Shown here: in pieces, positions 1 to 64,000 of the stretch
How the letters are laid out: each line of letters begins with the position of its first letter
Numbering within the stretch: the first letter of the stretch is position 1
Source of the DNA: Kineococcus aurantiacus
Lineage (GTDB): Bacteria > Actinomycetota > Actinomycetes > Actinomycetales > Kineococcaceae
Assembly: GCF_013409345.1 (NCBI RefSeq)
Contig: NZ_JACCBB010000001.1
Coordinates: 3,100,001 to 3,164,000 of the forward strand
Length of the DNA stretch: 64,000 nt
Reading direction: 5' to 3'
Notes under the pieces: generated by a model
Told to the model about the DNA's origin: nothing
Seen by the model: the letters and a program-made list of their open reading frames with translations, nothing else
The model's database searches: none
Translations under genes and position numbers: made by a program

Positions 1-62
1 CACGAGAACGCTCATGCCGCGACCCTACCCACCCGCCCCCGCCGGTCCCGTAGGTTCGCCCC

Positions 63-1229
63 GTGCTCAGACTCACCAACACCGTGCAGGCGTACGCGTG
101 GGGTTCGACGACGGCGGTCCCGCAGCTGCTGGGCCGTGAACCGGACGGCACGCCGCAGGCGGAGCTGTGGATCGGCGCGCACCCCTCGGCGCCCTCGCGG
201 GTGGGGGACCGGGGGCTGGACGAGCTCATCGCCGCCGCCCCCGCCGAGTTCCTCGGCCCGGGGCAGGAGCGGCTGGGGTTCCTGCTGAAGGTCCTCTCGG
301 CCGCCGCGCCGCTGTCGCTGCAGGCCCACCCCGACGACGCGACCGCGGCCCGCCGCTTCGCCGAGGAGGAGGCCGCGGGGGTGCCGCTGGACGCCCCGCA
401 CCGGCTCTACAAGGACACCTCGCACAAGCCGGAGCTGCTGTTCGCCCTGGAGCCGTTCGCGGCGATGGCCGGTTTCCGCTCACCCGCCGCGGCCCGGGAG
501 CTGCTGGCGGGCCTGGACCTGCCGGCGCTGCCGCCGCGGCCCCGGGAGCTGTTCGACGCGCTGCTGGCGGCGCTGGCCGGGCCGGAGGCGCTGCGGGAGG
601 CGACGCGGCTGCTGCTGACCGCCCCCGCGGAGGCGGTCGGCCCGCTCGTGGAGGCCGTCGCCCCGGCGTGCGCCGGGCTGGAGGACTCGTCCGCGCGCTG
701 CGTCGTGGACCTGGCCGCCGCCCACCCCGGCGACCCCGGCGTCCTGGTCTCGGTGCTGCTGAACCAGGTGCGGCTGGCCCCGGGGGAGGCGCTGTACCTG
801 CCCGCGGGCAACGTCCACGCCTACCTGGAGGGCACGGGCGTGGAGCTCATGGCCAGCTCCGACAACGTCCTGCGCGGCGGCCTGACGACCAAGCACGTCG
901 ACGTCGCCGAGCTGCTCGACGTCCTGGACTTCCGCGAGCTGCCGCCGCCGCTGCTGCCCCCCGAGGTGGTCTCCGAGGACGAGCTGGTGTTCTCCCCGCT
1001 GCCGGACTTCGCCCTCACCGTCCTCACCGTGGGCCGCGAGCACGTGTGGGAGCGGGCGGTCCCGCGCACGGTGCTCGTCCTGGAGGGGTCGGTGACGCTG
1101 TCCTCGGCGGCGGGGACCGTGGAGCTGGGCCGCGGCCAGAGCGCCTTCGTCACGGCCGCCGAGCACCCCGTGGGCGTCAGCGGGTCGGGGCGGCTGGCCG
1201 TCGCGTCGCCCGGGACGCCCGCCGGGTGA
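63..1229 (+). CDS. manA: Mannose-6-phosphate isomerase, class I
   Basis: Zn-dependent interconversion of fructose-6-phosphate and mannose-6-phosphate in the cytoplasm, supplying mannose for GDP-mannose and cell-envelope glycans. The 388 aa product opens with NTVQAYAWGSTTAVPQLLG, the usual type I PMI N-terminus. It carries LSLQAHPDD (Zn-ligand region), HKPELLFAL, and the cupin motif LYLPAGNVHAYLEGTGVELM with the conserved catalytic neighbourhood. Length is normal for the family. The start is GTG; a purine-rich ribosome site is not obvious. Its 3' end overlaps the converging permease gene by 53 bp. manB and a phosphoglucose/phosphomannose isomerase-like gene lie about 45 kb downstream, so the mannose genes are split in this genome. 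Confidence 0.95.
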   Translation: MLRLTNTVQAYAWGSTTAVPQLLGREPDGTPQAELWIGAHPSAPSRVGDRGLDELIAAAPAEFLGPGQERLGFLLKVLSAAAPLSLQAHPDDATAARRFAEEEAAGVPLDAPHRLYKDTSHKPELLFALEPFAAMAGFRSPAAARELLAGLDLPALPPRPRELFDALLAALAGPEALREATRLLLTAPAEAVGPLVEAVAPACAGLEDSSARCVVDLAAAHPGDPGVLVSVLLNQVRLAPGEALYLPAGNVHAYLEGTGVELMASSDNVLRGGLTTKHVDVAELLDVLDFRELPPPLLPPEVVSEDELVFSPLPDFALTVLTVGREHVWERAVPRTVLVLEGSVTLSSAAGTVELGRGQSAFVTAAEHPVGVSGSGRLAVASPGTPAG

Positions 1230-2514
1230 GCAGGTGCAGCAGCGCGCCGATCGCCAGCAGGACCGCGGCGCGCAGCCACACCCCGGCCTCCTGCTGGGTC
1301 AGCAGCGCCACGCACGCCACGACGCCCAGCACGGGCAGCGCGGTGGGGGCGCGGAAGTGCCGGTGCCCGACGCGGTCGCGGCGCAGCACCAGCACCGCGA
1401 CGTTGGTGCTGATGAAGACGACGAGCAGCAGGAGGACGACCGTGGCGGCCAGCGTCGCCAGGTCACCGCTGAGCACCAGCGCCATGGACACCAGCGTCGT
1501 GACGACGATCGCGACCCACGGGGTGCGCCGCCCCGGCAGCAGGCGGCCCAGCACGGGCGGCAGCAGCCCCTCGGTGGCCATGCCGTAGGTCAGGCGGCTG
1601 CACATGATGGCGGTCAGCAGCGCCCCGTTGGCGACGGCGATGAGCGCCACCAGCGAGTACAGCCAGCCCGGCAGGCCGACGTCGGCGACCCGCACGACCT
1701 CCAGCAGCGGCCCGCTGGACCCCTGGACCTGTTCCGGCGCGACGGCCGTGGACACGGCCAGCCCGACCAGGACGTAGACGACGCCGGCGACGGCCAGCCC
1801 CCCGAACAGGGCCCGCGGGTAGGTGCGGCCGGGGTCGACGGCCTCCTCGGCCACGTTCGCCGACGTCTCGAACCCGACGAAGGAGTAGAACGCCAGGACG
1901 GCCGCCGCGAGGACCCCCGCGACGGGGGAGTGGTCGGGGGAGAACTCCAGGACGCGGCCCGGGGAGCCGTCGCCGCGGCCCAGCACCACCGCGGCCAGCG
2001 CCACGACCAGCAGCAGCCCGCCGACCTCCACGACGGTCATGACGACGTTGGCCCGCAGGGAGTCCTTGATGCCGCGCGCGTTGAGCAGCGCGACGAGGAC
2101 GAGGAACACCAGGGCCGCCGGGAGCGGCGGGACGTCGACCAGGGCCCCCAGGTAGTCGCCGGCGAACGCCAGGGCCAGCCCCGCCACGCTCGTCACCCCG
2201 GCCGCGAGCATGGAGAAGCCGACGAGGAACGAGACGACCGGGCGGCCGAAGGCGCGCTGGGCGAAGACGGCCGCCCCGCCGGCCTTGGGGTACTTCGTCA
2301 CGAGCTCGGCGTAGGAGGACGCCGTCAGCAGGGCCAGGACGAGCGCCACCAGCAGCGGCACCCAGATCGCCCCGCCGACCTCACCGGCCAGCTCCCCGAC
2401 GAGGGCGTAGATGCCCGCGCCCAGGACGTCGCCCAGGATGAACAGGAACAGCAGCTTGCCGCTGATGGCCCGCCGCAGGGTGGGGGGCGCGTCCGCCGAG
2501 GTCGTGGTGCTCAC
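1177..2514 (-). CDS. APC superfamily amino acid permease
   Basis: Predicted inner-membrane amino acid/polyamine transporter of 445 aa with about 12 hydrophobic segments. The N-terminal GDVLGAGIYALVGELAGEVGG matches the conserved TM1 region of the APC family, where the unwound GxGIF/Y helix binds substrate; FYSFVGFETSANVAEE is the characteristic TM6 segment. The product ends in a short Arg-rich cytoplasmic tail (RRASRATRRPAAPTR). The C-terminal 53 bp run antisense into the manA 3' end. Substrate cannot be deduced. The length (about 440-460 aa) and the cationic-transporter-like TM1/TM6 motifs fit the YhdG/CAT-like branch. Confidence 0.88.
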   Translation of the reverse strand: MSTTTSADAPPTLRRAISGKLLFLFILGDVLGAGIYALVGELAGEVGGAIWVPLLVALVLALLTASSYAELVTKYPKAGGAAVFAQRAFGRPVVSFLVGFSMLAAGVTSVAGLALAFAGDYLGALVDVPPLPAALVFLVLVALLNARGIKDSLRANVVMTVVEVGGLLLVVALAAVVLGRGDGSPGRVLEFSPDHSPVAGVLAAAVLAFYSFVGFETSANVAEEAVDPGRTYPRALFGGLAVAGVVYVLVGLAVSTAVAPEQVQGSSGPLLEVVRVADVGLPGWLYSLVALIAVANGALLTAIMCSRLTYGMATEGLLPPVLGRLLPGRRTPWVAIVVTTLVSMALVLSGDLATLAATVVLLLLVVFISTNVAVLVLRRDRVGHRHFRAPTALPVLGVVACVALLTQQEAGVWLRAAVLLAIGALLHLLTRRASRATRRPAAPTR

Positions 2515-2579
2515 GCAGGGGCCCTACCCCCCTGCCGGTCTGGGCAACCGCAGCGACCGCGGCGACCGCGAGTGCACCG

Positions 2580-3638
2580 TCAGCGCCGGTCCTCCCGGGG
2601 CCGGTCCCACCGGTCCCCGTGCAGGGCCCGGGCCAGGACGGGGGCGGCCAGCAGCATCACCAGCAGCCGCAGCACCTGCACCGACAGCACGAACGTCGCG
2701 TCCGCCCCCGACCCCACGGCCGCGGCCAGCACCGCGTACAGCCCGCCGGGGGTCGTGGCCAGGTACGTGTCGAGGGTCGGCAGCCCCGTCGCGCGGGACA
2801 GCGCCAGCCCCAGCGCGGCGCTGCCCGCGACCCCGACGACGATGAGCGCGAACGCCGCCGGGAGCACCCGGGCGACCGTGGCCAGGCTGGTGCGGGTGAA
2901 CCGCAGGCCGATCTGCAGGCCGACGAGCGCGTACGCGACTTGCTGCAGCGGGTCCGGGACCCCCGAGCCGCCGGTCAGGCCGCTCAGGGAGGCCAGCGCG
3001 GCCAGGGCCAGCGGACCCAGCAGGGTGTGCGCGGGCAGGTGCGCCCTGCGGCCCAGCCACGGCCCGGCCACCCCGCACACCACGACGAGGACCAGCCCCA
3101 CCGGCCAGTCCTGCGGGGCCGTCACCTCCGCCGCGGCCCGCACGCCGAACACGAGGTTCAGCACCACCGGCAGCGACAGCACCACCAGCAGCACCCGCAC
3201 GTACTGCACGACGGCCACGACGCGCTCGTCGGCGCCCAGCTGCCGGGCGATGGCGACGAGCCCGCTGGCCCCGCCCGCGACCAGGGCGAACGCCCCCGTC
3301 ACGGCGTCGACGTCCCGGTGCCGGCCCAGCAGCCAGCCCGTGCCCAGGCTCAGCGCCAGCGTGCCGAGGGTGACGGCCAGCACGGGCAGCCAGTGCTCGC
3401 CCAGCGCCGACAACGTCGACAGCTGCACGAGGGTGCCGATGGTGACGCCCACGACGGCCTGCCCCGCCGTCCCGGCCCGGGCCGGCAGCCGCACGGCCTC
3501 CCGCGCGACGAGCGCGTCCACCAGCCCCACCGCCAGCCCCGCGAACAGGGCGGGGGAGGGCAGGCCGAGGCGGCGCAGCAGCAGGGTCGCGACGACGGTG
3601 GCGAGGACCAGGACGAGGACGTGACCCGCGCGGCGCAC
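2580..3638 (-). CDS. AbrB-family membrane protein (AbrB duplication type)
   Basis: Polytopic membrane protein of 352 aa resembling the 'AbrB family transporter / putative ammonia monooxygenase' group, in which two homologous halves repeat. The sequence is almost wholly hydrophobic: about 10 TM segments from VLVLVLATVVATLLLRRLG to the C-terminal LRLLVMLLAAPVLARAL. It has paired Gly-rich motifs (ALVAGGASGLVAIARQLGAD and ATTPGGLYAVLAAAVGSGAD), one in each half, which is the family signature. The GTG start shares one base with the TAG stop of the upstream TIGR03089 gene, so the two are probably translationally coupled. Function is unproven; transport is the usual guess. Confidence 0.82.
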   Translation of the reverse strand: MRRAGHVLVLVLATVVATLLLRRLGLPSPALFAGLAVGLVDALVAREAVRLPARAGTAGQAVVGVTIGTLVQLSTLSALGEHWLPVLAVTLGTLALSLGTGWLLGRHRDVDAVTGAFALVAGGASGLVAIARQLGADERVVAVVQYVRVLLVVLSLPVVLNLVFGVRAAAEVTAPQDWPVGLVLVVVCGVAGPWLGRRAHLPAHTLLGPLALAALASLSGLTGGSGVPDPLQQVAYALVGLQIGLRFTRTSLATVARVLPAAFALIVVGVAGSAALGLALSRATGLPTLDTYLATTPGGLYAVLAAAVGSGADATFVLSVQVLRLLVMLLAAPVLARALHGDRWDRPREDRR

Positions 3639-4354
3639 TACGCCGCGAGGGTGGCCGTGGTGCGCTCGGCGGCGAGGACGCGCTCGGGCAGCGCGGCCAG
3701 CGACGGCGTCACGACGACCGACCCCGTCCGCGCCCACGCCGCCAGCGGCCCGCGCACCACGTCCGCCGGGCCCACGTCGGTCAGCAGCCGCACCCCCGCC
3801 GGCCACGCCGCGCCCGCCTCGGTGGCCGCGGTCAGCACCGCCGGGTGCGCGATGGTCGACCCGTCCGCCAGCTCCAGGGCCGGGTCCTCCCGGCCGGGCG
3901 CCTCCAGCGGGGAGTACGTGTCGCCGTAGCCCGTCACGACGCGCGCGTAGTCCAGGGCCCCCGCGGGGACCTCCGCGCCGAAGTCCACCGCCAGCGGCGC
4001 CAGGGACACCGCGATCCGCTCGGCCGAGCCCCCGCGCCGCAGCGCCTCGGTCGAGGAGGAGACCAGGACGTCGGCGGGTGCGTCCGCGCCCAGGCGCACC
4101 GCGGCCCCCGTCGACCACACCGCGAGCTGGAACACCAGGGTCCGCCAGTGCGTCGGCAGGTCCAGCGCCACCACCGACCCCGGCCCCACCTCGAACTCCT
4201 CCTCGAGCAGGTTGGCCGTCTTCGACACCCACGTCGCCAGGACCCGCGCCGACAGCTCGACCCGTTCACCGCTGCTCGCGTAGTCGCTCGCGTACCACGT
4301 CAGCCGCGGGGCGGTGGGGTCGTCGTCGAGCAGTCGGCGCAACACGGGGAGCAC
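3638..4354 (-). CDS. TIGR03089 family protein (small adenylate-forming-like)
   Basis: Conserved actinobacterial protein of about 238 aa, distantly related to the N-terminal part of AMP-binding enzymes but far too short to be a full ligase. Visible hallmarks are PRLTWYASDYASSGERVELS, ATWVSKTANLLEEEF and VALDLPTHWRTLVFQLAVWS, which are typical of TIGR03089. I prefer the GTG at 4354 (VLPVLRRLL) because family members begin there and because a TACAGT -10-like hexamer ends 6 nt upstream, which would give a leaderless mRNA. A longer reading to GTG 4429 is open but adds 25 non-conserved residues. In many actinobacteria this gene sits with manA, F420 and whiB genes, and all of those occur in this window. 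Function unknown. Confidence 0.82.
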   Translation of the reverse strand: MLPVLRRLLDDDPTAPRLTWYASDYASSGERVELSARVLATWVSKTANLLEEEFEVGPGSVVALDLPTHWRTLVFQLAVWSTGAAVRLGADAPADVLVSSSTEALRRGGSAERIAVSLAPLAVDFGAEVPAGALDYARVVTGYGDTYSPLEAPGREDPALELADGSTIAHPAVLTAATEAGAAWPAGVRLLTDVGPADVVRGPLAAWARTGSVVVTPSLAALPERVLAAERTTATLAA

Positions 4355-4447
4355 GGCGTCACTGTAGGTTCTCCCGGCGTGAGCGACGAACGGCGCGACG
4401 CCGCCTGGACCTGGGGAACGCGCCGGCACGGGGGCCCGGGGGTCCGC

Positions 4448-4494
4448 ATCGTTGCGACAACGCTGCCGGTGAACGGCAGCGTTGTCGCAACGAT
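4448..4494. repeat. 21-bp-stem inverted repeat (ATCGTTGCGACAACGC family)
   Basis: Perfect inverted repeat with arms 4448-4468 and 4474-4494 and loop GTGAA. Each arm contains the smaller palindrome GTTGCGACAAC, so the element could form a nested cruciform. It lies between the divergent TIGR03089 and GT-C-like genes, where a terminator is not expected, and there is no T-run. A closely related hairpin occurs at 63520-63570, which points to a dispersed repeat family. Confidence 0.85.
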
Positions 4495-4527
4495 CCGAAC
4501 CCCCGCCGCGCCCCCCGGGTCCGCGGC

Positions 4528-6597
4528 GTGAGCGAGGCCCGCCCGCACGCCGCAGGGGTCCTCCTGACGCGCGTGCCCGTCGTGGCCGCCGCGGCCGTCG
4601 CCGCCGTCACGGCCGTCGCCGTCCCCCTCGTGCTGCTCGACCTGTGGACCCCCGCCGTCGCCGTCCCCGTCGCCCTCGTCGCCGCCGCCCTCGCCGGCCG
4701 GCTCGCGTGGGGGACGCCCGTCGTGGCCGCCGGGCGCTGGTCCGCCGGGGGCAGCGCCGCCCTGGCCGTCGCCGCCGGGGCGTGGGCGGCCCTCACCCAC
4801 GCCGAGCACGTCGTCCTGCGCCGCGACGCCGGGTCCGTGGCCCTGTACGCCCACCAGCTCGCCACCCACCACGGGCTGCCCGTCGACGCCTCCCTCGACG
4901 CCCTCGGCGGGGCCGCGGCCCTCGCCGACCCCAACCTCACCGTGGCCTCCCCGGCCTTCTACGAGGTCGGCGACCACGTCGTCCCGCAGTTCCTGCTCGG
5001 CGCCCCCGCCCTGTACTCCCTGGGGGAGTGGGCCGGCGGGTGGACGGGGATGTTCCTCGTGCCCGCCGTCCTCGGCGCCCTCGGGGTGCTCGCCGTCGCC
5101 GGGTTCACCGCCCGCGTCGTCGGCGCCCGCTGGGCCCCGCTGGCCGCCGGCGTCCTCACCCTCGCCCAGCCCGTCCTGCACGCCAACCGCTCCACCTACT
5201 CCGAGCCGCCCGCGCTGCTCGTGCTCGTCGGCGCCGCCTCCCTGCTCGTCGCGCTGCTGCCCGCCACCGGCCGCACCGCGGCCCGCCTCGGCGGCGGGGC
5301 CGGGCTGCTGGTGGGGGCCTGCGGCCTCGTGCGCATCGACTTCCTGCGCGAGGTCGCCGTCCTCGTCCCCGTCGTGGCCGTCCTGCTCCTGGTCCGCCAC
5401 CCCGGGGCGCGGGCCCTGGCGGCCGGCACGGGGCTCGCGTCGGCGTTCGCGGTCGCCGCGGCGCTGCTGACGTCCCGGCCCTACCTGGCCACCATCGCCG
5501 GGTCGCTGCTGCCGCTGGTGGCGGGGCTGGTGTTCCTCACCGCCGTCTGCGTCGTCGTCGGCCGCCTCGCCCGGGGCGGGTTCCTCGCCCGGCGGCGGTG
5601 GCTGACGTCGGACCGGCTGCCGACGGTGCTGGCCGGGCTGCTGGCCCTCGTCCTGCTGGTGCTGGCCAGCCGTCCGCTGTGGCTGGTCGTGCGGCAGGAC
5701 CCCCAGGACCCCGGCAGCAAGCTCGTCGCCGGGCTCCAGCTGGCCCAGGGGCTGCCCGTCGACGGCGGCCGCACCTACGCCGAGCAGTCCGTCACGTGGA
5801 TCGCCTGGTACCTGGGCTGGCCGGCCGTCGCCCTCGCCGGGGCCGCGGCCGTGGTCCTGCTGCCGCGGCTGGTGCGGGGGGTGCAGGGGCACAGCCCGCT
5901 GCCGTCGTGGACCGCCCCGTACGTCGTCGCGCTCGGCTCGACCCTGCTGACGCTGTACCGGCCCGGCATCACCCCCGACCACCCGTGGGCCGACCGGCGG
6001 TTCGTCGTGGTCGTCCTGCCGGCCGTCGTCGTGCTGTCGGTCGCGGCCTGCCGCTGGGTCGTGGACCGCTACGCCCACCAGCGCCTGACCCGGCTGCGGG
6101 TGGCGATCGCCGTCGCCCTGCTCGTCGTGCCCGCCGCGGTCGCGACGGCCCCGCTGGCCGCCGCGCGCACCGAGGTCGGGGAACCGGCCGCCGTCGCGCG
6201 GGCCTGCGCCAGCTTCCGGGAGGGGGACGTGGCCCTGGCCGTGGACCCGCGCTCGCGCAACGAGTGGCCCCAGCTGCTGCGCGGGACGTGCGGCGTCCCG
6301 ACCGCCTCGGTCGTGGTGCCCACGTCGCAGGGCCGCGCCGGGACGGCGGACTACTGGGCGGCGCTGCGGACCGCCGTCGACCGCGCGGCCGTCCGCGTCC
6401 GCGCCGCCGGCGGCACCCCCGTCCTCGTCGCCGCCGGGGGCGACACCGACCCCGTCGAGGTGCTGGAACGGCTGGGGGCCACCGGGGTCCGGACCGTCGC
6501 GTCCCGCCGCGTCGCCGAGGACGAGCGCGTCCTGACCGAACGGCCCGACGGGTTGCAGCGCCTCGACGTGCGGCTCGTCACCGGCGTGGCGCCCTGA
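4528..6597 (+). CDS. Large polytopic membrane protein, possible GT-C glycosyltransferase
   Basis: 689 aa membrane protein with roughly 12 TM helices followed by a C-terminal soluble region of about 140 aa. An extracytoplasmic segment after the second pair of helices (about residues 80-150) contains [12 protein letters not shown]. This is followed by the helix pattern [22 protein letters not shown], reminiscent of the PMT/GT39-like GT-C fold, in which substrate-binding acidic residues sit in the first periplasmic loop. No exact family motif is clear, so glycosyl transfer from polyprenyl-phosphate sugar is only a suggestion. The GTG start at 4528 follows a Gly/Pro-rich region with the 21-bp hairpin just upstream. 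It precedes the chemoreceptor by 92 bp and has no obvious functional partner. Confidence 0.7.
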
Positions 6598-6689
6598 CCC
6601 GCCCGCCCGCCGCTCAGGTGGCGGGTGGGGGGACCGATGGGACCGGGTGCGGCCGACCCCCGGCCGCGCTCTGGACCCGGGAGGACCCC

Positions 6690-8282
6690 GTGCCGCGTTC
6701 CCTGCGCGACCTGCGCGTCAGCGTCAAGATCATCGCGAGCTTCGCCGTCGTGTGCGTCCTGCTCCTGACGGTCGCCGCCGTCGGCCTGGTGCAGCTGTCG
6801 CAGGCCCAGGAACGCCTGCGGGTCGTCAGCGAGCAGAGCGTGACCGGTCAGCAGACCCTGGGCCAGGTGCGCACCCAGTACCAGCGCGCCACCAAGGACC
6901 TGTTCGCCACCGCGCTGGCCCCCTCGGACAAGGCGGAGGCGACCTTCCGGGAGACCCTCGCGGACGTGCGGGCCACCTGGCAGGAGTTCCGCGACTCCGA
7001 GCCGCAGGTGCCCGCCGAGCAGCTCGACGCCGTCGACGACGCGCTCGCGCAGTACGCCGCGGGCACCGAGGTCCTCATGGCGCTGGCGGTGAGCGGGAAG
7101 CAGGCCGAGCTGATGGCCACCCGCAACGACGAGTCGATCCCCGTCGCGCAGGGCGGCATCGGCGCCTCGACCACCAACGACGACCTGCAGGCCGTCCAGG
7201 ACACCTTCACCGCCGACGCCGCGCGGGACGCCGCCGCCGGCAAGGCCGCCTACGAGCGGGCCCGCGCCCTGCTGATCGGCGTCGCGGTCCTGGCCGTCGC
7301 CCTCTCCGTCGCGCTGTCGTCCTTCATCTCCCGCTCCATCGCCGGGCCGCTGGACCGCACCCGCCGGGTGGCCGAGGCGCTGGCCGCCGGCCGCCTGGAC
7401 GAGCGCGTCGAGGTGACCAGCGACGACGAGGTCGGCCGGACCGCGCAGGCGCTGAACACCGCCCTGGACCAGGTGTCGTCCACCATCGCCACCATCGGGT
7501 CGAGCGTGGCGGGTCTGCAGGGCGCCTCCGGCACGCTGACCTCGGTGGCCGGCCGCCTGTCCAGCGGTGCGGCGGAGTCCTCCGCGCAGGCCGACGTCGT
7601 GCTGCTGGCCTCCGGCGACATCGCGACGAACGTCGGCACCGTGGCCGCCGCGGGCGACCAGATGAGCGCGGCGATCCGCGAGATCGCGGCCTCGACCGCC
7701 GACGCCTCCCAGGTGGCCTCCTCCGCGGTCGCCTCGGCCGAGGGCGCCCGCGCCACCATCGAGCGCCTGTCGGTGTCCTCCCGCGAGATCGGCGACGTCG
7801 TCAAGCTCATCACCTCCATCGCCGAGCAGACCAACCTGCTCGCGCTGAACGCCACCATCGAAGCGGCCCGGGCCGGGGAGATGGGCAAGGGCTTCGCCGT
7901 CGTGGCCGGGGAGGTCAAGGAGCTGGCCCAGCAGACCGCCCGGGCCACGGAGGAGATCGTGGGGCGGGTCAACGCCACCCAGACCGACGCGGCCTCGGCG
8001 GCGGCGGCGATCACCGAGATCACCGAGGTCATCGCCCGCATCGACGGGCTGCAGGCCACCATCGCCGCGGCGGTGGAGGAGCAGTCCGCGACCACCAGTG
8101 AGATGGTCCGCAACGTCACCGAGGTCTCCAACGGCTCGCAGGAGATCACGAGCAACATCTCCGGCATCGCCGCGGCGGCCACCCGCACCACCGCCGACGC
8201 CGACGCCACCCGCGCCGCGGCCGGTGAGGTCTCCGGGGCGGCCGAGCAGCTGCGCGCCGCGGTGGGCGCCTTCCGCCTCTGA
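6690..8282 (+). CDS. Methyl-accepting chemotaxis protein
   Basis: Transmembrane chemoreceptor of 530 aa. The N-terminal TM ([21 protein letters not shown]) is followed by a periplasmic helical sensor of about 170 aa (4HB-like, containing [15 protein letters not shown]). A second TM ([20 protein letters not shown]) and a HAMP domain (about residues 214-265, [18 protein letters not shown]) come next. The signalling coiled coil has the canonical hairpin tip [20 protein letters not shown] at about residue 377, then [15 protein letters not shown]. The GTG start has the ribosome site GGGAGGA 4-5 nt upstream. No che genes are nearby, so it is an orphan receptor reporting to a remote CheA. A strong hairpin follows the stop. 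Confidence 0.95.
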
Positions 8283-8290
8283 ACCACCCC

Positions 8291-8320
8291 GCGCCGGTCG
8301 AGGACGTCCCCGACCGGCGC
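8291..8320 (+). terminator. Hairpin terminator after the chemoreceptor gene
   Basis: Perfect 10-bp stem GCGCCGGTCG / CGACCGGCGC (8291-8300 and 8311-8320) with a 10-nt loop, starting 8 bp after the stop codon. There is no U-tract, as is usual in very GC-rich actinobacteria. Confidence 0.7.
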
Positions 8321-8370
8321 GGCCCGGCCGCTGAATCCCGTGGCGACGGGAGGTCTGCACCTGCGACGGT

Positions 8371-8387
8371 CGATCCCGACGGGATCG
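8371..8387. promoter_or_regulatory. Palindrome upstream of the MFS gene
   Basis: CGATCCC-GAC-GGGATCG inverted repeat 27 bp upstream of the MFS start codon. It could be an operator, but no adjacent regulator gene supports this. Confidence 0.35.
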
Positions 8388-8413
8388 CAGCACCGCGGAC
8401 GACAGGAGCAGCC

Positions 8414-9784
8414 GTGCCCGAGAACCCCTCACCCCGCCTGGACCTGCGGTCCGGGCCGCAGCGCGTGTTCGCGCACCTGCTGGTGAACACCGCCGTCGTG
8501 AGCGTCGTGAACTACACGGTCTGGTTCGCGGTGACGTTCTGGGTCTTCCTGCAGACCCGGTCCGTCTTCGCCACCGGCACCATCGCCGGGATCTTCGTCG
8601 TGGCGACCGCGGCCACCGGCGTCTGGTTCGGCAGCCTCGTCGACCACCACCGCAAGAAGGCCGTCCTGCAGGGGTCGGCCCTGGTCTCGGCCGCGCTCCA
8701 CGGGGTGAGCCTGGCCGTGTACCTGCTGACGCCCGCCGGGGAGTTCTCCGACGTCGCGTCCTGGCGGCTGTGGCTGTTCGTCGTCCTCTGCATGGCCGGG
8801 GTCGTCGCCGGGAACCCGCGCGGCATCGCGATGCCCACGGTCGTGACGCTGCTGGTCCCCGCCGGTCTGCGCGACCGCGCCAACGGCCTCGTCGGGACGG
8901 TGACGGGCACGTCGATGCTCGTCACGTCCGTCCTCAGCGGCGTCCTCGTCGCCTCCGGCGGGATGCTGCACGTGCTCGTCCTCGCGCTCGTCGTGCTCGC
9001 GGTCTCGGTCCTGCACCTGGCGCGCGTGCGGGTGCCCGAGGGACGGCCCGGACCGTCCCCGCAGGACCCCGGCGGGGTCGACCTGCGCGGGACGTGGCGG
9101 CTGGTGCGGGGGGTCCCCGGCCTGCTCCCGCTCATCGTCTTCAGCTGCTTCAACAACCTCATCGGCGGCGGGTTCATGGCCCTCATGGACGCCTACGGCC
9201 TGTCGCTGGTGTCGGTGCAGGCCTGGGGGTTCCTGTGGGGCGCCCTCAGCGCCGTGATGATCGTCGGCGGGCTGCTCGTCGCGCGCCTCGGGCTCGGCTC
9301 CCGGCCGGTGCGGCTGCTGCTGCTCGTCGACGCCGTCGCCTGGACCGCGACGGCGCTGTTCCCGCTGGCCCACTCCGTCGTGACGCTGACCGTCGCCATG
9401 GCGGTCTTCATGCTGCTCATGCCCTTCGCCGAGGCCGCCGAGCAGACCGTCCTGCAGCGGATCGTCCCCTACGAGCGGCAGGGCCGCGTGTTCGGCTTCG
9501 CGCAGAGCGTCGAGCAGGCCGCCGCCCCCGTCACGGCGTTCCTGGCCGGCCCCCTCACGCAGTTCCTCGTCGTGCCGTTCATGACCGACGGCGCCGGGGC
9601 GCGCGCGATCGGCGGCTGGTTCGGGACGGGGCAGACGCGCGCCATCGCGCTCGTGTTCGTCGCCACCGGCCTGGCGGGGCTCGCGGTGACGCTGCTGGCG
9701 CTGGTCAGCCCGCAGTACCGGGCGCTGGCCCGCTCGTACGCGGGGCGCGCGCCGGAGCGGCGGGACGTTCCCGTGGGCGGCTGA
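8414..9784 (+). CDS. MFS transporter
   Basis: 456 aa major facilitator with about 12 TM helices. The loop 2-3 signature appears as VWFGSLVDHHRKKAVLQGSA, close to the canonical G-x-x-x-D-R-x-G-R-R motif A. The two six-helix halves are joined by a hydrophilic linker (EGRPGPSPQDPGGVDLRGTW). It resembles the MFS_3 / enterobactin-exporter-like group, suggesting efflux of a small metabolite. The GTG start has the ribosome site ACAGGAG 5 nt upstream. It converges on the polyketide operon, whose product it might export, but that is only proximity. Confidence 0.88.
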   Translation: MPENPSPRLDLRSGPQRVFAHLLVNTAVVSVVNYTVWFAVTFWVFLQTRSVFATGTIAGIFVVATAATGVWFGSLVDHHRKKAVLQGSALVSAALHGVSLAVYLLTPAGEFSDVASWRLWLFVVLCMAGVVAGNPRGIAMPTVVTLLVPAGLRDRANGLVGTVTGTSMLVTSVLSGVLVASGGMLHVLVLALVVLAVSVLHLARVRVPEGRPGPSPQDPGGVDLRGTWRLVRGVPGLLPLIVFSCFNNLIGGGFMALMDAYGLSLVSVQAWGFLWGALSAVMIVGGLLVARLGLGSRPVRLLLLVDAVAWTATALFPLAHSVVTLTVAMAVFMLLMPFAEAAEQTVLQRIVPYERQGRVFGFAQSVEQAAAPVTAFLAGPLTQFLVVPFMTDGAGARAIGGWFGTGQTRAIALVFVATGLAGLAVTLLALVSPQYRALARSYAGRAPERRDVPVGG

Positions 9785-9812
9785 GGGTCCCGCCCCGCGG
9801 CGGCGGGCGCCG

Positions 9813-11024
9813 TCACCGGGGCGGCCCGGCGGCCCAGCGCATCGAGAACGCCCCCGCCAGCCCGTGCCGCGCGGGGGTCGCCAGCACGGCCCGCAGGAGG
9901 CTGTCGCGCACCCCGCGCGGCACGGCGGGCACCGGCCGGCCCAGGCGCGTGTTGGCCCCCGCCTGCCACGCCGCCCGGCGGGCCGTGGCCAGCCGGCGCC
10001 GCTGGAAGGCCACCAGCTCGGGCACGCCGGCGAGGTCGCGGCCCCCGCCGGTGCGCAGCTCCCGCACGAGCAGCGGGGCCAGCTCGCGCGCGTCCAGCCA
10101 GCCCAGCGTCATGCCCTGCCCGCCGATGGGGCTGATCTCGTGCGCCGCGTCCCCCAGGACGACCCGGCGCGCGTGGACCATGCGCCCGGCGATCCGCCGG
10201 CGGACGGTGAAGGCGCTGACCATCGAGCGGGTGCCGACGTCGAGCACCGCGCCGGTGCGTCGGGCGACGACGTCGGCCAGCCGCTGCGCCTGCTCCTGCC
10301 GCCCCGGCGTCGGCACCGGTCCGCGCCCGGTGTGCGCGACCCAGCGGCGCACCCCGCCGGGCAGCGGGAACGACTCCACGACGCCCTCGGGTTCGAGGTG
10401 GACCACCGCCGTCCCGGCGTCGGCGGTCGTGTCGGCGAAGTCGCCCATGAGGTAGCTGTCCGGGTACCGGTGCACCGGGGCCGCGGTCCCGGTGAGCGCG
10501 CGGTCGTCGCCGTGCGCGCCGCCGGCCGCCACGACGACCCGCGCGGTCCACGTCTCCCCGTCCGTCCCCGGGACCCCCTCGGCGCCGGTGGGACGCACCA
10601 GGACGTGCACCGGTCCCGGGCCCGCGTCGTGGACCTCGACCACCTCCCGCCCCGGGCGCAGCGCCCCGGGGGCCAGCTGCGCGAGACGTCCGCGCAGCAC
10701 CGCCTCGGTGCGCTGCTGCGGCAGCGTCAGCACGAACGGGTTCTGCGGCCAGGCCCGCTCGAAGGTCAGCGAGCCCAGCAGCCGGCCCCGGCTGCGCGCC
10801 TGGCCGGTGTGCACCCGCACCCCGGCGTCCACGACCGCCTCGCGCACGCCCACCGCCCGCAACGCCTCCAACGCGGGCGGGTGCAGCCCGATGGCCCGCG
10901 AGTGGGTGCTGGGCTCGGGCCGGCGCTCCAGGACGGCGACGTCGACGCCGTGCTGGGCCAGCAGCGCGGCGAGGAAGAGCCCCGTGGGCCCCCCGCCGAC
11001 GACGAGCACCTCGCAGGCCGGCAC
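9813..11024 (-). CDS. FAD-dependent monooxygenase / oxidoreductase of the type III PKS operon
   Basis: 403 aa flavoprotein of the p-hydroxybenzoate-hydroxylase / geranylgeranyl-reductase fold. The N-terminal Rossmann motif is VLVVGGGPTGLFLAALLAQ, followed by VLERRPEPS. The second FAD-binding motif is VVLGDAAHEISPIGGQGMTL. Likely role: NAD(P)H-dependent hydroxylation or redox tailoring of the polyketide made by the upstream type III PKS. The start is GTG, one base after the TGA of the methyltransferase gene, so this is the third gene of a tight PKS-methyltransferase-oxygenase operon. SrsABC-type phenolic lipid pathways have the same three activities, but the exact product here is unknown. Confidence 0.85.
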   Translation of the reverse strand: MPACEVLVVGGGPTGLFLAALLAQHGVDVAVLERRPEPSTHSRAIGLHPPALEALRAVGVREAVVDAGVRVHTGQARSRGRLLGSLTFERAWPQNPFVLTLPQQRTEAVLRGRLAQLAPGALRPGREVVEVHDAGPGPVHVLVRPTGAEGVPGTDGETWTARVVVAAGGAHGDDRALTGTAAPVHRYPDSYLMGDFADTTADAGTAVVHLEPEGVVESFPLPGGVRRWVAHTGRGPVPTPGRQEQAQRLADVVARRTGAVLDVGTRSMVSAFTVRRRIAGRMVHARRVVLGDAAHEISPIGGQGMTLGWLDARELAPLLVRELRTGGGRDLAGVPELVAFQRRRLATARRAAWQAGANTRLGRPVPAVPRGVRDSLLRAVLATPARHGLAGAFSMRWAAGPPR

Positions 11025-11025
11025 G

Positions 11026-11757
11026 TCAGCCCACCCCGTCGGGGGCGGGCCCGTCGTCGAGGAGCAGGTTGCGGGCCGGCCACGGCCGCTCGACGCGCCA
11101 CCCTGGACCGGCCGCCGCGGCCAGCTCGGCGGGGGTGTAGCTGCGCCGGATCGAGGTCAGCCCGTCCTCGTGGACGAACGAGCCCGACGCCAGCGGCCGG
11201 GTCCCCACCCGGAACAGCCGGTAGGCCCAGGCGCCGCGGGCGATGTCGCTGTGCGCGACGCGGGCGCGGGCCAGCGCCCGCGAGTCCGCCAGCAGCGCGC
11301 GCAGGGCGGCCTCGTCGAGGTGGTGCAGGACGTGGTTGGACACGACGACGTCGAAGCGGCGGCCCTCGGCGACGAGGTCGCCGCTGCCGGCGCACCGGAA
11401 CCCCACCCCCGGCACCGGCGGCTGCCGGGTCGCCCAGGCGTGCGCGCGCGGGTCGGGGTCGATGCCGGTGACCTCCACGCGGCGCCCGTCGCGGCGGGCC
11501 CAGCGGGCCAGCGCCCGCGCCAGGTCGCCCCCGCCGGAGCCGACGTCGAGGACCGTCGTGACGCGGTCGGCGCGCAGCAGGGGCCGCACGTGCCGGCGGT
11601 AGGCCCACTGCCAGCCGGCCACGACGGCGTTGACGGCGCGGAACTGCGCGTAGGTGCGTTCCAGCGCGGCCAGGTCGCAGCCGGGGTCGTCCATGAGCTC
11701 GACGGCGGTGCGGTCGCGCACGGTGAGGTCGGGGACGGCGAGGCCGGGCACCCTCAC
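11026..11757 (-). CDS. SAM-dependent methyltransferase of the type III PKS operon
   Basis: Class I methyltransferase of 243 aa. Motif I is TTVLDVGSGGGDLARAL, motif II VTGIDPDPRA, and the post-motif VVVSNHVLHHLDEAALRALL. The C-terminal half (GSFVHEDGLTSIRRSYTPAE) is shared with small-molecule C/O-methyltransferases found next to type III PKS genes. I chose the GTG at 11757, which overlaps the PKS stop by 4 bp (GTGA). A longer upstream reading frame would sit wholly inside the PKS gene. Predicted to methylate the polyketide, probably a phenolic hydroxyl or ring carbon. The target is not deducible. Confidence 0.85.
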   Translation of the reverse strand: MRVPGLAVPDLTVRDRTAVELMDDPGCDLAALERTYAQFRAVNAVVAGWQWAYRRHVRPLLRADRVTTVLDVGSGGGDLARALARWARRDGRRVEVTGIDPDPRAHAWATRQPPVPGVGFRCAGSGDLVAEGRRFDVVVSNHVLHHLDEAALRALLADSRALARARVAHSDIARGAWAYRLFRVGTRPLASGSFVHEDGLTSIRRSYTPAELAAAAGPGWRVERPWPARNLLLDDGPAPDGVG

Positions 11758-12929
11758 CGGGCGCCCGACAGCTCGAGGTCCGCCGCGGTCGGCGCGGTCC
11801 CGGCCGCGGTGACCGGGGAGCCGACCCGGGTGAACAGGCCCGACTCCACGGTCAGGCCGGGCCCGAAGGCCATGGCGCACACCCGCTCACCCGCCCCGGC
11901 CCGCGCGAGGACGTCGCGCAGGACGAACAGGACGGTGGCGCTGCTCATGTTGCCGAAGTCGCGCAGCACGTCGCGGGAGGGGCCCATCTGCTCGGCCGTC
12001 AGCCCCAGCGCCGTCTCCACCTTGTCGAGGATGCTGCGCCCGCCGGGGTGGACGGCCCAGTGCTCGACGCCGCGGTGGGTGCCGCGCAGGGAGGCGTCCC
12101 GGGCCAGCAGCGGGGTCAGCGCGGACTCCACGTGCTCGTCGATGATGTGCGGGACGTAGGAGCCGAGCACCATCTCGAAGCCGTGGTCGCCGATGCTCCA
12201 CGCCATCGCCTCCTCGCCCACGGGCGTCAGCAGGGTGGCGAAGTCGTCCAGCTGCAGCGCCGGGGCGGGCCCGAGGTCGCGGCCGGTGACGACCGCGGCG
12301 GCGGCGCCGTCGGCGAACAGCGAGGCCCCCACGACGGTGTCCTGGTCGTCGCGCACGCGCACGTGCAGCGTGCACAGCTCGGCGGCGGCGACGAGGACGA
12401 CGGCTTCGGGGTCGGCGCGGCAGATCGCGGTGGCCTGCCGCAGCGCGGGGAAGGCGGCGTAGCAGCCCATGAACCCCACGTGGGTGCGCTGCACGGACGG
12501 CTGCAGGCCGAGGGCGCGCACGATCCGGTAGTCCGGCCCGGGGGAGTGGAAACCGGTGCAGGAGGCGGTGACGACGTGGGTGACGTCCCCGGGCCCGACC
12601 CCGGCGCACCCGGCCAGGGCGGCCCCCGCCGCCTCGACGAACAGCCGGTCGGCCTCGCGGGCGTAGACGGCGTTGCGCACCCCGGTGCCCGGGTCGAGGA
12701 TCCGGCCGGTGGCGGGGTCGAGGAAGGCGGTCGCCGCGGTGGCGCCGGGGGCGAGCTCGGGCAGCACGGTGTGGCGGCGCTCGATCCCGGAGGCGTTGAA
12801 CGCCGCGGCCGCCAGCCGCGCCCCGAGCCGGCTCAGGCCGGGCTGGGCGGTGAAGAGGTCGCGCACCTGCCGCTGGTCGAGGGCGGTGGGGGGGACGGCG
12901 ACCTCGATGGACCGCACGGTGACTGCCAT
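11754..12929 (-). CDS. Type III polyketide synthase
   Basis: Chalcone-synthase-like homodimeric ketosynthase of 391 aa that extends an acyl-CoA starter with malonyl-CoA and cyclises the product. The full catalytic triad is visible: Cys124 in TASCTGFHSPGPD, His294 in HWAVHPGGRSIL and Asn327 in FGNMSSATVLFVL. The C-terminal GFGPG-like loop reads AFGPGLTVESGLF. Length is standard. ATG at 12929 starts MAVTVRSIEVAVPP. It heads a three-gene operon with a methyltransferase and an FAD oxygenase. Starter and chain length cannot be read from the sequence; an alkylresorcinol, alkylpyrone or quinone precursor is plausible. Confidence 0.94.
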   Translation of the reverse strand: MAVTVRSIEVAVPPTALDQRQVRDLFTAQPGLSRLGARLAAAAFNASGIERRHTVLPELAPGATAATAFLDPATGRILDPGTGVRNAVYAREADRLFVEAAGAALAGCAGVGPGDVTHVVTASCTGFHSPGPDYRIVRALGLQPSVQRTHVGFMGCYAAFPALRQATAICRADPEAVVLVAAAELCTLHVRVRDDQDTVVGASLFADGAAAAVVTGRDLGPAPALQLDDFATLLTPVGEEAMAWSIGDHGFEMVLGSYVPHIIDEHVESALTPLLARDASLRGTHRGVEHWAVHPGGRSILDKVETALGLTAEQMGPSRDVLRDFGNMSSATVLFVLRDVLARAGAGERVCAMAFGPGLTVESGLFTRVGSPVTAAGTAPTAADLELSGAR

Positions 12930-12991
12930 GGCCTCATCAGACGCCAGCCCCGACCGGTGCGCGACGCGGGGTCGAACGACCGGCCCGGCGG

Positions 12992-13768
12992 CTACCCCGG
13001 CGGCTGCCCCGGCGGCTGCCCCGGCAGGGTCGCGCGCGAGCACCGCGTGACGTACTCCAGCTCCAGCGACCCCGTCGCGGCCAGCCGCGCCCGGGCCTGC
13101 GCCCGGACGTCGGCGAGGACCTCCTCGCGCCGCTGCGGGCTCAGGGCGATGACCCACGACCGCGAGCGCGTCAGGTCCAGCAGCGACTCCACCGTCACGG
13201 GGTCCGACCAGCGCACGTCGTAGCGCTCCACCGGGCCGAAGGGGGGACCGACGCGGGGGGCCAGGCTGCCGAGCTGCTCCTCCCCGGGGCCGGGCAGCAG
13301 CCGGTCCAGCTGCGCGATCCAGTCGACGCCGGCGTCGCGCACGTTCCACAGCAGCCCCAGCCGGCCGCCGGGCCGCAGCACGCGCGCGACCTCGGGGGAG
13401 GCGGTGGCGGGGTCCACCCAGTGCCAGGCCTGCGCCATGAGGACGACGTCGACGCTGCCGTCGGGCAGCGGGATCGACTCCCCGGTCCCGTCGAGGACCT
13501 CCACGCCGGGCAGGACCTTCGCGAACTGCTCGCGCATCCCCGCCGCGGGCTCGACGGCGACGACGTCGAGGCCGCGGGCCACGAGCGAGCGCGTCAGCTT
13601 CCCCGTCCCGGCGCCCAGGTCCAGCACCCGGCGCGCGCCCGCGGGCAGCAGCCAGTCCAGGGCCTCGGCGGGGTAGCTGGGGCGCGCGCGGTCGTAGACG
13701 TCGGCGACGGCACCGAAGGACCGGGCGCGGTCGCCGACCCGGTCTCCGGTGGTCGGGGGCTGGCTCAT
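12992..13768 (-). CDS. Class I SAM-dependent methyltransferase
   Basis: 258 aa methyltransferase of the Methyltransf_11/UbiE-like group. It starts MSQPPTTGDRVGDRARSFG (ATG 13768; an ATG at 13777 is the alternative). It contains YDRARPSYP, motif I RRVLDLGAGTGKLTRSLV, DVVAVEPAAGM and VVLMAQAWHWVD, the last being typical of the family that acts on small molecules of unknown identity. The C-terminus ends with a short tandem GQPPGQPPG encoded by a repeated CCCCGGCGGCTG unit. It is upstream of and co-directional with the PKS operon, but 62 bp separate them, so co-transcription is possible but not shown. Confidence 0.82.
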   Translation of the reverse strand: MSQPPTTGDRVGDRARSFGAVADVYDRARPSYPAEALDWLLPAGARRVLDLGAGTGKLTRSLVARGLDVVAVEPAAGMREQFAKVLPGVEVLDGTGESIPLPDGSVDVVLMAQAWHWVDPATASPEVARVLRPGGRLGLLWNVRDAGVDWIAQLDRLLPGPGEEQLGSLAPRVGPPFGPVERYDVRWSDPVTVESLLDLTRSRSWVIALSPQRREEVLADVRAQARARLAATGSLELEYVTRCSRATLPGQPPGQPPG

Positions 13769-13848
13769 GCCCGCCATGATGCCGCCCCCGTGCCGCCCGC
13801 TCCGCGGTCCCCGGGCAGGGCCCCGTCCGTGGGTAAGCTCACCCCGCC

Positions 13849-14775
13849 ATGCCTGTCGAAGATGAGGTCCAGCCCTTGAGCGGACCGGCGCCCGTCGCCA
13901 CCATCGTGCTGCCCTGCTACAACGAGGAGGCGCACGTCCTGCTGGAGGTCCAGCGCATCACCAAGGTGATGGACGACGACGGCATGCCGTACGAGCTGCT
14001 CGCCATCGACGACTGCTCCACCGACGACACGTTGAAGGTGCTGCGCTCGGTCGAGGCCGACTACCCGCACCTGCGCGTCGTGGGCTTCCGCCGCAACGGC
14101 GGCTCCGGCACGGTCCGCCGCATCGGCACCCAGATGGCCCGCGGCGAGATCGTCGTGTGGACCGACGCGGACATGTCCTACGAGAACGAGCGCATCCCCG
14201 AGCTGGTCCGGGTCCTGCTCGAGGACGACTCCTACGACCAGGTCGTCGGAGCGCGCACCACCGAGGAGGGCACCCACAAGGCGCTGCGGGTGCCCGCGAA
14301 GTTCGTCATCCGCAAGGTCGCCGAGGTCCTGGCCCGCCAGCGCATCCCGGACCTGAACTCGGGGCTGCGGGCGTTCCGCAAGTCGGTGTCGCTGCCGTAC
14401 CTGCGGCTGCTGCCGGCCGGTTTCTCGTGCGTCACGACGATCACGCTGTCGTTCCTGTGCAACCAGCACGACATCAAGTACGTGCCCACCAGCTACGCCA
14501 AGCGCGCCGGGACGTCGAAGTTCCACTTCACCAAGGACGCCTACCGCTACATCCTGCAGGTGCTGCGGATGATCATGTACTTCGAGCCGCTGCGGGTGCT
14601 CATGCCGCTGGCGCTGTTCCTGTTCGGCCTCGGTTTCGTCAAGGGCGTCGTCGACATGTTCCGGCACGCCTTCTACTTCCCGGCGAACACGGTGCTGCTG
14701 CTGGTGTCCGGGCTGCTCATCGGGGCCGTCGCGCTGCTGGCCGACCTCGTCGTGCGCTCGCGGGACAGCGCGTGA
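13849..14775 (+). CDS. Family 2 glycosyltransferase with C-terminal membrane anchor
   Basis: 308 aa GT-A fold enzyme resembling dolichol/polyprenyl-phosphate mannose or glucose synthases. The nucleotide-sugar site begins ATIVLPCYNEEAHV; IDDCSTDDTL and the metal-binding WTDADMSYENERI follow. Two hydrophobic helices near the C-terminus (LMPLALFLFGLGFVKGV and TVLLLVSGLLIGAVALLADL) would anchor it in the membrane. Likely forms a polyprenyl-phosphate-sugar or extends a lipid-linked glycan. ATG start; the stop overlaps the next gene by 4 bp, so this is the first gene of a three-gene glycan operon. Confidence 0.88.
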   Translation: MPVEDEVQPLSGPAPVATIVLPCYNEEAHVLLEVQRITKVMDDDGMPYELLAIDDCSTDDTLKVLRSVEADYPHLRVVGFRRNGGSGTVRRIGTQMARGEIVVWTDADMSYENERIPELVRVLLEDDSYDQVVGARTTEEGTHKALRVPAKFVIRKVAEVLARQRIPDLNSGLRAFRKSVSLPYLRLLPAGFSCVTTITLSFLCNQHDIKYVPTSYAKRAGTSKFHFTKDAYRYILQVLRMIMYFEPLRVLMPLALFLFGLGFVKGVVDMFRHAFYFPANTVLLLVSGLLIGAVALLADLVVRSRDSA

Positions 14776-16766
14776 ACGCCCCTGCGCGCCGCCGGGTGGC
14801 GGTGGTGGGCCCGGCCCACCCCAGCAAGGGCGGGATCGCCGTCCACACCACCGAGCTGGCCCGGCACCTGGCGCAGGACCCCGCCGCGGACGTGCGGCTG
14901 GTCTCCTGGAGCAAGCTCTACCCCGAGCGGCTCTACCCCGGCGAGGTGCAGCTGCCCGACGCCGTCCCCGAGGTCCCCGAGTTCGAGCCCACCCTGCGGC
15001 CGCTGTCGTGGTCCTCGCCGGCCTCGTGGTGGTCCACGGGCCGCCACCTCGCCGAGGCCGACCTCGTCGTCCTGGCCCACGTCGTGCCGCTGCAGGTCCC
15101 GGCGCTGCTGACGGTCCTGGCGGCGATGCGGTCGGCGCGCTCGGCCGCCCGCACGGTCGTCGTGGCGCACAACGTCCTGCCGCACGAGCCGAACCCCGGC
15201 GACGAGCTGCTCGTGCGCCGGCTGTTCGCCGCGGTCGACGGCGTCGTCGTGCACTCCGACGCCCAGGCCGCCCTGGCCCACGCCCACGGCGCCCGCCGCG
15301 TCGTGCAGGCCGACCTGCCGCCGCACCTGCCCGGCGGGCCGCGGGTCGACGCCCCCGCGGGGTCCCGCGTCCCCCGCGACGGCGGGGTCCGGCTCCTCAG
15401 CCTGGGCGTCGTGCGCGAGTACAAGGGCCTGGACCTGCTGCTCGAAGCCCTCGCCGAGGTCCACCAGCGCGGTTTCGACGCGCGGCTGACCATCGCCGGG
15501 GAGCTGTGGGGGGCCGCCGGCCGCCGCGTCCGCGAGCTCGCCACCGCCCCCGGCACCCGCGGGCACGTGCAGCTGCGCGAGGGCTACGTCCCGGCCTCCG
15601 AGATCGCCGGGCTCATGGCCGCCCACGACGCCGTCGTCCTGCCCTACCGGTCCGGGACGGCGTCGCAGAACGCGCTCCTCGCCTTCGCCCACGGCCTGCC
15701 CGTCCTGGCCACCCGCGTCGGGTCCTTCCCCGCGCAGGTGCGCGACGGCGTCGACGGCGTCCTCGTCGAACCCGGCAGCGCGCAGGCGCTCGCCGAGGGC
15801 GTCCTGCGGATGGCCGACGGTGGCCTGAAGGCCTTGCGGGACAACGTGCAGGCCCCCGACCTGGACGCCCCCTGGGACGCCTACGCCGCCGCGCTCGACG
15901 AGGCCGCCGCGGGCGGGACGGCCGCCGCCCCGCCCGGCGGGAAGCTGCTGGCCGTCGCCAAGCGCGGCGCCGAGCACGCCCTGTGGGCGCGCGTCGGCGT
16001 CCAGCGCCGCGTGGGCGAGCGGCTCGCGCAGCGCCGCCTCGGCCTGGCCCCCGCGGACCGGCCCGTCCCCTCCGGCGTCCCCCGCACCGGCGTCCTGCAC
16101 GACACCGCCGAGGTCGCCGACGCCGTCGCGCAGACCGCCCGGCTGCGGCTGCCCGCGCACCCGGACGCCCCGAAGAACTGGGACGCCCTGGGCGCCGTCG
16201 CGGCCGTCCTGACCCTCGCCGACGACGGCTCCCGCACCGCCCGCGTCCTGGACGCCGGCTCGGCCCGGTACTCCCCGGTGCTGCCGTGGCTGCGCCTGTA
16301 CGGCCTGGGCCGCGAGAAGGGCTCCCTGGCGGGCATCAACCTGGAGTTCGGCGCCACCGTCCACCGCGACGGCGTCGAGTTCCGCCGCGGCGACGTCACC
16401 GACACCGGCCTGGCCGACGCCTCGCTGGACGCCGTGACCTGCATGTCCGTCATCGAGCACGGGGTCCCCGTCGAGGCCTTCCTGGCCGAGACCGCGCGCG
16501 TCCTGCGCCCCGGCGGCGTCCTGGCCCTGTCCACCGACTACGACCAGGACCCGCCGGACACCACGGGCGTCACCGCCTACGGCGCCCAGGTGAAGATCTT
16601 CTCCCCGGCCGACCTGCGCGACCTCGTGGCCGTGGCCGCCCGCCTGGGCCTCGACCTCGTCGGCGAGCTCACCGACGAGGTCCTGGCCCACCCCGAGCGG
16701 CCCGTGCACTGGAAGCGGACCGGGCTGGACTACACGTTCGTCCTGCTGACGTTCGTGCGGCGCTGA
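14772..16766 (+). CDS. Fusion protein: GT4 glycosyltransferase + class I methyltransferase
   Basis: 664 aa two-domain protein. Residues 1 to about 390 form a GT4 (GT-B fold) glycosyltransferase: VAVVGPAHPSKGGIAVHTTE at the N-terminus, LLSLGVVREYKGLDLLLEAL in the nucleotide-sugar half, and LPYRSGTASQNALLAFAHGL near the E-x7-E region. A Gly/Ala-rich linker leads to a methyltransferase (about residues 430-664) with TARVLDAGSARYSPVLPWLR, VEFRRGDVTDTG and VTCMSVIEHGVPVEAF. The frame is open across the junction with no frameshift sign. Probably adds a sugar and methylates the same glycan. The GTG start overlaps the GT2 stop (GTGA). Confidence 0.87.
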   Translation: MNAPARRRVAVVGPAHPSKGGIAVHTTELARHLAQDPAADVRLVSWSKLYPERLYPGEVQLPDAVPEVPEFEPTLRPLSWSSPASWWSTGRHLAEADLVVLAHVVPLQVPALLTVLAAMRSARSAARTVVVAHNVLPHEPNPGDELLVRRLFAAVDGVVVHSDAQAALAHAHGARRVVQADLPPHLPGGPRVDAPAGSRVPRDGGVRLLSLGVVREYKGLDLLLEALAEVHQRGFDARLTIAGELWGAAGRRVRELATAPGTRGHVQLREGYVPASEIAGLMAAHDAVVLPYRSGTASQNALLAFAHGLPVLATRVGSFPAQVRDGVDGVLVEPGSAQALAEGVLRMADGGLKALRDNVQAPDLDAPWDAYAAALDEAAAGGTAAAPPGGKLLAVAKRGAEHALWARVGVQRRVGERLAQRRLGLAPADRPVPSGVPRTGVLHDTAEVADAVAQTARLRLPAHPDAPKNWDALGAVAAVLTLADDGSRTARVLDAGSARYSPVLPWLRLYGLGREKGSLAGINLEFGATVHRDGVEFRRGDVTDTGLADASLDAVTCMSVIEHGVPVEAFLAETARVLRPGGVLALSTDYDQDPPDTTGVTAYGAQVKIFSPADLRDLVAVAARLGLDLVGELTDEVLAHPERPVHWKRTGLDYTFVLLTFVRR

Positions 16767-16772
16767 GGGCCG

Positions 16773-17723
16773 GTGCTCTCCCGCGCCCTGGGGGTCCTGC
16801 GCTCACCCGTGCTGCGGGTCGGGTTCCTCGTGGTGGCCCTGGCCCTCGCGGTCGCGTACGTCGTGCGCGACCGCGCCGCGATCGCCGACGCCTGGTCCCG
16901 CCTCGACGCGGTGTCGGTGCTGCTGGCGCTCGTGCTGTCGCTGGCCAACGTCGCGCTGTCGGGCGCGTCCTGGCGCGCCGTCCTGGCCGACCTCGGCTCC
17001 CCGCTGCCCGTCGCGGCCGCCGCCCGGGTGTTCTTCGTCGGCCAGCTCGGCCGGTACATCCCCGGCACCGTCTTCCAGTTCGTCGCCCAGGCTGAGCTGG
17101 CCCGCGACCACGGCGTGCCGCGCCGGCGCACCGGCTCGGCGCTGGCGGTGGCGCTGCTGGTGTCCATGACGACGGCGTCGCTGCTGGTCACCGGGGTCCT
17201 GCCGCTGGCCCTGCACGGCCGGCGCCTGCCCGGCTGGGAGTGGACCGGCTGGCTGGGCTGGCTCACGCCGCTGCTGCTGGTGCTGCTGGTCCCGCGGGTC
17301 ATCAACCCGCTGCTGCGGGTGCTGCTGCGGCTGGCCCGGCAGGAACCCCTGGAGCACCGCGTCACCCTGCGCGGGCTGCTGGCCTCGGCGGGCTGGGCGC
17401 TGGCGTCCTGGCTCGCGGTGGGGCTGCAGGTGTTCGTCCTGACCCGCGCCGTCGGCGTGGACTGGTCGGCGCCCTCGACCCTGGCCCTGGCCGTGGGCGG
17501 GTACGCGCTGGCCTGGACGGTCGGGTTCCTCGTCGTCCTGGCCCCGGCCGGGGCGGGCGCGCGCGAGCTGGTGCTGGGCGCCGTCCTCGCCCTGGCCACC
17601 GGGTCCGGCGCGGCGGCCGTCGTGGTGCTGGGCTCGCGGGTGCTGCTGACGGTCTCGGACCTGCTGCTGGCCTTCACCGCCCTGGCCGGGCACCGCGCCC
17701 GCGCCGGCCGCACCCCGTCCTGA
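16773..17723 (+). CDS. LPG-synthase-TM / UPF0104 family flippase-like protein
   Basis: 316 aa integral membrane protein with about 8 TM helices. The diagnostic segment is FFVGQLGRYIPGTVFQFVAQ followed by AELARDHGVPRRR, which matches the membrane domain of lysylphosphatidylglycerol synthetase and the AglD-like family. It has no C-terminal aminoacyl transfer domain, so it is not MprF. Members beside glycosyltransferases are thought to help move or modify lipid-linked sugars, and position as gene 3 of this operon (6 bp after the fusion gene) fits that. GTG start. A tandem repeat array follows 20 bp after the stop. Confidence 0.83.
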   Translation: MLSRALGVLRSPVLRVGFLVVALALAVAYVVRDRAAIADAWSRLDAVSVLLALVLSLANVALSGASWRAVLADLGSPLPVAAAARVFFVGQLGRYIPGTVFQFVAQAELARDHGVPRRRTGSALAVALLVSMTTASLLVTGVLPLALHGRRLPGWEWTGWLGWLTPLLLVLLVPRVINPLLRVLLRLARQEPLEHRVTLRGLLASAGWALASWLAVGLQVFVLTRAVGVDWSAPSTLALAVGGYALAWTVGFLVVLAPAGAGARELVLGAVLALATGSGAAAVVVLGSRVLLTVSDLLLAFTALAGHRARAGRTPS

Positions 17724-17743
17724 CCCAGGAGCGCTCGACCCCC

Positions 17744-17891
17744 GAAGTGCTTGATCACCGAAGTGCTTGATCACCGAAGTGCTTGATCACCGAAGTGCTT
17801 GATCACCGAAGTGCTTGATCACCGAAGTGCTTGATCACCGCGGGCGTCCCCACCTCCCCGTGATCAAGCACTGCCGTGATCAAGCACTTCC
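17744..17891. repeat. Six tandem copies plus two inverted copies of a 16-bp repeat
   Basis: The unit GAAGTGCTTGATCACC is repeated six times head-to-tail with no spacer (17744-17839). After a 20-nt GC-rich loop, two reverse-complement copies follow (17860-17875 and 17876-17891), so the tract can fold into a long hairpin. It fills most of the 303-bp gene-free gap between the flippase-like gene and the ABC importer operon. The remaining 17892-18026 should hold the importer promoter, but I see no convincing -35/-10 pair. Related elements lie at 32010-32095 and 49500-49533. Copy number is likely to vary between strains. Confidence 0.93.
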
Positions 17892-18026
17892 GGGCCCCAT
17901 AGGCAGGTGTCGATCTGATCACGAAGAGCAGCGGCACCGGGTTCTCGATTGGTGCTCGCCCGCGGTTCTCGGCAGGGTGAGGCGCCGGTACCCGTCCTGG
18001 ACCCCGACCGACCGGAGCTGATCGCC

Positions 18027-19568
18027 GTGCGCCGCAGAGCCGTCCTGGCCGCCCTGTCCGCCTCCCCGCTCGTCGCCGCCACCGCGTGCAGCGCGGGGGA
18101 GGGCGTCGACACCGGGGACGACACCGGCGGCACCTCGGGGGGTTCGGGGGGCGGCGCGTTCGTCGCCGCCATCAGCGCCCAGCCCGACCAGCTCGACCCC
18201 CACAAGACCACCGCGTACGCCAGCTTCCAGGTGCTGGAGAACGTCTACGACACCCTCGTCGTCCCCGACGGCGACGACCTGTCGATGCAGCCCTCCCTCG
18301 CGACGAGCTGGGAGACCAGCCCCGACGGCCTCACGTGGACGTTCACCCTCGCCCAGGGCGTCACCTTCCACGACGGTTCCCCGTTCCGGGCCGCCGACGT
18401 CGTGTTCTCCTACCGGCGCATCATCGACCAGGACCTCGCCAACTCCTCCCGGTTCGCCACCGTCGCCGACGTCACCGCCCCCGACGACCAGCACGTCGTC
18501 ATCACGCTGAGCGAGCCCACGCCGAACCTGCTCTCGCGCATCGGCGCGTTCAAGGGCATGGCGATCCTGCCCGAGGGCGTCGACGAGTCGACCCTGGCGA
18601 CGAAGGCCGTGGGCACCGGCCCGTTCTCGCTGCAGGGCTCCTCCGCCAGCGAGATCTCGCTGGAGCGCTTCGACGGCTACTGGGGGCAGGCGCCGGACAT
18701 CGGCGGGGTGACGTTCCAGTTCATCACCGAACCCGTCGCCGCCCTCACCGCCCTGACCACCGACCAGGTGCAGTGGACCGACAACGTCCCGCCGCAGAAG
18801 CTCGCCGACCTCGGCGAGGACGACTCCGTCGAGCTCGGCAAGGTCGCCAGCGTCGACTACTGGTACCTGGCGATGAACTGCGCCAAGGCGCCCTTCGACG
18901 AGGTGGAGGTGCGCCGGGCCGTCGCGTTCGCCCTGGACCGCGAGGCCATCACCGAGGCCGCGAAGTTCGACACCGCGCGCGTCAACCAGACGGCCATCCC
19001 GCAGGACTCGAAGTGGTACTACGACTACGCGCCCTTCACGACCGACGTGGACCAGGCGAAGCAGCTGCTGCAGCAGGCCGGGGTCTCCACGCCGCTGACG
19101 ATGGGGCTCATGGTGACCTCGGAGTACCCCGAGACCGTCACCGCCGCGCAGGTCATCGCCAGCCAGCTCGAACCGCTGGGCATCACCGTCGAGATCCAGA
19201 CCGAGGACTTCGCGACCTGGCTGGACCGCGAGGGCCGCGGCGACTTCGACGCGTTCATGCTGGGCTGGCTCGGGAACGTCGACCCCGCCGACTTCTACGA
19301 GGACCAGCACCGCACGGGCGGGGCGAACAACTACCAGAAGTACTCCAACCCCGTCACCGACGACCTGCTCGACCGCGGCGCCGTCGAACCGGACGAGGCC
19401 CGGCGCAAGGAGCTGTACGACCAGGCCGCCAAGCAGATCGTCGACGACGTGTCGTACCTGTACCTCTACAACCCCGACGCCGTGCAGGTCTGGAAGAAGG
19501 GCGTCACCGGGTACCAGGTCCGGGCCGACAAGGCGGTGAACTTCGACACCGTGGCGCTGCCCTCGTGA
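18027..19568 (+). CDS. ABC importer substrate-binding lipoprotein (SBP family 5)
   Basis: 513 aa peptide/solute-binding protein of the DppA/OppA family. It starts at GTG with a twin-arginine-like basic stretch (VRRRAVLAALSA) and a short hydrophobic core ending at ATAC-S, taken as the lipobox. A Gly/Ser/Thr-rich linker follows. Family motifs are LDPHKTTAYASFQVLENVYD, TWTFTLAQGVTFHDGSPF, and NPVTDDLLDRG near the C-terminus. It tethers outside the membrane and delivers ligand to the two permeases. First gene of a five-gene operon; its stop overlaps the permease start by 4 bp. Dipeptide, oligopeptide or another family-5 ligand (for example nickel or glycoside) is possible. Confidence 0.92.
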   Translation: MRRRAVLAALSASPLVAATACSAGEGVDTGDDTGGTSGGSGGGAFVAAISAQPDQLDPHKTTAYASFQVLENVYDTLVVPDGDDLSMQPSLATSWETSPDGLTWTFTLAQGVTFHDGSPFRAADVVFSYRRIIDQDLANSSRFATVADVTAPDDQHVVITLSEPTPNLLSRIGAFKGMAILPEGVDESTLATKAVGTGPFSLQGSSASEISLERFDGYWGQAPDIGGVTFQFITEPVAALTALTTDQVQWTDNVPPQKLADLGEDDSVELGKVASVDYWYLAMNCAKAPFDEVEVRRAVAFALDREAITEAAKFDTARVNQTAIPQDSKWYYDYAPFTTDVDQAKQLLQQAGVSTPLTMGLMVTSEYPETVTAAQVIASQLEPLGITVEIQTEDFATWLDREGRGDFDAFMLGWLGNVDPADFYEDQHRTGGANNYQKYSNPVTDDLLDRGAVEPDEARRKELYDQAAKQIVDDVSYLYLYNPDAVQVWKKGVTGYQVRADKAVNFDTVALPS

Positions 19569-20506
19569 CCGGCGTGGCGGTGCGGCGCGTCCTGCAGGCC
19601 GTCGTCGTCCTGCTCGGGGTGAGCGTCCTGACGTTCCTGCTGGTGCACCTGGTCCCCGGCGACCCGGTCCGGCTGGCGCTGGGCACCCGCTTCGACCAGT
19701 CCACCTACGACGCGCTGCGCGAACGCGCCGGGCTCGACCAGCCCGTCCTGACGCAGTTCCTGTCCTGGATCGGGCACGCCCTCACCGGCGACCTCGGGGT
19801 GAGCTTCCGCTCCGGCGACCCCGTGACGCTGCTCATCCTCGAACGGCTGCCCGCGACGGTGTCGCTGGCGCTCGCCTCGATCGTCGTGGCGCTGCTCATC
19901 GCGGTGCCGCTGGGCACGGCGTCGGCGCTGCGGCCGCGGTCGTTCCTCGACGGGTTCGGGACGGTGGTGTCCCAGATCGGGATCTCGGTGCCGGAGTTCT
20001 GGATGGGCATCATGCTCATCCTCGTGTTCGCCGGGACCCTGGGCTGGTTCCCGGCCAGCGGGTACGTCCCGTTCTCCCAGGACCCGCTGGGCTGGGCGCG
20101 CTCCCTCGTGCTGCCCGCCGTGACGACCGGGCTGGTCTCGGGCAGCGTCCTGACGCGGTTCACCCGCTCCAGCGTCCTGGAGGCCCTGTCGGCCGAGCAC
20201 GTCCGCACGGCCCGGGCCAAGGGGCTGGGGCCGCGGGCCGTCCTGAACTGGCACGTGCTGCGCAACGCGCTGCTGCCGCTGGTCACCGTGACGGGCGTCC
20301 AGCTGGCGTACCTGCTGTCGGGGGTGGTCGTCGTCGAGATCGTCTTCGCGTGGCCGGGGCTGGGGTTGCTGGCGCTGCAGTCGGTGCAGGCGCGCGACTA
20401 CCCCGTCCTGCAGGGTGCGGTGCTGCTGTTCGCGGTCGTGTTCCTCGTCCTGAACCTGGTGGTGGACCTGCTGTACTCCAAGCTCGACCCGAGGATCGCG
20501 TCGTGA
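19565..20506 (+). CDS. ABC importer permease (DppB type)
   Basis: 313 aa inner-membrane permease with six TM helices. The N-terminal LLGVSVLTFLLVHLVPGDPV is the hallmark of DppB/OppB proteins. The EAA loop reads EHVRTARAKGLGPRAVLNWHV and docks the ATPases. The C-terminus (NLVVDLLYSKLDPRI) is also typical. GTG start inside the preceding stop (GTGA overlap). Confidence 0.93.
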   Translation: MTGVAVRRVLQAVVVLLGVSVLTFLLVHLVPGDPVRLALGTRFDQSTYDALRERAGLDQPVLTQFLSWIGHALTGDLGVSFRSGDPVTLLILERLPATVSLALASIVVALLIAVPLGTASALRPRSFLDGFGTVVSQIGISVPEFWMGIMLILVFAGTLGWFPASGYVPFSQDPLGWARSLVLPAVTTGLVSGSVLTRFTRSSVLEALSAEHVRTARAKGLGPRAVLNWHVLRNALLPLVTVTGVQLAYLLSGVVVVEIVFAWPGLGLLALQSVQARDYPVLQGAVLLFAVVFLVLNLVVDLLYSKLDPRIAS

Positions 20507-21429
20507 CCGCCGTGCAGCCGGTGCCGCAGGTCTCGGTCCGGCCCCGGCGCAACGCCTTCCTCGACGGCCTGAAGCTCCTGCTGTCCTCGCCGCCGGCGCT
20601 GTTCGGCGCGGTCGTGCTCGTCGTGGTCGTGCTCGTGGCGCTGCTCGACGACCAGCTCGCCCCGTCGGGGGCCAACGACGTCGACGTCGCCGACCGCCTG
20701 CAGCCCCCCGGCGCCGCGCACTGGTTCGGCACCGACGACCTGGGGCGCGACATCCTGTCCCGGGTGGTCCTGGGCGCGCGGGTGTCGCTGCAGGTCGGCG
20801 TCGTCGCGGTGGGCCTGTCCCTCGTCGCCGGTGTCCTCGTCGGGTTGTTCGCCGGGTTCTACGGCCGCTGGGTGGACACCGTGCTCATGCGGGCGATGGA
20901 CGTCCTCTTCGCGTTCCCCGCGATGCTGCTGGCGATCGCCGTCATCGCGATCCTCGGGCCCGGCACCACGAACGCGATGATCGCCATCGCCATCACCTAC
21001 ACCCCGGTCTTCGCGCGCGTCACCCGCTCGTCGGTGCTGGGGGTCCGCGAGACCGTGTACGTCCGCGCGTCCCGCTCGATCGGGGCCTCGGACCTGCGGC
21101 TGCTGTTCCGGCACGTGCTGCCGAACGCGGCGCCGCCGGTCATCGTGCAGACGTCGGTGAGCCTGGCGTTCGCCGTGCTCGCCGAGGCGGCCCTGTCGTT
21201 CGTGGGCCTGGGGACGCAGCCGCCCGCGCCGAGCTGGGGCCGGATGCTGTCCGAGGGCCGCGAGTACGTCGACCTGGCCTGGTGGATCGCGGTGTTCCCC
21301 GGCCTGGCGATCGTGCTGCTGGTGCTGGCCTTCAACCTGCTGGGCGACGGGCTGCGCGACGTGCTGGACCCGCAGCAGCGCAGCGCGCTGCAGGCGGGGA
21401 AGCGGACGTTCGGGAGGAGGCGCCGGTGA
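20503..21429 (+). CDS. ABC importer permease (DppC type)
   Basis: 308 aa second permease subunit. DppC features: an N-terminal single TM, then [20 protein letters not shown] just before the permease domain, the EAA loop [20 protein letters not shown], and the C-terminal [12 protein letters not shown]. The GTG start overlaps the DppB-type stop by 4 bp. Forms the heterodimeric pore with the upstream gene product. Confidence 0.93.
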
Positions 21430-22403
21430 ACGTCCTGGACGTGCAGGACCTGCGGGTGTCGATGGACACCGCGCGGGGCACCGCGCACATCGTCAACGGC
21501 CTGGACCTCTCGGTCGCGGCCGGGGAGACCGTCGCGGTCGTGGGGGAGTCCGGCAGCGGCAAGAGCGTGTCCGTCACGGCCCTGCTGGGGTTGCTGCCCG
21601 GCCACGCCCGGGTCAGCGGCCGGGCCGAGTTCGACGGCCGCGACCTGCTGGCGATGTCGGAGGCGCAGCTGCGGACGGTCCGCGGCAACGGCATCGGCAC
21701 GGTCTTCCAGGACCCCATGACCTCGCTGAACCCCGTCCTGACCGTCGGCCGGCAGGTCGGGGAGGGGCTGCTGGCCCACCGCGCGGTGACCTCCAAGCGC
21801 GCCGCGCGGGAACGGGCCGCGGAACTGCTCGCCGACGTGGGGCTGCCGGACCCCCGCGGCACCCTGGACCGCTACCCGCACGAGCTGTCCGGGGGGATGC
21901 GCCAGCGCGTCGGCATCGCCATCGCGCTGGCGGGGTCGCCGAAGCTGCTCATCGCCGACGAGGCGACGACGGCCCTGGACGTCACGGTGCAGGCGCAGAT
22001 CCTCGAACTCGTCGCGCGGTTGCAGTCCGAGCACGGCACGGGCGTCGTGTGGATCACCCACGACCTGGGGGTCGTGGCGGGCATCGCGGACCGGGTGCTG
22101 GTGATGTACGCGGGGCGGTGCGTGGAGGACGGCTCGGTCGAGGAGGTGTTCTCCGCCCCCGCCCACCCGTACACGCGGGGCCTGCTGGGTTCCCTGCCCT
22201 CGCTGCGGGACCCCGGCGAGGACCTGGTCGCGATCCCCGGGACCCCGCCGCCGCCCACCGACCTGCCGCCGGGGTGCGTGTTCCACCCGCGGTGCCCCGT
22301 GCGGGGGGACGTGCGGTGCGCCACCGAGCAGCCGCCACTGGTCCCGGTGGGCCGCACGCACCGCGCCGCGACGTTCTGCACGACCCCGGAGGTGGACTCG
22401 TGA
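21426..22403 (+). CDS. ABC importer ATPase (DppD type)
   Basis: 325 aa ATP-binding subunit. Walker A GESGSGKS (about residues 40-47), Q-loop [13 protein letters not shown], signature [12 protein letters not shown], Walker [14 protein letters not shown] and H-loop THDLG are all intact. The C-terminal oligopeptide/dipeptide transporter extension ([14 protein letters not shown] to [11 protein letters not shown]) contains conserved Cys residues that, in related ATPases, can carry an Fe-S cluster. GTGA overlap on both sides. Confidence 0.94.
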
Positions 22404-23416
22404 ACGACGTGCTGGTGCGGGCCCGCGACCTGCAGGTGCACTTCCCGGTGCGCTCGAAGGGACTGCGCCGCAAGCAGACCGGCGCGGTGCGCGCCGTGGA
22501 CGGCGTCGACCTGGACGTGCTGCGCGGCGAGACGCTGGGCCTGGTGGGGGAGTCCGGGTGCGGGAAGTCGACCCTCGGCAACGCCCTGCTGCGGCTCGTG
22601 GAACCCACGGGGGGTTCCGTCGAGTTCGACGGGACGGACGTCACGGGCCTGTCGGCGCGGGCGCTGCGGTCGCTGCGCCGGCGCGCCGTGATGGTGTTCC
22701 AGGACCCCTACGCCAGCCTGGACCCGCGGATGACCGTGGGGCAGACGGTGGCCGAGCCGCTGCAGGTGCACGGCCTGCGGTCCGGTTCCCGCCCGGCGCG
22801 GGTCGCCGAGCTGCTCGAGCTCGTCGGTCTCGACCCGTCGGTGGCGTCGCGGTACCCGCACGAGTTCTCCGGTGGTCAGCGCCAGCGCGTGGGGATCGCC
22901 CGCGCCCTGGCCGGTGAACCGGACTTCGTGGTGTGCGACGAGGCCATCGCCTCGCTGGACGTCAGCGTGCAGGCGCAGGTGCTGAACCTGCTGCGGTCCC
23001 TGCAGCGGGAGCTGGGGCTGACGCTGCTGTTCGTGTCCCACGACCTGGCCGCCGTCCGGCACCTGTCGGACCGGATCGCCGTCATGTACCTCGGGCGCGT
23101 CGTGGAGGTCGCCCCGGCCGCCGACCTCAGCGCCGACCCGCAGCACCCGTACACGCGCGCGCTGCTGTCGGCGGTGCCCGTGCCGGACCCGGCGCGGGAG
23201 CGGTCGCGGGAACGGATCGTGCTGTCGGGGGACGTGCCGTCCGCGGCGCGCGTCCCCTCGGGGTGCCGGTTCCGCACCCGCTGCCCGGCGGCGTTCGAGC
23301 CGTGCCCCACGGTCGACCCGGCCCTGCAGCCGGTGCCGGGGGCGCACGGCGGTGACCTCAGCGGTGAGCACGCCGCGGCGTGCCACCTGCACGGGGTGGT
23401 CGCGGTCAGCCGCTGA
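22400..23416 (+). CDS. ABC importer ATPase (DppF type)
   Basis: 338 aa second ATPase. Walker [13 protein letters not shown]-loop [16 protein letters not shown], signature [15 protein letters not shown], Walker [14 protein letters not shown] and H-loop SHDLAAV are complete. It carries the same C-terminal extension ([25 protein letters not shown]). Last gene of the operon; its final 11 bp overlap the converging Clp-N protein gene. Confidence 0.94.
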
Positions 23417-24101
23417 CGCGGTCCGCGCGCACGCCCAGCCCGGCCAGCACGCCGGTCCCGTCCTCGGCGGCCAGGACGGCCAGCAGCACGTGGACGTCGT
23501 CGACGTGGTCGGCGCCGCGGCGCACGGCCTCGGTGAAGGTGCCTTCCAGCACCGCGCGCGCGTGGGCGTCGAAGGGGATGAGCGCCGGGACGTCCCCGGC
23601 CGGGGCGGGCAGCGAGGCGCGGGTGACGCGGCGCACCTCCTCCAGGTCGGCCCCCTGGGCCGTGACGGCGCGCGCCGCGGCGCCGTCCGCGTCGGCCAGG
23701 AGGGCCAGCAGGAGGTGCGGCACCCCGATGGTCGCGTTCTCCTCGCGGCGGGCGAGTTCCTGGGCGCCGACGACGACGGCGCGGGCGGCGTCGGTGAACC
23801 GGCTGAACCCCTGGCTGGGGTCCAGCGGGGCGGGTGCGTCCTCGTCCCCATCGGTGTCCCGGCCGACGAACCGCTTCTGCGCGGCCTGCCGGGTGACGCC
23901 CATGCTGGCGCCGATCCGGGTCCAGGAGGCGCCGGAGCGGCGGGCCTGGTCGACGAAGTGGCCGATGAGGGCGTCGGCCGTCTCGCCGAGGTGCTCGCCG
24001 AGGAGGACGGCGTCGCTGAGGCGGTCCAGGGGGTCGTCGTGGCGTCCGGTGACGGTGCGGACGAGGTCGTCGAGCCGGACGAGCTGGGTGGGTTCCGTCA
24101 T
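23406..24101 (-). CDS. Clp N-terminal-domain protein with N-terminal helix-turn-helix
   Basis: 231 aa protein of two parts. The N-terminal 85 residues include [20 protein letters not shown], a clear helix-turn-helix-like segment. The rest contains a double Clp-N repeat ([36 protein letters not shown] and [20 protein letters not shown]) but no AAA+ ATPase, so it is not a ClpC chaperone. It could bind DNA and sense damaged or specific proteins through the Clp-N domain. I chose ATG 24101 because a -35/-10 pair places transcription start at that A (leaderless); an ATG at 24113 lies inside the operator. Two palindromes overlap the promoter, which suggests autoregulation. Confidence 0.82.
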
Positions 24102-24104
24102 GGC

Positions 24105-24152
24105 GTCAACCATAGGTTGACACTCCGGGGATTGTCAACCACGGGTTGACAA
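24105..24152 (-). promoter_or_regulatory. Promoter with two palindromic operators before the Clp-N gene
   Basis: Two copies of the same palindrome, GTCAACC-ATA-GGTTGAC (24105-24121) and GTCAACC-ACG-GGTTGAC (24134-24150), have centres 29 bp apart. Read on the minus strand, TTGACA (24138-24133) is an ideal -35 and TATGGT (24114-24109) a good -10, with an 18-bp spacer. The -10 ends 7 nt before ATG 24101, giving a leaderless transcript. A dimer bound at either site would cover one promoter hexamer. Confidence 0.75.
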
Positions 24153-25115
24153 TCATGACCGCGACGACCCGCTGGACACCGCGACGCGCTCGCGCAGCGG
24201 GCCAGCCGCGGTCAGGTCGAGCGTGGTGCCGGACCCGCGCAGCGTGGGGAACGCCTCGCGCAGGAACTCCCGGCTGCGGCGCGCGGCCTCCCGGTGCACC
24301 GGGTCGTGGTCGTACAGCTCCACGCTGATCCAGCCGTCGAACCCCGAGGCCAGCACCGCGCCCACGGCGTCGAAGTCCACGTCGCCGTCCCCGGGGACCA
24401 GGTGCGCGTGCACCCGGTCGGCGATGTCCTCCACCTGCAGGTGCCGCGTCACCGGCAGGTGCCGCTCCAGGGAGGCCAGCGCGTCGTCCTCGACGACGAC
24501 GCAGTGCCCCAGGTCCTGGCTCAGCCACAGGTCCGGGCTGCCGGTGCGCTCCAGCACGGCCGCCACCTCGGCGTTCGTCCGGTAGTGGAAGTCCGGTTCG
24601 GGCTCGATGCCCAGCACGGTGCTGCCGCGGGGCAGCCCGGCCGCGTCGAGGGACTCGTGCAGGGTGTCGAGCAGCACGGCCACGGCCTCGTCGAACCAGG
24701 CGTCGGCCTGCGCGGCGCTCACCTCGGGCCGCCGGCGGCCCGAGGAGAACACCACCAGCGGGACGCCGACGAGGACGCCGGCGCGGACGCCGCGCTGCAG
24801 CAGGTCCAGCCGCCGGGCCCGCTCGGCGGGGTCGGGGTCGACGAGGGCGGGTTCGAACGGGGAGTCGCCCAGCAGGTGCGGGTCGCCGGTGGCCAGGCTG
24901 CAGGCCGTCAGGCCCGTGTCCGCCAGGGTGGCGCGCAGGCGCTCGGCGTCGGCGGCCGAGAACGTCCACGGGTCGACGTGCTGGTGGTTCAGGGACAGTT
25001 CGATCCCGTCGTACCCGAGGTCGGCCAGGGTGCGGACGGCGTCGTGGACGTCCAGCGAGCGCAGGCCGTTGGCGTTGTACGCCAAGCGGGTCGTGGGGGT
25101 CGGGGGAACGGGCAC
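24153..25115 (-). CDS. Xylose-isomerase-like TIM-barrel sugar isomerase/epimerase
   Basis: 320 aa protein of the AP-endonuclease-2/IolE-like TIM-barrel superfamily. Strand and metal-site features: RLAYNANGLRSLDVHDAVRT, LGYDGIELSLNHQHVD, GIEPEPDFHY, LSQDLGHC, HLQVEDIADRVHAHLVPGDG, and the C-terminal FDGWISVELYDHD. The pattern of Glu, Asp and His at strand ends fits a divalent-metal isomerase or epimerase acting on a sugar, inosose or their phosphates. The GTG start has GAGGAG 5 nt upstream. It is divergent from the HD-like/Gfo/MBL/YcaO operon across 261 bp and probably belongs to the same pathway; substrate unknown. Confidence 0.8.
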   Translation of the reverse strand: MPVPPTPTTRLAYNANGLRSLDVHDAVRTLADLGYDGIELSLNHQHVDPWTFSAADAERLRATLADTGLTACSLATGDPHLLGDSPFEPALVDPDPAERARRLDLLQRGVRAGVLVGVPLVVFSSGRRRPEVSAAQADAWFDEAVAVLLDTLHESLDAAGLPRGSTVLGIEPEPDFHYRTNAEVAAVLERTGSPDLWLSQDLGHCVVVEDDALASLERHLPVTRHLQVEDIADRVHAHLVPGDGDVDFDAVGAVLASGFDGWISVELYDHDPVHREAARRSREFLREAFPTLRGSGTTLDLTAAGPLRERVAVSSGSSRS

Positions 25116-25278
25116 GAGGGCTCCTCGGGTCGCGGTGGGGTGCGGGACGGCGACGTCGGCGTGACCGGGTGGTGGAGCCGCGGCGAACTGCCCGTGAACC
25201 GTTGGTTCCAGGACCGGCGACGGGACGGTCCCGGTTCGACGTAACCACGTCCGCAGGGGCCCCGCACCGCGAGAACCG

Positions 25279-25292
25279 GTGAGGATCCTCAC
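25279..25292. promoter_or_regulatory. Perfect palindrome in the divergent promoter of the YcaO locus
   Basis: GTGAGGATCCTCAC is a perfect 14-bp palindrome midway between the TIM-barrel and HD-like genes. A second inverted repeat, GAACC-GTT-GGTTC, lies at 25196-25208. Either could be an operator that controls both directions. No regulator gene lies in the locus. Confidence 0.4.
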
Positions 25293-25376
25293 GGGAGTTC
25301 GGCGCGCGGACCCCGGGGGGCGCGGGCATGGTGTTCTGGTGCTCTTCATCCAGACCGCGGGTGAGCGAGGTCAGCG

Positions 25377-26357
25377 GTGACCGCCCCCGTGAACCCCGGT
25401 GAACTCCCCGCGACCACTCCCGGTACCGACGCGCCCGTCGTCGAACCCTCCACCCTGACCCTCCTGCGGGAGGTCGCGGACGTGAAGCGCTTGCGCGACG
25501 CCCGCGGCCCCGGTTCGCTGGCCGACCGCGCCTTCACCCGTTCCTGGCGGCTCCTGCTGCGGGACTGGTCCCCGGAACAGGTGCAGCGGCTGGCGCTGCG
25601 CGAGGTCGCGCACACCCTCGTCGCGGCCCGGCTGGCCGGTGTCGACGCCGGTGTGCTGGCCACCGCGGGCCTGGACCGCGCCGAACGCCTGACCGTGCTG
25701 CAGCGCGCCTTCGACGCCGTCGCGGCCACCGCGCAGGGGGGTTTCGGCGACCTCGCCGACCTGCGCGCGGCGCTGGACCCCGACCCCTTCGACGAGGACC
25801 TGCTGCCCGCCGCGCCGCCGTTCGTCGACGCCCTCGTGCGCCAGCCGCGCGCCGGGGCCACCCACCCCGAACTCCCGCGCGTCGTCGTCGAACCGCCCGA
25901 GAGCCACGGCGACCACTGCTTCGTCACCGCCGTGTACTCCGCCCTCGTCGCGCCCCGCTTCGGGGTGCAGCGCGGTACGGCGTTCCTCGTGGCGCTGGCC
26001 CACCACCTGCCCAACGGCGACCTGCCCGACGCGGGTTTCGGCGGCGAGGTGCTGCTCGGCGAGCACTACCTGCCCGTGCTGGCCGCCCTGGAGGAACGGT
26101 CCCTGCGGCAGCTGCCGGCCGGCCTGGCCGCGCACCTGCGGGACCTGCTCCCGCAACGGGAGACGACGGGCACGGACGTCGGGCGGGTGTTCAACACCGC
26201 CGACGTGCTGGACCGCGTCCTGCAGGTCCACCACCACGCCCGCGCCGCCGCGTTCACCGCCGCCCAGGCCCTCGACGACCTGGACATCGTGCACCCCGGT
26301 GCCGTGCAGCAGTTCCAGCTCGGCGTGCTCGCCGGCGCCGGCATCCCCGTGCGCTGA
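25377..26357 (+). CDS. HD-like domain protein, first gene of the YcaO operon
   Basis: 326 aa soluble protein that I do not recognise as a named family. Residues 175-280 look like an HD-type metal-dependent helical domain: ESHGDHCFVTAVYSAL, then LVALAHHLPNGDLPDAGFGG (His209-His210 in the place of the HD pair) and VFNTADVLDR supplying a late Asp. The N-terminal 170 residues are helical and Arg/Leu/Ala-rich with no motif. GTG start with GCGAGG upstream. It leads six co-directional genes (22-bp gap to the next, then only 4-bp overlaps). A hydrolase or lyase step on a small metabolite is the most I would infer. Confidence 0.7.
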   Translation: MTAPVNPGELPATTPGTDAPVVEPSTLTLLREVADVKRLRDARGPGSLADRAFTRSWRLLLRDWSPEQVQRLALREVAHTLVAARLAGVDAGVLATAGLDRAERLTVLQRAFDAVAATAQGGFGDLADLRAALDPDPFDEDLLPAAPPFVDALVRQPRAGATHPELPRVVVEPPESHGDHCFVTAVYSALVAPRFGVQRGTAFLVALAHHLPNGDLPDAGFGGEVLLGEHYLPVLAALEERSLRQLPAGLAAHLRDLLPQRETTGTDVGRVFNTADVLDRVLQVHHHARAAAFTAAQALDDLDIVHPGAVQQFQLGVLAGAGIPVR

Positions 26358-26379
26358 AACCCACCGATCGAGGAGTTCC

Positions 26380-27498
26380 GTGACCGTCCCCGCCCAGCAC
26401 GACCAGCAGCACGACGGACGCACCGGCTGGGTCATCGCCGGTGCGGGCTGGGTCGCGCGCGACCACATGGCCCCCGCCCTGGCCGCCTCCGACAGCAGCC
26501 GCGTCGTCGCCGTCGTCGACCGCGACCTCGACGCCGCGCGGTCCCTGGCCGCCCGGTTCCCCGGCGCGCTCGCCCACGACGACCTCGCCGCGGCCTTCGC
26601 CACCCCCGGGGCGCAGATCGCCTACGTGGCGACCCCGAACCACGCCCACCGCGAGGTCGCGCTGGCCGCCGCGCAGGCCGGTCTGGCCGTTCTGTGCGAG
26701 AAACCCCTCGCCGCCGACCTCGACGACGCCGCGGCCCTGGTGGCCGGCTGCGAGCAGGCCGGGGTCGTGGCCGCGACCGCGTTCGACCAGCGGTTCCACC
26801 CCGCCCACGAGGTCGTGGCGGGGATGCTCGCCCGCGGCGAGCTGGGCACGGTGACGGCCGTCCGGGTCGTGTACGCCTGCTGGCTGCCGCCGGGCTGGGC
26901 GCCGCCGGGCAGCACCACGGGCGACAACTGGCGCGTCGACCCCGTCCGCGCCGGTGGCGGGGCGTACGTGGACCTCGCCCCGCACGGCCTGGACCTCGTG
27001 GGGACGCTGCTGGGCGAGGACGTCGTGCGGGCCACGACCCTCCTGCAGCACCGCGTCCACGACTACGCCGTGGACGACGGTTCCGTCCTCGTGGGCAGCA
27101 CGGCCTCGGGGGTGCTGGTGACGATCTCGAACTCCTTCAACACCGTGGAGACCCTGCCGCGGCGCCGCCTGGAGATCGTCGGGACGGCCGGCCAGCTCGT
27201 CCTGACGAACACCATGGGTCAGGACGCCGGGGGCCGCGTCGAGTTCGTCGACGCCGCCACGGGCGAGTCACGCGACGTCGAGTTCGACGGCGAGACGTCC
27301 CCGTTCACCGGGGAACTGCGCGCGCTGGAGGCCGCGGTGACCGGCGGGTCGCCGTGGCGGTTCCCGATGGCGCGCGACCTGCGCCTGCTGCACCTGCTGC
27401 ACGAAGCCATCGGCGCCGGTGCCCCCGAGTCCGGTGCCCCCGAGTCCGCGACCCCGCCCGCGTCCCCGCAGCCCGCGACCCTGGAGGCACGACGATGA
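26380..27498 (+). CDS. Gfo/Idh/MocA family NAD(P)-dependent oxidoreductase
   Basis: 372 aa dehydrogenase of the glucose-fructose oxidoreductase / inositol dehydrogenase family. The Rossmann motif is IAGAGWVARDHMAPAL (about residues 19-34), followed by VVAVVDRDLDAA, YVATPNHAHREVALAA and the catalytic-lysine motif CEKPLA (Lys108). The C-terminal half contains RAGGGAYVDLAPHGLDLVG with the conserved Asp/His pair. Likely oxidises a hydroxyl of a sugar or cyclitol to a ketone, or reduces one. The C-terminus carries a short low-complexity tail (GAPESGAPESATPP). GTG start with GAGGAG upstream; stop overlaps the MBL start (ATGA). Confidence 0.88.
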   Translation: MTVPAQHDQQHDGRTGWVIAGAGWVARDHMAPALAASDSSRVVAVVDRDLDAARSLAARFPGALAHDDLAAAFATPGAQIAYVATPNHAHREVALAAAQAGLAVLCEKPLAADLDDAAALVAGCEQAGVVAATAFDQRFHPAHEVVAGMLARGELGTVTAVRVVYACWLPPGWAPPGSTTGDNWRVDPVRAGGGAYVDLAPHGLDLVGTLLGEDVVRATTLLQHRVHDYAVDDGSVLVGSTASGVLVTISNSFNTVETLPRRRLEIVGTAGQLVLTNTMGQDAGGRVEFVDAATGESRDVEFDGETSPFTGELRALEAAVTGGSPWRFPMARDLRLLHLLHEAIGAGAPESGAPESATPPASPQPATLEARR

Positions 27499-28430
27499 CC
27501 GGCCCCGACGACTCCCACGCCCTGCGCGGTGTCCGCGCCGGGGAACTGGCGCCGCTGCCCACCCGGGCCCACCGCCAGCACCGCGCGTACTCGTGCACGA
27601 ACTGCGGGCACTGGCAGCGCTGGTTCGCCCACACCCCGCCGCCGTCGTGCCCGGTGTGCTCGGACGTCCGCAACGAACTGCCCGTGGACGGTTTCGCGTT
27701 CCTGCGCGAGACCGAGGTCGACGCCCTGGTGACGACGTCGTGGCGCGAGGCCGTCCCGGGGGTCACGGAGTTCTGGTGCGACCCCGTCGTGGGCCTGGGC
27801 TCGCACGGGTGGGTCCTGGAGACCGCCGACGGCCTGCTGGGTTTCGAGGCCGCGCCCTGGTACTCCGCGGACGCGCTGGCCGAGCTGCGCCGCCGCGGCG
27901 GGCTGCGCGTCCTGGCCTCCAGCCACGTCCACGGCTTCGGCGGGCTGTGGCAGCTGCAGGACGAGCTCGACCCGCCCGTCGTCTCGGTCGGGGTCCACGA
28001 CCTCACCTGGACCAAGGCGTTCCGCGTCACCTGGCCCGCCGACGACCGGACGGAACTGGCCCCCGGCATCACCCTGCACCGCACGGGCGGGCACTTCCCC
28101 GGGCACAGCGTCCTGCACGACGCCGACCGCGGGCTGTTCTTCTGCGGGGACTCCCTGAAGATCGACCTCGACGCCGACGGGAACGCCACGGCCCTCAGCG
28201 CCCACAAGGCGTTCCACGCGCAGATCCCGCTCTCGCGCGCCGAGCTGCGCAGCATGCGCGAGATCGTCGGCGCGCTGGAGTTCGACACCGTGTTCAGCCC
28301 GTTCGAGTTCGCCCGCGGCGTCACCACCCGCCACGTCGTCGCCCTGGTGGACCACATGCTCGCCAACCCGCCGTCGGCGGCACCCGTCCCGATGGACGTC
28401 CTCGCCGCGAAGGTCGGGGTGTTCGCGTGA
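27495..28430 (+). CDS. Zinc-ribbon + metallo-beta-lactamase-fold hydrolase
   Basis: 311 aa protein with an N-terminal rubredoxin-like zinc ribbon (Cys34-x2-Cys37 and Cys52-x2-Cys55 in SCTNCGHW and SCPVCSDV) fused to a metallo-beta-lactamase fold. Metal-site residues are SSHVHGFGGLW (His144, His146; the usual HxHxDH Asp-His is replaced by Gly-Phe), TGGHFPGHSVL (His200, His204) and FFCGDSL (Asp219). The altered first motif may mean one metal or a changed chemistry. Its place between the Gfo/Idh/MocA and YcaO genes suggests hydrolysis or a redox step in the same pathway. Confidence 0.82.
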   Translation: MTGPDDSHALRGVRAGELAPLPTRAHRQHRAYSCTNCGHWQRWFAHTPPPSCPVCSDVRNELPVDGFAFLRETEVDALVTTSWREAVPGVTEFWCDPVVGLGSHGWVLETADGLLGFEAAPWYSADALAELRRRGGLRVLASSHVHGFGGLWQLQDELDPPVVSVGVHDLTWTKAFRVTWPADDRTELAPGITLHRTGGHFPGHSVLHDADRGLFFCGDSLKIDLDADGNATALSAHKAFHAQIPLSRAELRSMREIVGALEFDTVFSPFEFARGVTTRHVVALVDHMLANPPSAAPVPMDVLAAKVGVFA

Positions 28431-29992
28431 GGACCACCCACCCCCTGACCGTCGACCACCCCGTGCAGGAGGGCGGCGACCACCGCGCCACCGACCGGTT
28501 CCGCGACGTCCTCGGCGAGCGCGACCGGTTCCAGTTCCCCACCTACCGCCTCGACACCGTCGGCGTGCCGTCCTGGTGGACGATCGCGGCGACCGGCACC
28601 GCCGGCGCGGCGGCCATCGGCCACGGCTACGGCGCCACCGACGCCGACGCCCGCCGCTCCAGCTGGGGCGAGTCCGCCGAGCTGGGGCTGCTGCGCCGGA
28701 AGGTCTCCACCCTGGAGCACCGCCGCGGCACCCGCGCCGACCTCGTCGCCGAGTTCGGCGCCGACGCCGTGCTGGACCCGCCCGCGGTGTGCCTGGACGC
28801 GGGCGCCGCCTACGCCCCCGACGCGCCGCTGAACTGGCTGCCGCTGCAGCGGTTCGGCACGGGGGAACGGGTCTGGGCCCCCGCCGACGTCGTGCTGCGC
28901 GACGCCGACGAGCTCCCCCCGGGGTTCATCGACGACCTGCCGCGCCTGGTGACCCGCCACGGCAACGGCCTCGGGGCCGGGGACAGCCTGGACCGGGCCG
29001 TGGCCCACGGCATCGGCGAGCTCCTCCAGCGCGACGGCAACGGCACCCGCTTCCGCGCCCTGGACACCGGCGTCGTCCTCGACCTCGGCCCCGGTGACGG
29101 GTACGTGCAGGACCCCGTGACGCGCGAGGCGCTGGCGAAGCTGCGCGCACAGGGGGTGCACGTCGTGCCCAAGCTCGCCAACGACTGGTCGGGGATCGTC
29201 AACGTCACCGTCGTCGGCGCCGACGAGCACCCCCTGCAACCGGTCATGGTGACCGCCGCCGGCGAGGCCGCCCACCCCGACCGCGAGGTGGCGCTGCGCA
29301 AGGCCGTCCTGGAGTTCGCCGCGGCACGCTCGCGCAAGGCGTTCACCCACGGCGACCTCGACGCCGTGCGGGCCATCAGCCCCGACGGGTACGTCGACCG
29401 CTACGCCGCCGACCCCTCCACCCAGGAGCAGCGCGCGCTGCGCGGGATGCTCGGCTGGCTCCAGCGCGACGCCGCGCAGCTGCGGGCGCTGCTCGAACCC
29501 GTCGTGCTGGCCGAGCGCAGCCGCCGGCGCTTCGACACCCTGCCCACGTGGGACGCCCCCGAGGGCGCCGACGAGCAGCAGGCGCTGGCCGCGCACCTCG
29601 TCGGGCTGCTGCGCGAGCGGGGTTTCGACGTCCTCGTCCTGGACTGCTCGCACGGGGACGTCGCCGTGGCCCGCGTCGTCGTGCCCGGCCTGGAGGTCGA
29701 GATCGTCAGCTACGGGCGCATCGGCGAGCGCGGCCTGAGCGACCTGCTGGAACGCGGCGACGGCCGCACCGGGCTGCACGGCATCGTCGGCCTGGGCGTC
29801 CCCGGCGCCGCGGGGGTCCCCGCCACCGCCGCCCCCGTCCACCTCACCGACGCCGCGCGCGAGCGCGTCGGCGGCCCGGCGTGGCTGGACCGCGCCGCGC
29901 TCGACCGGGTCCTGGGCGACCTGTACCCGCTGTACCGCGAACCGGCACTGCACGCGGCCGCCGTGGCCCGCGCGAAGGGATGGACCGCATGA
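28427..29992 (+). CDS. YcaO-family ATP-dependent enzyme
   Basis: 521 aa YcaO protein. The ATP/Mg site segments are SSWGESAELG (about residues 78-87), GNGLGAGDSLDRAVAHGIGE followed by LLQRD (179-203), and ALRKAVLEFAAARSRKAF (289-306). The C-terminal ARVVVPGLEVEIVSYGRIGE is another family hallmark. YcaO enzymes phosphorylate amide oxygens to make azolines, thioamides or amidines, mostly in peptides. This one lacks the C-terminal PxPxP tail of RiPP cyclodehydratases, and no E1-like/Ocin-ThiF partner, TfuA or SagB dehydrogenase is nearby. It may therefore act alone on a non-peptide amide. GTG start overlaps the MBL stop (GTGA). Confidence 0.88.
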   Translation: MRTTHPLTVDHPVQEGGDHRATDRFRDVLGERDRFQFPTYRLDTVGVPSWWTIAATGTAGAAAIGHGYGATDADARRSSWGESAELGLLRRKVSTLEHRRGTRADLVAEFGADAVLDPPAVCLDAGAAYAPDAPLNWLPLQRFGTGERVWAPADVVLRDADELPPGFIDDLPRLVTRHGNGLGAGDSLDRAVAHGIGELLQRDGNGTRFRALDTGVVLDLGPGDGYVQDPVTREALAKLRAQGVHVVPKLANDWSGIVNVTVVGADEHPLQPVMVTAAGEAAHPDREVALRKAVLEFAAARSRKAFTHGDLDAVRAISPDGYVDRYAADPSTQEQRALRGMLGWLQRDAAQLRALLEPVVLAERSRRRFDTLPTWDAPEGADEQQALAAHLVGLLRERGFDVLVLDCSHGDVAVARVVVPGLEVEIVSYGRIGERGLSDLLERGDGRTGLHGIVGLGVPGAAGVPATAAPVHLTDAARERVGGPAWLDRAALDRVLGDLYPLYREPALHAAAVARAKGWTA

Positions 29993-31296
29993 GGATCTGC
30001 TTCGTCAGCCGCCGCTACTGGCCGGCGGTCTCGGGCATGAGCGTCTACGCCGAGAAGCTGCTGGAGGGTCTCGTGGCCCGCGGCCACGACGTCGTGCTCG
30101 TCTCGCAGTTCCGCGGGGACCCCACCGGCAGCGCCGTCTACGGCGGGGGCCCGCCCCCGGCCGACCGCGTCCCCGCGGGGGTGCGCGCCGTGGGGCTGGA
30201 GGCGCTGGGGGAGCAGCGGGTCGCCGACGGCGCCCCCGCCGACTTCGACGCCGACATCGCCACGATGCGCGCCACCGTCGAGCGCCTGCACGCCGAGGAA
30301 CCCTTCGACCTGCTGCACGCCCAGTACGCCTGGCCCACCGGCATGGCGGTCCTGGAGGCGTCGGCGTCCCTGGGGCTGCCGTCGGTGGTCAGCGTCCAGG
30401 GCGGCGACGGGCACTGGGTCGGGCTGTGCTGCCCGGCGCACTCGGTGGGCATCCGCACCGTCCTCGACCACGCCGGGGCCGTCCTCATCGGCTCGCAGAC
30501 GTTCGCCGACGAGGTCGTCGAGCACCACGGCACCGACCCGGCCCGCTTCGACCTGGTCGGCGGGGCCACCGACACCACGGCCTTCACCCCCGCCGACGAC
30601 ACCGCCGTCGGCGCGCTGCCCGCGCAGGGCCCGGTGACGCTGCTGTTCCACGGCCGCGTGGACCGCCGCAAGGGCGTCCTGGACCTCCTGCACGCCCTGG
30701 CCGCGCTGCGCGCGGACGGCCGCGACGTGCGGCTGCTGGTCTCCGGCATCGGCCCCGACGTCACCGCCGTGGCCGACCTCGTCGCCGAGCTGGGCCTGGG
30801 CGCGGCCGTCGAGCAGCGCGGCTACGTCCCGTACACCGACGCCCCGGCGGTCTACCGCGACGGGCACGTGTTCGTCTCGCCCACCCAGTCGGAGGGTTTC
30901 TCCAACACCATCCTGGAGGCGATGGCGGCCGGCCTGCCGGTCGTGACGACCCGCACCGTGGGGGTCGTGGACTGCGTGCGCGACGGGGAGAACGGCCTGC
31001 TGCACGAGGTCGGGGACGTCGAGGGCCTCGCCGCGGCGCTGCGCCGCCTCCTGGACGACCCCGCCCTGGGCCCGAAGCTGGCCCAGCAGGCGCTGGCCGA
31101 GGTGCGCGACGTGTGGTCGTGGCCGGCCCTCACCGCGCGCGTGGAGGCCGTCTACGACCGCCTCGCCGGGACCACCCCGGACACCGCGTGGACGGCGCTG
31201 GACCCGGCGGAGCGGCCCACCAGCCGCGGGCGCGGGGTCGAGCCCGCGACCGCGGACGCCGACTGCCGGTTCCTGGCCACCCCGCACCTGCTGTGA
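29989..31296 (+). CDS. GT4 family glycosyltransferase (MshA/BshA-like architecture)
   Basis: 435 aa GT-B glycosyltransferase. The N-terminal glycine-rich loop is RRYWPAVSGMSVYAEKLLEG, the acceptor half contains LLHAQYAWPTGMAVLEA, and the donor half LFHGRVDRRKGVLDLLHAL. The E-x7-E motif is intact in SPTQSEGFSNTILEAMAAGL. ATG 29989 overlaps the YcaO stop (ATGA), and GAAGGGA lies 7 nt upstream. It is followed at once by a PIG-L deacetylase. This is the same pairing as in mycothiol (MshA/MshB) and bacillithiol (BshA/BshB) synthesis, suggesting transfer of GlcNAc that is then deacetylated. The acceptor is unknown. Confidence 0.87.
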   Translation: MRICFVSRRYWPAVSGMSVYAEKLLEGLVARGHDVVLVSQFRGDPTGSAVYGGGPPPADRVPAGVRAVGLEALGEQRVADGAPADFDADIATMRATVERLHAEEPFDLLHAQYAWPTGMAVLEASASLGLPSVVSVQGGDGHWVGLCCPAHSVGIRTVLDHAGAVLIGSQTFADEVVEHHGTDPARFDLVGGATDTTAFTPADDTAVGALPAQGPVTLLFHGRVDRRKGVLDLLHALAALRADGRDVRLLVSGIGPDVTAVADLVAELGLGAAVEQRGYVPYTDAPAVYRDGHVFVSPTQSEGFSNTILEAMAAGLPVVTTRTVGVVDCVRDGENGLLHEVGDVEGLAAALRRLLDDPALGPKLAQQALAEVRDVWSWPALTARVEAVYDRLAGTTPDTAWTALDPAERPTSRGRGVEPATADADCRFLATPHLL

Positions 31297-32024
31297 GCCC
31301 CACCCGGGTCCTGGCCGTCTCCCCGCACCTGGACGACGCGGCGTTCTCGGCGGGCGCCCTGCTGGCCGGCCTGGCCGCGGCGGGCGCGCAGGTGCACGTG
31401 GTGACGGTGTTCACCGCGACCGTGCCCGACCCGACGGGGTTCGCGCTGGCGTGCCAGACCGACAAGGGCCTGGGCCCGGAGGTGGACTACATGGCCGTGC
31501 GCCGCGCCGAGGACGCCGCCGCGATGGCGGCCCTGGGCACCACGGGCCACCACCTGCCCCTGGCCGAGGCCCCGCACCGCGGGTACGGCAGCGCCGCGGC
31601 CCTGTTCGGGCCCGTCGCGGCCGGCGACGAGGACGGCCCGGCCACCGTCGGGGCCGCCCTGGAGGGCTTCCTCGACGCGGACCGCCTCGGCGGCCCGGTG
31701 GACCTGCTGCTGGGCCCGCAGGGCCTGGGGGACCACGTCGACCACCGGCACGTGCGGGCCGCCGTCGACGCGCTCGCCGTGCGCCGGGGGCTGCCGCTGG
31801 CCCGGTGGGCCGACACCCCGTACGTGCTGCGCCCCGGGGCCCAGACCCCCACCGGCACCGCGCGCCGCGCCGAACCCGCGGAGCTGGACGCCAAGGTGGA
31901 GGCCTGCGCCGCCTACGCCACCCAGCTCGGCTTCCAGTTCGACGGGACCGCCGCGATGGCCCGGGCGCTGCGGGACTGCCCGGAGACCTTCGACGCCCCC
32001 GTGCCCGATCCCCGCAGTGCTTGA
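31293..32024 (+). CDS. PIG-L family N-deacetylase
   Basis: 243 aa zinc amidase of the LmbE/PIG-L family. VLAVSPHLDDAAFSAGALL provides the His12/Asp14/Asp15 metal-and-base motif, and GDHVDHRHV provides the late His (about 151). MshB, BshB and GlcNAc-PI deacetylase share this set. Predicted to remove the acetyl group from an N-acetylhexosamine added by the GT4 enzyme. GTG start overlaps the GT4 stop by 4 bp. The last codons and the TGA stop lie inside the left arm of the 32010-32095 repeat hairpin, so the repeat supplies the C-terminal residues Ser-Ala. Confidence 0.9.
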   Translation: MSPTRVLAVSPHLDDAAFSAGALLAGLAAAGAQVHVVTVFTATVPDPTGFALACQTDKGLGPEVDYMAVRRAEDAAAMAALGTTGHHLPLAEAPHRGYGSAAALFGPVAAGDEDGPATVGAALEGFLDADRLGGPVDLLLGPQGLGDHVDHRHVRAAVDALAVRRGLPLARWADTPYVLRPGAQTPTGTARRAEPAELDAKVEACAAYATQLGFQFDGTAAMARALRDCPETFDAPVPDPRSA

Positions 32025-32095
32025 TCACCGCAGTGCTCGATCACCGCGGGACCTCGCGGTGATCGAGCACTGCGGGGATCAAGCACTCTGCGGGG
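32010..32095. repeat. Long hairpin built from four copies of the AGTGCTTGATCACC repeat
   Basis: Two direct copies (one CTTGATC, one CTCGATC variant) are followed by two inverted copies, folding into a 21-bp inner stem (32028-32048 / 32055-32075, loop GGACCT) and an 11-bp outer stem (32016-32026 / 32077-32087). It starts inside the end of the PIG-L gene and would terminate the YcaO operon. Same family as 17744-17891 and 49500-49533. The rest of the gap to 32212 shows no gene. Confidence 0.9.
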
Positions 32096-32212
32096 CCCTC
32101 CCCGGCCCCCGGAGCGTGACGGTCCCGCCCGGGCCTGCGGCAGCCGGGTGAAACCTCGCCGCCGGGGCGCCGAACGGTCCAGCTCGCGCCCCCACCGGCC
32201 GAGCACCAAGAC

Positions 32213-33616
32213 GTGGAACCGTCCGCTGCGCCGTCGCCCGACGCGCAGTCCGCCCTGCGCGCCGACCTGCTCGACGCCGTCACGCACGGCCCCGCCGACC
32301 TGGACCGCGTGCTGGGGCTCGTCGTGGACCGGCTCGCCGGCCCCTGCGGCGTCCGCCGCGCGCGGCTGGTCCCCGCCCCGGCCCTCGTCGACCCCGACGC
32401 GGTGGTCGTCCCGCTGCGGGTGCTCGGCGAGCCGCTGGGCCTGCTGGAACTGACCCGCCGGCCCGCGACCGCCAGCCGGGCCGAACCGCGCCCCGACGTC
32501 CTGGCCGACCTCGCCCACCACGTCGCCGTCGTCGTCAAGGCCGAGGAGAACCGCCGCACCCGCCGGCTGGACGCCGACGTCACCGACGCCGTGCGGCGGC
32601 TGTTCGAGGAGGGCACCCGCGCCGCGTCCGTGCGCGAGGCCGCCGAGGTGCTGGCCCGCGTGACCGCCGACGTCCTGCGCGCCGAGCGCGTCGCCGTGCA
32701 CCTGTCCGCCGAGGACACCCGCATCCTCGACGTCCTCGACGTCGGCGTCCCCGCGGGCACCGCGGCGGCCCTGCGCGCCCAGCTCGTCGGCACCCGCGCC
32801 GCCGACTCCCCGGTGTGGCGGCACGCCGAGGACACCCGCGGGCCGGTCCTGGCCGACTGCGCCGCCGTCCAGCCCGGTCGCCCCGGCGGGTTCATCTCCA
32901 CCATGCAGCTGCGCTCCTACGCGGCCATGCCGCTGCTGTCGGCCCGCGGCCCGGTCGGCATGGTCGTGTGCGGCGACGTCACCCGCGCCCGCACCTGGAC
33001 CGAGCGGGACCGCCGGGTGGCCCGCCAGCTGGCCCTGCAGGGCGCCCTCGTCGTCGACAGCGCCCGCCTGCGCCAGGCCGAGCACGAGCACCTCGCGGAG
33101 CTGCAGCACCGCGCCGACCACGACGGCCTGACGGGCCTGCCCAACAGGGGCCGGCTGCTGGCGGCGCTCGCCGGGGCCCTGCCCGCCGCCCCCGGTGCCG
33201 GCGGGGCGCTGCTGCTCATCGACCTCGACGGCTTCAAGCAGGTCAACGACGGCTTCGGCCACCTCGTCGGCGACGAGCTGCTGCGCGCCGTCGCCCGCCG
33301 CCTGCGCCGGGTCCTGCGGCACGACGACGTCGCCGCCCGGCTGGGCGGGGACGAGTTCGCCGTGTTCGCGGCGGAGGCGTCCGCGGCGGACGCCGGGGCG
33401 CTGGCGCGCCGGCTCGTGGAGGTCCTGAGCGCACCGGTCGCGGTCGAGGACGTCACGGTGCGGGTGGGCGCGAGCATCGGGGTCGCGCTGCTGGCCGAGC
33501 ACGGCGACGACGTCCCGGGGCTGCTGCGGGAGGCCGACGCGCGGATGTACGAGGTCAAGCGCCGGGGGCGGACCGCGCGCGCCGACCGCCACCCGGAGCC
33601 CGCCGCGCGGGGCTGA
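32213..33616 (+). CDS. Diguanylate cyclase with N-terminal GAF-like sensor
   Basis: 467 aa soluble signalling protein. The first 130 residues form a degenerate GAF-like region, followed by a clearer GAF domain (about 135-285, VREAAEVLARVTADVLRAER to MVVCGDVTRARTW). A short coiled linker leads to the GGDEF domain, which starts DHDGLTGLPNRGRLL and has an intact LGGDEFAVF active site near residue 377. The inhibitory I-site RHDD lies exactly five residues before the GGDEF motif, so product feedback is expected. It makes c-di-GMP from two GTP in response to an unknown ligand. The EAL phosphodiesterase at 49531-51441 could be its counterpart. GTG start. Confidence 0.92.
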   Translation: MEPSAAPSPDAQSALRADLLDAVTHGPADLDRVLGLVVDRLAGPCGVRRARLVPAPALVDPDAVVVPLRVLGEPLGLLELTRRPATASRAEPRPDVLADLAHHVAVVVKAEENRRTRRLDADVTDAVRRLFEEGTRAASVREAAEVLARVTADVLRAERVAVHLSAEDTRILDVLDVGVPAGTAAALRAQLVGTRAADSPVWRHAEDTRGPVLADCAAVQPGRPGGFISTMQLRSYAAMPLLSARGPVGMVVCGDVTRARTWTERDRRVARQLALQGALVVDSARLRQAEHEHLAELQHRADHDGLTGLPNRGRLLAALAGALPAAPGAGGALLLIDLDGFKQVNDGFGHLVGDELLRAVARRLRRVLRHDDVAARLGGDEFAVFAAEASAADAGALARRLVEVLSAPVAVEDVTVRVGASIGVALLAEHGDDVPGLLREADARMYEVKRRGRTARADRHPEPAARG

Positions 33617-33699
33617 CCACCCACCGGTCGCCGTTCGCCGGCGAGCCCCCCGGGCGCGGCTGCTTCGAGACCGTCGCGGAGGAGGTGCTGCTGCCGGGG

Positions 33700-34206
33700 C
33701 TACCGCGGCCCCGCGGCGCGGGCCTGCTCGACCCCGGAGAGGGCCTCGCGCAGCTGCTGGATCCAGTCCTGCTGGTGCTGCCCGACCAGGCGCACGCACC
33801 AGGCCAGGGCCTCGGAGCGGGTCCGGGCGACGCCGGCGTCGACGAGGGTGTCGAGCACCTGGCGCTGCGGCTGCCGCAGGCGGGTCATGACGGGGGTGGC
33901 GAGGTTGGTGAACAGCTCCTCGGTCTGGCCGCACGCCGCGCCCCAGGCGACCTTGCGGCCGAACAGGGACTCGGCCTCGTCGGCGATGCGCATGCGCGCG
34001 GGGCGGGTCTCCTCGCGGAAGCGGGCGATGCGGCCCGCCTCGGCGCGGCGGGTGGCGGCGGTCCCGCCCTCGGTGCCGTCGGGGACGGCGAGCCGTCCCG
34101 TGACCACGATCTCCTCGCGGTCGACGGAGACCGCGGGGGCGGTCTCGAACCAGTCCTGCGGCAGCCGGCCGGACAGCCAGGCCGCGATGTCGGCGTCGTC
34201 GCTCAT
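33700..34206 (-). CDS. Conserved hypothetical protein
   Basis: 168 aa soluble protein not recognised as a named family. It begins MSDDADIAAWLSGRLPQDWF and contains VDREEIVVTGRLAVP followed by a basic helix rich in Arg (RRAEAGRIARFREETRPARM). The C-terminal LDTLVDAGVARTRSEALAWC resembles a ribbon-helix-helix or small DNA-binding helix pair but is not diagnostic. The ATG lies 6 nt after a good -10, so the mRNA is probably leaderless. Downstream of, and co-directional with, the LysR gene, but with its own promoter. Confidence 0.65.
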   Translation of the reverse strand: MSDDADIAAWLSGRLPQDWFETAPAVSVDREEIVVTGRLAVPDGTEGGTAATRRAEAGRIARFREETRPARMRIADEAESLFGRKVAWGAACGQTEELFTNLATPVMTRLRQPQRQVLDTLVDAGVARTRSEALAWCVRLVGQHQQDWIQQLREALSGVEQARAAGPR

Positions 34207-34241
34207 GCTTCGATTACACGATTACTCAGCAAGCGCGTCAA
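34207..34241 (-). promoter_or_regulatory. Leaderless promoter of the 34206 gene
   Basis: On the minus strand TTGACG (34241-34236) and TGTAAT (34218-34213) are separated by 17 bp. The -10 ends 6 nt before the ATG, so transcription should start at or next to the start codon. The -35 overlaps the stop codon of the lysR-type gene. Confidence 0.7.
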
Positions 34242-35194
34242 GGGGTGACCGCGGTGCCCGCCCCGTCGGGGCGCTCGGCCGCCACCCGGCGGAACTCCTC
34301 CAGCACCGCGGCCGTGGGGGCGTCCGCGCCCCGCCCGGCCCGCGTCGCCGCGTAGATCGACCGCGCCGGGGCCGGCCCGGCCAGCGGGACCACCCGCAAC
34401 CCGCCGGGCCGCAACGGGTGCGCCAGGCGCGGCACGAGGGCCACCCCCGCCCCGGCGGCCACGAGCGCCGCCAGCGCGTCGTACTCGGCCGCGTGGTGCC
34501 GGACGTCGGGGGCGAAACCCGCGGCCGCGCACGCGCCCAGCGTGATCTGCGCGCACGCGTCGTCGGTGGCCGACGCCACCCACTCCTCGTGGGCCAGCTC
34601 CGCCAGGTCCACCTCGGCGGCACCGGCCAGCGGGTGGTCGGCGGGCAGCAGCACGTCGAGCACGTCGGTCAGCAGGTCGACCCGGTCGTACCGGGCGTCG
34701 TCGCGGCGCGGGCCGCCCGGGTGGTCGACGGAGACGACGACGTCGAGCTCGCCCGCGTCCAGGCCCGCGACCGCGGCGACGGGCTCGCGCTCGCGGACCA
34801 GCAGCCGCAGGCCCGGCCGCTCGGCGCGCAGCCGCCGCAGCGCGGGGGCCACGACGGCGAAGACGGTGGTGGCCAGCGAGCCGATGCGGACCTCGCCCAC
34901 CAGCCCGGCGTCGAAGGCCAGCAGGTCGGCGCGGGCCTTCTCCAGCTGGGCGGCCACGGCGTCGGCGTGGGCGAGCAGGACCCGCGCCTGACCCGTCAGC
35001 CGCACGCCGCGCCCCTGGCGCTCCAGCAGCGGGACGTCGAGGTCGCGGGCGAGCCCGGCCAGCTGCTGGGAGACCGCCGACGGGGTCAGGTGCAGGGCGC
35101 CGGCCGTCGCGGCCACCGTGCCGCGGCGCTCCACCTCGCGCAGCAGGCGCAGCCGCCGCAGGTCGATCGTGAAGTCCTCGCTGTCGAGAGCCAT
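34238..35194 (-). CDS. LysR-family transcriptional regulator
   Basis: 318 aa regulator. The N-terminal winged HTH is LRRLRLLREVERRGTVAATA followed by GALHLTPSAVSQQLAGLARD. The effector domain starts at GEVRIGSLATTVFAVVAPAL and runs to the C-terminus (GVALVPRLAHPLRPGGLRVV). It is divergent from an EamA transporter gene with a 50-bp gap, the classic layout for a LysR protein controlling its neighbour; the target signal is unknown. A TAGACT -10-like hexamer ends 6 nt before the ATG. The gap contains the inverted repeat AGTC-N6-GACT (35201-35214), a possible binding site. Confidence 0.92.
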   Translation of the reverse strand: MALDSEDFTIDLRRLRLLREVERRGTVAATAGALHLTPSAVSQQLAGLARDLDVPLLERQGRGVRLTGQARVLLAHADAVAAQLEKARADLLAFDAGLVGEVRIGSLATTVFAVVAPALRRLRAERPGLRLLVREREPVAAVAGLDAGELDVVVSVDHPGGPRRDDARYDRVDLLTDVLDVLLPADHPLAGAAEVDLAELAHEEWVASATDDACAQITLGACAAAGFAPDVRHHAAEYDALAALVAAGAGVALVPRLAHPLRPGGLRVVPLAGPAPARSIYAATRAGRGADAPTAAVLEEFRRVAAERPDGAGTAVTP

Positions 35195-35244
35195 GAGGGA
35201 AGTCTAGATGGACTGAACGTTCGCGGGGGAGGAGCATCGGGGGC

Positions 35245-36159
35245 GTGACCCGCCGCACCACCCTGCTCTTCGCCGCCCTCGGCGTCGCCTGGGGCATCCC
35301 GTACCTGCTCATCGCCGTCGCCGGCCAGGAACTGGCCCCCTCGACCCTCGTCCTGGCCCGGACCGCGCTCGCCACCCTCGTGCTCGCCCCGATCGCGCTG
35401 TCCCGCAAGGAGGTCCGCGCCTGCCTGCCGGCGCTGGCGCGGCACTGGAAGGCCGTCGCGGCCTACACGGGCTTCGAGATCGTGGGCCCCTGGCTCTTCC
35501 TGGCCCGCGCCGAGCACGACCTGCCCAGCTCCACGACCGCGGTCGTCATCTCGGCCGTCCCCGCCGTCGGCGTCGTCGTCGCCTTCGCGACGCGGCGCGC
35601 CGAGCGCCTCGGGACGGCCGGCTGGCTCGGCCTCGGGCTCGGGACCCTCGGCGTCGCGACCCTCGTCGGTCTCGACCTCGGGCCCGGGCAGGGCGGGGCC
35701 GTGGCCGAGCTCGCCGTCGTCGTCGTCGGCTACGCGATCGGCCCGGCGGTCCTGGCCCGGTACCTGGCCGACCTGCCCGCGATGGCGGTCGTCCTGGCCA
35801 GCCTGCTGCTGTCGGCGCTCGTCTACGTGCCCGTCGTCGCGCTGGGGCCGGGCCTGCCCGACACCTTCCCGTCCGCGCCGGTGGTCGCCTCGGTCGTCGT
35901 GCTGGCCCTCGTCTGCACCGCCGGGGCGTTCCTCGTGCTGTTCGCCCTCGTCGCCCGCATCGGGCCGGTGCGCTCGACCGCCGTCGTCTACGTCAACCCC
36001 GTGGTCGCCGTCGCGGCGGGCGCGGTCGTCCTGGGGGAGCGGATCACCGCCGCGACGATCGCCGGGTTCGCCCTCGTGCTCGCCGGGTCCTTCCTGGCGA
36101 CCCGCGGGCCGCGGGAGGGTTCCGCGCGGTCCCCGCAGCCGCTTACCGTGGAGGCGTGA
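35245..36159 (+). CDS. EamA/DMT-family transporter
   Basis: 304 aa drug/metabolite transporter with ten TM helices in two EamA repeats. The N-terminal LLFAALGVAWGIPYLLIAVA and the C-terminal-half motif VYVNPVVAVAAGAVVLGERI are typical. Likely an exporter of an amino acid or similar metabolite, and likely regulated by the divergent LysR protein. GTG start with GGGGGAGGAG upstream. The stop overlaps the next gene by 4 bp. Confidence 0.9.
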   Translation: MTRRTTLLFAALGVAWGIPYLLIAVAGQELAPSTLVLARTALATLVLAPIALSRKEVRACLPALARHWKAVAAYTGFEIVGPWLFLARAEHDLPSSTTAVVISAVPAVGVVVAFATRRAERLGTAGWLGLGLGTLGVATLVGLDLGPGQGGAVAELAVVVVGYAIGPAVLARYLADLPAMAVVLASLLLSALVYVPVVALGPGLPDTFPSAPVVASVVVLALVCTAGAFLVLFALVARIGPVRSTAVVYVNPVVAVAAGAVVLGERITAATIAGFALVLAGSFLATRGPREGSARSPQPLTVEA

Positions 36160-37103
36160 GGCCGGAGGGGGAACTGCGCTGGGCCCCGGGCCGGCCCGTC
36201 CCGGTGACCACGATGCTGCGCACGCTGCGCCGGGGCGCCCAGGACCCGACCTTCCGGCTGGACCCCGACGGCTCGGTCTGGCGCGCTACCCGCACCCCCG
36301 AGGGCCCGGTGACCCTGCGCGTGCGGGCCTGCTCCGGGGACGTCGAGGCGCAGGCGTGGGGACCGGGCGCGGACTGGGCCCTGACCGGGGTCCCCGAGCT
36401 GCTCGGCGCTGCCGACGACACCTGGGCCGACTTCGTGCCCCGCCCCGAGCACACCGTGCTCGTCGAGTCCTGGCGGGCCAACCGGCACTGGCGCACCACC
36501 CGGACCCGCGCCGTCTTCGAGGCGCTGTCCGCCTCCGCGCTCGAGCAGGTCGTCACCGCCGTCGAGGCCTTCGCGGCGTGGCGCCGGCTCGTGCACCGCT
36601 TCGGCGAGCCCGCCCCCGGCCCGGTGGCGCTGCGGCTGCCCCCCACGCCCGAGCAGTGGACCCGCATCCCCTCCTGGGAGTGGCTGCAGGCCGGGGTGGA
36701 GCTGCGCCGGCGCAAGGTGACGATCCTCGCCGCGCCCCGCGCCGCCGGCCTGGAGCGCACGCTGACCCTGGGGCCGGAGGAGGCCGACCGGGCGCTGCGG
36801 TCCCTGCCGGGGGTGGGGGTCTGGACGTCGGCGGAGGTGCGCCAGCGCGCCCACGGCCACGCCGACGCCTTCAGCTTCGGGGACTACCACGTCGCCAAGA
36901 ACGTCTCCTGGGCGCTGACGGGGGAGGTCCTCGACGACGCCGGGTGCGCCCAGGTCATCGAGTGCTACCGCGGGCACCGCTTCCGGGTCCAGCAGCTGCT
37001 GCTGCTCGCCGGGGCGTCCCGCCCCCGGCGCGGACCGCGGATGACGCTGCCCGCCCACACCCCGAACCGGGCGGTCCGGCGCGGCGCGATCTCCGCCCGC
37101 TGA
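36156..37103 (+). CDS. AlkA-like DNA-3-methyladenine glycosylase
   Basis: 315 aa base-excision repair glycosylase of the HhH-GPD superfamily. The helix-hairpin-helix LRSLPGVGVWTSAEVRQRA is followed by the catalytic Asp243 in FGDYHVAKN. An N-terminal region of about 120 aa resembles the AlkA N-terminal domain. The start of the C-terminal tail is Arg-rich (GASRPRRGPRM). Removes alkylated purines from DNA. GTG start overlapping the EamA stop, so probably co-transcribed with the transporter although the functions are unrelated. Confidence 0.87.
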   Translation: MRPEGELRWAPGRPVPVTTMLRTLRRGAQDPTFRLDPDGSVWRATRTPEGPVTLRVRACSGDVEAQAWGPGADWALTGVPELLGAADDTWADFVPRPEHTVLVESWRANRHWRTTRTRAVFEALSASALEQVVTAVEAFAAWRRLVHRFGEPAPGPVALRLPPTPEQWTRIPSWEWLQAGVELRRRKVTILAAPRAAGLERTLTLGPEEADRALRSLPGVGVWTSAEVRQRAHGHADAFSFGDYHVAKNVSWALTGEVLDDAGCAQVIECYRGHRFRVQQLLLLAGASRPRRGPRMTLPAHTPNRAVRRGAISAR

Positions 37104-37264
37104 GGACGGGGTGCCGCCCGGACCGGGCGCGGGGCGGGTCGGCCCCGGTGGTGTCCAGCTCGGCCAGGTCCTGCCCGGACACGACGGTGCCAGCGCCGGC
37201 GACGTCCTCGCGCAGGTGCGTCACCGACCTCGTCTCCGGCACGAGCAGCACGTTCGCCGAACCC

Positions 37265-37612
37265 TCAGAGGGCCAGGTGCAGCCGCAAGGCGTCGTCCAG
37301 AGCGTCCAGCGCCTCGAACGGCAACCGCCCCACAGCCGGTCCCAGACGATCCACCGACACGGCACGGACCTGCTCGGCCTGGGCCTTGGAGTCGACGTGC
37401 AGCCCGGTGTCCCGGGCCGTGAGCAGGACCTGGAAGGGGAACACCCGGGCCGTGTTGCTGGTCACCGGGACGACGGTGACCACGCCTCGACCCAGGCGTT
37501 CAGCGGCTGCGTTGGCTCGATCGTTGCTGACCACGACCGCCGGCCGGCGCTTGTTCGCCTCGGTGCCGCGGACGGGGTCGAAGTCGACGAGGCGGACCTC
37601 TCCGCGTCGCAT
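37265..37612 (-). CDS. MazF/PemK-family endoribonuclease toxin
   Basis: 115 aa toxin. MRRGEVRLVDFDPVRGTEAN followed by KRRPAVVVSND is the MazF/PemK N-terminal signature with the catalytic Arg, and VTVVPVTSNTARVFPFQVLL supplies the second conserved strand and the Thr/Ser. Predicted to cleave mRNA at short sites unless bound by the antitoxin. Its ATG overlaps the antitoxin stop (TGATG), the usual coupling in such modules. Confidence 0.9.
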   Translation of the reverse strand: MRRGEVRLVDFDPVRGTEANKRRPAVVVSNDRANAAAERLGRGVVTVVPVTSNTARVFPFQVLLTARDTGLHVDSKAQAEQVRAVSVDRLGPAVGRLPFEALDALDDALRLHLAL

Positions 37613-37830
37613 CAGCGCAGTCCGTCAGCGGCTGCGCCTTCCCACGCCTCACGGTCCCCGGAGTCGTCCCACTCCTCCCACGCCGCGGCGTAGTCCTGCT
37701 CCAGGTGCTGGTGGGCCAGGGCCCGGATGGCCCGCTGCACCGCCGCGGAGCGAGAAGGCAAGCCGGCTTCCCGGACGTGCTCGTCCAGGGCGGCGACGTC
37801 GGCTTCGGACAGGCTGATGCTGAGCTTCAC
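37612..37830 (-). CDS. Ribbon-helix-helix antitoxin (MazE-like)
   Basis: 72 aa antitoxin. The N-terminal RHH fold is MKLSISLSEADVAALDEHVR with RSAAVQRAIRALA. The acidic, Trp-rich C-terminus (AAAWEEWDDSGDREAWEG) would wrap the toxin active site. GTG start at 37830 sits 7 nt after a TAGCAT -10-like hexamer, suggesting a leaderless transcript. A 24-bp palindrome covering that hexamer is the likely autorepression operator. Confidence 0.88.
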   Translation of the reverse strand: MKLSISLSEADVAALDEHVREAGLPSRSAAVQRAIRALAHQHLEQDYAAAWEEWDDSGDREAWEGAAADGLR

Positions 37831-37834
37831 CTCG

Positions 37835-37858
37835 ATGATGCTACTTGAGTAGCATCAT
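37835..37858 (-). promoter_or_regulatory. Palindromic operator of the toxin-antitoxin module
   Basis: Perfect inverted repeat with 11-bp arms ATGATGCTACT / AGTAGCATCAT and a 2-bp TG centre, placed just before the antitoxin start and overlapping its -10 (37838-37843). This is the position expected for binding by the RHH antitoxin or toxin-antitoxin complex. Confidence 0.8.
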
Positions 37859-37877
37859 GGGTGCCACCAACCGGTCG

Positions 37878-38465
37878 TCACCGCCCCGTGGCGCCGGGGA
37901 CCCGCGCGACCGCCCGCACGGGCGACCCGTCCCCGCCGCTCAGCGCCCACCCGAAGGCGAAGAACTCCACCCGCGCCGGCAGCGCGGCCAGGTTCACGAG
38001 GTTCTCCACGACGACGCCGGGGTCCTGCCGCGTGCCGAGCAGGACCCGGTGCGCGGCCAGGGTCCCGGGGGCGTCGACGCTCGGGGCGTCGGTGCCCACG
38101 GTCCGCACCCCGGCGGCCCGCAGCGCCCGCGCCGCCTCCACCGTCAGGTGCGCGTCGGCGGAACCGGTGCGTAGCAGCACGATCCGCTCACCGACCCCGG
38201 TCAGGAGCTCCGGCCCGATCGCCGTCGCACCGCGCACGTCGACGACGTCGGCGGGCCCGGCGAACAGGTCCAGCGGGAGCTCGTCCAGCGCCGGGCCACC
38301 GGGGTCGACGTGCACGGGGGCGTCGACGTGGGTCCCGGTGTGCGAACCCAGCGTCAGCTCGGTGACGCGCGGACCGTCCCCGGGCAGGGTCCGCGCCGAG
38401 AACTCCGGGTCACCGGGGAAGACCCGCACCCCGGGCCCGACGGGCAGGCTGAGGTCGACCCACAT
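37878..38465 (-). CDS. Cyclase family protein (kynurenine formamidase-like)
   Basis: 195 aa metal-dependent hydrolase. The diagnostic HTGTHVDAPVHVDPGG motif supplies His42, His46, Asp48 and His52. MWVDLSLPVGPGVRVFPGDP is the typical N-terminus. Members hydrolyse N-formylkynurenine or cyclic amides and esters; the substrate is open. ATG 38465 overlaps the cofE stop (TGATG), so it is the third gene of the cofD-cofE transcript. A role in F420 metabolism is not known for this family. Confidence 0.87.
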   Translation of the reverse strand: MWVDLSLPVGPGVRVFPGDPEFSARTLPGDGPRVTELTLGSHTGTHVDAPVHVDPGGPALDELPLDLFAGPADVVDVRGATAIGPELLTGVGERIVLLRTGSADAHLTVEAARALRAAGVRTVGTDAPSVDAPGTLAAHRVLLGTRQDPGVVVENLVNLAALPARVEFFAFGWALSGGDGSPVRAVARVPGATGR

Positions 38466-39493
38466 CAGCGGGGCAGTTCGACGACCCGCACGACGACCCC
38501 GTCGGGGCCGCGCTGCACCAGCCCCGCGAGGAACTCCGCCCACAGCGCCGACAGCACCCGCTGGGTCAGCGCCCCCAGGGAGAACTCGTCGGCGGCCCGC
38601 AGGTGCAGCTCGGGCCCCTCGACGGTCACCGCCCCGCCGGTGACCGGGCCGGCGGCGAGGGCGACCTCGGCGGCCCGCCCGAGGCGTTCGGGCACGGGCC
38701 CGGGCGCGACCGGCGGCGGCTCGACGCCCCCGGCGCCCAGGGCGGCGCGGACGGCCTCGACGTGACCGAGGCGGAACCAGTCGCCCGCCGCGTCGCGCAC
38801 GAGGGAGCGTGCCCCCGGCCCGTGCTCGGTGCCCGGCAGCACGAGGTCGGCCAGGCCGCGCAGCAGGGCCGCGGGCACCCCGCGCGTCTTGCCCTTGACG
38901 AGGTCGGCGGCCGCGGCGATCTCGTCGGCGACGGCGCGGGCCGTCACCGACAGGTCCCGGCCCTGCGCGTCGACCGTCCCGCGCAGGTCGTCCAGGACGT
39001 CGAGCCCGGCCGCGCCGAGGGCGAAGTCGGTCTGCCCGGTGCGCCAGGCGCGCCCGGCGGTGTCGGTGACGACGACGCCCACGACGGCGCCGGTCAGCTC
39101 GTGCAGGCGCTCGCGCAGGTCGCGGGCGGCGGCGTCGGGGTCGGGGGGCAGCGTGAGCACGACGTCGCCCTCGACGTTGGAGGCGTCCACCCCCGCGGCG
39201 GCCATCACCGGCCCGGCGGCGGCCTCCACGACGCGCGCCACGCCCGTGGGGGTGCGCCGGGCCGCGACGAGCCGGCGGGACTCGCGCAGCACGACCTCGT
39301 CGCGCTCGGTGGCGGTGACGCTCAGCCCGGCGGCCTTGGACACGACCTTGCTGGAGACCGCCAGGACGTCGCCGTCGTTGAGGGAGGCCCGCTGGGCGTG
39401 CAGGGCGTCCACGACCAGCCCGGCGACGTCGTCACCGGCGTGGACCTCCCCGATGCCCGTGAGCCCGACGACCTGCAGGGGGGTGCCGTTCAC
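38465..39493 (-). CDS. cofE: Coenzyme F420-0:L-glutamate ligase (FbiB-like, lacking nitroreductase domain)
   Basis: 342 aa. Residues 1 to about 245 form a complete CofE domain: VVGLTGIGEVHAGDDVAGLV, DVLAVSSKVVSKAAGLSV, VVVTDTAGRAWRTGQTDFAL and AAAADLVKGKTRGVPAALLR. It adds glutamates to F420-0 (or dehydro-F420-0) using GTP. In most actinobacteria the FbiB protein continues into a nitroreductase-like domain of about 200 aa that reduces dehydro-F420-0. Here only about 97 residues follow (ending LVQRGPDGVVVRVVELPR) and they lack the FMN-binding nitroreductase motifs. GTG start overlaps the cofD stop (GTGA). Confidence 0.9.
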   Translation of the reverse strand: MNGTPLQVVGLTGIGEVHAGDDVAGLVVDALHAQRASLNDGDVLAVSSKVVSKAAGLSVTATERDEVVLRESRRLVAARRTPTGVARVVEAAAGPVMAAAGVDASNVEGDVVLTLPPDPDAAARDLRERLHELTGAVVGVVVTDTAGRAWRTGQTDFALGAAGLDVLDDLRGTVDAQGRDLSVTARAVADEIAAAADLVKGKTRGVPAALLRGLADLVLPGTEHGPGARSLVRDAAGDWFRLGHVEAVRAALGAGGVEPPPVAPGPVPERLGRAAEVALAAGPVTGGAVTVEGPELHLRAADEFSLGALTQRVLSALWAEFLAGLVQRGPDGVVVRVVELPR

Positions 39494-40503
39494 GCCGCAC
39501 GCTCGGCGGGGCGCAGCTCCAGGGCCAGGTCCAGGGCGGCCCCGGCGAGGTCGGCCGTGGCCTGCGGGGAGCTCATGAGCAGCGGCCGCCGGCGCACGTG
39601 CAGCCCCGCCCGCACCGGCGGTTCGTCCTCCTCGGCCACGAGCCAGCCGTCGAGGAAGTCGTCGTACAGGCCCGCGACGGCCGCGGCGGTGGTGGGGACG
39701 CCGATGGCGGCCAGGCACGCGTCGGCCATGCCGCGCACGGGGGCCCCGGCGATGACGGGGGAGACCCCCACGACGGGCGCCGGTGTCGCGACGAGGGCCT
39801 CGCGCACGCCCGGGACGGACAGGATCGTGCCGATGGACACGACGGGGTTGCTGGGCGGCAGGACGACGACGTCGGCCTCGCGCAGCGCCTCCAGCACCCC
39901 GGGGGCCGGGCGGGCCGTCGCGGCGCCGACCGGTTCGAGGGCGAGCGCGGGGACGGCGGCGTGCAGGCGGACCCACCACTCCTGGAAGTGCACGCGGCGG
40001 GTGGAGCCGTCGGGCTCGGCGAGGTCGACGTGGGTCTCCACGACGTCGTCGGTCATCGGCAGCAGCCGCACGCCGGGCCGCCAGCGCTCGCAGAGGTGGG
40101 CGGTGACCTCGGACAGCGTGGCGCCCTCGGCGAGCATCCGGGTGCGGACGAGGTGGGTGGCGATGTCCTTGTCGCCCAAGGTGAACCACGACGGTTCGGC
40201 GCCGTAGGCGGCCAGTTCGGCGGCGACCCCGGAGGTCTCCTGCGACCGGCCCCAGCCGCGGACCTCGTCGATGCCGCCGCCGAGGGTGTACATGACGGAG
40301 TCGAGGTCGGGGCAGACGCGCAGGCCGTGCAGGGTGACGTCGTCGGCGGTGTTGCTGACGACGGTGACGGCCGCTCCGCGCCGCGCGGGGTCGGTGGCGG
40401 CCGCCAGGTGGGCCAGCAGCCCGCGCAGGAACCGGGCGCCGCCCACGCCACCGGCCAGAGCGGTGATCCGAAGGGGTCTGCTCGCGTCGCTCACGGTGGC
40501 CAT
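39490..40503 (-). CDS. cofD: 2-phospho-L-lactate (or phosphoenolpyruvate) transferase CofD/FbiA
   Basis: 337 aa enzyme joining the lactyl/enolpyruvyl-phospho moiety to the deazaflavin FO in F420 biosynthesis. LRITALAGGVGGARFLRGLL, VVSNTADDVTLHGLRVCPDL, WFTLGDKDIATHLVRT, VVLPPSNPVVSIGTIL and SPVIAGAPVRGMADACL are all family motifs. Start is uncertain: ATG 40506, ATG 40503 or GTG 40494 are in frame, with AGGGG just upstream. I list 40503. First gene of the cofD-cofE-cyclase transcript; divergent from whiB. Confidence 0.93.
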   Translation of the reverse strand: MATVSDASRPLRITALAGGVGGARFLRGLLAHLAAATDPARRGAAVTVVSNTADDVTLHGLRVCPDLDSVMYTLGGGIDEVRGWGRSQETSGVAAELAAYGAEPSWFTLGDKDIATHLVRTRMLAEGATLSEVTAHLCERWRPGVRLLPMTDDVVETHVDLAEPDGSTRRVHFQEWWVRLHAAVPALALEPVGAATARPAPGVLEALREADVVVLPPSNPVVSIGTILSVPGVREALVATPAPVVGVSPVIAGAPVRGMADACLAAIGVPTTAAAVAGLYDDFLDGWLVAEEDEPPVRAGLHVRRRPLLMSSPQATADLAGAALDLALELRPAERAA

Positions 40504-40614
40504 CATCCCCTGCCGGTGGGGTGCTCACCCGAACGGAGCAGCGTGAGGGGTGTGACGGGTGTGACGTGTGCGCGCCCGACGGACGCCCGAGGCGAGGTGG
40601 ATACCACGCTGGGC

Positions 40615-40657
40615 TTGACTACGAGGGACGACACGCGTGTAATTCCACCAGTGGTGG
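40615..40657 (+). promoter_or_regulatory. whiB promoter with palindromic operator
   Basis: TTGACT (40615-40620) and TGTAAT (40638-40643) with a 17-bp spacer form a sigma-A-type promoter about 50 bp before the whiB start. Immediately after the -10, at the expected transcription start, lies CCACCA-G-TGGTGG (40645-40657), a 13-bp palindrome suited to repressor binding. Confidence 0.75.
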
Positions 40658-40692
40658 TCGCAGGGTGACTGGCACATCACCGGCAGTGACAG

Positions 40693-41061
40693 ATGAGGGC
40701 GTGGGGGCCACCAGTGAGTGACGACTTCGAGTACCTCGAGGACGAGGACGGGACCGACGTCCCCTCCCCGGACGGCCGGCCCGAGCTCTCGCTCGTCGAG
40801 CTGACGGGGGGGCTGACCGGGTTGTCCGGCCTCACCCCGGAGGACCCGGGCTGGGCCGAGCTCGCGCTGTGCGCGCAGACCGACCCGGAGGCCTTCTTCC
40901 CCGAGAAGGGCGGCTCGACCCGCGAGGCCAAGCGCGTCTGCCTCGGCTGCGAGGTCCGCCAGGAGTGCCTGGAGTACGCCCTGGCCAACGACGAGCGCTT
41001 CGGCATCTGGGGCGGGCTCAGCGAGCGCGAGCGCCGCCGCCTCAAGCGCCGCATCAGCTGA
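40693..41061 (+). CDS. whiB2: WhiB-family Fe-S transcription factor (WhiB2/WhmD-like)
   Basis: 122 aa actinobacterial regulator. Cys60, Cys83, Cys86 and Cys92 (ALCAQTDPEAFFPEKGGST, CLGC, ECLEYAL) ligate the 4Fe-4S cluster. FGIWGGLSERERRRLKRR is the turn and basic DNA/sigma-binding tail. FPEKGGSTREAKRVC is closest to the WhiB2/WhmD group, which is linked to septation and cell division. ATG 40693 is used; GTG 40714 (VSDDFEYLEDED) is an alternative and gives a more usual N-terminus. It has its own promoter, divergent from cofD. Confidence 0.93.
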   Translation: MRAWGPPVSDDFEYLEDEDGTDVPSPDGRPELSLVELTGGLTGLSGLTPEDPGWAELALCAQTDPEAFFPEKGGSTREAKRVCLGCEVRQECLEYALANDERFGIWGGLSERERRRLKRRIS

Positions 41062-41159
41062 GGATTCCCCCTCCCGGGCGCTACGGTCCGGCCCCCCGCG
41101 TGACGAGTAGTCAGGACGGGGGGACCACCGGTCCCGCCGCGGCCACGGGAGGGGAGTCC

Positions 41160-41552
41160 ATGAACCAGTCGATCTGGGAGCGCCGGCAGGCCGTCGCGTC
41201 TCGGCTCGAGGGGCAGGTCAAGGCCGAGCGCGTCGTGCGCGACGAGTTCGCAGGCGCCCTGGCGGCCGCGTCGCTGGACCCCGCCCACGTCGACCCCGAC
41301 GGCCACCTGGGCCGGGCCGTCGCCGCCGTCGCCCACCTGGCCGCCGGCGAACCCGGCTACGACCTCGTCCTGAGCCTGCCCACCGGCGTCCACGGCGCCC
41401 GCGTCCACGCCGACGCCGACGGCCGCGTCACGGTCGGCGTCGTCCCCCTCGGCCCCACCCCGCCCGAACCCCGGCCCGAAGCCCAGCCCGAGCCCGGCGA
41501 CCAGCCCACGGCCGTCGCCTCCGAGCTCGCCGCCCTCCTCTGGCGGCGCTGA
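41160..41552 (+). CDS. Hypothetical protein
   Basis: 130 aa soluble protein I do not recognise. It starts MNQSIWERRQAVASRLEGQV with a helical N-terminus, then LGRAVAAVAHLAAGEPGYDL and beta-like LVLSLPTGVHGARVHADADG. It ends in a Pro/Glu-rich linker (PTPPEPRPEAQPEPGDQ) and a short helix. GGGAGGGGAG lies 3-5 nt before the ATG, a strong ribosome site. It is downstream of and co-directional with whiB across 98 bp. The following 41553-41730 contains two near-identical CCACCCGAACGG blocks but no gene. Confidence 0.6.
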   Translation: MNQSIWERRQAVASRLEGQVKAERVVRDEFAGALAAASLDPAHVDPDGHLGRAVAAVAHLAAGEPGYDLVLSLPTGVHGARVHADADGRVTVGVVPLGPTPPEPRPEAQPEPGDQPTAVASELAALLWRR

Positions 41553-41730
41553 CACGCCGTCGGGGCCCGCGAGACCACCCGAACGGACCCCCGCACCACC
41601 CGAACGGTCCCTCAGGGCCGCCCCCGCGACCGACGATCACTCCTCCAGTGCCGGGACCCCGGCCAGAACGTCACTGACGACCGTTGGTGCGCCTCGCTCG
41701 ACGACGGTGCACGCTGGAAGAGGAGCACGC

Positions 41731-43893
41731 ATGACCTCCCTGTTGCGACGCGTCCGGGTGGGCGCGCGCTTCGCGATCGCGTTCGGGGTGATCCTGGCGC
41801 TCACGCTGCTGACGGGCGCCGTCGCCTTCGTCGGCAGTCACGCGCAGTCGGCGTCGCTGACGGACACCCACGACGCCGCGAAGCTGGTGAAGTACGTCGA
41901 CCAGCAGCGCTACTACGACGCCCAGCTCGCCGGCTGGCAGGCCGGGTACGCCTGGGACACCTACCGCGTCGGCGTCGAGGCCGCCCTGGCCGACGACAAC
42001 ACCAACCGCGCCGGGTACCTGGCGCAGCGCACCGAGCTGGTGTCCTCCCTCAAGAGCGCCCCCACCGACCTCATGACCGCCCAGGAGCGGGCGATCAACG
42101 CGCACCTCATCGAGCTGTGGGACCAGTTCATCGACTACGACAACCGCGCCGTCATCGCCTGGCGCGACGGCCGCACCGTCGACGCCGAGACCCACCTCAA
42201 CGAGGGCGGGTACCCGGTGTACCAGGAGATCCTCGACCAGATGGACGTCCTGGAGGCGTCGGTGGAGGCCCGCAACAGCGCCGCCGAGGCCCGCGCCGCC
42301 CGGGTCGCGGACATCGCCCAGGGCTTCATCGTCGGCTTCGCCGTCCTGGCCGTCGTCCTGGTCGCCCTCATGCTCACCGCCCTCATCCGCACCGTCGTCA
42401 CGCCGCTGCGCCAGCTCACCCAGCGCGCCGACGAGGTCGCCTCCGAGCGGCTGCCGCAGGCCATCGCCCAGATCCAGGGCATGGCGGCCGACGCCACCCC
42501 GCCGACCCTGCCCGCCTTCGCGGTCACCGCGCAGGACGAGCTGGCCGACCTGGCCGTCGCGTTCAACCACGTCCAGGACAGCGCCCTGGACCTGGCCGTC
42601 GAGCAGCACCGCGCCGAGCGCGCCGCCGCCGAGATGCTCGTCAACCTCGGCCGCCGCAACCAGAACCTGCTCAGCCGCACCCTGGCCTTCCTGTCCGAGC
42701 TGGAGCGCAACGAGCGCGACCCGCAGGTCCTGGAGAAGCTGTTCAAGCTCGACCACCTGTCCACCCGCGTCCGCCGCAACGCCGAGTCGATGCTCGTCCT
42801 GGCCGGGGCCGACCAGACCCGCGCGAAGTCCCGCCCGGTGAAGGTCTCCAGCGTCGTGCGCGCCGCCCTCGCCGAGATCGAGGACTACCCCCGCGTCGAC
42901 CTGGCGCGCCTGGACGAGCTCACGCTGCACGGCAGCGCGGCCGCCGACGTCACCCACCTGCTGGCCGAGCTGCTGGAGAACGCGACCGCCTTCTCCGCCG
43001 GCACCACCCGCGTCGTCGTCACCGGCGTGGTCGGGCCCGAGGGCGGCTACCGCCTCAGCATCGCCGACTCCGGCATCGGGATGAGCGCGCAGGAGCTGGC
43101 CGAGGCCAACCGCCGCATCGCCGAGGCGGCCTCGACCCGCCCCGACTCCCGACTCCTGGGCCACCACGTCGTCGGCCTGCTCGCCGACCGGTGGGCCGCG
43201 GGCGTCACCCTCCTGGCCGGTGCCGCCGGCGGGACCGTGGCCGTCGTGGAGCTGCCCCCGACGCTGGCCCTCACGGCCGACCCGGCCCTCGAGGCGACGG
43301 TCGAGCCGGTGGCCCAGCCCGTGGTCCAGCCCGTCACCCAGCCCGTCGTGCCCGTCGCCGAGCCGGCGCTGGTCGCGGCCGTCGCCGCCGTCCGGACCGC
43401 CGAGGCCGTCGCGCCGTCCGCGCCGGCCGCGCCGGTCGAGCCCGTCGCGGCCGCCCCGGCCCCCGTCCCGGCCCCCGTCCCGGCCCCCGTCGCGGTGCAG
43501 CCGGTGCAGACGGCTCCGGCCCAGCCGGTCCCCGTCCAGCCGGTCCCCGCCCAGCCGGCCCCCGCGCAGCCCACCCGGGTGCGGGGCGCCCAGCTCGGCG
43601 AGCTCGGCCGCGACCTGGGCCGCACCGCCGAGACCGGCCAGGGCCCGCAGGTGGCGACGCTGCCCACCGGGACCAGCGTCCCCACCGTCCCGACCCGCGT
43701 CCGCGGCGCGCAGCTGCCCGACACCGGTGAGGACACCGCGGCGACCGCCACCACCCACCGCTCCGCCGACCAGGTCCGCCGCGGCCTGTCCGGCCTGCAG
43801 AGCGGCGTCTCCCGCGCCCGCCGCGACAGCGCCGCCCAGCTCGGCGCCGAGAGCACCACCGACACCACCGACCCGTCCACCGAGAGCGAGTGA
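41731..43893 (+). CDS. cvnA: Conservon sensor-kinase-like protein CvnA
   Basis: 720 aa membrane protein. TM1 (FAIAFGVILALTLLTGAVAFVG), an extracytoplasmic sensor of about 150 aa and TM2 (FIVGFAVLAVVLVALMLTAL) come first. A HAMP-like linker follows, then a dimerisation region (LFKLDHLSTRVRRNAESMLV) and an HATPase domain (LLAELLENATAF, LSIADSGIGMSAQELAEANR). The C-terminal 200 residues are a Pro/Ala/Val-rich linker with the motif TRVRGAQL present twice. CvnA proteins pair with roadblock, DUF742 and a GTPase in a G-protein-like membrane system. ATG start with GAAGAGGAG upstream. Confidence 0.92.
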   Translation: MTSLLRRVRVGARFAIAFGVILALTLLTGAVAFVGSHAQSASLTDTHDAAKLVKYVDQQRYYDAQLAGWQAGYAWDTYRVGVEAALADDNTNRAGYLAQRTELVSSLKSAPTDLMTAQERAINAHLIELWDQFIDYDNRAVIAWRDGRTVDAETHLNEGGYPVYQEILDQMDVLEASVEARNSAAEARAARVADIAQGFIVGFAVLAVVLVALMLTALIRTVVTPLRQLTQRADEVASERLPQAIAQIQGMAADATPPTLPAFAVTAQDELADLAVAFNHVQDSALDLAVEQHRAERAAAEMLVNLGRRNQNLLSRTLAFLSELERNERDPQVLEKLFKLDHLSTRVRRNAESMLVLAGADQTRAKSRPVKVSSVVRAALAEIEDYPRVDLARLDELTLHGSAAADVTHLLAELLENATAFSAGTTRVVVTGVVGPEGGYRLSIADSGIGMSAQELAEANRRIAEAASTRPDSRLLGHHVVGLLADRWAAGVTLLAGAAGGTVAVVELPPTLALTADPALEATVEPVAQPVVQPVTQPVVPVAEPALVAAVAAVRTAEAVAPSAPAAPVEPVAAAPAPVPAPVPAPVAVQPVQTAPAQPVPVQPVPAQPAPAQPTRVRGAQLGELGRDLGRTAETGQGPQVATLPTGTSVPTVPTRVRGAQLPDTGEDTAATATTHRSADQVRRGLSGLQSGVSRARRDSAAQLGAESTTDTTDPSTESE

Positions 43894-44324
43894 CCGTGAG
43901 CGTCAGCACCGTCAGCCAGAACGCGCAGGACGTCAACTTCCTGCTCGAGCGCTTCGTCGACCAGACCCCCGGTGTCGAACAGGCCATCGGCGTCTCCTCC
44001 GACGGCCTGCTCATGACCATGCGGGCCGACCTGGCCCGCGCCGACGCCGACAAGCTCGCCGCGACCGTCTCCGGGCTCACCACGCTGGCCGTCTCGGCCT
44101 CGCGGCTGCTGTCCAAGGGGCCGCTGAGCCAGGTCATCACCGAGTTCGGCTCCGGCTACCTGCTGGTGTCCTCCATCGCCGGCCGCGCCTGCCTGGGCGT
44201 GGTCACCTTTGCCGACTGCGACCTGGGTCTGGTCGGCTACGAGACGACGATGCTCGTCGAGCGCGTCGGCTCGCTCCTGACCCCCGAGCTCGTCACCGAG
44301 CTCAAGACCTCGCTGCAGCTGTGA
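43890..44324 (+). CDS. cvnB: Conservon roadblock/LC7 protein CvnB
   Basis: 144 aa roadblock/LC7-domain protein, the likely GTPase-activating or scaffold partner of CvnD. VNFLLERFVDQTPGVEQAIG, VSSDGLLMTMRADLARADAD, FGSGYLLVSSIAGRACLGVV and MLVERVGSLLTPELVTEL are typical. The GTG start overlaps the cvnA stop (GTGA); a GTG six bases later is equally possible. Confidence 0.93.
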   Translation: MTVSVSTVSQNAQDVNFLLERFVDQTPGVEQAIGVSSDGLLMTMRADLARADADKLAATVSGLTTLAVSASRLLSKGPLSQVITEFGSGYLLVSSIAGRACLGVVTFADCDLGLVGYETTMLVERVGSLLTPELVTELKTSLQL

Positions 44325-44791
44325 GCCCCGCCGGGTTCGACCCCGAGGACCTCGACGAGTTCGACGAGTTCGACCGTCCGTTCCTCGGGGGTGCTGCGAC
44401 CCCGGCCGCTCCCGCCGTCCCCTCCTCCGCCGTCGTGGAGGAGGGGGAGGGGGACGGGGAGGTGCGGGCCTACCTGCTCACCGGGGGCCGCACCGGCGGC
44501 GGCGCGGCCGGCATCGCCATGGAGACCACCGCCGTCCTCACTCCGGTGGGGGAGTTCGCCGTGGCGGGCGGGACGCTCCCGTTCGAGCTGGGCCAGGTCG
44601 CCGCGACCTGCGCGCAGGCCCGGTCCGTGGCCGAGGTCGCCGCCCTCGTCGGCATCCCGCTGGGGGTGGCCCAGGTGCTGGTCGGCGACCTCGTCGCCCG
44701 AGAACTGCTCATCACGACGTCCACCGCGAAGTCCCTCGCGTTCGACGTCTCGTTCATCGAGAGGTTGATCAACGGTGTCGCTGCACTCTGA
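44321..44791 (+). CDS. cvnC: Conservon DUF742 protein CvnC
   Basis: 156 aa. An acidic, disordered N-terminal 55 residues precede the DUF742 domain: VRAYLLTGGRTG, LPFELGQVAATCAQARSVAE, EVAALVGIPLGVAQVLVGDL and a C-terminal LAFDVSFIERLINGVAAL. DUF742 has a winged-helix-like fold and always accompanies the other Cvn proteins. GTG start overlapping cvnB stop; its 3' end overlaps cvnD by 17 bp. Confidence 0.92.
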   Translation: MSPAGFDPEDLDEFDEFDRPFLGGAATPAAPAVPSSAVVEEGEGDGEVRAYLLTGGRTGGGAAGIAMETTAVLTPVGEFAVAGGTLPFELGQVAATCAQARSVAEVAALVGIPLGVAQVLVGDLVARELLITTSTAKSLAFDVSFIERLINGVAAL

Positions 44792-45371
44792 GGTCGCCGC
44801 GCCCGCGGCCCCCGTCAAACGCCCCCCGATCCCCGTCAAGATCCTCGTCTCGGGGGGGTTCGGCGTCGGCAAGACCACGACCGTCGGCGCCCTGTCGGAG
44901 ATCGAGCCGCTGAGCACCGAGGCCGCCATGACCTCGGCCTCGGTCGGGGTGGACTACGCCGGGGAGGGCAGCGAGAAGACCACGACGACGGTCGCGATGG
45001 ACTTCGGCCGCGTCACCATCGACGAGAGCATCATCCTGTACATGTTCGGCACGCCCGGGCAGGACCGGTTCGGCTTCATGTGGAACGACCTGGCCGACGG
45101 CGCCCTCGGCGGCATCGTCCTGGTCGACCCCAGCCGCATCGACGACTGCTTCGTCGCGCTGGACTACTTCGAGAAGATCGGCCTGCCGTTCGTGCTGGCC
45201 GTCAACTCCTTCGCCGGCCGCAGCCAGCTCACGCTGGAGCAGGTCCGCGCCGCCGCCAACGTCGACCCCGCCGTCCCGGTCGTCGCCCTCGACGCCCGCC
45301 GGCGCGAGGACGTCAAGCGTGCGGTGCTGACCCTGCTGCAGCTCATCCTGTCGCGCGCCCGGGCCGCCTGA
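44775..45371 (+). CDS. cvnD: Conservon GTPase CvnD
   Basis: 198 aa small G-protein-like NTPase. The P-loop GGFGVGKTT is at residues 27-35 and the switch II/G3 motif FGTPGQDRF near 91-99. The usual NKxD base-specificity motif is replaced by VNSFAGR, as in other CvnD proteins. Last gene of the cvnABCD unit. Acts at the membrane with CvnA-C as a molecular switch linked to differentiation or osmotic signalling in studied actinobacteria. Confidence 0.93.
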   Translation: MSLHSEVAAPAAPVKRPPIPVKILVSGGFGVGKTTTVGALSEIEPLSTEAAMTSASVGVDYAGEGSEKTTTTVAMDFGRVTIDESIILYMFGTPGQDRFGFMWNDLADGALGGIVLVDPSRIDDCFVALDYFEKIGLPFVLAVNSFAGRSQLTLEQVRAAANVDPAVPVVALDARRREDVKRAVLTLLQLILSRARAA

Positions 45372-45395
45372 GGGCGCCCGCCGGGCCGGGGGGCG

Positions 45396-45830
45396 TCAGT
45401 CCGCGTAGCGCGGGTCGACGTCCTCCGGCGGCAGGTCCAGCAGGTGCGCGACCTGCTCGACCACCACGTCGGCGACCAGGTCGTCCAGCTCGTCGCCGTC
45501 GGCCCGCGTCTCCAGCGGGCGGCGGTACAGCACCACCCGGGCCGGCCGCTGCCCCTGGGCCGGGAAGAGCCGGCCCAGGGGCACGACGTCGTCCTCCCAC
45601 GGGGCCGGGTCCGACGGCGGGACGTCCTCGACGGCGAACTCCACCCCGGCCAGCTGCTCGGCCCAGCGCCGCTCCAGCAGCTCCACCGCGTCCAGCACCA
45701 GGTCGTCGAACCGCTCGGCGCGCGTGCGCGCCGCGGGCAGCGACGCGGGCAGCAGGGGGCCGCGCAACCCGCGACCGTGCCGGTCGCGGCGGCGGTGGGG
45801 GCGCGTCTGCGCCCGGCGTCGGAGGACCAC
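45396..45830 (-). CDS. Metallopeptidase-family (zincin-like) protein, active site degenerate
   Basis: 144 aa protein at the position usually occupied by the 'metallopeptidase family protein' next to DUF3499 in actinobacteria. RAERFDDLVLDAVELLERRW followed by AEQLAGVEFAVEDVP is the family pattern. The HExxH motif of true zincins aligns with VVEQVAHLLDL, so the first His is Glu and the catalytic Glu is Gln. Only the last His remains. It may be a non-catalytic member. Convergent with cvnD (24-bp gap) and divergent from DUF3499. The Arg/His-rich N-terminus (about 30 aa) may be over-extended; GTG 45830 is the longest start. Confidence 0.72.
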   Translation of the reverse strand: MVLRRRAQTRPHRRRDRHGRGLRGPLLPASLPAARTRAERFDDLVLDAVELLERRWAEQLAGVEFAVEDVPPSDPAPWEDDVVPLGRLFPAQGQRPARVVLYRRPLETRADGDELDDLVADVVVEQVAHLLDLPPEDVDPRYAD

Positions 45831-45904
45831 CGAGCGAGAGTACCCGCGACACGAGCCGCCCGTTGGCTCGTCGGCACGCGCGGCGGGGGGGTAGCGTGCC
45901 GCGC

Positions 45905-46309
45905 GTGACCACCCGCACCCCAGGGACGAACGCCTCCCGCCCGGGAGCAGGGCGCCCCGCCGCGCCCAGCGCCCGGCGCTGCTCGCGCACGGCGTGCGGG
46001 AAGACCGCGGTCGCGACCCTCACCTACGTCTACTCCGACTCCACCGCCGTCCTCGGCCCCCTCGCCACGTACGCCGAGCCCCACACGTACGACCTGTGCG
46101 CCGACCACGCCGAGCGCCTCACCGCCCCCCGCGGGTGGGAGGTCGTGCGCCTGGCCCCCGACCTGCTCGAGGCGGCCCGCCACCACGACGACCTCGACGC
46201 CCTCGTCGACGCCGTCCGCGACGAGCCCCGCGGCGCCGGCCGGCGCATCGACCCCGACGCCCCCGCCGTGCGGCGCTCGCACCTGCGCGTCATCGGCGAC
46301 GACAAGTGA
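45905..46309 (+). CDS. DUF3499 family protein
   Basis: 134 aa conserved actinobacterial protein of unknown function. RRCSRTACGKTAVATLTYVY with AVLGPLATYAEPHTYDLCAD is the family signature, and the paired Cys (CSRTAC, LCADH) suggest a metal site. The first 25 residues are a variable Pro/Gly-rich stretch. GTG start at 45905. Sits in the stable order zincin-like / DUF3499 / zinc ribbon / manB / Trm112 / SIS isomerase. Confidence 0.87.
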   Translation: MTTRTPGTNASRPGAGRPAAPSARRCSRTACGKTAVATLTYVYSDSTAVLGPLATYAEPHTYDLCADHAERLTAPRGWEVVRLAPDLLEAARHHDDLDALVDAVRDEPRGAGRRIDPDAPAVRRSHLRVIGDDK

Positions 46310-46354
46310 GCTGAGCGGGGCTCAAGTCCGCGCCGCACGTGCCGATGGAGGGGC

Positions 46355-46624
46355 GTGCCCGCAGCCAACGCGCCCCGCGCCTCCCGCCGTCCCCGCGCCG
46401 CCCGCACCGCCCCGCCGCTGGGGTCCCTGACCCAGGCCGCGCACCGCGAGAGCGCCCTGTGCGGGCACTGCGGCAGCGAGCGCGTCACGCAGCTGTCCAT
46501 GTCCCTCACCGACGGCACCCCCGTGCAGTTCGTCTCCTGCCACGTGTGCGAGGAGCGCACCTGGAACTCCGCCGGCGGGCCCCTGACGGTCGACGGCGTC
46601 CTGGAGCGCACCCGCAAGCAGTAG
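46355..46624 (+). CDS. Small zinc-ribbon protein
   Basis: 89 aa protein with a CxxC-x(n)-CxxC zinc ribbon (LCGHCGSERVTQLSMSLTDG and VSCHVCEERTW). A basic, Ala/Pro-rich N-terminus precedes it. Homologues of similar size sit between DUF3499 and manB in other actinobacteria. Function unknown; GTG start. Confidence 0.8.
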   Translation: MPAANAPRASRRPRAARTAPPLGSLTQAAHRESALCGHCGSERVTQLSMSLTDGTPVQFVSCHVCEERTWNSAGGPLTVDGVLERTRKQ

Positions 46625-46679
46625 CGGACCCGCCCGAGCGGCCCACGGACGGCGGGGCCCCGCTTGTAGGCTCGCGAGC

Positions 46680-48146
46680 GTGACCGCTCCGACCGTGAAC
46701 CTGTCGTCCGTCATCAAGGCCTACGACGTCCGCGGCACCGTCCCGGACCAGATCGACGCCCGGGTCGTGCGCGCCGTCGGCGCGGCCTTCGCCGAGGTCG
46801 TCGTGCTCCCCGAGTCACCGTCCGGGACGACGCCCCGGGCCGTCGTCGGGCACGACATGCGCCCCTCCTCCCCGGAGCTGTCCCAGGCCTTCGCGCAGGG
46901 CCTGGCCTCGCGCGGGGTCGACGTCACCCTCGTGGGCCTGTGCTCCACCGACGGCCTGTACTTCGCCAGCGGCTCCCTCGGCGTCCCCGGGGCGATGTTC
47001 ACCGCCAGCCACAACCCCGCCCAGTACAACGGCATCAAGATGTGCCGCGCCGGGGCCCGGCCCGTCGGGCAGGACTCCGGCCTCACCGCCATCCGCGACC
47101 TGGCCCAGGGCTGGCTCGACGCCGGTGAGGTCCCCGAGGGGTCCGGGACCGTCGGCGCCGTGGACGAGCAGGACCTCCTCAAGGCCTACGCCCAGCACCT
47201 GCGCACCCTCGTCGACCTCACCGGCGGCCGCCGCCTCAAGGTCGTCGTCGACGCCGGCAACGGCATGGGCGGCTTCACCGCCCCGGCCGTCCTGGGCGAC
47301 GACGCCGGGCTGCCGGCCCTGCCGCTGGACGTCGTGCCGATGTACTTCGAGCTCGACGGGACCTTCCCCAACCACGAGGCCAACCCGCTGGACCCGAAGA
47401 ACCTCGTGGACCTGCAGCGGGCCGTGCCCGAGCACGGCGCCGACCTCGGCCTCGCCTTCGACGGCGACGCCGACCGCTGCTTCGTCGTCGACGAGAAGGG
47501 CGACCCCGTCAGCCCCAGCGCCGTCACCGCGATGGTCGCCCGCCGCGAGATCGCCAAGGAAATCCGCGCGGGCCGCGAACCCGTCGTGATCCACAACCTC
47601 ATCACCTCCCGGGCCGTGCCCGAGATCATCGCCGCCGACGGCGGGCACCCCGTCCGCACCCGCGTCGGGCACTCCTTCATCAAGGAGCAGATGGCCACCG
47701 AGGGCGCCGTCTTCGGCGGTGAGCACTCCGCGCACTACTACTTCCGCGAGTTCTGGTCCGCCGACACCGGCATGCTCGCCGCCATGCACGTCCTCGCGGC
47801 GCTGGCCGAGCAGGACCGCCCGCTGTCCGAGCTGGCCGCCGAGTACGAGAAGTACGTCGCCAGCGGCGAGATCAACTCCACCGTCGACGACGCCGCCGCC
47901 ACCACCGAGAAGGTCGTCGCCGCCGTCAGCGAGACCGCTGCGGCGGAGGGGGAGACGCTGGAGATCGACCGCCTCGACGGGGTGACGGTCTTCCACCCCG
48001 CCTCGGCCGCCCAGCCCATGTGGTGGTTCAACCTGCGCGCCTCCAACACCGAGCCCCTGCTGCGGCTCAACGCCGAGGGGGCCGACGAGGCGACCATGGT
48101 CGCCGTCCGCGACCGCGTGCTCGGCCTCGTGCGGGGTGAGGCGTGA
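46680..48146 (+). CDS. manB: Phosphomannomutase/phosphoglucomutase
   Basis: 488 aa alpha-D-phosphohexomutase interconverting mannose-6-P and mannose-1-P (and possibly glucose-6-P and glucose-1-P) for GDP-mannose synthesis. The phosphoserine loop is TASHNPAQYNG (about residues 107-117). The Mg site is FDGDADRCFVVDEKG (about 260). The sugar-binding loop is GGEHSAHYYFREFW, and the phosphate-binding loop near the C-terminus is RASNTEPLLRLNAE. Starts GTG at 46680 right after a spacer with CTTGTAGG. Overlaps the Trm112 gene by 4 bp. Confidence 0.95.
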   Translation: MTAPTVNLSSVIKAYDVRGTVPDQIDARVVRAVGAAFAEVVVLPESPSGTTPRAVVGHDMRPSSPELSQAFAQGLASRGVDVTLVGLCSTDGLYFASGSLGVPGAMFTASHNPAQYNGIKMCRAGARPVGQDSGLTAIRDLAQGWLDAGEVPEGSGTVGAVDEQDLLKAYAQHLRTLVDLTGGRRLKVVVDAGNGMGGFTAPAVLGDDAGLPALPLDVVPMYFELDGTFPNHEANPLDPKNLVDLQRAVPEHGADLGLAFDGDADRCFVVDEKGDPVSPSAVTAMVARREIAKEIRAGREPVVIHNLITSRAVPEIIAADGGHPVRTRVGHSFIKEQMATEGAVFGGEHSAHYYFREFWSADTGMLAAMHVLAALAEQDRPLSELAAEYEKYVASGEINSTVDDAAATTEKVVAAVSETAAAEGETLEIDRLDGVTVFHPASAAQPMWWFNLRASNTEPLLRLNAEGADEATMVAVRDRVLGLVRGEA

Positions 48147-48328
48147 TGGCCCCCGCCGACTGGGTCCTGGAGCTGCTGCGCTGCCCCCTGACGGGGGAGC
48201 CGCTGACCCCCGTGACGGTGCAGGGGCAGGAGTTCCTCACCACCGCCGCCGGCGTCCGGTACCCCGTGGTCGACGGCGTGCCCGTCCTCCTCGTCGACGC
48301 CGCGGTCCAGCCGGGGGACCGCCCGTGA
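48143..48328 (+). CDS. Trm112-family protein
   Basis: 61 aa Trm112/UPF0434-like protein: LELLRCPLTGEPLTPV and AGVRYPVVDGVPVLLVDAA. It has only the first Cys of the zinc-ribbon form, which is common in bacterial versions. Trm112 proteins support methyltransferases or act as small chaperones. The GTG start overlaps the manB stop; an ATG directly follows. The stop overlaps the next gene (GTGA). Confidence 0.87.
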   Translation: MMAPADWVLELLRCPLTGEPLTPVTVQGQEFLTTAAGVRYPVVDGVPVLLVDAAVQPGDRP

Positions 48329-49494
48329 GCGCCCTCGACGAGACCCTCCTCGCCGACGGCGACGCGCTGGCCGCCGCCGACGCCGGCGGGGTGCTGCGGG
48401 CCCTGGCCAGCTCCGGCGCGCAGGTCCGCGAGGCGATCGACCTGTCCGCCGAGGGCGGCGTCGCCCGCCTCGCCGACGACGAGCGCCCCCGGGCCGTCGT
48501 CATCGCGGCCCTCGCCGGCAGCTCCGTCGTCGCCGACGTCGTCCAGGCGCTCGCGGGCCGGGGCTGCCCCGTGCCCGTCGTGGTCCGCCACGGCGGGCCG
48601 CTGCCCAGCTGGGTCGGCCCCCTCGACCTCGTCGTGGCCGTCTCGCTGTCCGGCCGCGCCCCCGGGCCGCTGGCCCTGGCGGTGGAGGCCTCCCGGCGCG
48701 GGGCGCGCGTCGTCACCGTCGCCGGGGAGGGCTCGCCGCTGGCCGAGGTCGGGGCCCGCCACGGCAACGTGCAGGTCGTCCCGGCCCGCGGGGTGCGCGC
48801 CGACGGCGGGGACCCGCGGTCCTCGCGGGTCGCGCTCTGGTCCCTGGCCACGCCCGTCCTGCTGGCCTGCGACGCCCTGGGCCTGCTGACGGCCTCCGCC
48901 GCCGACCTCGCCGGGGTCGCCGACCGGCTCGACGCCGAGGCCGAGGCGTCCCGGCCGTGGTCGGAGACCTTCGTCAACCCCGCCAAGAACCTCGCGCTGG
49001 AGCTGTCCGGCGCGGTCCCGGTGCTCCTGGCCGACGGCGACCTCACGGCGGCCGCGGCCCGGCGCGCGGCGGCCATGTTCGCCCGCACCGCCCGCGTGCC
49101 GGCCGTCAGCGGCGCCCTGCCCGACGACGCCAGCGAGGTCGTCGCCACCTTCGGCGGCCCCTTCGCCACCGGCTCCGACCCCGACGTCGACCCCGTCTTC
49201 GCCGACCCGTTCCTCGACGGCCCGGCCGGGCCCCGCCTGCGGCTCGTCGTGCTGCGCGACGCCCCCACGGCGGTCTCCGACGAGGACCGCCGCCTGGCCG
49301 ACGCGGTCACCACGACGGCCGCCGACGCCGGCGTCCGCGTCTCCGAGCTGGTCGCCGACGCGGGGACCCCCGCCCAGCGGCTGGCCCAGCTCATCGCCCG
49401 CACCGACTTCGCCGCGGCCTACCTCGCGCTGGCCTCGGGGGTCGACCCGGCCCGCTCCCCGCAGGTGGCCGACCTCAAGGACCGCATCGGCTGA
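48325..49494 (+). CDS. SIS-domain phosphoglucose/phosphomannose isomerase-like protein
   Basis: 389 aa cytoplasmic protein of the bifunctional PGI/PMI family. VVIAALAGSSVVADVVQALA and LDLVVAVSLSGRAPGPLALA form the first SIS half, with the loop VSLSGRAPG binding phosphate. ETFVNPAKNLALELSGAVPV starts the second half. The C-terminal helix pattern ELVADAGTPAQRLAQLIART with TDFAAAYLALASGVDPA is typical. It converts fructose-6-P, glucose-6-P and mannose-6-P. With manB and Trm112 it forms one transcript. Transcription probably ends at the hairpin 6 bp past the stop. Confidence 0.87.
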   Translation: MSALDETLLADGDALAAADAGGVLRALASSGAQVREAIDLSAEGGVARLADDERPRAVVIAALAGSSVVADVVQALAGRGCPVPVVVRHGGPLPSWVGPLDLVVAVSLSGRAPGPLALAVEASRRGARVVTVAGEGSPLAEVGARHGNVQVVPARGVRADGGDPRSSRVALWSLATPVLLACDALGLLTASAADLAGVADRLDAEAEASRPWSETFVNPAKNLALELSGAVPVLLADGDLTAAAARRAAAMFARTARVPAVSGALPDDASEVVATFGGPFATGSDPDVDPVFADPFLDGPAGPRLRLVVLRDAPTAVSDEDRRLADAVTTTAADAGVRVSELVADAGTPAQRLAQLIARTDFAAAYLALASGVDPARSPQVADLKDRIG

Positions 49495-49499
49495 CCCCC

Positions 49500-49533
49500 T
49501 GATCGAGCACTGCGGTCCACGAGTGCTCGATCA
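49500..49533. terminator. Hairpin from an inverted pair of the AGTGCTCGATCA repeat
   Basis: TGATCGAGCACT (49500-49511) and AGTGCTCGATCA (49522-49533) form a 12-bp perfect stem with a 10-nt loop between convergent genes. The right arm includes the TGA stop of the EAL gene. Same repeat family as 17744-17891 and 32010-32095; probably a bidirectional terminator here. Confidence 0.8.
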
Positions 49534-51441
49534 CCGGGTGGGGGTGGCGAGCGCGGGCAGGTCCCCGGGCCCGGCCGGGTCGTGCGCGGCGTCGTGCGCG
49601 GCGGCGAAGACCTCCGCGGCCGGCACCGGGCGGGCGAAGTGGAAGCCCTGCAGGACGTCGGCCCCGAGCTCGCGCACGAGCTCGGCGGTGGCGGCGTCCT
49701 CCACGCCCTCGGCGACGACCTCCATCGACAACCGGTGCGCGAGGTCGGCCAGGGCCCGGACGATGGCGGCGTCGACGGGGGCCTGCGCGGCGGCGGCGAC
49801 GAACGAGCGGTCGATCTTCAGCTCGTCGACCTCCAGCTGGCGCAGCATCGTCAGCGACGTGTAGCCGGTGCCGAAGTCGTCCAGGGAGACGCGCGCCCCG
49901 GCCGCGCGCAGGGCCGCCAGCACGGCACCCACGCCCTCGGGGTCGCCCAGCAGCGCGGTCTCGGTGACCTCCAGGGTCAGGACGCCGCGCCCCAGGCCGT
50001 TCTCGGCGATGGCCCGGCGCACCGCGTTGACCAGCGAGGCGTCGGCCAGCACGACGGCGGAGACGTTGACGGAGACCGTGACGTCGTGGCCGTCGGCGCG
50101 CCAGGCGGCGCACTGGGCGGCGGCGGTGCTCAGCACCCAGTGGGTCAGGCCCACGACGGCGTGGCTGCGCTCGGCCAGCGGGACGAACGCGCAGGGGTTC
50201 AGCAGCCCGTGCTCGGGGTGCTGCCAGCGGACCAGCGCCTCCACCCCGGTGGTGCGGCCGGTGCGGGCGTCCACGAGGCGCTGGTAGTGCACCCGCAGCT
50301 CGCCGTCGACCACCGCGGCGGGCAGCTCGGTGTGCAGGCGCAGCGCCTCGACGTCGACGGCGGCCGCGCCCTCGGCCACGGCCAGGCGCTGCTGCTCGTC
50401 GGCGGCGCGCACGGCCGCGACGTCGGCCAGCGCCAGCAGCTCGCCGACCTCCCGGCCGTGCTGGGGGGCGCAGGCCACGCCGATCGACACGTCGGGGCGC
50501 ACCCGCAGCCCCTGCCCGGGGCCGTCGGCGCGCAGCACGACGTGCTCGCGCAGCACCCGGTGCAGCACGGCCCCCTCGTCCAGACCCGTGCTGACGGGGT
50601 CGCCGGAACCGTCCAGCTCGACGGGGCGCACGACCGCCAGGGAGTCCAGGTCGAGGCGGGCGACGACGGCGCCGGGCAGCTCCCCGGCGCGGCGCGCGCA
50701 CTCGGCGAGGACCTCCTCGGCGGCGGCCGGGCCCAGCGCCAGCCGCAGGTCGCGCAGGTCGTCGAAGTGGACGACGCTCACCGTCAGCTCCTCGCCCAGC
50801 CCCTCGTCCCCGCGCAGGAGGCGGGCCGAGCTCTCCAGCAGGCCGGTGCGGTTGAGCAGCTCGGAGCTGACGTCGTGGCGGGCCCGGCGGGCGGCCAGGT
50901 GCAGCAGCGAGCGCACCCCCACGACGGGCAGGACGGTGACGGCGGGCAGCAGGGCCATCCAGCCGGGCACCTGCCCGGCGTGGCCGGAGGCGACGAGCGC
51001 GGCGGGCAGCAGCACGAACGGCAGGGCGGTGGCGGCCACGACGGCCCGCGTCGAGCGGAGGAAGGGGATGTGCGCCGCGGTCGCGGAGTACAGGGCGACG
51101 AGCACCCCCACCGCGGCGGAACCGTCGGCGCAGTAGACGGCCACCGAGGTCGACACGCAGGCGGAGACGATGGCGGTGCGCGGGCCCGGCAGGGGCCAGG
51201 ACGGGAACAGCAGCAGCCCCACGCCGCTGAGGAAGCCCAGCGCGGCGATGACGAGTATGAGCGTGCCGTGCACGCCGGTCCAGCCGGGCACCACCGCCAC
51301 GGAGGCGCTGATGAGGCTGGTGACCAGGTACTCCAGGGCCACCACGCGGCGGCTGAGGCCGCCGTCGCCGAGGTCGAGGGTCTGTTCGCGCTGCGGGTTC
51401 AACACCTTCTGGTACTCGGCTGTCCGGGTGGCGGTCTGCAT
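49531..51441 (-). CDS. c-di-GMP phosphodiesterase (EAL) with membrane sensor and degenerate GGDEF
   Basis: 636 aa. About five TM helices (residues 35-180) form a membrane input domain. A GGDEF-like domain follows (about 185-355), but its active site reads ARLDLDSLAVV instead of GGDEF, so cyclase activity is not expected. The EAL domain is intact: VEALVRWQHP (EAL at 401-403), SVNVSAVVLADA, LEVTETALLGD, LDDFGTGYTSL and EVVAEGVEDAAT. Predicted to degrade c-di-GMP. ATG start. Convergent with the manB transcript; separated from wecB by a strong hairpin. Confidence 0.92.
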   Translation of the reverse strand: MQTATRTAEYQKVLNPQREQTLDLGDGGLSRRVVALEYLVTSLISASVAVVPGWTGVHGTLILVIAALGFLSGVGLLLFPSWPLPGPRTAIVSACVSTSVAVYCADGSAAVGVLVALYSATAAHIPFLRSTRAVVAATALPFVLLPAALVASGHAGQVPGWMALLPAVTVLPVVGVRSLLHLAARRARHDVSSELLNRTGLLESSARLLRGDEGLGEELTVSVVHFDDLRDLRLALGPAAAEEVLAECARRAGELPGAVVARLDLDSLAVVRPVELDGSGDPVSTGLDEGAVLHRVLREHVVLRADGPGQGLRVRPDVSIGVACAPQHGREVGELLALADVAAVRAADEQQRLAVAEGAAAVDVEALRLHTELPAAVVDGELRVHYQRLVDARTGRTTGVEALVRWQHPEHGLLNPCAFVPLAERSHAVVGLTHWVLSTAAAQCAAWRADGHDVTVSVNVSAVVLADASLVNAVRRAIAENGLGRGVLTLEVTETALLGDPEGVGAVLAALRAAGARVSLDDFGTGYTSLTMLRQLEVDELKIDRSFVAAAAQAPVDAAIVRALADLAHRLSMEVVAEGVEDAATAELVRELGADVLQGFHFARPVPAAEVFAAAHDAAHDPAGPGDLPALATPTR

Positions 51442-51463
51442 GGGCCTACCGGGTGACGCCGGG

Positions 51464-51497
51464 GTCCCGCGCCCGCCGACGGCGGCGGGCGCGGGAC
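51464..51497 (-). terminator. Hairpin terminator after wecB
   Basis: 15-bp perfect stem (GTCCCGCGCCCGCCG and its complement) with loop ACGG, 4 bp beyond the wecB stop on the minus strand. It should end the exosortase-wecB transcript before the EAL gene. Confidence 0.75.
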
Positions 51498-51501
51498 GGC
51501 G

Positions 51502-52614
51502 TCAGACCGCCTGCAGCGCAGGCACCCCGCCGCGGGCCAGCGTCGCGATCCGCTGGGAGGCCAGGCCGTCGCCGTAGGGGCTGGGGGTGTCGGCCAACCG
51601 GGCGACGGCCTGCGGGGCCGTCATCCGCCGGGCGTGCGCCACGAGGTCCTCCGGCTCGCTGAGGACCGAGAACCCGGCGGCCACCGACTCCGGGCGCTCG
51701 GTGCTCGTGCGCACGACCACCAGCGGCTTCTTCAGCACGGTGACCTCCTCCTGCAGCCCCCCGGAGTCGGACACCAGCAGGGACGCCGAGCGGGTCAGGG
51801 CCAGGAACGTGCGGTAGTCCACCGGGGGCAGGACCCGCACGGTCGCGGGAACCGGCACGCCCCACGCGGTGAGCGCCTTGCGGGTCCGCGGGTGCAGCGG
51901 CAGTGCGACGGGGGCGCCCAGCTCGCCCAGGCCCGCCAGCAGGGTGCGCAGCCGCTGCGGGTCGTCGGTGTTCTCCGGGCGGTGCACCGTGGCGACCACG
52001 CCGCCCGGGGCCACGCCGAGCCCGGCCAGCAGGGCGGCGGTCTCCTCCGGCGAGGGGCACAGGGCCGTGACGGCCTCCACGACGGGGTTGCCGGTGACGA
52101 ACACCGACGTCGCCGGGACCGCCCCGTCGAGCAGGTTGCGGGCGTTCTCCGGGGTCGCGGCGCAGTGGACGTCGGCCAGCGCGGAGATCAGCAGCCGGTT
52201 CGTCTCCTCCGGCATCGCCCGGTCGTGGCTGCGCAGGCCGGCCTCGACGTGGACGACGGTGATCCCCAGGTAGTGCCCGGCCTGCGCGCCGGCGTTGGCG
52301 GTGTTGGTGTCGCCCTGCACCACGACCGCGCGCGGGCGCTGCCGGGTGAACCGGTCGGCGAGCCGGTCGACCATCCTGGCGACCTGCTGCGCGCGCGTGC
52401 CGCCGCCGACGCCGTCGACGGCGGGCGCCAGCGGCTCCAGCCCGCAGGAGCGGAAGACCGCGTCGGTCAGCTCGGGGTCGTAGTGCTGACCGGTGAACAC
52501 CCCGGCGCCGTCGGCGCCGAGGGCGTGCAGGACCGGGGCCTGCTTGATGATCTCCGGGCGGGTGCCGAACACGACGGCGACCTTCCCGGTGAGGTCGGTG
52601 CTCTCGTCAGCCAC
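51502..52614 (-). CDS. wecB: UDP-N-acetylglucosamine 2-epimerase (non-hydrolysing)
   Basis: 370 aa enzyme interconverting UDP-GlcNAc and UDP-ManNAc. VVFGTRPEIIKQAPVLHAL, VQGDTNTANAGA, VHVEAGLRSHDRAMPEETNR, LTRSASLLVSDSGGLQEEVT and KPLVVVRTSTERPE are all conserved. Length is standard. GTG start overlaps the anchored-protein stop by 8 bp. Its place at the end of the exosortase operon suggests it supplies ManNAc-type sugar for glycosylating the surface protein encoded there. Confidence 0.94.
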   Translation of the reverse strand: MADESTDLTGKVAVVFGTRPEIIKQAPVLHALGADGAGVFTGQHYDPELTDAVFRSCGLEPLAPAVDGVGGGTRAQQVARMVDRLADRFTRQRPRAVVVQGDTNTANAGAQAGHYLGITVVHVEAGLRSHDRAMPEETNRLLISALADVHCAATPENARNLLDGAVPATSVFVTGNPVVEAVTALCPSPEETAALLAGLGVAPGGVVATVHRPENTDDPQRLRTLLAGLGELGAPVALPLHPRTRKALTAWGVPVPATVRVLPPVDYRTFLALTRSASLLVSDSGGLQEEVTVLKKPLVVVRTSTERPESVAAGFSVLSEPEDLVAHARRMTAPQAVARLADTPSPYGDGLASQRIATLARGGVPALQAV

Positions 52615-53461
52615 GGCGGGTGCTCCTCGAGGTCAGGGCGTGCAGGACGGGACGGCGGAAGCGCAGGCCGACGGCGACCAGCGCGGCCGCGCTCAGCGGC
52701 AGGGCGGGCCCGGGCAGGGCGTTCGCGGGGACGGTCTTCGCGTTGGCGCCGCAGGTGACGGTGCCGATGGTCAGGGCGGTCAGGTCGGCGGCCAGGCTGA
52801 CCTTGAGGGCCGACGTGCGGACGCTGCCGGCGCCGCTCGGGACGTCCGTGCTGCGCAGGCCGAGGGTGGCCAGGGTCAGCCCGGTGAGCGGCGCCTTGAC
52901 CGTCAGCGTCGTGCCGGCCGCCGGGTTGGTGCCGAGCGACCCACCGGCGACGGTCCCGCCGGTGACCGAGGCGTTGACGAGCTTGACGCCCTCGGTGGTG
53001 GTGCCGTCGGACCTGGCCGTGCACGTGGCCAGGACCGCGTCCGCCTTGAGGGTCGCGCTGCCCAGCGCGATGACCACCTGGCCCGTGCCGCCGGACGGCA
53101 CGCAGGTCCCGTCGGCCCCGACCGAGATGGATCCGTTGGGCGCGACCAGCCCGGCGCAGGCCGCGGAGAAACCGGTGTCGAGGGCGACCGCCTGCTGGAC
53201 CAGGGCGCCGGCCTGGACGACGTTCTGCGTGCCCAGGACGGACAGCAGCGGGGTGGTGTTCCCCGTGGTGCTCGCACCGGACGTCGCGGTGACGGTGCCG
53301 CTGCCCGTGGACAGGACCGCGGTGAACTTCAGCGCGTTCGCCGTGGCGACCGAGGTGTCGGCCGCGGCCGGGCCCGCCGTCGCCAGCACGAGGGCGGCGG
53401 CGCCCGCGCAACCGGCCGTGAGCAGCCGCCTCCGGGGGCGGCGGGGTGTGGTCTCGTCCAT
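52607..53461 (-). CDS. Secreted surface protein with tripartite C-terminal anchor (choice-of-anchor type)
   Basis: 284 aa exported protein. The basic N-terminus (PRRPRRRLLTAG) and hydrophobic core end at a likely AAA-DT cleavage site. The mature part is Thr/Ser/Ala/Gly-rich with few charges and several Cys, resembling choice-of-anchor P type repeats. The C-terminus shows a sorting layout: NALPGP motif, hydrophobic LPLSAAALVAVGLRF, then a basic tail (RRPVLHALTSRSTRRG). It is encoded beside an exosortase and a GT2, so it is the probable substrate. Many Thr/Ser could be glycosylated. Confidence 0.78.
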   Translation of the reverse strand: MDETTPRRPRRRLLTAGCAGAAALVLATAGPAAADTSVATANALKFTAVLSTGSGTVTATSGASTTGNTTPLLSVLGTQNVVQAGALVQQAVALDTGFSAACAGLVAPNGSISVGADGTCVPSGGTGQVVIALGSATLKADAVLATCTARSDGTTTEGVKLVNASVTGGTVAGGSLGTNPAAGTTLTVKAPLTGLTLATLGLRSTDVPSGAGSVRTSALKVSLAADLTALTIGTVTCGANAKTVPANALPGPALPLSAAALVAVGLRFRRPVLHALTSRSTRRG

Positions 53462-53470
53462 GTCGGCTCC

Positions 53471-54874
53471 TCAGCTGCTCGGGACGGGGGTGGGGACGGG
53501 GGTTCCGGCGACGGGCCGGTCGTTGGCCCGGGCGGTCTTGTGCCACTCGGTGTGGCCCTTGAGGACGCGGAACAGCGCGCGCCAGGCGCAGATCTGCAGC
53601 AGGTAGCCGTAGCCGATGTTCGCCACGGCCATCCACAGCGCACCGCGGCGGGTGACGAACGTCCCGCAGTGGGTCCGGTAGAAGAAACCCCACAGCGCGT
53701 GGGGCAGGACCCCGAACAGCAGGCCCAGCGGGATGAGGCCCCAGGCCCCGGCCAGCAGCCACTGGTCCGCGCCCTGCGGGTCGTGGAACGCGTACCAGAG
53801 CATGACGATCGTGGTGAGCGGGAACACGACGCTGCCGAAGACCTGCGAGAACGGCACCCACATGTAGTGCGCGATCTCCAGCGCCCCGGGGATCGAGATG
53901 CGCTCGGAGTTCAGGACGCCCCACAGGTAGCGCAGGCACTGGATGTTCCCCTGCGACCAGCGGGTCCGCTGCCGCAGCAGGGGTTTCACCTTGCTCAACC
54001 CGTCCTGCGCGACGAACGTGTCGTGGCAGTACTCGGTGCGGTGACCGGACAGCAGCACGTGCAGGCCGAGTTCGAAGTCCTCCAGCAGCGCACCGTGCCA
54101 CGGGGTCCCGTGTTCGCGGGCGACGTCGTCGAGGGCGGTGAGCCGGGTGAACTGCCCGTTGCCGCCCATCGCGACGCTGCCGGTGCGCCGGCGCAGGAAC
54201 TGCATCGCGGCGATGGGGCCGGCGAACTCCAGGTCCTGCAGGCGCACCAGGATGTGGTCGCCCTTCGTGCGGGCCCGGGAACCGACGAGCCGGTCCAGGT
54301 CGGTGCCGACGAGCGCGTCGACGTCCTCGGTGATGCGCACCTGCACCTGGACCGCGCCGACGGTCGGGTCCCCGAACAGCGTCGGGCCGGCGATCACGTC
54401 GGGGCAGAACTGCTCCAGGCGCCCGTCGGCGTCGACGACGCCGACGACCACCCGGGAGCGGTCGGCCCCCTCGGGCAGTTCCGCGCAGATCCGCCGGTAG
54501 GCGTCGTTCAGGGCGTCGCCCTTGCCCTTGCGGGCCTCGGGGGGTCGGCGGCTGACGACGCGGACCTTCTCGTGCCGGGTCGCCAGCCAGGTGATCAGCT
54601 CGTGGGTGTGGTCGCGGGAGTCGTCGTCGATGCACCACACGGTCGCCTCGGGGAACGTGTCCAGCAGGTGCTGGACGGTGCCGACGATGACCGTCTCCTC
54701 GTTCAGGCAGGGGATGAGGACGTGCCAGTCGAAGTCGGCCCGGTCACCGAGCTCCACCTCGCGGTGGCGCAGGAACGGGCGCAGGACGACGATCACGTAG
54801 CTGAGGAACAGCACGCACAGCACGAAGGCCGCGGTGTTCAGCAGGGCGAGGCCGAGGTGGACGCTGCTACCCAC
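53471..54874 (-). CDS. Processive family 2 glycosyltransferase
   Basis: 467 aa membrane glycosyltransferase. An N-terminal TM precedes the GT-A domain: HVLIPCLNEETVIVGTVQHL, WCIDDDSRDHTHEL, GVVDADGRLEQFCPDVI, and the acceptor motif EDFELGLHVLLSGH. The Q-x-x-R-W signature (RQRTRWSQGN) marks a processive-type enzyme. Several TM helices follow. The GTG start overlaps the exosortase stop by 8 bp. Probably glycosylates the neighbouring surface protein or makes the lipid-linked sugar for it. Confidence 0.88.
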   Translation of the reverse strand: MGSSVHLGLALLNTAAFVLCVLFLSYVIVVLRPFLRHREVELGDRADFDWHVLIPCLNEETVIVGTVQHLLDTFPEATVWCIDDDSRDHTHELITWLATRHEKVRVVSRRPPEARKGKGDALNDAYRRICAELPEGADRSRVVVGVVDADGRLEQFCPDVIAGPTLFGDPTVGAVQVQVRITEDVDALVGTDLDRLVGSRARTKGDHILVRLQDLEFAGPIAAMQFLRRRTGSVAMGGNGQFTRLTALDDVAREHGTPWHGALLEDFELGLHVLLSGHRTEYCHDTFVAQDGLSKVKPLLRQRTRWSQGNIQCLRYLWGVLNSERISIPGALEIAHYMWVPFSQVFGSVVFPLTTIVMLWYAFHDPQGADQWLLAGAWGLIPLGLLFGVLPHALWGFFYRTHCGTFVTRRGALWMAVANIGYGYLLQICAWRALFRVLKGHTEWHKTARANDRPVAGTPVPTPVPSS

Positions 54875-55433
54875 GGCGCACCACCTGCGCCCCGCGGGTC
54901 AGCAGCACGAGGAACGTCAGCCCGCCCAGGACGATCCCGACGGTGCTGACGACGGAACCGCCGAGGACGTGGGTGGCGCCGTACCCGCGTTCCAGCCCCC
55001 AGAGGTGGATGCCGGAGGCGATGGTCAGCAGCCGCAGCTGGTTGACGGCCGCCACGACGAGGGCGGCGAAACCCAGCGCGCCGAGGGTGACGACGGCCGG
55101 CATCCGGCGCACCGGCAGCAGCAGCGCGGCGACGGCCACGAACGGGACGAGCAGCACGACGGCGCTGCACCCGATGGTCACGGTGTGCCCGACGAGCAGC
55201 CCGTCGACGCGGTAGAGGGTGTTGTCCGCCACGCACCGGGCGCCGCTGTCCCACGCGGTCCGCACCAGCAGCGCCGACGCGCACGCCTCGGCGTGCCGGA
55301 CGGCGCGGTCGTGGGTGAGCAGGACCACCGTGGCCACCAGCAGCCCCGCGGTGAGGGCGCAGCGGACCGGGCCGACCTGGCGCAGGACGCCGGCGAACCG
55401 CACGGCGCGCGGCGCGGGCGCGGCGGCGCTCAC
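54867..55433 (-). CDS. Exosortase/archaeosortase family transpeptidase (actinobacterial)
   Basis: 188 aa membrane protein with about 4-5 TM helices and the three invariant exosortase residues: Cys89 in VTIGCSAVVLLVPF, Arg134 in AAVNQLRLLTIA and His155 in YGATHVLGG. It would cleave the C-terminal anchor of the adjacent secreted protein and transfer it to a lipid or wall acceptor. It is shorter than proteobacterial EpsH (about 300 aa) but near the size of compact actinobacterial and archaeal forms. I think it belongs to the subfamily some annotations call exosortase P; I could not verify this. GTG start overlaps the upstream stop (GTGA). Confidence 0.82.
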   Translation of the reverse strand: MSAAAPAPRAVRFAGVLRQVGPVRCALTAGLLVATVVLLTHDRAVRHAEACASALLVRTAWDSGARCVADNTLYRVDGLLVGHTVTIGCSAVVLLVPFVAVAALLLPVRRMPAVVTLGALGFAALVVAAVNQLRLLTIASGIHLWGLERGYGATHVLGGSVVSTVGIVLGGLTFLVLLTRGAQVVRRG

Positions 55434-56422
55434 GAGCCGTCCCCGTCGCGGCGGGCCCGGTACAGGCGCTGCTCGGCCAGGGTCCAGACCGCGCTGAGGT
55501 CCTGGGCCTCCCCGGAGGCGGCCCAGGCGCCGGTGGCCTCGAAGCCCGCGGCGCGCAGCGTCGTGGTGACCTCGTGCGCGGTCGCCTCGACCTCGTCGGG
55601 TTCGACGTCGGGCAGGATCGCGCCGAACTGCCGGGCGGTGAGGCGGGACACGGTGGCCCCGGGCAGCGCCCGCACGACGGTCTCGGTGGCCTTCTGCAGC
55701 CGGGTGGAGGAGCGGACGCGGCCGATGTCGACGACGAGCAGGGCGACCGGCAGGCCGCGTTCGGCGGTGCGCCGGTCCTCCTGCTGCAGCAGCGCGCCCC
55801 AGCCGACGCGGCTGGACAGCGCGGTGACCTTGTCGGTGGCGTCGCGACGCACCGCGAGCCGCTCCGCCTCGCGCTGGGCGTCGTCGGCGGCGACCTCGGC
55901 GGCCAGGGCCTGGGTGAGGAGCTCGGCGAAGGCGCCCATGAGCGCCTCCAGGCCCGGGACGGGGACCGTGCCGGGCCGCGAGCTCCACCCGGCCATCGCC
56001 CCGAGCAGGCGACCGCTGTCGTCGCGCAGCGCGGCGCCGGCGTAGGCGGTCATCCGCAGCGCGATGGCCGAGGGGGCCCGCACGTAGTTGGGGACCAGGG
56101 TGATGTCGGGCGCCACGGCCGGGCCCAGGCCGTTGGCCATGCGCCGGCACACGGTGTCCGACCAGGGGATGCGCCGGCCCACGAGCACGCCGGTGGCCTC
56201 GTCGGAGACCGCCAGCGGCAGCATCGCGGCGCCGTCCAGGCGGCCCAGGTACCAGGTGTCCAGGCCGCTGGTGACGGCCAGGGCCTCGACGACCTGGCGG
56301 GCGCTGCGGCGCAGCGAGGTGTCCGTCACGCCCTGGGCGGCGGGCGGGCGGGCGACGGTGCGCAGCACCGCCGTCTGCGGGGAGGGGACGGCGCTTCGGG
56401 CCGCCAGCTGGACGAGACTCAC
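55430..56422 (-). CDS. GAF-domain protein with degenerate GGDEF-like C-terminus
   Basis: 330 aa soluble protein heading the exosortase operon. A GAF domain spans about residues 40-175 (RRIPWSDTVCRRMANG, VPNYVRAPSAIALRMTAYAG, LLGAMAGWSSRP). A GGDEF-like fold follows (about 185-320: ATDKVTALSSRVGWGALLQQ, VALLVVDIGRVRSSTRL), but the active-site loop reads LTARQFGAIL, so it cannot make c-di-GMP. It may be a ligand or c-di-GMP sensor controlling surface protein export. The GTG at 56422 is the first in-frame start after the divergent promoter. Divergent from a degenerate sensor kinase. Confidence 0.8.
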   Translation of the reverse strand: MSLVQLAARSAVPSPQTAVLRTVARPPAAQGVTDTSLRRSARQVVEALAVTSGLDTWYLGRLDGAAMLPLAVSDEATGVLVGRRIPWSDTVCRRMANGLGPAVAPDITLVPNYVRAPSAIALRMTAYAGAALRDDSGRLLGAMAGWSSRPGTVPVPGLEALMGAFAELLTQALAAEVAADDAQREAERLAVRRDATDKVTALSSRVGWGALLQQEDRRTAERGLPVALLVVDIGRVRSSTRLQKATETVVRALPGATVSRLTARQFGAILPDVEPDEVEATAHEVTTTLRAAGFEATGAWAASGEAQDLSAVWTLAEQRLYRARRDGDGS

Positions 56423-56474
56423 GGGAAGGACATCGGCCGCCGCCCCGGACGGGTCGATGGGCCGAACGAGTACT

Positions 56475-56500
56475 AGGCAATGCCTCCAACTAGCTAGTTG
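56475..56500. promoter_or_regulatory. Two adjacent palindromes in the exosortase-operon divergent promoter
   Basis: AGGCA-A-TGCCT (56475-56485) is followed directly by the perfect 14-bp palindrome CAACTAGCTAGTTG (56487-56500). This AT-rich island in the roughly 120-bp gap between the GAF and sensor-kinase genes is a good candidate for regulator binding on both sides. Confidence 0.55.
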
Positions 56501-56542
56501 ATCCCGGTGCAGGGGGCGGGTCCCGCTGCCGATGAGCAGGGG

Positions 56543-58423
56543 GTGAGCACTCCGTCCCCCCGAGCCGCCGAGCCCGTGCGCCGCCGCACCCTCACCCGCC
56601 GCGTCGCCGTCCTGGGCCTGCCCCTCGTCCTCCTCGTGAGCGGCCTGGGGACCAGCGCCGGCGTGAGCGCGGCGCTGCGCGACTACGGCGTCCGGCAGGC
56701 CGAGGAGGCCAGCCGCCAGCTCGCCGGGGACGAGGCCGCCTCGCTCGGCGACGCGGTGCGCGACTACACCCACGCGGTCGGCGCCCTGGCGAAGACCGTC
56801 GGCGGTCAGCCCGTGGTCACCGACGACGTCTTCCAGGACCTCACGGCCACGATGACCTCGCTGCCCGGGCTCGCCAACCTCACCTACACGGTCCCCGTGC
56901 CCGACGACCCGGGAGCTGTCGCGCGGGCGCAGGAGGAGCTGCGCGCCCAGCTGGGCACCCGGCTCACGCTCGCCCCGCGGCCGTCGCCGGCCGGTGAGCA
57001 CCGCTTCATCGTCAGCTACCGCGGGATCGACACCGTCGGCACCTCCCTGGGCGCCGACGCGGCCGCCGTCCCGCAGCTCGCCGAGGCGGCGACGGCGGCG
57101 CGCGGCTTCGGTGCCGTGACGGTCACCGCCCCCTACGTGCTGCTCGCGGACCGCTCCCGCCCGGTGCAGGAGCAGCAGCAGTCCGTCGTGTTCACCGCCC
57201 CCGTCACCGGCGGCCCCGGCCAGGCCGACGAGGGCACCTTCCGCGGCTGGGTCTCGGCCTCCTTCCGCACCGGCAACGTCCTGGAGGCGACCGCCGCCCG
57301 GCGCACCTCCGTCTCGGCGGGCCTGAAGCTGTGGGACGTCACCGACCCGGCGGCGCCGCTGCTCATGACGGAGGTCGAGGCCGACTCGGCGCTGTCCCCC
57401 GAGTCGGTGACCGCCGACGTCGTGGCCGGGTCCCGGCGGTGGCGGCTGGAGGTGACGCCGACGCTGGCCGCCCACGCCGCCGACGTCGGCCGGGCCCCGC
57501 TCGTCGCCCTCGTCGGCGGCAGCGTGCTGTCCCTGCTGCTGGCCGCGCTGCTGTTCTCCGTGACCTCCGGCCGCGAGCGCGCCCAGCGCAAGGTCGAGCA
57601 GGCCACCGTGGACCTCGCCGACGAGGTCGCCTCGCGCCGCCGCAGCGAGGAGGCCCTGCGGACCCGCGAGTCCGAGCTCGGCGCCTACACCACGGTCGTC
57701 GCCGACCGGCTGCGGCTGCCGCTGTCGCAGCTGTCCGCCCTGACCGACGCGGCGCGCGAGACCGGGCCGGCGACGGGGGCGGACTGGCTCGGCCGCCTCG
57801 ACGCCGCCGACCGCCGCCTGGACCGCGCGCGCCGGCTCGTGGACGACCTGCTGCTGTACGCGCAGGTCAGCGAGATGGCCCTCACCGAACGCGCCGTGGA
57901 CCTGTTCGCCACCGGCACGCTGGTCGCCGACGAGCAGGAGGCCCTCACCGCCCACCTGCCCGAGGACCTGCGGCCGCGCATCGAGGTCGGCCCCCTGCCC
58001 GAGGTCGTGGGGGAGCCGTGGCTGCTGCACCAGCTGCTCGCGCGCCTGGTGGACAACGCGGTCGTCCACGCCCCCCACGGGCAGCCGGCCCTCGTCACCC
58101 TCGGCGCGGAGCTGACCGGGTCCCGGTTCCGCGGGGAGGTCTGGCGCGTGGAGGTCCGCGACCGCGGCCTGGGCGTGCCCTCCGACCGCCGCGCCAGCGT
58201 CTTCGAGCCCTTCGCCGGCGAGGCCGCCGACGTGGAGCTGGGCGGCAACCACCTGAGCCTGGCCCTGTGCCGGCGCATCGCCCTGCGCCTGGGCGGGGAC
58301 ATCGGCCTGGACGACGACCCGCGCGGCGGCAGCGTCTTCTGGTTCACCCTGCCGGTGCGCAGCACCCAGGGGATGACCGTCGCCCCGTCCGTCGCGGCCC
58401 CGCCGGTGCCCGCCCTCACCTGA
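56543..58423 (+). CDS. CHASE-type sensor histidine-kinase-like protein, phosphoacceptor His missing
   Basis: 626 aa membrane protein. TM1 ([20 protein letters not shown]), an extracytoplasmic CHASE-like domain (about residues 50-290) and TM2 ([20 protein letters not shown]) lead through a coiled coil to a kinase-like core. The H-box aligns as [12 protein letters not shown] where SHDLRTPL is expected, so the His is Asp. The N-box ([14 protein letters not shown]) and DRGLG are present, but the G2 loop is altered (GGNHLSLAL). Probably a pseudokinase that signals by conformation or partner binding. GTG 56543 chosen (GCAGGGG upstream). Confidence 0.8.
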
Positions 58424-58574
58424 GGGCGCGCCCGGCCCCACCGGGCGGCGCCGGGAGCGCGGCGGGGGTGGCGGGGGACCGCGTACCCTGGAAGGTGCTC
58501 CGGCGTGCGGTGATGCCGCGAGGGGCCCAGAGGGGCTGCGCCGGGAACGTCACGAACCGCACGAGAGGACTTCC

Positions 58575-60038
<1,464 letters not shown>

Positions 60039-60050
60039 CCCGCCCGGCCG

Positions 60051-60079
60051 CGCCCGGCACCCCCTCGGGGTGCCGGGCG
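60051..60079 (+). terminator. Hairpin terminator after ahcY
   Basis: 13-bp perfect stem (60051-60063 / 60067-60079, CGCCCGGCACCCC with its complement) and loop CTC, beginning 13 bp after the stop. The stem is extremely stable, with no U-run. Confidence 0.8.
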
Positions 60080-60104
60080 TCGTCGTCCCTGCTGGACTGC
60101 CGGG

Positions 60105-60707
60105 GTGCCGTTGCGCCTGGGCCTGTTCGGGGACTCCCTCGCCGTGGGGGTCGGCGCCGCGCGCGCCGAGGACACCCCGGGGCCGTCGCTGGTGGCCGCG
60201 CTGGCCCGGGCGGGCGTCGAGGCCGTCCACCGCGTCCACGCCGTCTCCGGGGCGCGCAGCGCGGCGCTGCCGGGGCAGGTCGCCGCGGCCGGGGACTGGC
60301 CGCAGGTGGCGGTCGTGGTGGTGGGGGCCAACGACCTGACGCACCTGGTCCCGGTGGCGCGGGCCGCGGGGGACCTGGGGACCGCCGTGGCGGCGCTGCG
60401 GGCCGTGGGCGCGGAGGTGGTGCTCGTGCCCGTCCCCGACCTCAGCGCCGTCGCGCACGTGCCGCCCGCGCTGCGCGACCTCGTCCGCGCGGCCGTGACC
60501 ACCCTGCGCGCCGCCCAGGTCGCGGCGGCCGCGCCGCTGGGCGCCCGCGTCGTCGACACCTCCGCGGTGTCGGCGCGCTCGGCCGCCGACGCGGCCCTGT
60601 TCTCGGCCGACCGCTTCCACCCGTCCTCGGCCGGGTACCGCGCCCTGGTCGACGTGGTGGCCCCGGTGGTGCTGGACGCCGCCCGCGCGGTGCTGGACGC
60701 CGCCTGA
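60105..60707 (+). CDS. SGNH/GDSL-family hydrolase
   Basis: 200 aa esterase/lipase-like protein. GLFGDSLAVGVGAARAED contains the nucleophile Ser11 in GDS, VVVGANDLTH provides the GxND block, and SADRFHPSSAGY the catalytic Asp-x-x-His. No signal peptide, so it is probably cytoplasmic. GTG start. Substrate unknown. Confidence 0.88.
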   Translation: MPLRLGLFGDSLAVGVGAARAEDTPGPSLVAALARAGVEAVHRVHAVSGARSAALPGQVAAAGDWPQVAVVVVGANDLTHLVPVARAAGDLGTAVAALRAVGAEVVLVPVPDLSAVAHVPPALRDLVRAAVTTLRAAQVAAAAPLGARVVDTSAVSARSAADAALFSADRFHPSSAGYRALVDVVAPVVLDAARAVLDAA

Positions 60708-60720
60708 GAGGGTGGAGGCC

Positions 60721-60963
60721 ATGAGTTTGGAGGACACCGCCTCGTGGGCCACCATCCTCGGTGGCGTGGCCGTGCTGGCCGCCTTCCTGCGCGGCTGCGT
60801 CCTGGTGGCCCTCAAGTACCACGCCCGCGAGGTGCGGCGCTGGGAGCGCACCGAGCAGGGGCTCGACTCGGGCCGGTTGCGGTGGTGGGCCTGGGTCCGC
60901 GACCGCTGGCGGCTGCTGTGGGCGACGGGCCGGCTGCGCACCCGCCGGGAGGCCCGCGAGTAG
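60721..60963 (+). CDS. Small single-pass membrane protein
   Basis: 80 aa protein starting MSLEDTASWATILGGVAVLA with one TM helix (WATILGGVAVLAAFLRGCVL), then a strongly basic cytoplasmic tail rich in Arg and Trp (RRWERTEQ, RWWAWVRDRWRLL). GGAGG lies 2 nt upstream of ATG 60721. Function unknown. Confidence 0.68.
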   Translation: MSLEDTASWATILGGVAVLAAFLRGCVLVALKYHAREVRRWERTEQGLDSGRLRWWAWVRDRWRLLWATGRLRTRREARE

Positions 60964-61004
60964 TTCGGGTCGCGCCCGGGCCCCGCAGGCCGCAGGATCT
61001 GGTG

Positions 61005-63026
61005 GTGGACAAGAGCACCCCTTACCCCCTCGGCGTGACGTTGCGCGAGAACGGGATCAACGTCGCCGTGTACTCCGAGACGGCCGAGGCCGTGGACGTC
61101 GCGGTGTTCGGCGAGGACGGCGGGGAGACGACCCACCGCCTCGACCAGCGGTCCGGTCACGTCTTCCACGGCATCGTGCCCGGTGGCGTGGGGACCCGGT
61201 ACGGGTTCCGCGTGCACGGCGAGTGGGAACCGGGGGAGGGGCTGCGGCACAACTCCGCCAAGCTCCTGCTCGACCCCTACGCCCGCGCCGTCGAGGGTTC
61301 CTGGGGTGCGGGGGAGGAGACCTTCGGGCACCTCTTCGACGACCCCGAGCAGCGCAACGACGCCGACTCGGCCGGTTCCGTCGCCAAGGGCGTCGTCGTG
61401 GATCCCGCCTTCGACTGGGAGGGCGACACCGCGCCGCGGGTCCCGCTGGCCGACACGATCGTCTACGAGGTCCACGTCAAGGGCTTCACCAAGCAGCACC
61501 CCGACGTGCCGGAGGAGATCCGGGGGACCTACGCCGGCCTGGCGCACCCCGCCGCGATCCAGCACCTGCTGGACCTGGGCGTCACCACCGTCGAGCTGCT
61601 GCCCGTGCACCAGTTCGTCCAGGACTCCCACCTGGGCGAGAAGGGCCTGCGCAACTACTGGGGCTACAACTCGATCGGCTTCTTCGCCCCCCACAACGAG
61701 TACAGCGCCGCGGGGGACGACGGCTCGCAGGTCCGCGAGTTCAAGGAGATGGTCAAGGCCCTGCACGCCGCGGGCCTGGAGGTCGTCCTCGACGTCGTCT
61801 ACAACCACACCGCCGAGGGCAACCACATGGGCCCGACGCTGTCGCTCAAGGGCATCGACAACGGCTCCTACTACCGCGTCGTCGAGGAGGAGCCGGAGAA
61901 CTACTTCGACACCACCGGCACCGGCAACTCCCTCAACGTGTCCCACCCCGCGGCGCTGCAGCTCATCCTGGACTCGCTGCGGTACTGGGTGACCGAGATG
62001 CACGTCGACGGCTTCCGGTTCGACCTCGCCACGACCCTCACCCGGCAGTGGGGCGACGCCCACGTGCACTCGGCGTTCCTCGACATCGTCCACCAGGACC
62101 CGGTGCTGGCCCCCGTGAAGCTCATCGCCGAGCCGTGGGACACCCAGGGCTACCAGGTCGGCGGGTTCCCGGCGCGCTGGTCGGAGTGGAACGGCAAGTA
62201 CCGCGACGACGTCCGCGACTTCTGGCGCGGGCAGGGCACGCTGGGGTCCCTGACGCAGCGCCTGACCGGCAGCCCCGACGTGTACGAGGCCGACCGCCGC
62301 TCCCCGCTGTGCAGCGTGAACTTCCTCACCGCCCACGACGGCTTCACCCTCGCCGACCTCACGGCCTACGACGAGAAGCACAACGACGCCAACGGCGAGG
62401 GCAACAACGACGGCGAGAGCGACAACCGCTCCTGGAACTGCGGGGCCGAGGGCCCCACCGACGACGAGGGCGTCAACGCCCTGCGCGCCCGGCAGCGGCG
62501 GAACCTGCTGACCACGCTGCTGCTGTCGTCCGGCGTCCCGATGCTCCTCGGCGGCGACGAGATGGGCCGCACCCAGGGCGGGAACAACAACGCCTACTGC
62601 CAGGACGACGAGATCTCCTGGTTCGACTGGGACGCCGCCGACGCGGACCTGCTGACCTTCACCCGCGAGCTGGTCGCGCTGCGCCGCGAGACGCCGGCCC
62701 TGCGGCCGTCGTGGTACGCGAACGAGGCCGGTCCCAACACCGTGTCGCTGCGCGCGGACGGCAAGCCCATGGGGCAGCACGAGTGGGACGACGCGAACGC
62801 GCGCGCCTACTCGATCCAGTTCCAGGCCCCGGGCTCGCCCACGGTCCTGCTGCTGGTCAACGGGGCGTCCAACCCCGTCGAGTTCACCGTGCCGCCGGCC
62901 CCGGGCGGCCCCTGGAAGCTCGTGGTGTCCTCCGACCCGCAGCAGGAGGTGGGCCGGGAGGTCGCCGAGCTGCTCGTGGGGGAGTGGTCGACGACGGTCC
63001 TGAGGTCCGGCACCATCGACGGGTGA
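61005..63026 (+). CDS. glgX: Glycogen debranching enzyme GlgX
   Basis: 673 aa isoamylase-type enzyme removing alpha-1,6 branches from glycogen or maltodextrin. An N-terminal CBM48-like domain (STPYPLGVTLRENGINVAVY) precedes the GH13 barrel. Barrel motifs are VVLDVVYNHTAEGNHMGPTL, MHVDGFRFDLATTL (nucleophile Asp), LIAEPWDTQGYQVGGFPARW (acid/base Glu) and NFLTAHDGFTLADL. A C-terminal beta domain follows. Either of two adjacent GTG codons (61002, 61005) may start it; AGGA is upstream. Its stop overlaps the next gene (GTGA). Confidence 0.95.
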   Translation: MDKSTPYPLGVTLRENGINVAVYSETAEAVDVAVFGEDGGETTHRLDQRSGHVFHGIVPGGVGTRYGFRVHGEWEPGEGLRHNSAKLLLDPYARAVEGSWGAGEETFGHLFDDPEQRNDADSAGSVAKGVVVDPAFDWEGDTAPRVPLADTIVYEVHVKGFTKQHPDVPEEIRGTYAGLAHPAAIQHLLDLGVTTVELLPVHQFVQDSHLGEKGLRNYWGYNSIGFFAPHNEYSAAGDDGSQVREFKEMVKALHAAGLEVVLDVVYNHTAEGNHMGPTLSLKGIDNGSYYRVVEEEPENYFDTTGTGNSLNVSHPAALQLILDSLRYWVTEMHVDGFRFDLATTLTRQWGDAHVHSAFLDIVHQDPVLAPVKLIAEPWDTQGYQVGGFPARWSEWNGKYRDDVRDFWRGQGTLGSLTQRLTGSPDVYEADRRSPLCSVNFLTAHDGFTLADLTAYDEKHNDANGEGNNDGESDNRSWNCGAEGPTDDEGVNALRARQRRNLLTTLLLSSGVPMLLGGDEMGRTQGGNNNAYCQDDEISWFDWDAADADLLTFTRELVALRRETPALRPSWYANEAGPNTVSLRADGKPMGQHEWDDANARAYSIQFQAPGSPTVLLLVNGASNPVEFTVPPAPGGPWKLVVSSDPQQEVGREVAELLVGEWSTTVLRSGTIDG

Positions 63027-63502
63027 GACCGCACCGCTGGGCAGCCGCCGCCGAACCGCGCGACCTGGGCGCCGTCGTCCACGGGCCGGTGGTGCTGGCC
63101 CGCGCGACGGGCGTCGTGGCCGGGCTGCGGTGCGTCTTCGCGCACGCCGACGGGTTGTCGCTGCCGTTCGTGCTGCGCGCCGAGGGGGTGCAGGCGGAGG
63201 CGGCGGCCCGGCAGAGCTTCTCGGGTCACGTGCCCCTCGACGAGTTCGGCCCGGGCACCTGGTCCGAACCCGTCGTCGCGATCGGCGTCGACGGGGACGA
63301 GGGGCTCGCCGACCCCTCGCAGTCCAGCGGCAGCGGCGGTGAGGACGCCTTCGACCTCGACGCGACCTACTGGGTGGACCGCCTCCCCACCGACGGCCGG
63401 CTCACGGTCACGGTGAGCTGGCCGCAGGCGGGGCTGCCGCTGACGCGGACCGAGCTGGAGCTGGCGGCGTGGACGCCGCAGGACGTCCTGCCGCTGCTCT
63501 GA
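63023..63502 (+). CDS. Hypothetical protein co-transcribed with glgX
   Basis: 159 aa soluble protein I do not recognise. It opens RPHRWAAAAEPRDLGAVVHG, is mainly beta-like (LRCVFAHADGLSLPFVLRAE, RLTVTVSWPQAGLPLTRTEL), and has an acidic Gly/Ser loop (DPSQSSGSGGEDAFDLD). No catalytic motif. Coupled to glgX by a 4-bp overlap. A hairpin of the ATCGTTG repeat family follows the stop. Confidence 0.65.
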   Translation: MRPHRWAAAAEPRDLGAVVHGPVVLARATGVVAGLRCVFAHADGLSLPFVLRAEGVQAEAAARQSFSGHVPLDEFGPGTWSEPVVAIGVDGDEGLADPSQSSGSGGEDAFDLDATYWVDRLPTDGRLTVTVSWPQAGLPLTRTELELAAWTPQDVLPLL

Positions 63503-63519
63503 GGGGCGGGGCGGGGTAC

Positions 63520-63570
63520 GGATCGTTGTGACAACGCTCGCAGTCATCGCGAGCGTTGTCACAACGATCC
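63520..63570. repeat. 22-bp-stem inverted repeat (ATCGTTGTGACAACGC family)
   Basis: Perfect arms 63520-63541 and 63549-63570 with loop AGTCATC. Each arm contains the inner palindrome GTTGTGACAAC. Located between convergent genes, where it can act as a bidirectional terminator. It matches the element at 4448-4494 over ATCGTTGYGACAACGC. Confidence 0.87.
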
Positions 63571-63596
63571 GCCACCCTCGCGGCGGACCGGAGGCC

Positions 63597-64000
63597 TCAG
63601 ACCCGCCCGATGGACCGCTCGAGCTCGCGGGTCCGGGCCTCCCGGCGCTGCAGGCGCGCGAACTCGCGGTCGCGGCGCTCGACGAGCACGGCGACGAGGA
63701 ACCGCTCGGGGTCGGTGCCCGGCGGCGGGGCGGGGGAGACGTGGGGGAGGAACGCGTCGGCGAGCTGGACCCGCAGCGCCGCGCGGGACGCGGCGTTCAG
63801 GCTCGCGGTGCGGGCCAGGAACTGCCGGGCGGCCAGGACGGCCGGCTGGGGCAGGCGGCCGATGTCGGCCGTGCGGGCCCACCCGGCCAGCTCGGGGGGC
63901 ATGGGCGGCAGCGGGACGTGCCGGGCGGCGGTGCGCTCGCGCACGACGTACGTCCCGGCGAGCAGGTCGCCGAACCGCTTGCCGCGCGGGTTCACCAGCG
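63597..64000 (-). CDS. RDD-family membrane protein, C-terminal part (cut by window edge)
   Basis: The last 134 residues of a protein whose N-terminus lies beyond the window. VNPRGKRFGDLLAGTYVVRE is the typical cytoplasmic end of the RDD domain, following its TM helices. After it comes a variable tail rich in Arg, Ala and Pro (ERTAARHVPLPPMPP to TRELERSIGRV). RDD proteins include Na+/H+ antiporter-like members, but most are uncharacterised. Confidence 0.82.
   Translation of the reverse strand, partial: LVNPRGKRFGDLLAGTYVVRERTAARHVPLPPMPPELAGWARTADIGRLPQPAVLAARQFLARTASLNAASRAALRVQLADAFLPHVSPAPPPGTDPERFLVAVLVERRDREFARLQRREARTRELERSIGRV

Follow-up and report, generated by a model that had tools for sequence, protein, structure and literature searches.

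The seven-gene locus of Kineococcus aurantiacus

Within the 64,000-nucleotide stretch of K. aurantiacus DNA analyzed here (the window), seven genes occupy positions 24153 to 32024. All seven reading frames are real and match Pfam families (values in parentheses):

24153..25115, minus strand: TIM-barrel isomerase/epimerase/dehydratase-like protein (TIM), with an uncertain start codon at about 25115 (AP_endonuc_2, 2.2e-33)
25377..26357, plus strand: HD-like protein (HD), a probable phosphohydrolase and the first gene of the operon in the window (HD_3, 1.5e-4, below the cut-off)
26380..27498, plus strand: Gfo/Idh/MocA oxidoreductase (GFO) (GFO_IDH_MocA, 9.9e-24)
27495..28430, plus strand: zinc-ribbon metallo-beta-lactamase-fold protein (MBL) with a reduced metal motif (Lactamase_B, 8.7e-6)
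28427..29992, plus strand: YcaO-domain protein, 521 amino acids (YcaO, 1.3e-46, 159.9 bits)
29989..31296, plus strand: GT4 glycosyltransferase (GT4 domains, down to 9.2e-36)
31293..32024, plus strand: PIG-L N-deacetylase (PIG-L, 1.4e-10)
32016..32087, no strand assigned: long hairpin 3' of the PIG-L gene (predicted fold, inverted arms)

The families named in the initial annotation are thus confirmed, as are the 4-bp overlaps that it described from the oxidoreductase to PIG-L, which are found at the GFO/MBL, MBL/YcaO, YcaO/GT4, and GT4/PIG-L junctions; the HD/GFO junction is a 22-bp gap with no overlap. Its wording "HD-like" was apt, with HD_3 scoring 22.1 bits against a cut-off of 22.5. The hairpin, which has arms of 33 nt that are 97% complementary, is likely the end of the transcript, and the stretch from 32005 to 32100 has a predicted folding energy of −79.2 kcal/mol (z = −12.3). 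The hairpin is made of a repeat that recurs at 17730 to 17889.

The EKP and DxxxH motifs of the oxidoreductase are invariant in 6/6 aligned sequences. In the HD-like protein, H177, H180, H209-H210, and D276 are likewise invariant (6/6 aligned), and the sequence reads "HH" at the position of the "HD" of HD proteins. The MBL protein has HVHG[FY]G instead of HxHxDH (7/7 aligned), its zinc ribbon is far under the Pfam cut-off, and a PDB profile search returned no relative at an E value of 0.01. No close solved relative of the HD-like protein was found either. Because of these altered metal motifs and the lack of close solved relatives, the steps assigned below to the HD and MBL proteins are guesses.

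A YcaO with 76 to 100% identity is encoded in 8 of 12 genomes of the family (11 of them from the genus), counting the window's own genome, and the neighborhood is kept, beyond chance, in 8 of the 11 genus genomes, which are all eight with a close YcaO (contig ends truncate two of these loci). In six of the eight, the window included, the TIM gene diverges from the operon; the other two are the truncated loci. In a sample of 394 genomes of the class, MBL matches of >500 bits are found in six, all of which adjoin a close YcaO, and a close YcaO is found in nine; the best MBL match in the other 388 is ≤127.1 bits. Seven operon MBLs went into the MBL profile, and six of these come from the very genomes that it then scores best, so the telling part of this result is the absence of the MBL elsewhere, and the co-occurrence figure of 1.7e-11, which ignores the origin of the profile, is too strong. 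A search of the phylum sampled 396 genomes. The initial annotation had suggested a genome search for the neighborhood, and the genes do co-occur in other genomes. An anti-phage system was rejected (PADLOC, 0/7 proteins at an E value of 1e-5), as was a phage-borne family (no match at 1e-10).

A larger operon and an alternative genomic setting

The locus in the window is a reduced form of a larger operon. In 23 operon loci from three phyla, up to nine genes appear in a near-constant order, MIPS-HD-MT-GFO-MBL-YcaO-TIM-GT4-PIG-L, where MIPS is an inositol-phosphate synthase and MT is a methyltransferase, and in the four loci for which junctions were measured, most are 4-bp overlaps. Two actinobacterial classes have the operon, and plasmids of Roseomonas, Methylobacterium, and Hymenobacter carry it as well. 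The oxidoreductase is present in 23/23 loci and the MBL protein in 21/23, both Methylobacterium operons being without it; broken genes were scored as present (GFO in L212 and L221, GT4 in L221), one 3.1-kb locus (L012) was excluded from trees and counts, and L002 and L003, whose contigs are as long as those of L027 and L028, were counted once with them. The synthase is the first gene in 14 of the 23 loci. The methyltransferase is also present in 14, with some of the nine loci without it at contig ends, and in only 2 of the 11 genus genomes. The boundaries drawn initially are correct for the window genome but miss the synthase and methyltransferase genes. The window TIM shares only 32 to 37% identity with the TIM encoded inside the operon at five other loci.

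One of the 14 synthases, that of L058, was tested and scored 212.9 and 111.7 bits against PF07994 and PF01658. In a PDB comparison, it is nearest to inositol-3-phosphate synthases (7nwr, 1.4e-82; 1u1i, 4.7e-57), and the first genes of L221 and L222 are annotated as encoding inositol-3-phosphate synthase. It falls below the cut-off of the mycothiol-type equivalog TIGR03450 (47.1 versus 638). A five-membered cyclitol was dropped from consideration, with a value of 5.9e-10 for that synthase versus 1.4e-82 for inositol-3-phosphate synthase. The early suggestion of cyclitol chemistry gains support from the synthase that opens these operons. No description of the operon, under this or another name, was found among the open-access papers covered by the search, and within that set the claim of an undescribed pathway holds.

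The locus-type YcaO is found in 40 loci: the 23 operons, 15 loci in an importer/CE4 setting, and 2 (L010 and L059) in neither. In the 15, the operon is missing and the YcaO has a sugar ABC importer, a CE4-like gene, or both nearby. The alternation between these settings is newly described here. With the settings defined after the neighborhoods had been seen, the tree requires four changes between them, and a single origin of the importer/CE4 setting is rejected (AU P = 1.6e-5); in the rebuilt trees, L027 and L031 to L033 bear extra in-frame upstream residues, most of which were dropped by the column filter.

Only 11 of the 15 importer/CE4 loci have the importer close to the YcaO. These fall on no more than two separate branches of the tree, and the importer of Klenkia is on the opposite strand. 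In 5 of the 15, YcaO lies directly 3' of sugar-type permeases on the same strand; the permeases were named by likeness and by eye, and two binding proteins were scanned. Sugar importers are generally common. Some of these loci have LacI-like and glycoside-hydrolase-like neighbors, which were named by eye. A link to a LarC-like gene, spotted by eye near the Modestobacter YcaO (L009), was rejected because the gene is not among the 14 most shared importer-locus families listed.

Motif 1 of CE4 (NodB) enzymes contains DD, and motif 2 is HxxxH. All 20 aligned CE4-like proteins have HxxxH, and the first Asp of motif 1 is Phe or Tyr in all 20; the second Asp is kept in 19 and replaced by Glu in 1. 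Since the first NodB Asp is missing, the CE4-like partner may not be a deacetylase. Polysacc_deac_1 is found in four of five members scanned, one of them under the cut-off, and two operon-type genomes of the genus Kineococcus have no CE4-like match.

YcaO, glycosyltransferase, and deacetylase

With 159.9 bits against a cut-off of 25.7 for PF02624, the YcaO protein is a member of its superfamily, and E82, E85, N180, G181, G183-G185, E198, E296, and R301, which we take to be ATP-binding residues, are invariant in 14/14 aligned sequences. This membership suggests ATP-dependent amide activation. In an 84-row tree, which took 70 of the 95 listed places outside the locus YcaO family, the locus YcaOs form their own clade on a long branch (1.28) rather than clustering with RiPP cyclodehydratases. 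The neighboring group (moderate support, 86) contains 15 TfuA-type YcaOs, with TfuA beside all five scanned. TfuA itself (PF07812) was not found in the scan of operon genes and window flanks. The best PDB profile match is MJ1094 (8.3e-23), and the predicted fold is closest to archaeal YcaO; the model is only fair (mean pLDDT, 60.4; pTM, 0.64), and the fold match therefore supports the superfamily and not a substrate. The archaeal kind is tied to McrA thioamidation (PMC5589413). The model for McrA-glycine thioamidating YcaO, TIGR03266, scores 78 bits against a cut-off of 365.

A C-terminal PxPxP is a mark of azoline-making YcaOs. It is absent in 14/14 aligned sequences, all of which have PLYREPxxH near the C terminus, and the SagD-type model TIGR03604 scores 58.3 bits against 219.25. 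No precursor, C protein, or E1-like partner was found among 17 window proteins scanned (7 of the locus and 10 flanking), and the overlapping operon genes leave no space for a precursor gene between them. Thus, the initial view that the YcaO acts without a RiPP cyclodehydratase partner stands for the genes scanned. The product may bear an azoline, thioamide, or amidine, with azoline the least favored of the three, and the putative reaction of the YcaO may be amidine formation, thioamide formation, or hydrolysis.

Among PDB profile matches of the GT4 protein, BshA is second, 3c4q and 3c48, presumably MshA, are third and fourth, and an annotated D-inositol-3-phosphate glycosyltransferase is seventh; EX7E is invariant (7/7 aligned). 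HLDD and HVDH are invariant in the PIG-L protein (6/6 aligned), for which the best matches are glycopeptide deacetylases. GT4 scores 96.8 against MshA (cut-off, 462.5) and 88.1 against BshA (273.7), and PIG-L scores 22.7 against MshB (224.35) and 14.0 against BshB1 (182.5). Canonical MshA is encoded elsewhere in the genome (619 bits), and all four actinobacterial operon genomes tested have it. No MshC cysteine ligase was found among the operon and window-flank proteins scanned and no acetyltransferase domain among the operon proteins scanned. A mycothiol locus was rejected on these scores and on the MshA encoded elsewhere. Thus, of the GT4 and PIG-L signature noted initially, the BshA/MshA-like glycosyltransferase and an N-acetylglucosaminyl-type deacetylase, as in glycopeptides, remain, but the mycothiol/bacillithiol set does not; of the interpretation as a whole, the conserved locus, the cyclitol, and the missing RiPP partner are retained.

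Proposed metabolite and comparison with known systems

Our best reading, to which we give even odds, is that the operon is dedicated to a pseudodisaccharide, a small cyclitol-aminosugar metabolite that bacteria either make or import; every substrate and reaction in it is inferred. Inositol phosphate would be supplied by the synthase of the operon itself or, in Kineococcus, by the housekeeping enzyme, and the HD protein would remove the phosphate. Next, the cyclitol would be oxidized and isomerized or dehydrated by the Gfo/Idh/MocA enzyme and the TIM barrel, and the methyltransferase, where present, may decorate it. GT4 would add an N-acetyl-aminosugar, PIG-L would free the sugar amine, and the MBL protein may perform a hydrolytic or related step. 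With ATP, the YcaO would activate an amide-type carbonyl of the small molecule or its acceptor, which could react with an amine to give an amidine or with sulfide to give a thioamide; a ribosomal peptide would play no part. Some relatives without the building genes retain this YcaO, close to a CE4-like protein and an ABC importer for sugars, and so probably take up the same metabolite.

To our knowledge, YcaO enzymes have been studied almost wholly on peptides and proteins. We tentatively propose a more specific reading, which we think has a minor chance of holding in both of its parts. This YcaO would be the first with a carbohydrate substrate, driving with ATP the condensation of the PIG-L-freed sugar amine with an amide or vinylogous-amide carbonyl to give a glycosyl-amidine (or thioamide). 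The compound would also be shared, in that some bacteria would make it with a nine-gene, plasmid-traveling operon and others would take it up, retaining the YcaO step alone.

Alternatively, the product could be a low-molecular-weight sulfur cofactor on a mycothiol-like glucosaminyl-inositol-type scaffold, with sulfur installed as a YcaO thioamide and not by a cysteine ligase. The scaffold enzymes parallel those of mycothiol, and the McrA-linked archaeal YcaOs nearest by profile and fold, along with the TfuA-type group neighboring in the tree, are in keeping with thioamidation. However, a sulfur carrier, rhodanese, and TfuA are absent among the operon genes scanned, and the canonical MshA of the actinobacterial operon genomes tested means that a second thiol is not obviously needed; we consider this reading unlikely. 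Quite unlikely, in our view, is an ATP-dependent amidase that cleaves an amide or lactam in the metabolite, which would make the importer-type loci catabolic. PDB entry 7u58 (MusD) bears a title that mentions YcaO-mediated, ATP-dependent peptidase activity, and the LacI-like and glycoside-hydrolase-like neighbors would fit catabolism, but ATP-driven hydrolysis would be odd next to two hydrolase folds, and the operon, with its synthase in first place, looks biosynthetic.

The YcaO could instead modify a cellular protein, as with McrA, and the glycan made by the sugar genes would then be unrelated or attached to protein. The solved relatives found have peptide or protein substrates or none that is stated, but the YcaO lies amid sugar genes in 23/23 operon loci and directly follows sugar-type permeases in the five importer/CE4 loci noted above, which makes this improbable. 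Still more doubtful is a mycosporine-like route, in which inositol would be converted to an O-methylated cyclohexanedione or cyclohexenone and the YcaO would activate a vinylogous acid or amide for an amine, yielding a UV-absorbing or antioxidant glycoside. The oxidoreductase is IolG-like and the TIM barrel IolE-like, although with scores far below the cut-offs; the methyltransferase, common among the operon loci, is rare in the genus; and many of the named hosts belong to UV- or desiccation-tolerant genera. An azoline RiPP cluster with an overlooked precursor peptide, for which the YcaO domain would speak, is very improbable given the missing PxPxP end, the low SagD-type score, the lack of an intraoperon gap, and the absence of an E1-like partner among the scanned neighbors.

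The cyclitol-aminosugar reading makes the locus a compact test case, in which the precursor, inositol phosphate, is evident and the enzymes are of the aminosugar type. The hosts are culturable, plasmid-bearing, and spread over three phyla, and importer strains would be natural bioassay partners. Should the compound exist, it would be a small molecule that is both new and widespread, perhaps with a role in stress or redox metabolism, and would extend YcaO to a new class of substrates. Repeated switching between synthesis and import would also reveal how communities pass on a shared metabolite.

Compared with known systems, the locus YcaO is nearest to TfuA-type and archaeal (McrA) YcaOs by profile, predicted fold, and tree, and like them lacks the PxPxP end, but it forms a separate clade in a sugar-cyclitol context. 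It shares the domain and common motifs with azoline-forming (TOMM/SagD) YcaOs but is found without their C protein or precursor and has PLYREPxxH in place of their C-terminal motif. The PIG-L protein most resembles the glycopeptide deacetylases Dbv21 and teicoplanin Orf2, although no glycopeptide genes are among the neighbors scanned and its acceptor is presumed to be different. The ebo cluster is likewise a conserved operon that includes a TIM-barrel sugar isomerase and has an unclear product, whereas the operon proteins scanned have no UbiA or dehydroquinate-synthase-like domain. With mycothiol and bacillithiol synthesis, the operon shares an inositol-phosphate synthase (mycothiol), an MshA/BshA-like GT4, and a PIG-L deacetylase, to which it adds the HD, methyltransferase, GFO, TIM, MBL, and YcaO proteins.

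The operon and its distribution

All seven genes that the initial annotation assigned to one locus are real and gave family matches. The window sits within contig 1 of a 5.03-Mb genome, and the genes are arranged as follows.

24153 to about 25115, divergent from the operon: TIM-barrel protein (TIM)
25377-26357, + strand: HD protein (HD)
26380-27498, + strand: Gfo/Idh/MocA oxidoreductase (GFO)
27495-28430, + strand: zinc-ribbon MBL protein (MBL)
28427-29992, + strand: YcaO
29989-31296, + strand: GT4 glycosyltransferase (GT4)
31293-32024, + strand: PIG-L deacetylase (PIG-L)

Four of the junctions from HD to PIG-L are 4-bp overlaps, and one is a 22-bp gap. The transcript probably ends at a hairpin of very high stability (-79.2 kcal/mol; z, -12.3) that lies 3' of PIG-L. 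Members of a 16-nt repeat family (AGTGCTTGATCACCGA) occur at two places: as a tandem array that includes inverted copies at 17730-17889 and as near copies that make up this long hairpin at 32016-32087. The two sites seem to represent a single element repeated at the ends of genes. Nine of the 10 flanking proteins scanned had matches (an oligopeptide ABC system of five genes, Clp-N, GGDEF, a LysR regulator, and an EamA transporter), the only one with no match being that at 33703-34206. No RiPP-like protein was found among these 10 and the locus proteins.

Within the family, 11 of 12 genomes have one YcaO apiece. The expected co-occurrence of the locus genes in other genomes was borne out: in all eight genomes with a YcaO 76 to 100% identical to the window protein (the window's own included), the neighborhood is kept as far as the contigs extend. 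Three genomes (G001, G003, and G010) encode a YcaO only 46 to 47% identical; the locus neighbors are absent from the 12 to 20 kb examined around each, and there is no MBL match at an E value of 0.001 in the whole genome.

In other lineages, neighborhood comparison gives a longer operon, in the order inositol-phosphate synthase (MIPS), HD, methyltransferase (MT), GFO, MBL, YcaO, TIM, GT4, and PIG-L. Among 23 operon loci, MIPS is found in 14, HD in 21, MT in 14, GFO in 23, MBL in 21, YcaO in 23, TIM in 21, GT4 in 22, and PIG-L in 21, with the missing genes partly representing contig ends (L027, L029, L063, and L214). TIM precedes YcaO in two loci (L058 and L060). The MIPS of L058 matches PF07994 (212.9 bits), and the methyltransferase matches of MT in the domain scan all fall under the cutoff. 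No close copy of MIPS was found in the window's genus, only a distant relative (28 to 30% identical over part of its length), and MT is present in 2 of 11 genomes.

The YcaO was matched in 21 of the 394 genomes of the class sample, nine of them strongly (E value of 3e-76 or better). MBL scored above 500 bits in six of the 394, every one among those nine, and the next score was 127 bits; because the MBL profile was built from these same operons, only its absence elsewhere is informative. In the phylum sample, the YcaO was matched in 10 of 396 genomes, namely, the window's own and nine of an actinobacterial family in another class, of which six have the operon and three lack it. One operon of that family, ended by a contig edge (L214), has no MT between HD and GFO.

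Four plasmid records (Methylobacterium aquaticum, M. bullatum, Roseomonas haemaphysalidis, and Hymenobacter volaticus) match the YcaO at an E value of 1e-30. Each has the operon with its gene order retained; MBL is missing in both Methylobacterium plasmids and MT in that of Hymenobacter. Three of the four were typed as nonmobilizable. MBL was matched at an E value of 1e-15 in 123 of 72,556 plasmid records searched; among the best 40 of these matches, the operon kind occurs in two (Roseomonas and Hymenobacter), and the others are 31% identical or less. In Roseomonas (L222, 17990-21661), the genes after the operon are annotated as mdoH (one gene) and as members of the spore photoproduct lyase family (two genes). 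In Hymenobacter (L221, 12117-19286), the oxidoreductase and GT4 are each broken across frames, and an annotated bshB1 gene adjoins the operon. Many of the named hosts (Kineococcus, Klenkia, Modestobacter, Methylobacterium, and Hymenobacter) belong to UV- or desiccation-tolerant genera.

Placement of the YcaO

Close to its C terminus, the YcaO has PLYREPxxH in place of PxPxP; the shared motifs are retained. A YcaO of any kind occurs in 52 of 197 class genomes. The superfamily tree comprised 84 rows, 14 from the family of the operon YcaO and 70 from the 95 other places listed. The placement in a family tree proposed in the initial annotation could be made: a single branch (SH-aLRT, 100; length, 1.28) separates all 14 rows from the rest, and they group (support, 86) with L161, a row on a long branch, and with a group of 15 others. 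The neighbors of 5 of these 15 were scanned, and in all 5 cases the neighbor is TfuA. The best PDB profile match is MJ1094 (8.3e-23), followed by LynD and TruD, and a fold search, made from a predicted model of only fair quality, likewise ranked an archaeal YcaO first. In G057 (L059, 8113-10631), the YcaO overlaps an adenosine-deaminase-family gene (PF00962, 4.4e-104) by 4 bp, and there is no operon.

Two genomic settings

In the final tree of 40 YcaO loci, 23 are in the operon, 15 are in an importer/CE4 setting, and two (L010 and L059) are in neither. Within the stretch examined, 14 of those 15 have a CE4-like gene and 11 have a sugar-type ABC importer; the sequence of one, L217, starts inside YcaO. 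In five genomes, three from the genus of the window and two from the other class, a binding protein, two permeases, and YcaO are consecutive on one strand. The six Klenkia loci have the importer near YcaO, and in the one examined in detail (L004), it lies tail to tail with YcaO on the opposite strand. The settings switch four times on the tree, three switches being forced by well-supported branches. The AU test rejects a single origin of the importer/CE4 setting (P values of 1.6e-5 with 43 rows and 2.8e-7 with 39 rows); this was not a blind test because the groups were defined after the neighborhoods were seen.

Nine of 11 genomes of the window's genus have the CE4-like gene, which is absent from G004 and G008, both operon type. 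It adjoins the importer in eight of the nine carriers (the exception is G005), and five of those eight are operon genomes in which the CE4-like gene and importer lie together and YcaO is at another place. Therefore, YcaO is the constant, and its surroundings vary. In the window's own genome, a CE4-like gene and sugar-type importer lie without YcaO about 270 kb from the operon (contig 1, 3403291-3404292).

We read the operon and importer settings as two routes to one compound. Against this reading, 20 of 20 CE4-like proteins lack the NodB motif's first Asp, sugar importers are common, and CE4-like relatives are found in further contexts as well (L192, L193, and L194). At one such locus (G039, L192, 8514-15749), the relative is near genes resembling, by eye, those for selenophosphate synthetase, SelA, and SelB.

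Possible chemistry and relation to known pathways

YcaO repeatedly occurs together with a protein of deacetylase fold, either PIG-L or CE4-like. This could be explained simply if the freed amine serves as the YcaO nucleophile, which would yield an amidine. The nearest kin of the YcaO argue for a thioamide, and we make no choice between the two products. The order of steps in the proposed cyclitol-aminosugar pathway is deduced from the enzyme families. Passages in earlier papers name "non-TOMM YcaOs" with unknown substrate (PMC4603692), describe McrA thioamidation (PMC5589413), and mention a YcaO making a backbone amidine (PMC11002830), and an ATP-dependent peptidase activity of a YcaO is on record (title of PDB entry 7u58). 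No description of the operon was found among the open-licence papers listed for YcaO, the hosts, and mycothiol, as judged by titles and abstract openings; because only open-licence literature was covered (topics included mycothiol, Kineococcus, and Rubrobacter/Geodermatophilaceae), this does not establish its absence from print.

Among solved structures, HD, whose motif is HH rather than HD, has no significant match, and MBL, which carries HVHG[FY]G at the position of the HxHxDH motif of its family, has no relative. TIM weakly resembles IolE, IolO, and hydroxypyruvate isomerase, and GFO weakly resembles xylose dehydrogenase, IolG, and others. PIG-L retains the metal motif in alignment and matches Dbv21, an unnamed deacetylase (6iiy), and teicoplanin Orf2.

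A canonical MshA (619 bits) is encoded apart from the locus (contig 1, 1298743-1299975), and three further genomes tested each have one MshA above the cutoff. For GT4, the best PDB match is Tll1590, followed by BshA and then 3c4q and 3c48, both of which we take to be MshA; however, its scores are far under both equivalog cutoffs (MshA and BshA), which sets it apart from the mycothiol and bacillithiol enzymes. The MIPS of L058 is nearest to the inositol-3-phosphate synthases 7nwr and 1u1i but is distant from the five-membered-cyclitol enzyme and from 1gr0, presumably the mycobacterial-type inositol-phosphate synthase.
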